In this document: positions 1 to 34,778 of the stretch, piece by piece
Layout of the letters: every line of letters begins with the position of its first letter
How positions within the stretch are numbered: position 1 is the stretch's first letter
Source of the DNA: an uncultured Clostridia bacterium
GTDB lineage: Bacteria > Bacillota > Clostridia > Christensenellales > UBA1242
Direction of reading: 5' to 3'
Assembly (NCBI GenBank): GCA_944349765.1
Contig: CALVNN010000010.1
Span: 1-34,778 of the forward strand
DNA: 34,778 nt
Program-made: the position numbers and the translations under genes
The notes under the pieces: generated by a model
Told to the model about the DNA's origin: nothing
What the model saw: the letters and a program-made list of their open reading frames with translations, nothing else
The model's database searches: none

Positions 1-1622
1 AGTAAGAGTCCAGGCTGACCATTTGTGCCTGTATAAGGTGTGGACTTAGCTGTATCTATATAGGCATTCTGTCCGTCTATGGTAAAATTATCAAAATTAT
101 AGGTAGATGTGTCATACCCCTCTTCATAGTCTAGTATTATCCATCTTACCGGCTCTATCAAGTAATAATTGCTATTGTATCGTACGTATCTATCGTCGGT
201 GGTATTGTTTTGGTATACAGTACAAGCGGTCGTCCCTATAGTAATTTGTTCACTAGTAGCAGTCACTTCACTTGCTGTAACACCAGCTAAGCTTTGAGGA
301 TACTCGCCCATATCTAAATAGTATTTACCAGCAAATATACCAGTAGTGTATTCACCATAATCAAATATACCATTCCAAAATTTTGCGTATATAGTTGTAT
401 CACTTGTTACTTGGTCATTAAAATCATACTTCGTGCTATAATACTCATCAGCGTACCAGTTTTTAAATATCAATCCATCTACGGTAGAGGTCGGCTCGGT
501 AGTAGGGGCTGATACTGTGCCACCTTCTAGGATTTTTACAGTCTCATATATTTCACCTTCACTCATAAATGTTACTGTGTATTGTCTTATAAATAATGCG
601 TACACATTTATATTCGTAGTAACTATAGTATCAAAGTTGTATTTTGTATCATAATTAGTGTCGGTATACCAACCTTGAAATACCATATTCGCTGATGTGG
701 ATACAGGGTCAATATCAGGAGCTGATACGCTAGTTCCTTTTTCAACAGTCACTGACTCATATACACTACCTTCACTCATAAATGTTACTGTACATACTTC
801 AACAAAGTCAGCATATAGAGTAAAGTTATGATCTATTACTGAATTAAAGTCGTAAGGCGTAGTAAGCCTAGAGTCGGTATACCAACCTGCGAAGTTGAAT
901 CCCAATTTAGTAGGTTCTGGGGGTTCGGTGACTTTCTGTCCTTCTGCAAAAAATGTCTGTGCTGGTACTGCTCCTGCATCACCTGTATCAAAGGCTACTA
1001 TATAGCCCATTACTGGTCTAGGTGTATAATTACTATTGAATAGTGTAGCTGTCTCCTCTAAGGTAGTCGTCGTTACATTCTTGGCGTTTATTGCCTGTAT
1101 TGTCACGTCCAGCTTTAGATCTAGTGGGGCTGGAGTGTCATTATTTATACACTTAGCTCCTTGATAAGTGATACCCTCACAGAAGGTATACCTTGTATTA
1201 TCTGTTATCTTTAGTGGTATACCATCTGGGTCGGTTAGATAATAATATCCATCTTCTGCTCTTACCCATTTGTATGAAGTACCCTCATATGTAGATATAT
1301 CGTCATAATTTATTGCTAGTAAAAATCTCTTATCCGCATCTGATAGACTTCCGTATTTGTAATAATGTAAATCAGCTCTAACAAATATGTCTTTACTATC
1401 GGTAGTTCGCTCTAAAGTAACACTATTTACTATAGTCTCTCCATTGACTACGTCTTGTAAATCTTCTACAAAATCTACATTCGTATTTAGTATTACTGGA
1501 TATACATCGACGTCGGTTGATCTTGTTATGCTTAAGGCACTAGCTAGTGTAATACCCAGCATCACTAATATACCAGCAAATACAAATGCTATATATGTAT
1601 TTCTTCTTTTGGTCTTTATCAT
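1..1622 (-). CDS. Partial surface protein with InlB-B-like repeats, C-terminus beyond left edge
   Basis: An open frame of 540 codons runs from ATG at 1622 to the window edge without a stop, so the C-terminus is missing. Residues 1-35 form a positively charged N-terminus plus a hydrophobic signal or anchor segment (about 11-30). Residues 36-200 are a beta-rich domain I do not recognise. Three repeats follow at about 204-273, 277-346 and 348-416. Each starts with a VTFMSEG- or VAF-type strand, has a central GW or NW-Y-(T/A)-D motif, and ends in YA-F; this is the Listeria-Bacteroides (InlB B) repeat pattern of Gram-positive surface proteins. After about residue 430, GEYPQSL and a PVRWIILD strand resemble the DUF6273-type domain often paired with such repeats. 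The Shine-Dalgarno is the purine run GGGGGGAAGGG directly upstream. Function is probably adhesion or cell-surface display (inference). Expression is probably controlled by the leader at 1645-1785. Confidence 0.85.
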   Translation of the reverse strand, partial: MIKTKRRNTYIAFVFAGILVMLGITLASALSITRSTDVDVYPVILNTNVDFVEDLQDVVNGETIVNSVTLERTTDSKDIFVRADLHYYKYGSLSDADKRFLLAINYDDISTYEGTSYKWVRAEDGYYYLTDPDGIPLKITDNTRYTFCEGITYQGAKCINNDTPAPLDLKLDVTIQAINAKNVTTTTLEETATLFNSNYTPRPVMGYIVAFDTGDAGAVPAQTFFAEGQKVTEPPEPTKLGFNFAGWYTDSRLTTPYDFNSVIDHNFTLYADFVEVCTVTFMSEGSVYESVTVEKGTSVSAPDIDPVSTSANMVFQGWYTDTNYDTKYNFDTIVTTNINVYALFIRQYTVTFMSEGEIYETVKILEGGTVSAPTTEPTSTVDGLIFKNWYADEYYSTKYDFNDQVTSDTTIYAKFWNGIFDYGEYTTGIFAGKYYLDMGEYPQSLAGVTASEVTATSEQITIGTTACTVYQNNTTDDRYVRYNSNYYLIEPVRWIILDYEEGYDTSTYNFDNFTIDGQNAYIDTAKSTPYTGTNGQPGLL

Positions 1623-1644
1623 ACCCTTCCCCCCTTGTAAAACG

Positions 1645-1761
1645 AAAAAAGACATTTAGGGTATACTATCCTAATGTCTGTATGCAAAAAATATGCTATT
1701 TGCGCTGTCTATATTATTAATAGTCGAAAAGGTTGCCCCCATTATAATACTTTTTTGCATA
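1645..1761 (-). promoter_or_regulatory. Structured leader with intrinsic terminator (attenuator or riboswitch-like)
   Basis: On the minus strand an 11-nt segment (1761-1751, TATGCAAAAAA) is perfectly complementary to 1691-1681, enclosing 59 nt that include GGGGGCAACC. Immediately after it comes a hairpin with arms AGACATTAGG (1679-1670) and CCTAAATGTCT (1660-1650), with one bulged base, followed by a T run (1650-1645). The terminator lies between the promoter and the ATG at 1622, so transcription must read through it for the gene to be expressed. No known riboswitch class was recognised. Confidence 0.6.
1671..1760 (-). CDS. Possible leader peptide, 29 residues
   Basis: Within the leader of the surface protein gene, ATG at 1760 follows a GAGAGG Shine-Dalgarno by about 7 nt. 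It opens a 29-codon frame (start MQKSIIMGATFS) whose TAG stop (1673-1671) lies inside the 5' arm of the terminator hairpin at 1679-1650. Position and overlap suggest a regulatory leader ORF rather than a functional protein. There is no run of a single amino acid codon of the kind seen in classic amino-acid attenuators. It could be fortuitous. Confidence 0.35.
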   Translation of the reverse strand: MQKSIIMGATFSTINNIDSANSIFFAYRH

Positions 1762-1791
1762 TTTTCGCCTCTCTTTTAGAATAATATTTAT

Positions 1792-1820
1792 AGTATACCG
1801 AATATATAGTTTTTTGTCAA
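1792..1820 (-). promoter_or_regulatory. Promoter for the surface protein gene
   Basis: On the minus strand, TTGACA (1820-1815) is separated by exactly 17 bp from TATACT (1797-1792). Transcription would start near 1785, giving an unusually long leader of about 160 nt before the ATG at 1622. Confidence 0.75.
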
Positions 1821-1899
1821 ATACTTTACTTTATTTTGTGTGATTTTTTTAATTTTTATGCTTTAGTATTTACTTTAGGGCAACAACCTTTTGGCTTTA

Positions 1900-2157
1900 C
1901 CCTTCCGGGAGATTCTTCGGCAGAGCCTCAGGATGACAATGGCGTCTGTCGTTCTATACTAGGTCACACGCCATCACAACCGCCGTATTCCCTTCCGGGA
2001 GATTCTTCGCTTCGCACTAAAGTGCTGGCTCTGAATGACATTACCAAGGTCAAACGTTCTACAATTATTGTCATGCTGAGTCCGTGATAAATGGGTAAAT
2101 CTATTGTAATGTCATGTTGAGCGTAATGCAATGAAGTCGAAACATCCCCCGGAAGGG
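1900..2157. repeat. Composite inverted-repeat element, copy 1
   Basis: The element opens with CCCTTCCGGGAGATTCTTCG (1900-1919) and closes with the inverted CCCGGAAGGG (2148-2157). Inside are a second direct copy of the opening motif (1990-2009), each followed by CTCAGGATGACA or CTCTGAATGACA, and the reverse-oriented form TGTCATGTTGAGC...GTCGAAACATC (2110-2147). This palindromic intergenic sequence type (TTCGGC...CTCAGGATGACA) is widely dispersed in bacterial genomes (established, from memory). It is non-coding and MITE-like or a stable RNA-structure element (inference). Confidence 0.7.
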
Positions 2158-2196
2158 TTCTGCTTGATACCAATAAGAGGTTACTGACAAATAAAA

Positions 2197-2229
2197 ATAG
2201 AACGTTTAATTTTATACATACGTTCTACA
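2197..2229 (-). terminator. Hairpin in repeat unit, terminator-like on minus strand
   Basis: AGAACGT pairs with ACGTTCT across a 14-nt loop and, read on the minus strand, is followed by ATTTTTATTT. The same hairpin recurs at 2540-2570 as part of the duplicated 361-bp unit, there with a perfect 10-bp stem (TAGAACGTAT type). Confidence 0.45.
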
Positions 2230-2260
2230 TTCATTATACAATCCTCCCCAGCGTCCGTAT

Positions 2261-2498
2261 CCCTTCCGGGAGATCCTTCGGCAGAGCCTCAGGATGACAA
2301 TGGAGTCTGTCGTTCTATACTAGGTCACACGCTATCACAACCGCCGTATTCCCTTCCGGGAGATTCTTCACGGCGTGCTACGCACTTGTTCTGAATGACA
2401 TAATGGGGTCGGTCATTCTACAAGAGCTATCACTCTATAAGGGCTATCGTTTTACCATAATGTCATGTTGAGCGGAGTCGAAACATCCCCCGGAAGGG
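2261..2498. repeat. Composite inverted-repeat element, copy 2
   Basis: This is a near-identical second copy of the element at 1900-2157. Its two opening motifs (2261, 2351) lie exactly 361 bp downstream of those in copy 1 (1900, 1990). It closes with CCCGGAAGGG at 2489-2498. The roughly 100 bp between the two opening motifs differ between copies at only a few positions, showing recent duplication. The second half has diverged more. Confidence 0.7.
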
Positions 2499-2539
2499 TA
2501 CCGCTTGATACCAATAAAAGGTTACTATACTAAATAAAA

Positions 2540-2570
2540 ATAGAACGTATATTTTATACATACGTTCTAT
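2540..2570 (-). terminator. Second copy of the AGAACGTA hairpin
   Basis: A 10-bp perfect stem (ATAGAACGTA at 2540-2549 with TACGTTCTAT at 2561-2570) with an 11-nt loop and, on the minus strand, a downstream ATTTTTATTT. It may terminate minus-strand transcripts leaving the protease gene. Confidence 0.5.
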
Positions 2571-2602
2571 ATTTAATATATTTTGTCCCCTAACTTCCTT
2601 TA

Positions 2603-2640
2603 CCCTTCCGGGAGATCCTTCGGCAGAGCCTCAGGATGAC
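2603..2640. repeat. Partial third copy of the repeat
   Basis: CCCTTCCGGGAGATCCTTCG followed by GCAGAGCCTCAGGATGAC repeats the first about 38 bp of copies 1 and 2. It then ends abruptly before the protease gene stop at 2681, so only the left end is present. Confidence 0.65.
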
Positions 2641-2680
2641 ATAATAGTGTCAGTTCTGCACTTTAGTATACGATTTAACA

Positions 2681-3715
2681 CTATCTACTTAGCTCTTCTT
2701 TTGACTTATCACAATTTGATACTAAATATTTGTCATTAATAAGTTTATCTAATTTACTATGTAGGTGGTCTATTTCATTATTATAATTACTTAGTAGAAA
2801 TTTGACATCCATTTGATATAATTTGGATTCAGTAGTATTTTGAAAAACAATATCATACTCCATAATACTTGGCTCTCTTACTACCCCGTGTAAACTATTG
2901 CCATATTGGTCAATGACATTATTGCTGATACAAACATTATCTTTATTAAATGATGCGTAGGTAAGGTTGCCATTTGTGTCATATACAAAGTGTTTTTGAT
3001 TATCCTTATCATAAAAACATTGGACATCGTATCCGTAAGCTGTAGGCTTGCTCTCATAATCACTTAGACCTAAGCAATGCATTAACTCATGAAGTATGAC
3101 TCTTGAAGCACTAGCTTGCATATGCGGATTGTATGCACCATCTTCAAAATACTTACCGTAAAGCTCCACAAACTGGTCAACATCAAGACGCATATTTGCC
3201 TTAGTATTTGCCTTGTAAAGGCCTGAAGCAATGACATTTTTAATTGACTTATCTGGCGTCACATCTGCTACTACTTCAATATCTTTTACGGTGACAGTGA
3301 TAGTAGCCGAATTCATAGAAGCATTGTCCTCGCCCTCTCTTTTGACAACGAAATTATATTCATCATTAACGGTATCAAATACTTTATTGATAAGGTCAAC
3401 ATTTTGTTTCAATAGATTGGCCACAAACTGAGGTATATCTTTTTGCACAACAATCTGACAATCCTGCCCTCTCTTAATAAAAAGGCGATTTTGCATTAAG
3501 CTTTTATTAGCGCCTATTTTGTCCGCCTGAAGCGTAACGGTAGAGTGATTTGGAAGGTCACAATATCTATTGTCTAACGCAGGGTTTGAGGATATAAACA
3601 TGTATCCTGCTAATAAATTGTAAGCCCCTAGCACGCCGATAGCACCCCAAAGGCACGCTTTTTTAAATTTTTTACTTGAATTACCTTTTAATCTTTTGGA
3701 TTTGCTCTTAGTCAT
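2681..3715 (-). CDS. Membrane-anchored metzincin-like zinc metalloprotease
   Basis: A 344-residue protein with a lysine-rich N-terminus and one hydrophobic segment (about 21-42), so it is anchored or secreted. The zinc site is at 209-219, HELMHCLGLSD, matching HExxHxxGxxD. The SIMEYD sequence at 283-288 fits the Met-turn (Met285) that defines metzincins. Asp219 in place of the usual third His resembles the snapalysin type (family knowledge). Residues about 45-200 form a variable prodomain-like part with several Cys, and the C-terminus (300-344) is helical and charged. It probably cleaves peptides or proteins outside the membrane. It has its own promoter (TTGACT-N17-TAAAAT at 3772-3744) and is divergent from typA. 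The family call rests on motifs only; substrate unknown. Confidence 0.75.
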   Translation of the reverse strand: MTKSKSKRLKGNSSKKFKKACLWGAIGVLGAYNLLAGYMFISSNPALDNRYCDLPNHSTVTLQADKIGANKSLMQNRLFIKRGQDCQIVVQKDIPQFVANLLKQNVDLINKVFDTVNDEYNFVVKREGEDNASMNSATITVTVKDIEVVADVTPDKSIKNVIASGLYKANTKANMRLDVDQFVELYGKYFEDGAYNPHMQASASRVILHELMHCLGLSDYESKPTAYGYDVQCFYDKDNQKHFVYDTNGNLTYASFNKDNVCISNNVIDQYGNSLHGVVREPSIMEYDIVFQNTTESKLYQMDVKFLLSNYNNEIDHLHSKLDKLINDKYLVSNCDKSKEELSR

Positions 3716-3743
3716 ATTATGAAACCTTTTATAAATTTATAAT

Positions 3744-3772
3744 ATTTTAAATCAAATTAAACTAATAGTCAA
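3744..3772 (-). promoter_or_regulatory. Promoter for the metalloprotease gene
   Basis: TTGACT (3772-3767), a 17-bp spacer and TAAAAT (3749-3744) on the minus strand, followed by an AAAGGT Shine-Dalgarno before ATG at 3715. Confidence 0.6.
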
Positions 3773-3818
3773 TACTAAAAAATGAGTAAAGATATTGATA
3801 AGATTAATATCATATGAC

Positions 3819-3847
3819 TAGACAAATAATACCTTTTGTGATATAAT
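3819..3847 (+). promoter_or_regulatory. Promoter for the typA-dnaB-alaS operon
   Basis: TAGACA (3819-3824), a 17-bp spacer and TATAAT (3842-3847) with an extended TGA just upstream of the -10. The Shine-Dalgarno AGGAGA follows at 3865-3870. Confidence 0.75.
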
Positions 3848-3881
3848 TTCAATTATGTTAAATTAGGAGAAAAAATAGAAT

Positions 3882-5711
3882 ATGGAGAACAAAAATATTA
3901 GAAATGTAGCTATTATAGCTCACGTTGACCACGGCAAGACATCTCTAGTAAACGAACTCCTTAAGCAAGGTGGCGTATTTAGAGACAATCAAGTAGTTGG
4001 CGACAGAGTGATGGATAGCAATGACATTGAAAGAGAAAGAGGAATAACTATCCTAGCTAAAAACACTGCTTGTATGTATAATGGAGTAAAAATAAATATA
4101 ATCGACACTCCTGGGCACGCAGATTTTGGTGGCGAAGTAGAACGTGTACTTAAGATGGTAGACGGTGTGCTATTAGTCGTAGACGCATTTGAGGGACCTA
4201 TGCCTCAGACACGTTTTGTACTAGAAAAGGCTTTGGAATTAAATCACAATGTGATAATAGTTATAAATAAAATAGATAGAGAGGACGCTCGTCTTGACCA
4301 AGTACCAGACGAAGTACTTGAATTATTGCTAGAGCTAGATGCTAGCGACGAGCAACTAGACAGCCCTATCCTATACGCAAGTGCACGAAAAGGCATATGT
4401 ACAGATGACCTAAGCAAAGAGGGTACAGATATGAAGCCGCTATTTGAGGCTATTTTAAATCATATCCCAGCACCTCAAGGTGAACCTAATGAGCCTTTGC
4501 AAATATTGGTATCAGCTACAGAGCCAAACGAATTTGTCGGCAAGTTAGCCATCGGAAAGATAACTAGAGGTTCGGCTAGCGTAAACCAACCTATTGTCTT
4601 GTGCAATTATCACGATGAGGAATTGAAGACAAAAGGCAAAATTGTATCAATATATGGATTTAGCGGACTTAAGAGAGTTCCTCTTGAAAAAGCTGAATGT
4701 GGAGACATTGTACTTATTGCTGGAGTAAATACCGTATCTATTGGTGATACCATTTGTGCACCTGAAGATGTGACACCTTTGCCTTTTGTAAAAATAAGTG
4801 AGCCTAGCGTTGAGATGACTTTTGCTGTAAACAACTCTCCTTTTGCTGGCAAAGAAGGCAAAATGGTGACAAGTAGACAGATAAGAGACAGGCTGTACAA
4901 AGAGGCAGAAAGAGATCTATCTTTAAGAGTGCGTGATGGCGAGACTACCGATACCTTTAAGGTAACTGGTAGAGGTGAAATGCACCTAAGCATATTGATA
5001 GAAAATATGCGTCGTGAGGGATATGAATTTCAAGTGGGTATGCCAAAAGTTATTTTTAAAGAAGAAAACGGCGTCAAGTGCGAACCTATGGAAAGATTAA
5101 CCATAGATGTGCCAGAAGAAAGCGTCGGCGTAGTTATGGAGAAAATGGGACATAGAAAAGGCGACTTAGAGTCTATGAACCCTATCCGCAATAGAATGAG
5201 ATTGGTATTTAAGATACCTTCTAGAGGTTTGTTTGGTTATAAAACGGAATTTTTGACCGACACTAAGGGTGAAGGTGTAATGAATAGTATTGCTATTGGG
5301 TACGAGCCATACAAAGGCGAAATCAGTAGACGAAACACGGGCTCATTAATTGCTCACGAGACAGGTGAAGCTGTACAATATGGACTGTATAACGCACAAG
5401 AGAGAGGACAATTGTTTATCACTCCTGGAACTAAGGTGTATGAGGGTATGATAGTTGGGGCAAATCCTAAAAATGAGGATTTGGTAGTAAACGTATGCAA
5501 AAAGAAACATTTGAGCAACTGTCGTAGCTCCTCTGCTGATGATGCTTTAAGGCTCATACCTATCAAGCCATTAGCCCTTGAATTTGCACTAGATTTTATT
5601 GGTGATGATGAGTATGTTGAAGTGACTCCACAAAGCATCAGAATGAGAAAAATTATATTAAATGCTGATGAGAGGGCTAGAGCTAAAGTACGTGGCATAA
5701 AGGCGGAATAA
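3882..5711 (+). CDS. typA: Translational GTPase TypA/BipA
   Basis: A 609-residue ribosome-associated GTPase of the EF-G-like TypA/BipA family, involved in ribosome assembly and stress or low-temperature growth (family knowledge). G1 is AHVDHGKTS (about 13-21), the switch region has [12 protein letters not shown]3 is [11 protein letters not shown] and G4 is NKID. The EF-G-like domains III and V follow, then the TypA-specific C-terminal domain with the [14 protein letters not shown] motif. Length is normal for the family. It starts at ATG 3882 with AGGAGA upstream and is the first gene of a plus-strand run with a small membrane protein, dnaB and alaS. Confidence 0.97.
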
Positions 5712-5713
5712 TT

Positions 5714-5950
5714 ATGAAAAATCAAGAAATTAAAAGTATGCTAAAATACTATTTTGTATTTATAGCTATGTCATTTATTCCTATACTTATAGTGTCATTA
5801 CTACTTGCTGGACACGTAAGTGAACTAGTGTTGTGGGTCGTCACTGCAAGCATTATGCTACTATTTGTCTTTATAGGTTTGTTATATAGACCTAGATACC
5901 TTAAAAAGCAAGAAGAAAAGAAGAAAAACAATATTGACCCTTTTAAATAA
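5714..5950 (+). CDS. Small two-helix membrane protein, unknown
   Basis: A 78-residue protein beginning 2 nt after the typA stop, so probably translationally coupled to it. Two hydrophobic segments (about residues 13-34 and 39-59) are separated by a very short turn. The C-terminal tail is strongly basic (KKQEEKKKNN). I do not recognise a family. The second segment and the basic tail suggest both termini are cytoplasmic. It sits between typA and dnaB; no function can be assigned. Confidence 0.7.
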   Translation: MKNQEIKSMLKYYFVFIAMSFIPILIVSLLLAGHVSELVLWVVTASIMLLFVFIGLLYRPRYLKKQEEKKKNNIDPFK

Positions 5951-5966
5951 TATTTAAGGAGCGATT

Positions 5967-7400
5967 ATGATGAAAAAAGCCGAAAGAGTTTTACCGCACA
6001 ACGATGAGGCAGAACAAACAGTTTTAGGATGTTTGCTTATTGATAACGAAATCAGTTATCAGATAATGAGCGAACTTAAAGCGGACGACTTCTACACTGA
6101 AGCACACAAGATCATATATGGTGCAATGATGGAGTTGTTTACCGAAAGCAAACCGATAGATTTTGTAACACTAAATGACAAGCTTACTCGTGATGGCAAC
6201 TTGGAGCGTGGTGGCGGGATAGATTATATAACGATGCTAACTAATGTCGTACCTAGCACAGCTAATGCAAAATACTACGTAGACATAGTAAAGCGTGATT
6301 CAACACTAAGAAGCCTTATAAGTGCTAGTACAAAAATAATTGAAAACGCTTTTGAAAATGACACCGAAGAGCCTACCCTACAATTAGCAGAAAAGCTGAT
6401 ATTTGACATAGGGCAACGCAACGAAAAGAAAAGTCTAGAACACATAAAATTAAGTGTCGATGATGTCTTGAATAAGTTTGAGACCATTGCAAAAAACAAA
6501 GGTGCTCTGCGTGGTATTACGACTGGATTTTACGCTTTGGACAAGATTACCAATGGGTTGCAACGAAGTGACCTTATCTTGCTCGCGGCTCGTCCGTCCT
6601 TTGGTAAAACAAGTCTTGGTATGAATATATTGACAAATGCAGCACTTGCTGGTAATAAATGTGCTATATTTTCACTAGAAATGCCTACAAGCCAGATAGT
6701 TCAAAGGCAGTTGTGTTCTATAGCTTCTGTTGATATGACTAAGCCACTTGCGGGCGAAATGGATACCGAGGAATGGCAAGCTATGTTGCTTGCTAGCGAA
6801 AAGCTAAAAGGATTAGACATATATGTAGATGATAGTTCTATGACTACCCCAATGGATATACTATCTAAATGTCGTAGATTAAAACGTGAAAATGGGCTTG
6901 ATCTTATAATGATAGACTACTTACAACTGATGTCTATGCCAAATGCAAAAGACAATCGTTCGCAAGAAATTAGTGATATGACTCGTGCACTTAAAGTAGC
7001 CGCAAGAGAACTAGACATACCTATCATACTACTATCACAGTTAAACCGTGCTGTCGAAGCTAGAAAAGACCACACTCCTATGCTAGCTGACCTGCGTGAA
7101 TCGGGCTCTATAGAGCAAGATGCGGATATTGTTATGTTTATAAATAGACCTGACAAATATCCAGAGTATCAGGGCGAAAAAGACATAGCTGAGATAGTAA
7201 TAGCTAAGCATCGTAACGGTGAGACTGGTAGGATAAAACTTAAATGGCGTGGCGAGCTTACTAGCTTTGTCAATCTAAATAAAGACGCCAATGAGGCTAG
7301 CTTAGAGGCTTCTGCCCCTATACAGGCTAAACCACACGAAAACAAAGAAGAAGCTTCGGTGGAAGAATTAGACACCAGCGAAGTAGATGATGTATTTTAA
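5967..7400 (+). CDS. dnaB: Replicative DNA helicase DnaB
   Basis: A 477-residue hexameric helicase that unwinds the replication fork. The N-terminal DnaB domain (about 8-110, PHNDEAEQTVLG start) is followed by a linker and the RecA-like C-domain. That domain has Walker A RPSFGKTS (209-216), where the usual Met is Phe, Walker B LIMIDYLQL, and a SQLNRAVE(A)R..HTPMLADLRESGSIEQDAD region typical of the family. An acidic tail of about 40 residues follows the core. AAGGAG at 5956-5961 is 5 nt from ATG 5967 and 8 nt from ATG 5970, so the second ATG may be the true start. Confidence 0.96.
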   Translation: MMKKAERVLPHNDEAEQTVLGCLLIDNEISYQIMSELKADDFYTEAHKIIYGAMMELFTESKPIDFVTLNDKLTRDGNLERGGGIDYITMLTNVVPSTANAKYYVDIVKRDSTLRSLISASTKIIENAFENDTEEPTLQLAEKLIFDIGQRNEKKSLEHIKLSVDDVLNKFETIAKNKGALRGITTGFYALDKITNGLQRSDLILLAARPSFGKTSLGMNILTNAALAGNKCAIFSLEMPTSQIVQRQLCSIASVDMTKPLAGEMDTEEWQAMLLASEKLKGLDIYVDDSSMTTPMDILSKCRRLKRENGLDLIMIDYLQLMSMPNAKDNRSQEISDMTRALKVAARELDIPIILLSQLNRAVEARKDHTPMLADLRESGSIEQDADIVMFINRPDKYPEYQGEKDIAEIVIAKHRNGETGRIKLKWRGELTSFVNLNKDANEASLEASAPIQAKPHENKEEASVEELDTSEVDDVF

Positions 7401-7414
7401 AAGGACATGATTAG

Positions 7415-9202
7415 ATGAGAAAAATAACAGCAAAAGAATTAAGAGAAATGTGGATAAGCTTTTTTGAAGAAAAAAAGCATAAAAATATTGGTTCTGCATC
7501 TTTGATACCAGAAAACGATGCTACCGTACTATTTACCATTGCTGGTATGCATCCACTGGTACCGTACCTACTTGGAGAGCCACATCCACAAGGCAAAAGA
7601 CTCTGTAATGTGCAAAAATGCATTCGTACAAATGATATAGATGAAGTCGGCGATAACACACATTTGACATTTTTTGAAATGCTGGGTAATTGGAGCCTTG
7701 GCGATTATTTCAAAGAGGAAATGATACCTTGGAGCTTTGAGTTTTTGACCAGCCCTAAGTACTTAGGGATACCTGTGGAAAATCTGGCTGTGACGGTGTT
7801 TGAAGGTGACGAAATAAGCCCTAGAGATACCGAGAGTGCTGAGCTTTGGGAAAAGGCTGGTATGCCAAAAGACCAAATATTTTACTTGCCAAAATCAGAC
7901 AACTGGTGGGCACTGTCTGGTGGCGTAGGTCCTTGTGGACCTGATACCGAAATGTTTTATGTAAAACCTCAACCTAAATGCTCGCCTAATTGCAATCCAT
8001 CTTGCGATTGTGGAAAATATGTGGAGATTTGGAATGACGTGTTTATGCAATTCAAGGTAGATGAACCAAACGGACCAGTTACCGAATTAAAACAAAAAAA
8101 TGTAGATACAGGTATGGGCTTAGAGCGTGTACTTTGTCTTATGAATGGTATTGAGAGCGTATACGAGACCGAGCTATTTAAACCAGCCATAGAGCTTATG
8201 GAGCGTTTGAGCGGAAAATCATACAACGATGAAGCTTACCGTCGTTCGTTCAGAATCATTTGTGACCATATTAGATGTGCTACAATGATTTTGGGAGACA
8301 AAAACGGCATCAAGCCTAGTAATGTCGGTCAAGGGTACATCTTAAGAAGATTGATACGACGTGCATTGAATTATGCAAGACAATTAGACCTTAAAGGCGA
8401 AGATCTAGTACTAGTCAGTGATACATTTGTAGATTATTTTAAAGATTTTTATACAGAACTTGAAGACAACCATAAGTTTATTCAAGATGAATTGCACGCT
8501 GAAATTAATAAATTTCAAACTACTTTGGTCAGTGGACACAAAGAATTTGAAAAAATACTTGCCCATTTAGACGGAGATACCATAGACGGAAAGACCGCTT
8601 TTAGACTATATGACACTTTCGGTTTTCCTATAGAACTGACTCAAGAGTTAGCAAAGGAAAAAGGGTTAAAGGTGGATGTAGAAGGCTACAAAGAGCATTT
8701 TGCAAAGCATCAAGAGACCTCAAGACAAGGTAGCGAACATTTATTCAAAGGCGGTCTAGCTGATACCAGTGAGGCTTCAGCAAGACTTCATACCGCTACT
8801 CACCTATTACTTGGAGCCTTAAGAAGTATTTTAGATGAAAACATTGAGCAAAGAGGCAGTAATATTACACCGGAGAGACTAAGATTTGACTTTAACTTCC
8901 CAAGAAAACTTACACCTGAAGAGCTTCAAGCCCTAGAAGATAGAGTAAATCAAGCCATAAAAAATGAAATAGATGTCGTATGTGAACAAATGTCCGTAGA
9001 TGAAGCTCACAAAAGCGGTGCTATAGGTATATTTGATTCCAAATATGGTGATATAGTAAAAGTATACACCATCAAAGGCTATTCAAAGGAAATATGTGGC
9101 GGTCCACATGCGAAGAATACTCGTGACTTACACCACTTCAAAATAGTCAAAGAAGAAAGTAGCTCCAGCGGAATAAGACGTATAAAAGCTATTTTAGACT
9201 AA
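7415..9202 (+). CDS. alaS: Alanyl-tRNA synthetase, compact form
   Basis: A 595-residue class II synthetase charging tRNA-Ala. The catalytic core is recognisable from QKCIRTNDIDEVG (68-79) and FFEMLGNWSLGDYFK (86-100). A four-Cys cluster (C189, C193, C197, C199) sits in an insertion after GGVGPCGPD. The editing site is present with HTATH (459-463) and CGGPH (561-565). Compared with the usual about 870 residues, the beta-barrel insert before the editing domain is largely missing and the whole C-terminal DHHA1/C-Ala region is absent; the protein ends just after the editing domain. Core motifs are of the RTNDIDEVG type rather than the common bacterial RAGGKHNDL. It lies 14 nt after dnaB and is followed by a strong terminator, so it appears complete. 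Confidence 0.93.
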   Translation: MRKITAKELREMWISFFEEKKHKNIGSASLIPENDATVLFTIAGMHPLVPYLLGEPHPQGKRLCNVQKCIRTNDIDEVGDNTHLTFFEMLGNWSLGDYFKEEMIPWSFEFLTSPKYLGIPVENLAVTVFEGDEISPRDTESAELWEKAGMPKDQIFYLPKSDNWWALSGGVGPCGPDTEMFYVKPQPKCSPNCNPSCDCGKYVEIWNDVFMQFKVDEPNGPVTELKQKNVDTGMGLERVLCLMNGIESVYETELFKPAIELMERLSGKSYNDEAYRRSFRIICDHIRCATMILGDKNGIKPSNVGQGYILRRLIRRALNYARQLDLKGEDLVLVSDTFVDYFKDFYTELEDNHKFIQDELHAEINKFQTTLVSGHKEFEKILAHLDGDTIDGKTAFRLYDTFGFPIELTQELAKEKGLKVDVEGYKEHFAKHQETSRQGSEHLFKGGLADTSEASARLHTATHLLLGALRSILDENIEQRGSNITPERLRFDFNFPRKLTPEELQALEDRVNQAIKNEIDVVCEQMSVDEAHKSGAIGIFDSKYGDIVKVYTIKGYSKEICGGPHAKNTRDLHHFKIVKEESSSSGIRRIKAILD

Positions 9203-9529
9203 TTCTAAACTATACCAAAAAAGCAGTAAATATAATAAATAACTTAATAAATCAAAAAAAACTTCTAAGCTAACTTACTTAGAAGTTTTTTATATAGTCT
9301 ATCTTTTATAGCCACACCTTTATAAATCAGCTCAATTACTATCATAAAGAGAGACGCTAGGATTGTCCATTCTATATTCAATATCATATTTAGGATAGTC
9401 GAAAACGCCTAAGAAGGGGCTCGCTTACAAGCAACACTACCTGTAGCAGTAACTAAAGCAGTAAGAGCACCTACCCTTTGAGTGTTTAAATAGTCGGTTG
9501 TATTGTGTGGGTATTGCACCACAAAAGTT
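9203..9529. other. Intergenic stretch, 327 bp, possible small ORF
   Basis: Apart from the terminator, this stretch holds a minus-strand frame of 40 codons at 9387-9265. It encodes one hydrophobic segment (about residues 6-22, LASLFMIVIELIY) followed by a basic tail, in the style of small membrane peptides or type I toxins. It lacks a clear Shine-Dalgarno and its end overlaps the terminator. A second small block near 9420-9520 is less AT-rich than its surroundings but opens no convincing gene. A short hairpin TGTGG...CCACA lies at about 9507-9524. Confidence 0.3.
9256..9295 (+). terminator. Terminator of the typA-dnaB-alaS operon
   Basis: A perfect 14-bp stem AAAAAACTTCTAAG (9256-9269) with CTTAGAAGTTTTTT (9278-9291), an 8-nt loop and a T-rich end. 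It is symmetric and could also act on the minus strand. Confidence 0.85.
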
Positions 9530-10220
9530 TTAGTTATTATCAGTATGCATAATTTTTAAAAATTCATCATTTAATAGTTCAATTATGTACTTTACTATTT
9601 GTTTCATTGTTGGCTTTGAATATGGGTAATGAAACTTTGACTCATCTCTAAATTGTATACTTTTACGGACGCATTGTGTAATATTGCTGATTGATGTATC
9701 AAACTTATGAGCTACAGCCGGTAATATCAACTTATGCAAATTTGCACATTCGTTACTCATACTACATAGAAGTATTATCTCAGCAAGCATATAAAAGCCA
9801 TTATATTTCGGTATAAAACCTAATTCAATTAATTTCGTATTAAACTATTAGCTATCGTCAACTGTTTTTTGTTAAAGTTTATTAGTTGCTTTTCAGTTAT
9901 ATCGGTTTTTTTAGATTGAGAGCGGTATTTAGATTTTCATATTTTACACATTTATACCCATCTATTTTTGTATTAGAAATAACCAAAGCATCCTTAAGAT
10001 ACTTTTTATCAGACTTTAATAATGTATTTACGAGCTCATCCCCTTGAAACGAGTCTAAATCTATTAAGATACATTCAGGCTTATAAAACCCAATTGCATG
10101 CATAAATTCCAGCACAAATCGAGTCTTAACTGTCACAAAGTCATTTTGTTTTAGTATTTCATTTAAGGCATTCAATCTTTCTTCCGAATTAGATAACACC
10201 AGACAAGTATAATACTTCAT
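9530..10220 (-). pseudogene. Spo0A-like response regulator broken by two frame changes
   Basis: Three overlapping minus-strand frames together read as one Spo0A-like protein of about 230 residues. Frame 1 (10220-9897) is a receiver-like domain. KPECILIDLD places an Asp at the phospho-acceptor position, NLKKP fits the conserved Lys-Pro, and the acidic pair near the N-terminus is replaced by SN (VLSNSEE). Frame 2 (about 9905-9829) gives a charged linker. Frame 3 (9844-9530) is a Spo0A C-terminal DNA-binding domain: ELGFIPKYNGFYML, a helix-turn-helix with HKFDTSISNITQCVRKSI, and a KPTMKQIVKYI end. Each junction needs a -1 (equivalently +2) change; the first is next to an A7 run (9912-9906). Decay, sequencing error in homopolymers, or programmed frameshifting at the first site could explain this. 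Spo0A is the master regulator of sporulation (family knowledge); an intact copy may exist elsewhere. Confidence 0.7.
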
Positions 10221-10252
10221 AATTCAACACCTTCTTGCATAATTGCAAATGT

Positions 10253-10281
10253 ATAATACCAAATAAAACTCTATCCCGCAA
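10253..10281 (-). promoter_or_regulatory. Probable promoter of the Spo0A-like gene
   Basis: TTGCGG (10281-10276), a 17-bp spacer and TATTAT (10258-10253) on the minus strand. AAGGTG precedes the ATG at 10220. The TGTnnAA box array begins 4 bp upstream of this -35. Confidence 0.45.
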
Positions 10282-10284
10282 CTA

Positions 10285-10328
10285 TTTTGTACAATTTTTG
10301 TAAAATTTGTACAAAATTTGTGTAAAAA
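10285..10328. promoter_or_regulatory. Array of four TGTnnAA boxes
   Basis: TGTACAA (10288), TGTAAAA (10299), TGTACAA (10308) and TGTGTAA (10319) are spaced 11, 9 and 11 bp, about one helical turn each. Two of them form TTGTACAA palindromes exactly 20 bp apart. The boxes resemble the Spo0A box TGTCGAA at the outer positions and lie immediately upstream of the Spo0A-like promoter. Autoregulation is an inference. Confidence 0.5.
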
Positions 10329-10403
10329 ATAATTTCAAATAATAAAATCTTTTAAATTATTACCGCTACACTATATACATTTATTGCAGAAAACAATAAA
10401 AGA

Positions 10404-10432
10404 TTGTTACTTTGTCACTAATATGGTATAAT
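10404..10432 (+). promoter_or_regulatory. Promoter for the 149-residue unknown gene
   Basis: TTGTTA (10404-10409), a 17-bp spacer and TATAAT (10427-10432) with an extended TGG directly upstream of the -10. Confidence 0.65.
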
Positions 10433-10483
10433 TTGGTAATTACAAGCGTAATCTATAATTAATAATAAAAAAAGTAGGTAAAT

Positions 10484-10933
10484 ATGGATAAGTATAATGA
10501 TTTTGCTATTATTAGCCCTGAAAAAATAGAACAAATGGCACGAGAATACGCATTGAAGAAAAATAACAACAAACTAATTAAAAATACAGTGGAGATTCAC
10601 AAGCTAAAAACAAATTTTCAAAATAAGGATAATTGCTATACTTACATCACCGAAGCCAATGCGTGTATAGAAAAATTGTTATCAAAAAATTCAAAAAATA
10701 ATAAACTAAATTCGTGTAAAGAAAACATCAAAAAGATCACACTACTATATGAAACTTTTTTTGCTGACCACGACTTAAAAGTAATGACTTTAGATATAAA
10801 ACTACCTGATGACAAAAAAATTGTATCTTTGATGTTAAAACTAACAGAAGAACTTCTTCCTCTATCTACAAATGACACTATTCAAGATATAATCAAAACA
10901 GCGTTAAATACAATTGAAATAGCCGTTTTATAA
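10484..10933 (+). CDS. Unknown helical protein, 149 residues
   Basis: A lysine- and asparagine-rich, predominantly helical soluble protein without a signal peptide, membrane segment or recognised motif. Residues about 10-70 are charged and the C-terminal half (about 85-149) has regular hydrophobic spacing consistent with a helical bundle. It has its own promoter with a TATAAT box and its own terminator, so it is a single-gene unit. It is divergent from the Spo0A-like pseudogene, and the intergenic TGTnnAA array could also affect it. No function can be assigned. Confidence 0.65.
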   Translation: MDKYNDFAIISPEKIEQMAREYALKKNNNKLIKNTVEIHKLKTNFQNKDNCYTYITEANACIEKLLSKNSKNNKLNSCKENIKKITLLYETFFADHDLKVMTLDIKLPDDKKIVSLMLKLTEELLPLSTNDTIQDIIKTALNTIEIAVL

Positions 10934-10935
10934 TT

Positions 10936-10961
10936 AAGTCTAACAAAGTTGGACTTTTTTT
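10936..10961 (+). terminator. Intrinsic terminator after the 149-residue gene
   Basis: AAGTCTAAC (10936-10944) pairs with GTTGGACTT (with one wobble) across a 3-nt loop and is followed by a run of seven T. Confidence 0.75.
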
Positions 10962-11019
10962 AGGTAATTTCCCAAAAATTATGTTATACTTAATTTAAAT
11001 TTAAAAAGGTGAAACTATT

Positions 11020-11823
11020 ATGATTGAGAAAGCTATAAAATATATAAAAAGCATAGATGATAAAACTTATGATTACGCGGTCGTGCTAGGAAGCGGTTGG
11101 GATAAAGTAGCAGAAATCTTAGATGTTAAATATGAAATAAATTATTCAGATATACCTGGCTACCCTACCTGTAGCGTACAAGGTCATAAAGGCAAAATGC
11201 TACTTGGCGAGATAGATGGCAAAAAAGTTATACTGCTAATGGGGCGTTTTCATTTATACGAAGGCTACACGGTGGAGCAAGTCACTTTCCCTATACGTGT
11301 AGTACACGCACTTGGCGTAAAAACTATTATATTAACGAATGCTAGCGGTGCTATAAATAAACAATTTAAGCCTGGTGATATAATGATAATAACCGACCAT
11401 ATTAATTTTGCCTATCAAAATCCATTGATAGGTGTAAAGGCGACAGAAGAATATCCTATATTTATAGATATGTCGACTACTTATACCCCTACCCTCATAC
11501 AATTAGCAGAAAAAGCAAGTAAATTAAACAATACTAGTTGCCATAAAGGCGTGTATCTACAAACGACTGGTCCAACATACGAGACCCCAGCCGAAATACA
11601 AGCATTTAAAGCACTTGGTGCTGATGTGGTAGGAATGAGTACCGTGCCAGAGGCAATATTGGCTCATTATCTAAAAATGAATGTACTTGGTTTAGCTTGT
11701 ATCACAAATATGGCTAGCGGTATATCCAAAACGCCCCTAACCCATCAAGAAGTATTAGATATAGCCAATACAAACAAACAAAAGCTTTGTGATTTGTTGC
11801 GTAGCATTATAAATTTATTATAG
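11020..11823 (+). CDS. punA: Purine nucleoside phosphorylase
   Basis: A 267-residue enzyme of the trimeric PNP/MTAP family that cleaves purine nucleosides with phosphate to free base and ribose-1-phosphate, in purine salvage. Visible motifs are VLGSGW (22-27, phosphate loop), GRFHLYEGY (75-83), TNASGAIN (107-113), GPTYETPAEI (184-193), GMSTVPEAILA (205-215) and TNMASG (229-234), where the family commonly has TN-AAG. Length is normal for the PunA type. The Shine-Dalgarno AAAGGTG is well placed. The next gene, an anchored protein, starts 8 nt after its stop and probably shares the transcript. A cytidine deaminase gene lies 4 kb away, also in nucleoside salvage. Confidence 0.93.
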   Translation: MIEKAIKYIKSIDDKTYDYAVVLGSGWDKVAEILDVKYEINYSDIPGYPTCSVQGHKGKMLLGEIDGKKVILLMGRFHLYEGYTVEQVTFPIRVVHALGVKTIILTNASGAINKQFKPGDIMIITDHINFAYQNPLIGVKATEEYPIFIDMSTTYTPTLIQLAEKASKLNNTSCHKGVYLQTTGPTYETPAEIQAFKALGADVVGMSTVPEAILAHYLKMNVLGLACITNMASGISKTPLTHQEVLDIANTNKQKLCDLLRSIINLL

Positions 11824-11831
11824 GAGAAAGA

Positions 11832-12335
11832 ATGGAAAAGAAAAAAAGCGGTATCAAATACATAATTATTTTTGCAGTTGTTGTAGTGATTGCGGTATCA
11901 GTGTTATTCTATTTTGCTATAGCAAAAAGTATAGAACAACGCAGTTTTAACGAAACATGCATATTTAACGGATTTGAAATCACCCCAACAAATTATGAAA
12001 TTTCAACAAGCGAAGACAGTTCAAACACTGTAACAATAGACATCAAAATAAAAAACACAAATACTTACGAAGACTCTCTTTGGACTCTAACGCTATTTAA
12101 TGATATTGAATTGGTATATAATGAAAACAATACCAAATACGCTTATACTTATGATGATATAATTGACACACAAGGAATATCAGTAGATATGTTCGAATCT
12201 TTACAGCCACTAGAAACAATAGAAGTATCTCTTATATTTAATATTCCAAACGGATTAGAAATAAATAATAATTTAAGCTTTAATATATCTTCATGGGGTT
12301 TTGGTGGTCAAATAATTTGTTATGCTCTACAATAA
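11832..12335 (+). CDS. Membrane-anchored extracellular beta-domain protein
   Basis: A 167-residue protein with a basic N-terminus, one transmembrane or signal-anchor segment (about 8-30) and an outside domain of alternating beta strands. The pattern of a strand, then TVTIDIKIKNTN, then a YTYDD segment and LQPLETIEVSLIFNIP resembles the telokin-like DUF4352 fold of Gram-positive surface lipoproteins, but there is no lipobox Cys. It is coupled to the phosphorylase gene by an 8-nt gap, which may only reflect shared transcription. Function unknown. Confidence 0.7.
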   Translation: MEKKKSGIKYIIIFAVVVVIAVSVLFYFAIAKSIEQRSFNETCIFNGFEITPTNYEISTSEDSSNTVTIDIKIKNTNTYEDSLWTLTLFNDIELVYNENNTKYAYTYDDIIDTQGISVDMFESLQPLETIEVSLIFNIPNGLEINNNLSFNISSWGFGGQIICYALQ

Positions 12336-12367
12336 AAATACATAAATAAATCTTAATAAATTTATTA

Positions 12368-12406
12368 AAAAAACTTTTGTGTTCTACATCTACACAAAAG
12401 TTTTTT
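12368..12406. terminator. Bidirectional terminator between convergent operons
   Basis: A 15-bp perfect stem AAAAAACTTTTGTGT (12368-12382) with ACACAAAAGTTTTTT (12392-12406). The A and T tracts flank both sides, so it can serve the plus-strand phosphorylase transcript and the minus-strand operon that ends at 12405. Confidence 0.88.
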
Positions 12407-13292
12407 ATTTACGAAATTGCTCTTCCTCTGGTAAGTTCATATCGTCGTACTCTTTTAGACGTTGCTGATGTCGAATGCGTATTGCTTCTCTAGTATGGTA
12501 AAGGGCAGGGTTTTGCATTACTTTGAACGTATATAGCGGATTATTTTTATCAATCAAGCTATCATAAAGTTTGCAAAAATTCTGTTCTCGCTCTCCTTTA
12601 CAGTGTCTTATAAATAGTAAAGCGTCATATTTATCAGCACAAGTATACTTTTTATCACTTAGCAAATCAACAATCTGATCAACTTTAGCACCAGGTAGAC
12701 GTTCTATAAGATTGTACTCATAAATAAGCTTGCTTAAATACTCACCCTTTTTGCTATCAATAACCTTATCAATATGCTCATTACGTCTAATAAAATCTTT
12801 TATAAAGCTATTCGGCTGTAAACAAGCTAATTCATAATTGTATTCGGGATTTTTACCAGATAATACTTTCAAATCCATTATATAAAAAGCGTGCATAAGC
12901 TCATACATACTAACTTGATTTAATTTAAAATCACTCAATTGCTTAAAATTTGATGACTCGCCTAACTTTTTGAATACTTTAAAACAATCCTGGTCGTTAC
13001 CAAAATAAGCAACATTAGCAATATTTCTAGCGAAATCATATTCACTACCTATATTAGCCTCCAATATCTTGACGCTCCCCTCTACATAATGACTATCAAT
13101 AATCCTTTGTATGACTATTTTGGGGTCAGTGACAAGAGGCTTAGTCTTTCGTACGTCAATAAGAAAATCTGCCAAATATTTCTCAGGCAGTATATTGACA
13201 ATAGTATTAAACATCTCTAGGCACTTTATACTATCCGTCTCTTTATTGCAATATCCTAAAAATTTTTTCAAAACTGACTTATATCTAAACAT
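12405..13292 (-). CDS. Unknown helical protein, last gene of the metallophosphoesterase operon
   Basis: A 295-residue, apparently all-helical soluble protein with many Lys, Asp, Tyr and Leu residues and no signal peptide or membrane segment. Repeated short helical segments in the C-terminal half suggest a helical-repeat or bundle fold. The end is charged (LPEEEQFRK). No catalytic motif is seen. It begins 29 nt after the zinc-ribbon gene, so it is likely the fourth and last gene of the operon that starts with the metallophosphoesterase at 15786. The stop codon sits in the terminator stem. Confidence 0.7.
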   Translation of the reverse strand: MFRYKSVLKKFLGYCNKETDSIKCLEMFNTIVNILPEKYLADFLIDVRKTKPLVTDPKIVIQRIIDSHYVEGSVKILEANIGSEYDFARNIANVAYFGNDQDCFKVFKKLGESSNFKQLSDFKLNQVSMYELMHAFYIMDLKVLSGKNPEYNYELACLQPNSFIKDFIRRNEHIDKVIDSKKGEYLSKLIYEYNLIERLPGAKVDQIVDLLSDKKYTCADKYDALLFIRHCKGEREQNFCKLYDSLIDKNNPLYTFKVMQNPALYHTREAIRIRHQQRLKEYDDMNLPEEEQFRK

Positions 13293-13321
13293 AAAACTCC
13301 CCTATAGTACGCTATATTAAA

Positions 13322-13564
13322 TTAATTTGATATATTATTTATCTCATCAAAAAGTAAATTCAAGGTATCCGCATCATTAGTTTTGCTTGTTAATTCACCC
13401 AAAGTTTGTAGTTTGATACTTCTATTCCTTTCCTTCACCAGCTTTATTGCCAAATCATTTAGAGGATTTCCGCATATAGCACAAAAATTTCCCTCAATTT
13501 TTTCCATTTTCTTTCCACATTCGGCACAATAAAATATACCGTTTTTTTCTAATACACCTTTCAT
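13322..13564 (-). CDS. Small zinc-ribbon protein
   Basis: An 80-residue protein with two Cys pairs near the N-terminus, CAECG and CAICG, 15 residues apart, each of the CxxC(G) type. This forms a zinc ribbon, probably structural or a docking module. The remaining about 45 residues are helical and polar. It begins at the base next to the preceding stop and ends 29 nt before the next gene. Such ribbons mediate protein or nucleic acid contacts, so a partner role to the neighbouring operon proteins is plausible but inferred. Confidence 0.75.
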   Translation of the reverse strand: MKGVLEKNGIFYCAECGKKMEKIEGNFCAICGNPLNDLAIKLVKERNRSIKLQTLGELTSKTNDADTLNLLFDEINNISN

Positions 13565-14662
13565 TTATCTCTCCCTAACAGGCTCTTTAGCATCTGTTTT
13601 TGTTTCAATAGTTTTCTTTTGATCTATAAGTGTCTGCAAATTTGCCTCATTTATACTGTGCAATTTTTTCTGTATCTCATCCATAAGCCATCTTGCCTTA
13701 AACTCGTTTGATTTTTTAATATTCAAATATGTATTAGTCAACTGCTTTATATCATTTTGAGTCTTCACCGCATCAATGACATGACGGCTTATAAATGTTT
13801 TATATGGTTCTTCTGTCAAAGTATCCTTACCCACGACCCTACTTGCATCTTTGTTATCGCTTATCGTTATCATATAACTGTATTTATCAACAAAATTGAA
13901 TCTACTTATTCTATTACCTGGAGTCTTCATCTTTAATTTGTATCCACTATCTAGCACAACATTAAAGCTATGTTTTTCTATTTGGTCATTATTCCCAGAA
14001 TAGCTAGGTCTCATTATAGCCTTTCTAAAGACTCCAGAATTGTTACAGCATGTCACAAAAATGTTATCATAACTACCAGGGTTCCCGACTACCTTATAAA
14101 AATTATTACCTTCCGAAGAAAATGTCTGTGCAGTACTCTTAATCGCAACAAATCTATCCCTAACAAGTATAGGTTTTTTAGTCTTTGTGTTTTCTATTTG
14201 GACATTTATCACAGCATTATTTTCTCGGATGAGCTTATTGGGATTCAATTTCAATGCTCTTATAATATGATAAAGCGGATGAAGTGGCTCTTTTGCTTTA
14301 GTGTATCGCACTTCTTCTGGTCCATAATAAGCTAAAACAATTTTGTCCTTAATTGGCTCTAAAGCACCAGCTATCACCTTAGCATATTTTAGCATCTCTC
14401 TACTGTCTTTTGTATAGCTTATAAGATTACCACCCAAGACTACAAAAGCCTTATCATTTTCTCTTACAAATTGAATCTGCTTTAGAAGCTTTTTTATAGC
14501 TGGCTTGTTATCTTTAGCCCCCAAATTAAGTTCACTTATGATCACATATTCATAACTTGACTGTCCTTTTGCTAGCTTTATATCTATATCCCTATCGGTT
14601 CTAAATTGTTCTAAAGAATCCACATATTCTTCAAGCAATTCGCGGTTGGATTGTCTTGCCAC
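13565..14662 (-). CDS. Degenerate metallophosphoesterase-like protein (likely pseudoenzyme)
   Basis: A 365-residue soluble protein. The order and spacing of strands match the upstream metallophosphoesterase, but the metal-ligand motifs are replaced: GDVHIGG becomes SELNLGA (about 43-49), GDIVDNA becomes GGNLISY (77-83) and GGNHDGA becomes YYGPEEV (112-118). No GHxH motif is seen. It therefore probably keeps the calcineurin-like fold for binding but not catalysis (inference from aligned motifs). The C-terminal about 80 residues are helical and charged and are an extension. It starts 2 nt after the upstream stop, indicating coupled expression and a possible physical pairing with the active paralog. 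Confidence 0.6.
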   Translation of the reverse strand: MARQSNRELLEEYVDSLEQFRTDRDIDIKLAKGQSSYEYVIISELNLGAKDNKPAIKKLLKQIQFVRENDKAFVVLGGNLISYTKDSREMLKYAKVIAGALEPIKDKIVLAYYGPEEVRYTKAKEPLHPLYHIIRALKLNPNKLIRENNAVINVQIENTKTKKPILVRDRFVAIKSTAQTFSSEGNNFYKVVGNPGSYDNIFVTCCNNSGVFRKAIMRPSYSGNNDQIEKHSFNVVLDSGYKLKMKTPGNRISRFNFVDKYSYMITISDNKDASRVVGKDTLTEEPYKTFISRHVIDAVKTQNDIKQLTNTYLNIKKSNEFKARWLMDEIQKKLHSINEANLQTLIDQKKTIETKTDAKEPVRER

Positions 14663-14664
14663 TT

Positions 14665-15786
14665 CTATCTACCTCTATCGTTCTTTAAGTTTTTATTTGT
14701 TATCTTCATAGGTTCAAACAAATTATCAATTTGCTCGCTTATATTTATCATCTTGTCAATATCTTGTTCTTTTAACTTATGCCCTATTTTTTGCTGTTCT
14801 ACTATATCTTTGAATTCAGGGCTATCTATACAGTACTCCTCCACTTCAAACCTATAAGGCAATGTATAATCTTTTAAACTAGCATCCATATCCGCAATAG
14901 GATTTGAAGCAACTTTTATTCTAAATATCGTAGCGTCTGTATTCGAAGGTGCCATTGCGTTCGTCGCAGCATAAGGTGCGTATTCTTGAAATGAATTCAC
15001 CGACCTTACATATACATTTTTATAAATCCTTTTGCCATTTGGTAGTCTAGCTTCTTTGACATATTCTCCAGTCTCATTCGCGTGAAAATGCCCTGTAAGT
15101 TCCATATCTGGGACATTATAAACTCCTTCAACTTGTGCTGTGCTATCTAGTGCACCACCATAGCCACCAGGGGCTCTACCGCTACCGTGACGGGCAATTA
15201 TTTCAAAATTTACATACCCTTCTTTGACTATATTTGTTCTTAACTTGATTATAACTCGTCCAATGTAATCAGTAGACACCTCATAAAGATTTAAGGCTGT
15301 CGCTATGTATTTATTTTGACTACTCATTGTATCCCTATTTCTATTGCCTGCGCCATCATGATTGCCTCCAATCATAGCCACAATATTTGACTTAATGTCG
15401 TCATCTATATGCAATTTAATAGCAACTTTGGTCTCTTGCTGTGGATTTAATGTGCTCTCGTGAGGATTACTCACACCTTCAAGCGTTGCATTGTCTACAA
15501 TATCCCCAAGCAATACCAAACATTTATTATTTAAAGGCTTAACAGCTTGAAGTGTTCTGATATACTTTTCTAGATTTGTTCCCGGTCCGCCAATATGCAC
15601 GTCACCTATAGCCATAATAAAAAACTCATCAAAGCAAGTGGCGTCTACCGTCATAGTCCTTAAAGTATCTGGATCATCAGCCTTTTCCGCCTGCATACTC
15701 ATCTTGACTAACGGATCATTAGCTACGTTATCAACATTGATATTCTTTCTTTGCTTCTTCTTATACTCAATAATAGGATTATCCAT
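14665..15786 (-). CDS. Calcineurin-like metallophosphoesterase
   Basis: A 373-residue enzyme with a full set of dinuclear-metal motifs: GDVHIGG (61-67), GDIVDNA (94-100), GGNHDGA (140-146), ARHGSG (198-203) and TGHFHANE (231-238). The fold is calcineurin-like, and the substrate could be a nucleic acid end or a phosphodiester; nothing here decides which. About 50 N-terminal residues precede the domain and the C-terminus (about 320-373) is helical. An ATG exists at 15807, but the promoter -10 is only 12 nt upstream of it and it has no Shine-Dalgarno. The ATG at 15786 has GTGGGG 7 nt upstream and is preferred. It is the first gene of a tightly spaced four-gene operon. Confidence 0.82.
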   Translation of the reverse strand: MDNPIIEYKKKQRKNINVDNVANDPLVKMSMQAEKADDPDTLRTMTVDATCFDEFFIMAIGDVHIGGPGTNLEKYIRTLQAVKPLNNKCLVLLGDIVDNATLEGVSNPHESTLNPQQETKVAIKLHIDDDIKSNIVAMIGGNHDGAGNRNRDTMSSQNKYIATALNLYEVSTDYIGRVIIKLRTNIVKEGYVNFEIIARHGSGRAPGGYGGALDSTAQVEGVYNVPDMELTGHFHANETGEYVKEARLPNGKRIYKNVYVRSVNSFQEYAPYAATNAMAPSNTDATIFRIKVASNPIADMDASLKDYTLPYRFEVEEYCIDSPEFKDIVEQQKIGHKLKEQDIDKMINISEQIDNLFEPMKITNKNLKNDRGR

Positions 15787-15818
15787 TAAAAAACCCCACT
15801 GTATCATATTTTCAATAA

Positions 15819-15847
15819 ATTATAACATCAAAAATCGACAAAGTCAA
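15819..15847 (-). promoter_or_regulatory. Promoter of the metallophosphoesterase operon
   Basis: TTGACT (15847-15842), a 17-bp spacer and TATAAT (15824-15819) on the minus strand. The predicted start of transcription is near 15811, which excludes a leadered start at the ATG at 15807. Confidence 0.75.
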
Positions 15848-15921
15848 TATTGATATGTCCAAATATTTATTATAAAATGACTTAATTTTTTGTTTTATTT
15901 TTTTTAATTATTTTATTTAAC

Positions 15922-15950
15922 TTGTTTAAAACCTTTTTATTTGTTATACT
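15922..15950 (+). promoter_or_regulatory. Promoter of cdd
   Basis: TTGTTT (15922-15927), a 17-bp spacer and TATACT (15945-15950) with an extended TGT before the -10. It is divergent from the metallophosphoesterase promoter, about 75 bp away. Confidence 0.6.
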
Positions 15951-15977
15951 TTATAAAAATAATAGAAGGTAAATATT

Positions 15978-16361
15978 ATGGACGGATATGAACTTAGCAA
16001 AAAAATGAAAGAAAATAGCTACTGCCCTTATTCTAACTTTCGCGTAGGTGCATGTGTGGAATTTGAGGACGGAAGTTTGGTCGGTGGATGCAATGTAGAA
16101 AACGCCTCCTATGGACTGACAATATGTGCTGAACGCATTGCTATTTGTAATGCAATTAGTCTAGGTAAGGATTTAAAAAGAGCTACTAATTTGTATATCG
16201 CTACAGATAGTGACATACTCACTCCTCCATGTGGTGCGTGTTTGCAAGTGATGGTGGAATTTTTTGACGACATAAACGTTATCCTTGTCGGGACAAAAAC
16301 ACATAAAGCATTCAAACTAAGTGAGTTATTGCTAAACAAATTCTCAAAGGACAATCTATAA
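15978..16361 (+). CDS. cdd: Cytidine deaminase
   Basis: A 127-residue zinc enzyme converting cytidine and deoxycytidine to uridine and deoxyuridine in pyrimidine salvage. The catalytic motif is CAE (50-52), with Cys50 as zinc ligand and Glu52 as proton shuttle. PCGAC (84-88) gives Cys85 and Cys88. YCPYSNFRVGA near the N-terminus and CNVENASYG are typical substrate-site segments. Length fits the homotetrameric form. AGAAGG precedes the ATG. The next gene starts 3 nt after its stop. Confidence 0.95.
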   Translation: MDGYELSKKMKENSYCPYSNFRVGACVEFEDGSLVGGCNVENASYGLTICAERIAICNAISLGKDLKRATNLYIATDSDILTPPCGACLQVMVEFFDDINVILVGTKTHKAFKLSELLLNKFSKDNL

Positions 16362-16364
16362 TAG

Positions 16365-17051
16365 ATGAAATTACAAAATCTTGCTAGATTTATCCTTGAA
16401 TTATTACTTTCTTTTTTCATAAAACGTGTCGTACAAGTCAATGTACCTATTACAGGTAATGTAAACGTTGATAACATCATTTATGGTATCGTATCATACG
16501 GAATTATTCTCTTTTCGCTATTTAATTTAGTACAAGTATTTATTGCACACAGAAGAGGAAAAGAAAAAAAGAAATTATCAACATTTGCTAGTCTTGGTAT
16601 TTATGCTGGCGTAATTATAGTAGCCATAGGTATATGGCAACTTATAAAAATTTGGGTATTCTGGGTAGTATTCGGCGGCATAATAATAGGATATTTGATA
16701 TACTACTTCAAAAATAGAAGTTACAAAAAAGAAATTAGATTATTCAAAAAATCAATAAAGAAAGCATTGAGCGTAGAATTTGACTTTAAATTACACAAGC
16801 TAAAAATAAATTCACATACAGAAAACTTTATAACTATAACCACTTCTGAAGGCGTATATTATGTACTGGCAGTCCCAACAGAAGAAATAACAAGGCCGAC
16901 TTCGGATTTGGAAACTTTGGACAAAGATTTTTCTATTGTAGCCACGTCAACTGATGATAAATACATCTTGCTTAGATACATTACCTTATTCGTATTAAAA
17001 GAAGAAAAAGACCTAGTTGGTTTGTATACTTATTTAACAGAACCAAGCTAA
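16365..17051 (+). CDS. Unknown membrane protein with cytoplasmic domain
   Basis: A 228-residue protein starting 3 nt after the cdd stop, so on the same transcript. Hydrophobic segments lie at about 8-20, 42-62, 78-93 and 97-118, with a basic RRGKEKKK loop between the second and third. The remaining about 110 residues form a soluble alpha/beta domain that ends without a further membrane segment. No known family was recognised. The basic loop and soluble tail are probably cytoplasmic (positive-inside rule). Confidence 0.65.
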   Translation: MKLQNLARFILELLLSFFIKRVVQVNVPITGNVNVDNIIYGIVSYGIILFSLFNLVQVFIAHRRGKEKKKLSTFASLGIYAGVIIVAIGIWQLIKIWVFWVVFGGIIIGYLIYYFKNRSYKKEIRLFKKSIKKALSVEFDFKLHKLKINSHTENFITITTSEGVYYVLAVPTEEITRPTSDLETLDKDFSIVATSTDDKYILLRYITLFVLKEEKDLVGLYTYLTEPS

Positions 17052-17061
17052 TTATTATAGG

Positions 17062-17093
17062 TAAGATAAATATACCTATCTTACGTTTTTTAT
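17062..17093 (+). terminator. Terminator after the cdd unit
   Basis: GTAAGATA (17062-17069) pairs perfectly with TATCTTAC (17078-17085) across an 8-nt loop, followed by GTTTTTTATTTTT. Confidence 0.85.
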
Positions 17094-17132
17094 TTTTCAT
17101 AAAAATTATTTTTATCCATTTTTATGCATATA

Positions 17133-17161
17133 TTGACATATTTTATGAATAATGCTATACT
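17133..17161 (+). promoter_or_regulatory. Promoter of the two secreted-protein genes
   Basis: A consensus TTGACA (17133-17138), a 17-bp spacer and TATACT (17156-17161). GGAG follows 6 nt before ATG 17201. Confidence 0.8.
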
Positions 17162-17200
17162 AACATTAATATTTATACATTTAAGACGAAGTGGAGAATT

Positions 17201-18136
17201 ATGAGGAATATAACAAAAAAAGTTTCAATTTTATCATTATGTATGATACTATTAGTGGCTCTTTTTGCGGGTAATGGGTTGGTGAGGACGACCAGTGGAC
17301 TAACTCCAGGATTTGATGATGAATTAGACGATGATATGGATATAGGCGTAACAGATCCAACCATACCAGATGAAGAAGACCCTTCTACTACCCCACCTGG
17401 GGAAGATGGTACGGATACTGACACGCCTAGCATAGAGATTCCCGAAAGGTTTAGATCAGCTTTGCAAGCCTACAACTACGCAATGAATTATCTCAATAAC
17501 GCTACTGGCGTGTATTCGGTTACTTCTGGTACTACCAATGCAGCTGTAGCGACTCAAGCCATTAAAGGCTATAAAAAGATTGACAAGGATGGAAACTTCT
17601 TTACTGAAAGCACAAGTAAAAAGACATCTACCATAGGAGTTGATTTTGCAGAACAAATTTATATTCCTAAGGGCGAAGATAAAATATATTATAAGACTAC
17701 ATCTAGTGTAAATGATGACCTTACTGCTAATTATGATGACAATGAAACTTTATATACTACTAGCGAATACTTAAGCGAATATTATGTATTGCCTAATCAA
17801 TCTAATTATGTGATCAATCATTCAACAATAGAAAGTAGCAGAATAAGATATTCAGCAAGTGAAGAAAGATATTATGGTTCTTTTGTTCTTAATGAACTCG
17901 CTGTTGAACAATATAAATACAAATTGATGAAATCTAGTACCTCATCTACAGTACCAAAGTTTTCAAGTATCACATTAGAGTTTATATTGGACAAATATGG
18001 TAGATTTTTGAGTATAGTTACTAATGATGTCTGCTCTGCTACCGTAGTCATAGGCGTCACAATCAATACTAGCATTAAAGAAATATTTAAAAATTACAAC
18101 GATCCAGATATTATTATAGAAAGAGGAGGAAATTAA
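17201..18136 (+). CDS. Secreted protein with acidic linker, first of a pair
   Basis: A 311-residue exported protein. An N-terminal signal peptide or anchor (basic start, hydrophobic about 9-27) is followed by an Asp/Glu/Pro/Thr-rich linker (about 35-80, with repeated short acidic clusters). The mature domain (about 85-311) is made of long antiparallel beta strands ending in SSITLEFILDKYGRFLSIV, the style of LolA- or LppX-like beta-sheet domains (weak inference). There is no lipobox Cys. The gene immediately downstream encodes a similarly built protein with the same linker style and a matching strand near the C-terminus, so the two look like an old duplication or a co-secreted pair. Confidence 0.7.
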   Translation: MRNITKKVSILSLCMILLVALFAGNGLVRTTSGLTPGFDDELDDDMDIGVTDPTIPDEEDPSTTPPGEDGTDTDTPSIEIPERFRSALQAYNYAMNYLNNATGVYSVTSGTTNAAVATQAIKGYKKIDKDGNFFTESTSKKTSTIGVDFAEQIYIPKGEDKIYYKTTSSVNDDLTANYDDNETLYTTSEYLSEYYVLPNQSNYVINHSTIESSRIRYSASEERYYGSFVLNELAVEQYKYKLMKSSTSSTVPKFSSITLEFILDKYGRFLSIVTNDVCSATVVIGVTINTSIKEIFKNYNDPDIIIERGGN

Positions 18137-18137
18137 T

Positions 18138-19085
18138 ATGTTTAGCAAAAAGAAATTATTTGTTTTTGTTATGTGCTCGATACTGACATGCGGATTATTT
18201 TGTGGGTCATACCTGTTAACAAATGTTGAAGCACAGCAAATTCCTGATATTCCATCAATAGATGATGATATTGATGATGATATTACAGATGATATAGTAA
18301 CCCCTCCTACTGACGGCGAAAATCAAGATGGACAAGGTGGAGATACGTCCTCACCTACAGATCCAGAAGATCCAGCTTACAACTATTTAACAAGTGTTAA
18401 GTCATACAGAAACGGCTTTACCGCATATAATGGTGCAATAAAATACTTGGAAACTTGCGATTCTTATCAAATAAATAGTGCGGGATATCTAAATGCAACA
18501 ATTCTTGGTCAATCTTTAAATGGTACTATTGATTTTAAAACCATTTATAAAGACGATGTATATTACAATAAATTTTCAATGTATTCATCGCTAACAAATC
18601 TTAACATACAGTCAGCTAGCAATGAAGACATTATACGTTATAGATACAATCACAGAAACGATTTAAATAATTTTAAAGAGTGGTCAAACGATATATATTC
18701 AGAAATGTACGAACTTTTAAATAGAAAAATTGTAGCTGGCGAGATAAATGAAGATAATGCTTCAATTAGTGGATTTAGAAAGACAATTGACGGATTTTCA
18801 TTTGTAGTCAATTTGTACGCCACTGATTTATTTGAGAATATTAGTTCTCTTGTAAAAAATATTTCAAATATAGATATAGGCTTACATTTTGAATCTGCTT
18901 CTATCTCTTTCCAATTAAATAAATATGGAGCTCCAGTTACTGCGACTTATAATATAGAAGGACAAGTTACCACTAAAGGAGTTACAGTAGCAGCAAGTGT
19001 ATATTTACTAGAAAGATATGGTAACTACAATAAAGATTTAACCATTGACTCAGCAATATTCGGAGATAGTCAATTTACAGTTTAA
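18138..19085 (+). CDS. Secreted protein with acidic linker, second of a pair
   Basis: A 315-residue exported protein starting 1 nt after the previous stop, with AGGAGG inside the previous coding end, so translation is coupled. Residues 1-32 are a signal peptide or anchor with a hydrophobic core (7-28) and VEA as a possible cleavage site. An Asp/Ile-rich linker with a D-I-D-D-D pattern (about 38-80) follows. The mature domain has long polar beta strands with ASISFQLNKYG and a VTATYNIEG strand, matching the ITLEFILDKYG region of its neighbour. No lipobox is visible. Function unknown; a shared surface role with the first gene is inferred. Confidence 0.7.
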   Translation: MFSKKKLFVFVMCSILTCGLFCGSYLLTNVEAQQIPDIPSIDDDIDDDITDDIVTPPTDGENQDGQGGDTSSPTDPEDPAYNYLTSVKSYRNGFTAYNGAIKYLETCDSYQINSAGYLNATILGQSLNGTIDFKTIYKDDVYYNKFSMYSSLTNLNIQSASNEDIIRYRYNHRNDLNNFKEWSNDIYSEMYELLNRKIVAGEINEDNASISGFRKTIDGFSFVVNLYATDLFENISSLVKNISNIDIGLHFESASISFQLNKYGAPVTATYNIEGQVTTKGVTVAASVYLLERYGNYNKDLTIDSAIFGDSQFTV

Positions 19086-19097
19086 AGCAACAAAAAG

Positions 19098-19124
19098 CAA
19101 TTAGATTATTCTAATTGTTTTTTA
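19098..19124 (+). terminator. Terminator of the secreted-protein pair
   Basis: CAATTAGA (19098-19105) with TCTAATTG (19110-19117), a 4-nt loop and a following T run. Confidence 0.85.
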
Positions 19125-19205
19125 TATGTTTTTATGTATATATTTTAATGCATTGAATATATTCACTTATTAACATTTGTTTATTTAAAACATTGATAAT
19201 GATAT

Positions 19206-19245
19206 TACAAAAAAAAGATTTAATCAATTCGATTAAATCTTTTTT
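19206..19245 (-). terminator. Terminator of the coiled-coil membrane protein gene
   Basis: A 15-bp stem AAAAAAGATTTAATC (19211-19225) with GATTAAATCTTTTTT (19231-19245), a 5-nt loop. On the minus strand it ends with a T run just after the 505-residue gene; it is symmetric. Confidence 0.8.
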
Positions 19246-19249
19246 ATTA

Positions 19250-20767
19250 TTATTGATTACTCTCAGTATTAGTAATAGTTTCACTACCAGTAGTAGTATC
19301 ATTATTTGTATTATTATCTGTACCTTCTACTGCATCAACAGTTACATCAGCCTCAGCTTCTTTTGCTTCTCTTATCTTTCTTAAAGCCTCTTCAGTCTCA
19401 GCAATGTCAGCTTTGATTTGTTCGTTATTTTGCTTCAAGATATAATAAGTTTGTTCCAAAATTGGATATCTATCCTTATTTGCTTCCATAACTTCTTCGC
19501 AATGCTGTACAGACATTCTTAATCCGTCTAAAAGATCCAAATCTTCTGCTAGTTTTTGTGCTTTTTCTTCATCAATATCAACAAAGTTATTTACACCATA
19601 TAATACAACTTTTTGCTTAGCAACAATAGCTTCACGTCTTCTTAGTTTTTGTTTATCACGCTCAAGTGTATTCTTCACACGCTCCAAAGGCTTGAATTCT
19701 TTCTTATTCTTACGTACTTGTTTCTCGTTTTCTTTTAATCTTTCTTTCAAAGTCTCAAGTCTATCTAAATATTCTTGCTCAGATAGAAGTGGAGCATTCT
19801 CTAAAGTTGCGTTATCTTGCTTAGCTTTCTCTAATTCTTGTTGTAATAATTCCTTCTCACCCTCAAGCGTAGCAGCCTTTTCCATAGCCTCTACTCTTTC
19901 TTGACGAAGTTTTTCACGCTCATCTTCGAGTTCTTGTCTTAGTTTAGCAATTTCTTCCTCTAAAGCAGCTTTTTCAGCCTCAAAATCTTCTTGAGCATCT
20001 TCCACTACAGGCTCTTCTTCTACTTGCACTTCTTCAGGTTTTTGTTCTTCAATAACATTATTATCTTGAACTTCTTCCATAGACAATTGCACGCCTTCTT
20101 CATTATTGATAATGCCATCAGCTTCATCTTGCTCTTCGTTCTTATTCAAAGCTTCAATAATCTTCTTAAACTCTTCATCAAAGTCATCATCTACTTCTTC
20201 ATCTTCAGGCTCTTCGACTTCTTGATTAGATTGCTCTTGAACTTCTTCAATGATGTTGTTTCTTTCTTCAATTTCTTTTGATTTTTCTTCTTTATACTCT
20301 TGCTCTTGTTGTTTTAGCTTATTAATTGCTGCCTCAATATCAAAATCATCTTCTTCTGTCTCTTCCTCAGCAATGATGCCATCATTATTCAAAGCAAGCT
20401 TAGCCTTCAACTCTTCCTCTTCCTGTCTAGCCTTCTCAAAGTCAACTTTATTATTTTTGCTCAATTCTTCAATTTGCTCATCAACAGTAGGCTCAACAAC
20501 GACTTCTTTTTCCTCAGTCACAGTTGGTTCTGGTGCTGGTTGCTCAAGCATCTTTGGTCTTTCTGGCAACTTTTCAACATCATCTTGTTTCTTACGTTTA
20601 AAGAAAATACCATTCTTATCATCTATGATAAAAATTAACCAATCGGCAATAAATGTAATAATAAGTGCGCCTACAACTATAAGTCCCACAATACCTAATA
20701 CATTCAATAAAACAGATCCGAAATCAAGATTTAAACAAATTACACTCTTAATTGCTTCAAAATTCAT
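19250..20767 (-). CDS. Membrane-anchored coiled-coil protein
   Basis: A 505-residue protein with one transmembrane segment (about 16-47) and a very acidic, Glu/Gln-rich cytoplasmic part. Residues about 90-260 are low-complexity acidic with short heptad-like pieces. About 260-480 form a long coiled coil with heptad spacing of Leu and Ala (KLRQELEDEREKLRQ style) and a basic patch near 345-390. The last about 35 residues are Asn/Thr-rich. Such proteins often act as scaffolds or in envelope organisation, but no family is recognised. A strong AAGGAG precedes the ATG. It follows tmRNA by 47 bp without a visible terminator. Confidence 0.75.
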   Translation of the reverse strand: MNFEAIKSVICLNLDFGSVLLNVLGIVGLIVVGALIITFIADWLIFIIDDKNGIFFKRKKQDDVEKLPERPKMLEQPAPEPTVTEEKEVVVEPTVDEQIEELSKNNKVDFEKARQEEEELKAKLALNNDGIIAEEETEEDDFDIEAAINKLKQQEQEYKEEKSKEIEERNNIIEEVQEQSNQEVEEPEDEEVDDDFDEEFKKIIEALNKNEEQDEADGIINNEEGVQLSMEEVQDNNVIEEQKPEEVQVEEEPVVEDAQEDFEAEKAALEEEIAKLRQELEDEREKLRQERVEAMEKAATLEGEKELLQQELEKAKQDNATLENAPLLSEQEYLDRLETLKERLKENEKQVRKNKKEFKPLERVKNTLERDKQKLRRREAIVAKQKVVLYGVNNFVDIDEEKAQKLAEDLDLLDGLRMSVQHCEEVMEANKDRYPILEQTYYILKQNNEQIKADIAETEEALRKIREAKEAEADVTVDAVEGTDNNTNNDTTTGSETITNTESNQ

Positions 20768-20814
20768 ATTTTATCTCCTTTCTTGCTCCCCTTAACTACA
20801 AGAGGTAAATTAAA

Positions 20815-21177
20815 TGGTGGAAACGGCGGGAGTTGAACCCGCGTCCGCAAAATAACCTAATGCATCGTCTACAAGTTTAGCTATTTCTTGAAAAAATCAC
20901 TTACAACTTAGTCAAATAGCAAACGTTTATAAGCTATTCACTAATACTAAATCAAAACCCGTGAACCCTTAATGATTAGACCTTATCTATGTTTATGCCA
21001 CAGGGTACGCCGATAAGGTAAAACCTACCTAGTGACATAGCTACCAATTTTTTAAGCAGCAGCTAAAGTTAAATTTTTATTTTCTGCATTTATTTGCATT
21101 GTCGTCTTTCAAGGCAGTCGACCCTGCCTACTTGCAAAATACATTAAAATTATCACGTCGATACCAAATTCGTCCCC
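20815..21177 (-). ncRNA. ssrA: Transfer-messenger RNA (tmRNA)
   Basis: The 363-nt RNA has the tRNA-like ends of tmRNA. The 5' end GGGGAC pairs with GUUUCC next to the 3' ACCA, giving a G3-U pair, the alanine identity signal. A T-arm with GGGUUCAACUCCC lies at the 3' end. The tag reading frame ends in TAA at 21054-21052 and most likely starts at GCA (21087-21085), giving the tag AENKNLTLAAA; the last three residues are Ala, unlike the usual single L-A-A. It is transcribed right after smpB. Tag start is inferred from length and the preferred Ala start codon. Confidence 0.93.
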
Positions 21178-21200
21178 AAAAAAGCAAATTTATTTAAAAT

Positions 21201-21644
21201 TTAGCTTCTTTTAAGCACTCTTTGTATTTCTTTTGCTATGCTAGCGTCCTTGAGGGCCTGACGCTTGTCGTAATTTTTCTTACCCTTAGCTATAGCAATT
21301 TCTACTTTAACTAAGCCTCTTTTTAGGTAAACTTTCGTCGCAACCAAAGTATATCCTTTTTCTTTAGTCAAAGAGATTAATTTTTTTATTTCACGTTTGT
21401 GCAGAAGTAATTTTCTATTTCGTCTAGGATTCGGTGCATAAGATGATGCGTTTGAATAAGGATGAATATAACAATTCTTAAGCCACACTTCTCCATCTAC
21501 AATCTGTACAAAACTTTCAGACAAGGACAATCCATTATTTCTAATTGATTTCACCTCGCTTCCCTCTAAAGATATGCCCGCTTCGTAAAACCCTTCTAAA
21601 AAGTAATCAAATCTAGCTCTTTTATTTACTGCTAACGCTCCCAT
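21201..21644 (-). CDS. smpB: SsrA-binding protein SmpB
   Basis: A 147-residue protein that binds tmRNA and brings it to stalled ribosomes. Motifs are NKRARFDYF, EAGISLEGSEVKSIR, WLKNCYIHPYSN, the LLLHKREI region and KGKKNYDKRQ near the C-terminus, as in the family. The frame stays open upstream to a start at 21707, but the added residues do not fit SmpB, and ATG 21644 follows TAGGAG by 5-6 nt, so it is used here. The gene lies between rnr and ssrA, the usual neighbours. Confidence 0.95.
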   Translation of the reverse strand: MGALAVNKRARFDYFLEGFYEAGISLEGSEVKSIRNNGLSLSESFVQIVDGEVWLKNCYIHPYSNASSYAPNPRRNRKLLLHKREIKKLISLTKEKGYTLVATKVYLKRGLVKVEIAIAKGKKNYDKRQALKDASIAKEIQRVLKRS

Positions 21645-21707
21645 ATCAACTCCTATTATATCACATAATTTTGTTATTTCAATACCCAAATACAAAAAAA
21701 TATGCAT

Positions 21708-21964
21708 TTTTAACGTATTTTTTGCGTTTTTTTTCGTTTTTTTTAATCATTTTCAATACTTATGTGAAAATTTCTAAAATATTTCATAACCAATCTACGT
21801 TAATTTTTTTGCATATTTATATTAAAAATTTTACTTTAGACCATAACTCAATATCTAATTTCATTAACTAACTGCACCTTTTTATAAAGACAATATAAGT
21901 CTTTATTATGTGTTTTTTTTAAAACCTTAAAATATCTTATTTTAATTTTTGATATTTTTTAAAA
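21708..21964. other. AT-rich gap between rnr and smpB
   Basis: 257 bp of strongly AT-rich sequence with T runs and small hairpins but no gene, convincing promoter or tRNA. TTGAAA, 16 bp and TATAAT (21682-21655) lie before smpB, but that -10 is so close to the smpB ATG that it would give an almost leaderless message. Confidence 0.4.
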
Positions 21965-23881
21965 TTAAACTAAAACAAAATCAACCTTGCGTTCTGGTAA
22001 GTTTACAGATTTTAACTTCACTCTTACTGGCTCACCTATCATATATTTGCGCTTGCGACCTTGCAAACAGTAACGCTTTTCATTGAATGTATATTCATCA
22101 TCAGGCATATCATCAACACTTACAAATCCTTCAACAGTATTTTCTAGCCCTACAAATATTCCATACTGACTGACACCGGTAATTGAAGCATCAAATTCTT
22201 GACCAATAAAGTTTTGCATATACTCAGCTTTCTTATATGAGCAAACCTCTCTTTCACATCTTTCAGCCAACTTTTCTCGCTCACTACTTCTTAGAGCAGA
22301 GTCGGCAACAAATTCTTTTAATTCTTCTAGGTCCTCTTGGTTTATTCTATTATTTAGTGAATCTTTTATAATCCTATGAATTACTAAGTCCGGGTATCTT
22401 CTTATAGGCGATGTAAAGTGACAGTAATACGTGGAAGCCAACCCAAAATGGCCTAAACACTCAGTAGAATATCTAGCTTTTTGCAAAGACCTCAATAAAA
22501 CCTCATTTATTGTCTTTGCGTATTCTTGATCTTTCGTAGCTTTTATTATTGATTGCAAATCTTTTGGTTTTACATGACTTGGATTCATTGCTGGTCTTAT
22601 ATTAAAGGCAGATATAAACTGCATAAAGTCTACCATTTTTTGCTCTTCAGGTACTTCATGTACACGATACATAAAAGGTGTGTGCAAATCATTATAATGT
22701 TTTGCAACAACTTCATTAGCTAATATCATAAAGCTCTCTATAAGCTTATGTGCGACATTTCGTTCTCTAGGAACAATATCTTTTGTCTTGCCTCTTTGGT
22801 CTATTATAATATATGCTTCTGGCAAATCAAAATCCAACGCACCTCTATCCTGACGTGCTTTTTCAAGTTTTTCATGCAACTCTGCCATCAAATGAAAGGA
22901 TTCTAGTAAAATACTATACTTTTTACAAAGCTCTTCATCACCCATTAAGCACGCATACACTTCCTTATATGTCAATCTTTCATTACTATTTATCACGCTT
23001 TCGCAGATTTCATAATCTATAACATTAGCATTTTCATCTAACTGCATCAACACACTTAGAGTCAATCTGTCTACTTTTGGTTTAAGCGAACAAATACCAT
23101 TACTCAAATTGACTGGTAACATAGGCAAAACTCTATCAGGCAAATACACGCTTGTTCCCCTCAAATAAGCTTCTTTATCTAGTGTAGAGCCACGCTTCAC
23201 ATAATTTCCCACATCAGCAATATGAACGCCCAAATAATAGCCTTTTTCTGTCTTTTTAATGCTTACGGCATCATCGAAGTCTTTTGCATCTTCGCCGTCT
23301 ATAGTAAACATTACTTCATTTCGCAAATCTCGCCTATTCAGCTTATCCTTTTCTTTTACATCTTCGCCTATGGCATTAGCACTCTTTAAAACATCTTTTG
23401 GAAATTCTTCATAAAGCTCATATTTTCGAATTATAGCAAGGATATCATTGCCTTTTTTATCAATATTACCTATAACCTCTATTATCTTACCTGAAGGGTT
23501 TGTTTTTTCATCACCATAGGTAACGAGTTCAACAACAACTTTATCACCTCTATTAGCGTCCATACTTTTGTTAGGCGGTATAAAAACATCCTTATAAAAC
23601 TTTTTATCATCTACTATTACATAACCAAAATTTCTATATGGGCTATAACTACCAACAACTATTCTATTGCCACGTTGAAGGATTTCGACTACCTTGCCTT
23701 CAAGATTATCACGTTGCTGAGATGGGAATAATTCTACCATAACGACATCACTATTAAAGGCACCATTCATATTTGGAGGCGCTATAAATGCATCTTCTAT
23801 ACTCTCATCCTCAAATTTACAAAATCCAAAGCCTTTTGCGTTAGCTGTGATAACTCCTTTGTATAATTTTTTTTCTTCCAT
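21965..23881 (-). CDS. rnr: Ribonuclease R
   Basis: A 638-residue 3'-5' exoribonuclease of the RNB family, degrading structured RNA and non-stop mRNA together with tmRNA and SmpB. N-terminal cold-shock/OB domains (about 8-140) carry the GFGF RNA-binding motif. The RNB domain has IDGEDAKDFDD (194-204) with the catalytic Asp cluster and HFTSPIRRYPDLVIHR. An S1 domain (about 560-638) includes GVSQYGIFVGL. It is shorter than many bacterial RNase R proteins and stops at the end of the S1 domain, with no long Lys-rich tail. It is read with smpB and ssrA downstream. Confidence 0.93.
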   Translation of the reverse strand: MEEKKLYKGVITANAKGFGFCKFEDESIEDAFIAPPNMNGAFNSDVVMVELFPSQQRDNLEGKVVEILQRGNRIVVGSYSPYRNFGYVIVDDKKFYKDVFIPPNKSMDANRGDKVVVELVTYGDEKTNPSGKIIEVIGNIDKKGNDILAIIRKYELYEEFPKDVLKSANAIGEDVKEKDKLNRRDLRNEVMFTIDGEDAKDFDDAVSIKKTEKGYYLGVHIADVGNYVKRGSTLDKEAYLRGTSVYLPDRVLPMLPVNLSNGICSLKPKVDRLTLSVLMQLDENANVIDYEICESVINSNERLTYKEVYACLMGDEELCKKYSILLESFHLMAELHEKLEKARQDRGALDFDLPEAYIIIDQRGKTKDIVPRERNVAHKLIESFMILANEVVAKHYNDLHTPFMYRVHEVPEEQKMVDFMQFISAFNIRPAMNPSHVKPKDLQSIIKATKDQEYAKTINEVLLRSLQKARYSTECLGHFGLASTYYCHFTSPIRRYPDLVIHRIIKDSLNNRINQEDLEELKEFVADSALRSSEREKLAERCEREVCSYKKAEYMQNFIGQEFDASITGVSQYGIFVGLENTVEGFVSVDDMPDDEYTFNEKRYCLQGRKRKYMIGEPVRVKLKSVNLPERKVDFVLV

Positions 23882-23905
23882 AATTTCAACTCCTAATATT
23901 TATTG

Positions 23906-23935
23906 ATTATATCATAAAATCAATATAAAATGCAA
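23906..23935 (-). promoter_or_regulatory. Promoter of rnr
   Basis: TTGCAT (23935-23930), an 18-bp spacer and TATAAT (23911-23906) on the minus strand, followed by an AGGAG Shine-Dalgarno before ATG 23881. Confidence 0.6.
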
Positions 23936-23964
23936 TAAAAAAGGCGATTATCATTAAAATCGCC
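23936..23964 (-). terminator. Terminator of the 932/80-residue gene pair
   Basis: On the minus strand GGCGATT (23964-23958) pairs with AATCGCC (23949-23943), followed by a T run (23942-23936). It separates the unknown pair from rnr. Confidence 0.8.
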
Positions 23965-23972
23965 CTTAAAAT

Positions 23973-24215
23973 TTATTTATTTGTTAAATTTGCCTTAATT
24001 TCTTCTATTTCTTCGACACTCAATAATTCTATTGTTTTTACTAGCATTGCATACGCCTCAACAATCAATTTATCATCTTCTTCAATGGTTGAATGTTCGT
24101 ATAGCGTCTGAGCAAAGTCCATAAGTTCTTCTTTTGTTTCGAATTCTTGTGTAGCTAAAATATTTTCAAGTAATCTTTTGCTGAGTCTTAAAGTTTCTTT
24201 TTTATTATCTATCAT
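23973..24215 (-). CDS. Small unknown protein overlapping the 932-residue gene
   Basis: An 80-residue, acidic, all-helical protein (MIDNKKETLRLSKRLLENIL start). It overlaps the end of the upstream gene by 11 nt, so translation is coupled. There is no signal peptide, motif or Cys. The overlap and the shared terminator suggest that the two products work together, perhaps as a complex, but nothing else supports this. Confidence 0.6.
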   Translation of the reverse strand: MIDNKKETLRLSKRLLENILATQEFETKEELMDFAQTLYEHSTIEEDDKLIVEAYAMLVKTIELLSVEEIEEIKANLTNK

Positions 24216-27003
24216 TTACTTTTTCCCCCACTTTTTGATTAACTTTTACTACAGTTTGAGCCTGCTCTAATGTAGCTTGTTTAGCCATAACTTCACTTAT
24301 CACTTGCTTGATATACATCTTATCGTCAATTAATTCTTTCTTCTTATAAGCACTTAATAATTGAGTAATATTCTTACCGGTACATTCTTCTGGATTCTTT
24401 TCAATCATTTCAGTAACGCCAACAATAGTTTCATTAATTATATTAAGCATTTCTTTTTGAATAGCACCAATTCTGCTTGTATTTACATCACTTGACTTCG
24501 CTTTAGCATTTAATTGAGTGTTAGTCATTACTTTTTTACTCTTAAATTTATTGATTTTAGATAGTTCTGGTATAGATTCTATATTATCAATAATCAAATC
24601 TTCATAAAAGCTCAATTGTGCATATAAATCATCTATCCTATCTTGAGAAGCTTTAGTGATCTTCTTACCTTCTACAGACTTCAATTTTTTATCAAGCTTG
24701 TTTTCTACATCAAGCTTCATCTTTTGGATATTACTATTAAAGCGTTTGAACATTGTAGTTCTAATCTTTTGCACTATATTAGTTGGCAAGCCTGTATTTT
24801 TCTTAACAACTCGTTCTTTATTAGTCTCGGTTGTTGATTCTGAGCTTATTATAGTCTCTTCTTTTGTGGTAACCTCGCTACTCGTTTCAGCTTTGTTTAA
24901 AGATTCAAGCTCGGTTTGACTAAATGAAGCTCTACCTTTAGAATCAATATAACATATTGGATCATTCTCCATTGAGGCAGATACAGTCTCTGTATAGACC
25001 TTGCTCTCAGTCTCACTCTTATTCACATAATCCTGAGTAACATCTACAATAGTTGCTTCACCCTCAATCACTCTATCTATGTCATCTTTTTCGTCAATAT
25101 TAGTAACAACATCAGCAAATGTGACATCCTTAATAATCTCAGGTTCTTCACAAGTACCAACAACTTCATTCACAATTTCTTGACGTTTTTCACTGATTTC
25201 GTTGATTTCTTGAGTTTTTTGCTTGGTCAACTCTTCTTCTTTTGCCTTTCTTGCTTTATATTCGGCATAAGAAATACCTAATCTTTGTGCTTCAGCTATT
25301 TGTTCTAGCATACTAAAACGCTTATCATTTTCGCTTTGAATATCACTAGTTGTATTAGCAATACCACTTGCTTGTTCTTGCGCTACTTTTTTAACGCTAG
25401 TTAAATCAAATTTACCCACTCTTTCAATAGAGTTGTATAGCACCATTGCATAGTCGTCATTTGTAGCTTTATCTGCTGGTATATCTCGTACCAAACCTGG
25501 TGTTAGATTTACCCTTCTCATACCTTCAGCTATTTGCTCTGGGGTGACACCTTTTCTCTTATAAAAGTCATAAGTCATCTCGTTAGCAATCTCTTGCACT
25601 ACCGGTATCAACCAACGTGCTTTAGGCTCATAGAATGCTGCTAATTTATTACCAAATTGAAATTCTAGACCTTGATCCAAACTCAAACTTACTTTCTTGC
25701 TGTATTGACCAAACTTAGTATAATCTTTGTCCTTATCAAAATCGTAAGCAAACATAGCATTTCTAGTCGCCATCATTGCAGCAACGTCAATCATATAAGA
25801 ATAATATCTCTTAGCGTTTGTCTTAGCGTGTCTACCGCCATTAGCATTGATGATTGAAGCAATATTCTTGATTCTCTGCCTAAATTCTTTTCGTGACGTC
25901 ATCTTTTTGAAATATGGTGCAATCAAAAGTGCTTTTTGAGTCTCCGCAAAAAGCTCATAATCATTAATTTTCACACGATTGATATCAGAATTTGGGTATT
26001 CTGGCTCTGGTGTAGGTATTAAATCCTTCGTACTATTAGAGAAGTGACGTCTATATCTACGAACAACCAATCTTCTAGGATCACTTTCAACCAAACCTTG
26101 TTTGTTTGTAGTAACATTATATATTACATCGTGATTATCTGTAAAATACCTAGGTGAAAACTCGCAATCTTTCTCAAAACACTTATACTCGTTGATAACA
26201 ATATCATAGCCATACAAATTTCCCAATTCTTTTAGATACTTATCAAAATTAGGAAAATCTTCGCCATCTCTAGAGAATAAAGGATATTTGGTCTTTCTAG
26301 AACGTAGCAACGGCGAATCCCATCTTATCTTGTAAATAGGCTGTAATACACCGCTCTTAAAGTACGACTTAGGTACTGCTGTCATTGTATCGTACAAAGC
26401 TTCTCTACCCTTACCCTCTACAGGCAACATATGCTTAGGTATAATAAACCCTCTTTGCATAGCTTCTTTACGCGTAAAACGTTGATCCCTATTATCCAAA
26501 TTAGGGTCAACTTTGGCACGCTCTTGTTGCATCTTAAGTACATACTCTGCTACTGTTGGTGCCTTTAATTTCTTTGTGCTTTTGCTTAGTTTGTTAGTTT
26601 GATTTACTACATATGTAACAAAAGGATGATACATGGTAGTCTCTTCACTGCCATTAGCATAATCTAATAATTGCTTGTAAAAAGTAGGCCTATCTATGAT
26701 ATAATCATCTTGAACCTTTAATTCCCTTTGTAACTCAGCAAAATCTTCCTCACTACCTGTATAAAGAGATAACAAGGTAATGATTTTATACTGCTCACTA
26801 ACATCATCCAATTTTACATCTGAAATATGCTTTGCAAATTGAGCCAACTCAGCACTAGAAAATTCATCTTCATCCATTGAACCTAGCATTTTATCCCCAA
26901 AATCCACACCTTGATTTAAAAGACCTAAATCAAAAGAAACGGCGTTAGTTGAATTAACATTGCCGGTTGATTCAACCTTAAAATCGTTGTCTTTCTTATT
27001 CAT
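24205..27003 (-). CDS. Large unknown cytoplasmic protein, 932 residues
   Basis: A soluble protein without membrane segments or recognised domains. The N-terminal about 530 residues are charged and look globular, with aromatic and Arg-rich pieces. The central and C-terminal parts have a Glu/Lys-rich coiled-coil-like stretch around 570-610 (EAQRLGISYAEYKARKAKEEEL) and then low-complexity Ser/Thr/Glu linkers. The last about 190 residues are helical. The frame can start 5 codons earlier at a GTG, but GGGAGGT is 7 nt before ATG 27003, so that start is used. It has a consensus promoter. It could be a phage-like, structural or scaffold protein; function unknown. Confidence 0.65.
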   Translation of the reverse strand: MNKKDNDFKVESTGNVNSTNAVSFDLGLLNQGVDFGDKMLGSMDEDEFSSAELAQFAKHISDVKLDDVSEQYKIITLLSLYTGSEEDFAELQRELKVQDDYIIDRPTFYKQLLDYANGSEETTMYHPFVTYVVNQTNKLSKSTKKLKAPTVAEYVLKMQQERAKVDPNLDNRDQRFTRKEAMQRGFIIPKHMLPVEGKGREALYDTMTAVPKSYFKSGVLQPIYKIRWDSPLLRSRKTKYPLFSRDGEDFPNFDKYLKELGNLYGYDIVINEYKCFEKDCEFSPRYFTDNHDVIYNVTTNKQGLVESDPRRLVVRRYRRHFSNSTKDLIPTPEPEYPNSDINRVKINDYELFAETQKALLIAPYFKKMTSRKEFRQRIKNIASIINANGGRHAKTNAKRYYSYMIDVAAMMATRNAMFAYDFDKDKDYTKFGQYSKKVSLSLDQGLEFQFGNKLAAFYEPKARWLIPVVQEIANEMTYDFYKRKGVTPEQIAEGMRRVNLTPGLVRDIPADKATNDDYAMVLYNSIERVGKFDLTSVKKVAQEQASGIANTTSDIQSENDKRFSMLEQIAEAQRLGISYAEYKARKAKEEELTKQKTQEINEISEKRQEIVNEVVGTCEEPEIIKDVTFADVVTNIDEKDDIDRVIEGEATIVDVTQDYVNKSETESKVYTETVSASMENDPICYIDSKGRASFSQTELESLNKAETSSEVTTKEETIISSESTTETNKERVVKKNTGLPTNIVQKIRTTMFKRFNSNIQKMKLDVENKLDKKLKSVEGKKITKASQDRIDDLYAQLSFYEDLIIDNIESIPELSKINKFKSKKVMTNTQLNAKAKSSDVNTSRIGAIQKEMLNIINETIVGVTEMIEKNPEECTGKNITQLLSAYKKKELIDDKMYIKQVISEVMAKQATLEQAQTVVKVNQKVGEKVNDR

Positions 27004-27033
27004 AACAAGACCTCCCACTATCTTTTCAACTAT

Positions 27034-27063
27034 AGTATACCACTAAACACCAAAAAATGTCAA
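27034..27063 (-). promoter_or_regulatory. Promoter of the 932-residue gene
   Basis: Consensus TTGACA (27063-27058), an 18-bp spacer and TATACT (27039-27034), extended by TGG. Confidence 0.7.
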
Positions 27064-27148
27064 TACTAAATATTTATTTTATTTAAAGACAAAATAAATT
27101 ACTAGTATTAAATTTACAATTAAAATGCTAAAAATGAAGGCTATTTAA

Positions 27149-27178
27149 TAAAAAAAAGGCTGTATATTACAACAACCT
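27149..27178 (-). terminator. Terminator after lysS
   Basis: AGGTTGT (27178-27172) pairs with ACAGCCT (27163-27157) with one wobble and is followed by a run of T on the minus strand. It lies just after the lysS stop. Confidence 0.75.
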
Positions 27179-27180
27179 CA

Positions 27181-28659
27181 TTATTTCATAATAGGGAAAA
27201 ATACTACGTCTCTTATGCTTTCTACATCATAGATCATCATCATTAGTCTATCAATTCCCATACCAAGTCCGCTAATTGGTGGCATACCATGCTCCATAGC
27301 CAAAATAAAGTCCTCATCTACATCCATAGCTTCTTCATCACCTAAAGCTTTATTCCTTGCTTGCTCTTCTAAAGTCTCTCTTTGGATGATAGGGTCAACA
27401 AGCTCTGAATAACACTTACACATCTCCACACCATCTATAAGTAGTTGGAACATCTCAAGTGATTTTGGACTATCATCAAAAGGTCTAGCAAGAGGCACTA
27501 GTGATGCTGGATAGTTAAATAGTATTGTAGGTTCAACTATATACGGACGGATCTTCCTTTTGTACATATAGTCTATAACAGAGCCCAAACTAACCAAATC
27601 TTTCAATTCGCCCTCTGTGAACAATCCGCGTTTTACCGCTTCAGACTTCAAAGCCTCTGCATCATCATAATCTAGAACATTGAAGCCAAGCATATCATTT
27701 AAAGTCTTTGTGTAGTCTATTCTATTGATTTCTTCTGGAATATAGTATTTTTTGCCGTCTTTCATTACTCTAGGCTCACCAACGACTTCGGTTAGTAAAG
27801 CTCTTATAAATTTGGTAAAGAATTTGATATTATCCTCAAAGCACCAATAACTAGCATACCATTCTACTTGCGTAAACTCCTGTAAATGCTGAGAGTCCAT
27901 ACCTTCATTTCTAAAGCATTTAGCTATCTCAAATACTCTATCAAAACCACCAGCTACAACCTGCTTCAAATACGTCTCTGGTGCAATACGCAAATTACAT
28001 TCCTTATCCAAAGCATTATGCTTAGTTAAGAATGGTTTAGCGCTAGCACCACAAACCGCACTTTGGATAATAGGGGTCTCCACTTCTATAAAGCCGTTAT
28101 CTTGCAAGTACTTACGGATAAATGCTATGACCTTACTACGCCCAAGCAGTATCTCACGTTCTTTTTCGTTGGTTATTAAATCTAGATAACGCTGTCTAAA
28201 ACGTAAATCCGTATCCTGTATACCGTGGAATTTATCAGGTAAAGGCTTTATTGCCTTGCTTAATAATTTATAACTTTGTGTACGAATAGTGATTTCTCCT
28301 GTGTGAGTATGATAGATCTCACCAGTTACGCCTATATAATCACCTAAATCAATATTTTGTTTAAAGAAATTGTAATCCTCTTCACTAAGTTCATTACGAC
28401 CAAGACTTACTTGAATACGAGCTTTAACATTCTGTATATGAATAAATGCTAATTTGCCCATAACTCTTTTAAAGATAACTCTGCCAGCGGTCGCTACTTT
28501 TTCGCCGTCTTTTAACAAAGTTGCACCCAAGATATCGGTTGTACATTCGTACCTTTGTGCATATGGATTGATTCCAGCTTCTTTGAGTGCTTTTACTTTG
28601 GCTCTACGAATATCTTCTTCTTTGTACAAATCAGTATCACTTAAAAATTCATTTGCCAT
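27181..28659 (-). CDS. lysS: Lysyl-tRNA synthetase, class II
   Basis: A 492-residue enzyme charging tRNA-Lys. It has an N-terminal OB-fold anticodon-binding domain (about 50-150, with GRVIFKRVMGKLAF) and a class II core with motif 1 (FIEVETPII), motif 2 (FRNEG) and motif 3 (LGMGIDRLMMMI). The normal HNPEFT after motif 2 reads HLQEFT here, followed by QVEWYASYW rather than ExYxAY. The expected GGAAARPF reads CGASAKPF. These are unusual but do not remove the visible catalytic residues. It follows yidC after 92 bp containing a hairpin just upstream of its AAGGAG site. Confidence 0.92.
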   Translation of the reverse strand: MANEFLSDTDLYKEEDIRRAKVKALKEAGINPYAQRYECTTDILGATLLKDGEKVATAGRVIFKRVMGKLAFIHIQNVKARIQVSLGRNELSEEDYNFFKQNIDLGDYIGVTGEIYHTHTGEITIRTQSYKLLSKAIKPLPDKFHGIQDTDLRFRQRYLDLITNEKEREILLGRSKVIAFIRKYLQDNGFIEVETPIIQSAVCGASAKPFLTKHNALDKECNLRIAPETYLKQVVAGGFDRVFEIAKCFRNEGMDSQHLQEFTQVEWYASYWCFEDNIKFFTKFIRALLTEVVGEPRVMKDGKKYYIPEEINRIDYTKTLNDMLGFNVLDYDDAEALKSEAVKRGLFTEGELKDLVSLGSVIDYMYKRKIRPYIVEPTILFNYPASLVPLARPFDDSPKSLEMFQLLIDGVEMCKCYSELVDPIIQRETLEEQARNKALGDEEAMDVDEDFILAMEHGMPPISGLGMGIDRLMMMIYDVESIRDVVFFPIMK

Positions 28660-28671
28660 TTGTGTCTCCTT

Positions 28672-28698
28672 TTAGACGAATATAGAATTATCGTCTAA
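28672..28698 (-). promoter_or_regulatory. Hairpin directly upstream of lysS ribosome-binding site
   Basis: TTAGACGA (28698-28691 on the minus strand) pairs perfectly with TCGTCTAA (28679-28672), ending at the base before AAAAGGAG of lysS. There is no T run, so it is not a simple terminator; it may affect translation or mRNA processing between yidC and lysS. Confidence 0.4.
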
Positions 28699-28751
28699 TA
28701 AATAATTTTTTATAATAGTAAAATGATTTATTATTGCTACAATGTAATATA

Positions 28752-29948
28752 TTACTTAAACTTTTCAATTTTATAGTCTACTAAAACTTCATTCTCACTC
28801 TTTTTCTTTTTGTGTTTATCCATAGCATCAAAAATCAAATTGAATAATGGAGTAACTATCATCGCCATCAAAGCATTCACACATACATATAGTGCAAAAA
28901 TTGCGTTGGTTGATAATGTAAATATGATCATAATAGCAGGTAAGAATATCATTAAGAATTTATTGCCAGGTATCTTTTGGCTATCGTCTTTCTTTTTAAA
29001 TGCTCCAGTCATAATAAGTTGACTTAATAAGGTAATAGCACCAGAAAGTACTATCAATATATAATAACCATTCCAACCTGGATGAGCCTCCACAACTTTT
29101 GCCATTACGTCGTTGTATTGTTCTTCGGTAAGTGCTGTATCGTTATTACCCGACATACTCTTGTATTCATTGTAGGTTGGGACACTACTTGTTGCTGTAT
29201 CACCTTTCCACACGTTCTTTACCCATAGCCAACTCTCAGTTACTTCACCACTATCCCAAAGCTCAAGTACTGCCTCTTGTGCTTCTTCTTTGTTGCCAGT
29301 TGCAAGTATACTATTAAGATAAGCAGTATCTGCTAAGTCATTTAAATATTCCGTTCTTGCTGTAGTTGCCTCTTCTGTAGTCTTACCTTCAGCAATCAAA
29401 TCATTATAAAGCTTGTCAGCATTTGCTATATTCTCTGAGCTATTTAACGCTTCTTGTCTACTAGCTTCCGCTTGAGTAAGATCAGCTGTAGAGGTCATAC
29501 TCTCAATATATTGATTATTTAAAGCTTCAAATTGATTGGATATTTGTTTGTTTGCTATAGTACCTAATGAAGCAAATAACGTAAAGAAAACTACCATTGT
29601 AATGGCCATATTTAGTACCATTACCAAGCACGAACCCATAACGTTGTAGTTATGTTTTTTGAATACTTCCATTTGCTTTTCATTAAGCTTTTGTTGCATC
29701 TTGTCAGGCTGGTTTACGTATTTTGCCTTGATCTTTTCTAGTTCAGGTTGAACAATTTTTTGCATTTCTGCATTTTTTCTAGCACTACGCCTCTGAAAAA
29801 AGTCCAACGGCAATAAACATATCTTAAGCGCAATGGTGAATACAATAATTGTCCAACCATAATTGCCAATAAAGTCGTAAAACCATCCTATAATACTGCC
29901 CCAAAATCCTGTATTCCAGACTTCCATTAATAAACCTATAATATCCAT
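28752..29948 (-). CDS. yidC: Membrane protein insertase YidC, with enlarged outer loop
   Basis: A 398-residue Oxa1/YidC/Alb3-type insertase that places proteins in the cytoplasmic membrane. The first conserved membrane segment is at about 30-49, with GWTIIVFTIALKICLLPL, where the groove Arg of typical Gram-positive YidC is replaced by Lys42. A cytoplasmic helical hairpin follows (about 51-103) with QPELEKIKAKY. Membrane segments then lie at 104-128, 291-313, 331-350 and about 352-372. Between 129 and 290 sits a long, acidic, helical extracellular loop of about 160 residues, larger than usual. No lipobox is visible. It overlaps the 3' end of yidD by 13 nt. Confidence 0.9.
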   Translation of the reverse strand: MDIIGLLMEVWNTGFWGSIIGWFYDFIGNYGWTIIVFTIALKICLLPLDFFQRRSARKNAEMQKIVQPELEKIKAKYVNQPDKMQQKLNEKQMEVFKKHNYNVMGSCLVMVLNMAITMVVFFTLFASLGTIANKQISNQFEALNNQYIESMTSTADLTQAEASRQEALNSSENIANADKLYNDLIAEGKTTEEATTARTEYLNDLADTAYLNSILATGNKEEAQEAVLELWDSGEVTESWLWVKNVWKGDTATSSVPTYNEYKSMSGNNDTALTEEQYNDVMAKVVEAHPGWNGYYILIVLSGAITLLSQLIMTGAFKKKDDSQKIPGNKFLMIFLPAIMIIFTLSTNAIFALYVCVNALMAMIVTPLFNLIFDAMDKHKKKKSENEVLVDYKIEKFK

Positions 29949-30208
29949 TTAAAATCTCCCTTAATATCTTCCGGCACTCTATCAGTCCCACCTTCGTGGT
30001 TAGGTGCACACCGCATAATCCGCTTAAAAGTTAAATAACTGCCTTTTATTATACCAAATCGTTTAATACATAGCAAGCCAAAAGTTGAACAACTTGGTCG
30101 ATAAATGCACATATTTGGCAAAAGAGGGGAAATACACCCCTTATAAAAATAAATTAGACCCATAGCTAAGTATTTAAATGGTAGTCCTAATATTTTAAAT
30201 ACTTTCAT
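29936..30208 (-). CDS. yidD: Membrane protein insertion efficiency factor YidD
   Basis: A 90-residue protein of the YidD (UPF0161) family. Motifs are FYKGCISPLLPNMCIYRPSCS and a later MRCAPNHEGG, near-universal in the family (C-x-F/Y-xPSCS). An amphipathic N-terminal helix associates with the membrane. It overlaps rnpA by 14 nt and yidC by 13 nt, showing tight operon packing. It helps YidC-dependent insertion (family knowledge). Confidence 0.94.
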   Translation of the reverse strand: MKVFKILGLPFKYLAMGLIYFYKGCISPLLPNMCIYRPSCSTFGLLCIKRFGIIKGSYLTFKRIMRCAPNHEGGTDRVPEDIKGDFKWIL

Positions 30209-30542
30209 TTAGTAAATTACCTTTCTTCAAAACATACTTCAATTCTTTCTTAATCTCTAAAAAATCAAGATTAATTATACTAGGTCTAACTACTATGACG
30301 TAATTGTATTTTTGATTTAAATCTTTTAACAAAGATCTTAATATAGCCCTGAGACGTCGTTTAACCTTATTTCTTACGACGGCATCTCCTATTTTGTTAT
30401 TTACGGTAATCCCAATCTTGATAGGCTTTAACTTTGTCGGAGCAAATACAACGGTAATATTAGCTGAACTTACCTTTTCACCTTTTTTGTAAATATATTG
30501 AAAATATTTATTTTTTGTCAGTCTATTTTCTTTGCTTAGCAT
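30195..30542 (-). CDS. rnpA: Ribonuclease P protein component
   Basis: A 115-residue basic protein cofactor of RNase P, processing tRNA 5' ends. It starts with LSKENRLTKNKYFQYIYKKG, and the conserved basic block KIGDAVVRNKVKRRLR is the RNase P signature (R-N-x-x-K-R-x-x-R). The frame extends 10 codons upstream to 30572, but ATG 30542 follows AAGGAAG closely and matches the family start. It lies between rpmH and yidD. Confidence 0.95.
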   Translation of the reverse strand: MLSKENRLTKNKYFQYIYKKGEKVSSANITVVFAPTKLKPIKIGITVNNKIGDAVVRNKVKRRLRAILRSLLKDLNQKYNYVIVVRPSIINLDFLEIKKELKYVLKKGNLLNESI

Positions 30543-30577
30543 AATTACTTCCTTTTTAAAGTATTGATACAATAAAA

Positions 30578-30608
30578 TTAGAACACCCTTAATTAAAAAG
30601 TGTTCTAA
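30578..30608 (-). terminator. Hairpin between rpmH and rnpA
   Basis: TTAGAACAC (minus-strand 5' arm, 30608-30600) pairs perfectly with GTGTTCTAA (30586-30578) across a 13-nt loop, followed by TTTTATTG. The T run is short, so it may be a weak attenuator or a processing site that lowers rnpA relative to rpmH. Confidence 0.5.
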
Positions 30609-30637
30609 TTAACTTTAAATAAGAGGTTGTCTAACGC

Positions 30638-30772
30638 TTAAGCAGACAATTTAGCTCTGCCTCTATCTCTTCTCTTCTTCAAAACTCTTCTACCACTAGC
30701 TGTCTTCATTCTAGCACGGAAACCGTGAACTTTTTTTCTATGACGCCTATTAGGTTGATATGTTCTTTTCAT
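30638..30772 (-). CDS. rpmH: 50S ribosomal protein L34
   Basis: A 44-residue very basic ribosomal protein, read as [20 protein letters not shown] at its start, with the typical RMKTASGR and [13 protein letters not shown] parts. AAGGAG precedes the ATG and a consensus promoter lies upstream. It heads the rpmH-rnpA-yidD-yidC group. Confidence 0.97.
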
Positions 30773-30815
30773 ACAGTATCTCCTTTTAAATTCTTTCAAA
30801 TAAACAATTGATAGT

Positions 30816-30844
30816 AGTATACCTTAAAACTTAAAATATGTCAA
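30816..30844 (-). promoter_or_regulatory. Promoter of rpmH
   Basis: TTGACA (30844-30839), a 17-bp spacer and TATACT (30821-30816) on the minus strand, about 45 bp before ATG 30772. Confidence 0.8.
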
Positions 30845-30881
30845 TAAAAATCTATCAATTTAAGTGTAAACAATAGTGCAA

Positions 30882-31265
30882 TTATTGCATTTCTCCATAC
30901 AGTACTCGTTTATCACCACGATTTTTCTCTACTGCGTCGTTTAGCATAGTTCTTACCTTGTAAGGGTTCTTAACTTTTTGTAAAATAAGTTCCTGACAAC
31001 TAGCATCGTCGCAATGCACAGTAACTGTTCCTACGCCAAAAATCTTATCAAAAAATGTTTGGTACACTGATATGTCATCTATTCTATATACGTGAATCTC
31101 TTCAACGTGAGTAGTGAGTAAGCCTTTTTCACAAAATAATTTGCACCATTTACCAGGTTTGTCTATGTATGCATATCTGGTAAACGATATAGGCATACCG
31201 AGGTATCTTTTTCTATCTTTCCAAATAACGTTTATATCTTTTTCATTTTTTATAATATTCATCAT
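30882..31265 (-). CDS. Bacterial PH-domain protein (bPH2/YdbT-like)
   Basis: A 127-residue soluble protein with the strand pattern of the bPH2 fold: MPISFTRYAYI, LFCEKGLLTTHVEEIHVYRIDDISVYQTFFDKIFGVGTVTV (read in pieces), then a helix at the end. The IDDISVYQT and FGVGTVTVHCDDA pieces are characteristic of the YdbS/YdbT-type PH domains. There is no membrane segment, unlike many bPH2 proteins, so it probably acts as a binding module. It sits between rsmI and rpmH on the same strand, 35 nt after rsmI. Function unknown. Confidence 0.7.
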   Translation of the reverse strand: MMNIIKNEKDINVIWKDRKRYLGMPISFTRYAYIDKPGKWCKLFCEKGLLTTHVEEIHVYRIDDISVYQTFFDKIFGVGTVTVHCDDASCQELILQKVKNPYKVRTMLNDAVEKNRGDKRVLYGEMQ

Positions 31266-31300
31266 ATATTTTGACCTCTCAATATAATAATATTATTATA

Positions 31301-32122
31301 CTATTTTTCGTGTTTTTTGTCAATGATACTTTTATAAATAACGGATTTAGACACCCCTCTATCTTTTGCCACCATCTTAAGCGCTGTCTTCTCATCAATT
31401 CCCATTTCTACATACTTTTGCAAATGTTCCTCTATGCTAATATTTGCATAATCTATTTTATTGTTACACCCCTCTACTACAAGAACATACTCACCACGTG
31501 GCTCAATAGTCGGTATATTGCTTAAGTCAAATTCAAAGTATTTTTCATGTATCTTTGTTAATTCATTACAAAGCACGGCTTTACGTTTACCAAGACAATT
31601 AGCTATTATCATCAAATCTTCATTTAGATTGTGTGGAGCTAAATAAAAGATAAGTGTACACTCCAACTCTTTATATTTATTTAATTCTTCGGTTTTTTTG
31701 GACTTGTTTCCATGCAAAAATCCAACAAAACAAAATTTTTCGGTATTCAATCCGCTAGCTATCAATGCATTAATTCCAGCGCAAGCACCCGGTACAGGCG
31801 TTACCTCAAAACCTTCATCCCTTAATGTGCTTATAAGTATATACCCAGGGTCGCTTATAAGCGGTGTACCAGCATCAGATATTAATGCAATGTTTTTGCC
31901 TTCTTCAAGCCAGTTAATAATTTTATTAATGCTGGCTTTTTCATTAAATTTATGAAAAGGCTGTAAGTTCTTTTTGATTTCGTATTCATTTAAAAGCTTT
32001 AATGAATGCAACGGATTTTCACATATGATAATATCTACATATCTAAGCACCTCAATAGCCCTAAAAGTAATGTCCTTTAGATTGCCAATAGGTGTGGCTA
32101 CTATATATAGTTTACCTCTCAT
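31301..32122 (-). CDS. rsmI: 16S rRNA (cytidine-1402 2'-O)-methyltransferase RsmI
   Basis: A 273-residue SAM-dependent methyltransferase of the tetrapyrrole-methylase fold that modifies C1402 of 16S rRNA. ATPIGNLKDITFRA (9-22) and ISDAGTPLISDPG (81-93) form the SAM-binding site, VPGACAGINALIASG follows, and GEYVLVVEG ends the core. The usual EDTR-type sequence at 35-39 reads ENPLHS, a variation. It overlaps the upstream trmN-like gene by 4 nt. Confidence 0.93.
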   Translation of the reverse strand: MRGKLYIVATPIGNLKDITFRAIEVLRYVDIIICENPLHSLKLLNEYEIKKNLQPFHKFNEKASINKIINWLEEGKNIALISDAGTPLISDPGYILISTLRDEGFEVTPVPGACAGINALIASGLNTEKFCFVGFLHGNKSKKTEELNKYKELECTLIFYLAPHNLNEDLMIIANCLGKRKAVLCNELTKIHEKYFEFDLSNIPTIEPRGEYVLVVEGCNNKIDYANISIEEHLQKYVEMGIDEKTALKMVAKDRGVSKSVIYKSIIDKKHEK

Positions 32123-32847
32123 AGCTTCTCCTTATTATATATTTCACGTACTTCAGCAGTATAAGTACCATCTGCGTTATTCATAATCAGCGTTGGTAGC
32201 ACCTCTGTACCATAACCACCCTGTTTTACAAATCTAAACAATGCTAGGTGCGCAGAGGTATTATCAAAGCTTTGCACCAATCTTAATGTCTTGAGTCTAA
32301 AGCCAAATTTACTAGCCACTTCTATAATTTCGCCTAGACGTGAAGCTTGATGCACTAGCCTTAATTCACCTTTTTCTTTTAAAATTTTGCTAGCCGAATG
32401 TACTATTTCTTCTAAATTCACCTCGACTTCATGCCTAGAAATTCGTTGATTATCCGATTCATTCGGCTTGCAAGTACCTTTTTTGCTGTATGGCGGATTA
32501 CACACCACTACATCAACGCTATTTAATCCAAAAATCTTATCAGCATTTTGTATTTTATCATTTATAATTTCTATTTTATCTTGCATTTTGTTGAGTTCTA
32601 CGCTACGCTTAGCCATATTACTCATAACTTTTTGGATTTCTAAGCCATATACTTTTTTTGCTTTAGATTTGTAAGCTATAAGCAACGCTATCACACCGCT
32701 ACCCGTACCAAAGTCCACGACGATGGCATTATTTTTTATTTTATAAAAGTTAGCTAATAATACAGCATCTGACGTAAATGCATACAATTCATCATTTTGA
32801 TAAATTTTAAGTCCACCTATTTGTAAATCATCTATTCTATCTTTCAT
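32119..32847 (-). CDS. tRNA1(Val) A37 N6-methyltransferase-like (TrmN6/YfiC)
   Basis: A 242-residue Rossmann-fold SAM methyltransferase. VVDFGTGSGVIALL (43-56) is motif I and CNPPY (116-120) is the adenine N6-specific motif. The order holB-ricT-trmN-rsmI matches Bacillus yaaT-yabB-yabC, supporting the YfiC/TrmN6 assignment, whose substrate is A37 of tRNA1(Val). It overlaps ricT upstream (11 nt) and rsmI downstream (4 nt). Confidence 0.86.
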   Translation of the reverse strand: MKDRIDDLQIGGLKIYQNDELYAFTSDAVLLANFYKIKNNAIVVDFGTGSGVIALLIAYKSKAKKVYGLEIQKVMSNMAKRSVELNKMQDKIEIINDKIQNADKIFGLNSVDVVVCNPPYSKKGTCKPNESDNQRISRHEVEVNLEEIVHSASKILKEKGELRLVHQASRLGEIIEVASKFGFRLKTLRLVQSFDNTSAHLALFRFVKQGGYGTEVLPTLIMNNADGTYTAEVREIYNKEKL

Positions 32848-33622
32848 CTTTTAAAATTATCTCACTTAAAGCATAATCTTTGACATCATATCCATCACTG
32901 TCAAATTTAACATGTACACGCTCTTTAAGAACGTCATTGTACACGACTTCCGCTTGCCCGTCCGGTGTGTCAACTATTTGATGTAATTTAGGCATTTTGT
33001 TATTAAACTCACTATACATATCATTTTCGTACGCTAAGCAACAAAGAAGCTTACCACAAAGACCACTTATTTTATTTGGACTTAAGGATAAATTTTGATT
33101 TTTAGCCATCTTTATAGACACTTTATCGAACTCAGTTAAAAAGCTCTTACAACAACATTCTCTACCGCAAATACCTATACCGCCCTTTATCCTCACCTCA
33201 TCTCTAAAACCTATTTGATGCATTTCTATCTTGCAATGATATTTATTTGCTAACACCTTCACCAATTCTCTAAAATCAATTCTATTTTCAGAAGCAAAGT
33301 TTATTATCATCTTTCGTGCATCCAAAGTGTATTCTATTAACGTCACTTTTACGTCAAAACCCATATCATCCATAATTTTTTGTACGTCTTGTAGATTTAC
33401 CTTGGCTTTTAATTCGTTAGATTTAGCATCTGAAATGTCTTTACCGTTAGCTATTCTAATAAATTTAAACTGTACTTCTTGGTTTTCTACACATCTACCC
33501 GCCGTTAAAAGCTCTATTCCACGCATAGTCTCTACTACCACTTTGTCGCCTTTTTTAACTTTTTCATTTAACTCTACTATATAAGGTTTATTGTCATTTT
33601 TTAAAAAAACTTCTATTTGCAC
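32837..33622 (-). CDS. ricT: PSP1-domain protein RicT (YaaT)
   Basis: A 261-residue protein of the PSP1 family. In Bacillus RicT works with RicA and RicF as a Y-complex that carries [4Fe-4S] clusters and directs RNase Y cleavage. Cys residues in CGRECCC (152-158) and CGKLLCC (189-195) fit cluster or metal binding. FRELVKVLANKYHCKIEMHQIG and RDEVRIKGGIG are PSP1 hallmarks. It is cotranscribed between holB and trmN-like. Confidence 0.92.
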   Translation of the reverse strand: MQIEVFLKNDNKPYIVELNEKVKKGDKVVVETMRGIELLTAGRCVENQEVQFKFIRIANGKDISDAKSNELKAKVNLQDVQKIMDDMGFDVKVTLIEYTLDARKMIINFASENRIDFRELVKVLANKYHCKIEMHQIGFRDEVRIKGGIGICGRECCCKSFLTEFDKVSIKMAKNQNLSLSPNKISGLCGKLLCCLAYENDMYSEFNNKMPKLHQIVDTPDGQAEVVYNDVLKERVHVKFDSDGYDVKDYALSEIILKDER

Positions 33623-34524
33623 TTACTTTTTTCCTCCAATATTGTAAGCAAAATCCCGTCTATTACGGCATTTGTATTAGCGTATTTGCTTAGTGACACC
33701 AATCCTTTACCGACAGCTCTTATACAATTTGGTAAAGCTACGGTCGGATAAGTGGTCTTATTATTTTTCATATTATCATATATCACGTACATAAGTATTT
33801 TCAAAATTTGCTCAATGTCATTTTTATTTTGAACAAAGAACTTTCCTTTACCCCCTAGTTCTCTACTAGAAGGAAAGTCATTCAATAAAGATAGGGCAAA
33901 ATCATAGTAATTTACAAATTTTGTATCTTTGCTAAGTCTCTCTACCTCTTCTATATGCCCGTTACTACATAGAAGTATTTCTTCACGCAGAGGATTGTCT
34001 TTTAATATTTCTCTGAGTTCTTTATCAATATTATTTACATATAGCTTTCTCATTCGAGAACGAATTGTCGGCAATACCTCCACTTCAGCACTGACCGAAA
34101 GTATGACCATAACAGAACTTGGGAGTTCTTCAAGTGTCTTAAGTAATTTATTTTGAGTAAGCTCTTCCATCTTATCAGCGTTAGGAACAATTAATACCTT
34201 TAGATCACCCGTAAGTGGTCTTATACAACACTCTTCCCTTAGCCTATTTGCATCATCTTTATTAAAGCTCGTTTCCGTGCCAAAATACATAACATCTAGA
34301 TTATTGTTATTTTCTATTTTAGTACACTCTAAGCACTTATTACAAGGCTTATCACTGCTAGTACAAAATAATATCTTAAGCATAGCTTGAAGTATCTTAT
34401 TTCTTAAAAATCCGTCCTCACCTATTAGCAAATAACACTGCGATAAATTGTTATTATTATAATCTCGTAAAAAGTTATTATACGCAGTACATTCTTTTAA
34501 TAATTTTTCATAATTCCATTTCAT
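33613..34524 (-). CDS. holB: DNA polymerase III delta-prime subunit
   Basis: A 303-residue clamp-loader subunit. GEDGFLRNK (35-43) stands in place of a full Walker A, which is expected because delta-prime does not bind ATP in many bacteria. The zinc-binding Cys group is C54, C61, C64, C67. The later DKMEELTQNKLLKTLEELP matches the AAA+ region, and TIRSR replaces the SRC sensor. ATG 34524 overlaps the tmk stop by one base (TGATG); a TTG one codon upstream also opens the frame. tmk, holB, ricT order as in Bacillus. Confidence 0.9.
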   Translation of the reverse strand: MKWNYEKLLKECTAYNNFLRDYNNNNLSQCYLLIGEDGFLRNKILQAMLKILFCTSSDKPCNKCLECTKIENNNNLDVMYFGTETSFNKDDANRLREECCIRPLTGDLKVLIVPNADKMEELTQNKLLKTLEELPSSVMVILSVSAEVEVLPTIRSRMRKLYVNNIDKELREILKDNPLREEILLCSNGHIEEVERLSKDTKFVNYYDFALSLLNDFPSSRELGGKGKFFVQNKNDIEQILKILMYVIYDNMKNNKTTYPTVALPNCIRAVGKGLVSLSKYANTNAVIDGILLTILEEKSKCK

Positions 34525-34778
34525 CAATTCTCTATTATCTCCAATACTAATTTAAGAACTTCTTCTGGACTTTTCCCATTCACTTTGACAAGTTTAAAAA
34601 GCTCAGTGTCACCACTAGCTAATATTTCAAAAGCTCGTCCAACTCTCTCACTACGTCCTAATTCGTCTAACCAATTTTCACCCTCATCTTTAAAGGTTTT
34701 ACCACATAAAACAATGACTTTATCAGGCTTTATCATAGCCCACTTATTTAGTTTCATCACCTCGTCTACACCCATTCC
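34524..34778 (-). CDS. tmk: Thymidylate kinase, C-terminal part only
   Basis: The frame is open to the right edge; only the last about 84 residues are present. KPDKVIVLCGKTF (substrate strand), RSERVGRAFEIL and the VNGKSPEEVLKLVLEII end match the C-terminal pattern of dTMP kinase (PD-x-x-I-x-L; ER-x-x-x-F; S-x-EEV). The identification leans on context: it is the first gene of the tmk-holB-ricT group. The N-terminal P-loop cannot be seen. Confidence 0.72.
   Translation of the reverse strand, partial: GMGVDEVMKLNKWAMIKPDKVIVLCGKTFKDEGENWLDELGRSERVGRAFEILASGDTELFKLVKVNGKSPEEVLKLVLEIIEN

What the first reader, a model, noticed from the sequence alone, without database searches (positions are those of the whole stretch)
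1645..1785. Attenuator or riboswitch-like leader before a surface protein
Between a clear promoter (1820-1792) and the ATG at 1622 the minus strand holds, in order, a possible 29-codon leader ORF with its own Shine-Dalgarno, an 11-bp long-range stem (1761-1751 with 1691-1681), and an intrinsic terminator (1679-1645) directly before the gene. The leader stop codon lies in the 5' arm of the terminator. This layout is what is expected for ligand- or translation-controlled readthrough, yet no known aptamer class was recognised.
Basis: partly seen in the sequence, partly recalled or inferred. Interest (0 to 1): 0.72.

Follow-up and report, generated by a model that had tools for sequence, protein, structure and literature searches.

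The report
Poly-G switch ahead of surface genes
In one unnamed bacterial genome, seven predicted surface-protein genes are each preceded by a short reading frame that ends inside a predicted transcription stop signal and, in six of the seven, holds a run of 4 to 11 Gs near its start, so that gain or loss of a G would likely stop the ribosome early and shut the surface gene off.

Summary
Confirmed, and not a one-off. The same genome (977 kb, unnamed, probably Clostridia) holds six more complete copies of this leader and one cut off by a contig end; every complete copy lies before a gene of one predicted surface-protein family. In all seven, start codon, G run (2-11 G, from ORF nt 18-26), U run and terminator-like hairpin follow in the same order; one phase of the leader frame ends inside the hairpin's 5' arm and the other two phases stop before it. 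The genome's only two G runs of 8 or more lie at this spot in two copies; one of these is out of frame as assembled. Best reading: a translation-coupled attenuator switched by poly-G slippage, working like the GCAGA-repeat leader of Streptococcus gallolyticus pil1 (PMC3894217). No known riboswitch. The window copy (5 G, in frame) is probably fixed ON. Termination, slippage and switching are inferred: no reads, strains or RNA data, and no copy found outside this genome.

The parts
1792..1820 (-). promoter, TTGACA-17 nt-TATACT
   Evidence: the same promoter stands before the other type-1 copies
1768..1773 (-). SD-like sequence of the leader ORF
   Evidence: sequence
1671..1760 (-). leader ORF, 29 codons
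   Evidence: frame kept in six of seven complete copies
1736..1740 (-). G run (5 G) at ORF nt 21-25; longer in other copies (11 G in C20, at least 10 in C26)
1751..1761 (-). 5' half of the long-range stem, over the leader start codon
1681..1691 (-). 3' half of the long-range stem, holding the U run 6 nt before the terminator arm
1645..1679 (-). predicted intrinsic terminator whose 5' arm holds the leader stop codon
   Evidence: not listed by the pattern scan
1..1622 (-). predicted surface-protein gene, runs off the contig; membrane anchor or signal segment, shared N-terminal domain, Listeria-Bacteroides (InlB B-type) repeats

Best explanation
The leader is likely a translation-coupled transcription attenuator that would be switched by gain or loss of G in a run near the start of its short reading frame, a frame that ends inside a predicted terminator just before a predicted surface-protein gene. 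Shown from sequence: promoter, SD, leader ORF, G run at ORF nt 18-26, U run, terminator-like hairpin with the leader stop in its 5' arm, then the gene; seven complete copies in one genome; early stops in the other two G-run phases. Inferred: in frame, the leading ribosome reads to the leader's end, covers the pre-terminator segment and the 5' arm, and RNA polymerase reads on (ON). Inferred: out of frame, the ribosome leaves after 22-61 nt, the pre-terminator segment pairs with the leader's SD or start and shuts out late ribosomes, the hairpin forms and transcription stops (OFF). The window copy (5 G, in frame) is predicted ON and nearly fixed; the C20 copy (11 G, out of frame) is predicted OFF and switchable.
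For: Seven complete leaders keep the same order of parts. The frame ends 5-18 nt inside the 5' arm in all seven, in C20 in another phase of the tract. The other two phases stop at ORF nt 22-61, before the arm at nt 71-184, in all seven. Only three G runs of 7 or more exist in 977 kb; the two of 8 or more are both at this spot of a leader, where base composition predicts 0.03 runs of 10 or more in the genome. C1b and C20 change freely in amino acids (pN = pS = 0.185, 54 codons) yet keep the frame. The pre-terminator segment is complementary to the SD or start region: sum of seven duplexes -86.2 against -54.2, sd 5.1, 0 of 500 shuffles as good. Poly-G is common in the family (74 of 98 genomes with runs of 9 or more, G000 included). 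The same logic is proven in S. gallolyticus pil1 (PMC3894217).
Against: No reads, strains or RNA were available, so tract variation, termination and translation are unproven. The window copy has only 5 G, C11 4 and C8 2, short for slippage (general knowledge). The C26 run is at a contig end and may be cut or be an artefact. No copy was found outside this genome. Copies are paralogs, so tests across them are not independent. Terminator covariation does not exceed shuffles. The pairing is not significant alone in C11, C8 and C1a (93, 69, 50 of 500), control windows upstream of C20 do as well in 22 of 340, and type-1 start regions pair as well with type-2 segments as with their own. The best full fold of C11 does not form the terminator hairpin. 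The window hairpin was not listed by the terminator scan.
Confidence: 0.6

Rival explanations
1. It is likely an attenuator answering a small molecule or antibiotic through ribosome arrest at the conserved end of the leader peptide (A/N-S/N-x-F-F/A/S just before the hairpin), and the G run does not matter.
For: The end of the leader is its most conserved part: identical over 21 residues in C1b and C20 while the rest changes, and alike across both leader types. It lies 1-2 codons before the 5' arm. Leaders that sense drugs exist, such as vmlR (search listing only).
Against: The two long G runs at the same spot are unexplained. The downstream genes are predicted surface proteins, not resistance genes. 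No run of one regulatory codon is seen. Conservation in type 1 is also at DNA level, so a U-rich RNA element would serve as well.
Confidence: 0.15
2. It is likely a fixed translation-coupled attenuator, like E. coli pyrBI, that follows growth state or UTP through the U run; the G runs are an accident of some copies.
For: The leader stop lies in the terminator arm and a U run lies 5-9 nt before it in all seven. Most copies have short G runs of 2 to 6.
Against: The genome's only two G runs of 8 or more are both in leaders, at the same place, and relatives use poly-G widely near surface genes.
Confidence: 0.16
3. The hairpin is just a terminator that insulates the gene, and the leader ORF is a chance open frame.
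For: Copies are paralogous and may simply have spread by duplication. The window leader alone folds only modestly better than shuffles, and a single frame of this length is open by chance in 1 to 24% of cases.
Against: The frame stays open despite length changes and free codon change, and the stop falls in the 5' arm in all seven. A terminator between a gene and its only visible promoter makes little sense unless it can be passed.
Confidence: 0.06

Closest known systems
Streptococcus gallolyticus pil1 and pil3 phase-variable leader-peptide attenuator (Danne et al. 2014, PMC3894217; abstract, passages and Discussion read)
   Same: A leader ORF with its own ribosome-binding site holds a repeat tract; repeat number sets the frame; a stop within or next to a stem-loop terminator goes with high transcription of surface genes, a stop 28 nt or more before it with mostly low expression.
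   Different: There GCAGA units, here a single-base G run near the leader's start; there two pilus loci, here seven complete leaders over one predicted surface-protein family; here a pre-terminator segment complementary to the leader's SD or start (I saw no such segment in what I read of the paper); there proven by mutants and RNA measurements, here only sequence.
E. coli pyrBI (PyrL) attenuator (recalled, not read here)
   Same: The leader ORF overlaps the terminator, and a U-rich stretch lies before it.
   Different: Downstream genes are predicted surface proteins, and leaders carry G runs.
Poly-G contingency genes of Neisseria, Campylobacter and Helicobacter (search listings only)
   Same: A G run in a reading frame, tied to surface functions.
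   Different: There the tract is typically in the main gene or its promoter; here it is in an upstream leader, so the switch would act on transcription through a terminator.

Membership tests
pil1-type phase-variable leader attenuator | leader ORF with RBS between promoter and a terminator ahead of surface genes | tested here: met
   seven complete leaders; RBS, terminator and surface role are predictions
pil1-type phase-variable leader attenuator | repeat tract inside the leader whose length sets where translation stops relative to the terminator | tested here: met
   for all seven by frame; a run of 4 or more G in six of seven
pil1-type phase-variable leader attenuator | GCAGA repeat unit | tested here: not met
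   the tract is a G run
pil1-type phase-variable leader attenuator | tract length varies within or between populations | tested here: inconclusive
   lengths differ among paralogs and contig C26 ends in its G run, but there are no reads or second strain
pil1-type phase-variable leader attenuator | translation of the leader raises downstream transcription | not testable with these tools
   needs a reporter or RNA data
pyrBI-type attenuator | leader ORF overlapping the terminator, with a U-rich stretch before it | tested here: met
   all seven
pyrBI-type attenuator | pyrimidine gene downstream | tested here: not met
   surface-type domains in the six downstream proteins scanned (the C8 protein was read, not scanned)
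trp/his-type attenuator | run of codons for one amino acid and a competing antiterminator | tested here: inconclusive
   no such codon run in the leaders; antiterminators not tested directly; the best full fold of C11 lacks the hairpin
known riboswitch or other Rfam leader | match to a curated family | tested here: not met
SipW-dependent surface proteins (downstream genes) | SipW-type signal peptide, TIGR04088 at its cut-off of 19 bits | tested here: inconclusive
   met for C20 (25.5) and C1b (22), just missed for C3 (17.7), not listed for C1a and C11 or the window protein

The most novel reading that the evidence does not exclude
One genome uses a shared poly-G-switched attenuator cassette as a regulon-wide phase-variation device: at least seven surface-protein genes each sit behind a leader whose frame is set at a G run and whose pre-terminator segment folds back onto the leader's own ribosome-binding site, so each gene is gated by a fast genetic switch plus a race between ribosome and polymerase, with a conserved leader-peptide end that may add a sensor.
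Probability: 0.3. Interest if true: 0.75.

Novelty: new variant of a known kind. Interest (0 to 1): 0.58.

Why it matters
Slippage tracts are usually sought in main genes and promoters. A tract in a tiny, unannotated leader ORF would act on transcription and be missed by gene-based scans. If true, the one mechanism described for S. gallolyticus pili would extend to a homopolymer, another bacterial lineage and a whole set of surface genes, and the segment complementary to the leader's ribosome-binding site would be a testable addition to how such attenuators avoid leaking.

Tried and rejected
Known riboswitch or leader: no Rfam match. Conservation in relatives: the DNA search matched 2 of 59 genomes, G000 itself and one promoter-like stretch in G013; the surface N-terminus at E <= 1e-15 matched only G000 of 309 family genomes; model R1 gave 65-81 bits at its own five sites in G000 and at most 30.7 bits elsewhere, with 64 of 307 genomes having some match at E <= 1, and the five best of the others looked like chance by eye; the type-2 core matched only G000 of 297. 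One search used a wrongly spaced pattern that missed even G000 and counts for nothing. Viral contigs: none. Genome contigs with the surface domain: none (records of this genome may be left out there). The C1b leader peptide was found only as itself among 5.8 billion proteins. Organism: of nine TypA matches the best is 68% identical, eight are labelled Clostridia, Clostridiales or Oscillospiraceae and one Elusimicrobia at 52%; no name can be given. Terminator covariation: not beyond shuffles. Selection on the whole leader peptide: pN equals pS between C1b and C20. Of 16 places within one mismatch of GCTAGCGTTTTT in G000 (reversed control 3) only the 3 exact ones were followed.

Literature: search listings only. 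PMC3894217: abstract, passages and Discussion. PMC11868660: searched for six terms; attenuation, leader peptide, gallolyticus and terminator do not occur in its text. In the listings of those five searches I saw no report of a G-run leader attenuator; nothing wider is claimed.

Full report
Observation. The repeat occurs in 9 of 1000 shuffles of its segment. The leader as one RNA is only modestly more stable than shuffles (z -1.5, 19 of 200 as good), and the hairpin was not listed by the terminator scan, so further evidence was needed.

Copies in the same genome. The window is contig C10 of a 977-kb genome in 30 contigs. A DNA search of that genome gave four further clear copies: C26 (cut off by the contig end), C11, C8 and C1a. 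The N-terminal domain of the downstream protein has 14 matches in the genome, the window's included. Reading upstream of all 14 gave four complete leaders of this type (C10, C11, C8, C1a) and three of a longer second type (C3, C1b, C20). The other seven genes have no such leader that I could see; one of them (C1:84001) has a similar promoter and a possible long-loop hairpin without a leader ORF. A model of leader end plus terminator finds in G000 the five sites it was built from. The exact word GCTAGCGTTTTT occurs three times, in the three type-2 leaders.

Anatomy. In all seven complete leaders the longest G run in the first 60 nt begins at ORF nt 18-26. Its length is 5 (C10), 4 (C11), 2 (C8), 6 (C1a), 5 (C3), 5 followed by C and another 5 (C1b) and 11 (C20). 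In six of seven the frame as assembled runs to a stop 5-18 nt inside the 5' arm of the hairpin; in C20 the frame behind the tract does so, but the start codon is out of frame with it. C11 is read from a GTG, chosen because it keeps the frame. In all seven the other two phases stop at nt 22-61, ahead of the arm at nt 71-184. A U run lies 5-9 nt before the arm in all seven. The seven hairpin pieces fold at -10.0 to -25.6 kcal/mol. Pair counts on five of the seven (C10, C11, C8, C1a, C3) give 88.7% paired, above all slid versions (at most 62.3%) but reached by 100 of 500 shuffles.

The G run. Only three runs of 7 or more G exist in the genome on either strand: 11 G in the C20 leader, at least 10 G at the end of contig C26 in a leader 97% identical to the window's over 93 nt, and 7 G inside an ordinary gene. 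With the window's base composition and independent bases one expects 6.6 runs of 7 or more and 0.03 of 10 or more. The window has 8 runs of 5 or more on both strands, the leader's among them.

Is the leader translated? Open frames of these lengths arise by chance with probability 0.013 to 0.24 per leader, product 3e-8 over the six in-frame leaders; the copies share ancestry and were picked for being open, so this overstates the case. C1b and C20 differ at 30 positions over 54 codons with pN = pS = 0.185: the peptide's body may change while the frame is kept. The stretch SQLNITSTTTNTICASVFSCK near the end is identical. That fits a frame whose job is to bring a ribosome to the hairpin, perhaps with a meaningful end.

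The long-range stem. In type-2 leaders the best partner of that segment is the SD region. Over seven leaders the summed duplex energy is -86.2 against -54.2, sd 5.1, for shuffles, 0 of 500 as good. Singly, C10, C3, C1b and C20 are reached by 2, 9, 0 and 7 of 500 shuffles, but C11, C8 and C1a by 93, 69 and 50. Control windows 60-400 nt upstream do as well in 0 of 340 cases for five leaders, 1 of 340 for C1a and 22 of 340 for C20. Specificity is one-sided: type-2 start regions pair poorly with type-1 segments, but type-1 regions such as C10's pair with type-2 segments as well as with their own. With the start region alone, 0 of 500 shuffles reach C1b and C20, but 36 to 267 reach the other five. 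In full folds the start-region pairing is present in C10, C8 and C1a; C3, C1b and C20 pair the SD region instead, and C11 does neither and does not form its terminator. The suggested role, closing the leader to late ribosomes, is inference.

Downstream genes. They share an N-terminal domain. The three type-2 genes match camelysin (Peptidase_M73) above its cut-off and carry BspA-type leucine-rich repeats; two of them pass the SipW signal model. The window gene and C1a carry Listeria-Bacteroides repeats and C11 both kinds. Surface location is inferred from these domains.

Relatives. No copy of the leader was found outside this genome, so conservation among species cannot be shown. Poly-G itself is common in the family: runs of 9 or more in 74 of 98 genomes, G000 included. 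Of the 30 loci fetched, a loose rule puts 19 in promoter spacers, 6 in frames of 100 or more codons and 5 elsewhere, G000's own leader among the 5; 11 of the 19 have 10 or more of 12 promoter matches. Runs of 8 or more soon after an SD and ATG occur in 51 of 307 genomes, G000 included; of 31 such tracts in 30 fetched loci, 25 open a frame of 100 or more codons in one phase and 6 do not. The 6 are G000's own leader, one without a usable ORF, one at a contig end, one with only short frames and two in L136 that look leader-like. So this family uses poly-G widely, and G000 places it in leaders.

Mechanism and standing. The best reading is phase-variable, translation-coupled attenuation. It works like S. 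gallolyticus pil1, where GCAGA repeats change the leader's length and a ribosome that reaches the terminator raises transcription, shown there by mutants and RNA measurements. The layout is met, the repeat unit is not, and population variation and translation dependence are untested here. For the window copy both closed phases stop 37 and 29 nt before the arm; in that system stops 28 nt or more before the terminator went with the mostly low, mixed profile. With 5 G the window copy is probably stable and ON. I class it as a new variant of a known kind.

Noticed in passing
L047-L068 (family genomes): Poly-G runs of 9 or more lie between -35-like and -10-like hexamers in relatives: 19 of 30 loci by a loose rule, 11 with at least 10 of 12 promoter matches. 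This looks like promoter-spacer phase variation across the family.
   Followed up: partly
L111-L115 (genus g3) and other loci: Poly-G runs of 8 or more soon after the start codon of long ORFs: 25 of 31 tracts open a frame of 100 or more codons in one phase, as expected for phase-variable main genes.
   Followed up: partly
L136, oriented nt 755 and 1528: Two short ORFs with 9-G runs just before small genes; the second ends overlapping the next start codon, which suggests a translation-coupled leader switch in another genus.
   Followed up: no
window 1890-2040 (-) and upstream of the C26 and C11 leaders: Interspersed repeat with the words GAAGAATCTCCCGGAAGGG or close variants.
   Followed up: no
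L020 (G000:C1:84001), upstream region: Same type of promoter before a related surface gene, but a long-loop inverted repeat in place of the leader ORF; possibly another kind of leader.
   Followed up: no
window 2681-3715 (-): ORF of 344 aa with only sub-threshold metallopeptidase-like matches, followed by a strong inverted repeat with T tail at 2570-2540.
   Followed up: no
window 20815-21177 (-): tmRNA gene with tag AENKNLTLAAA.
   Followed up: no
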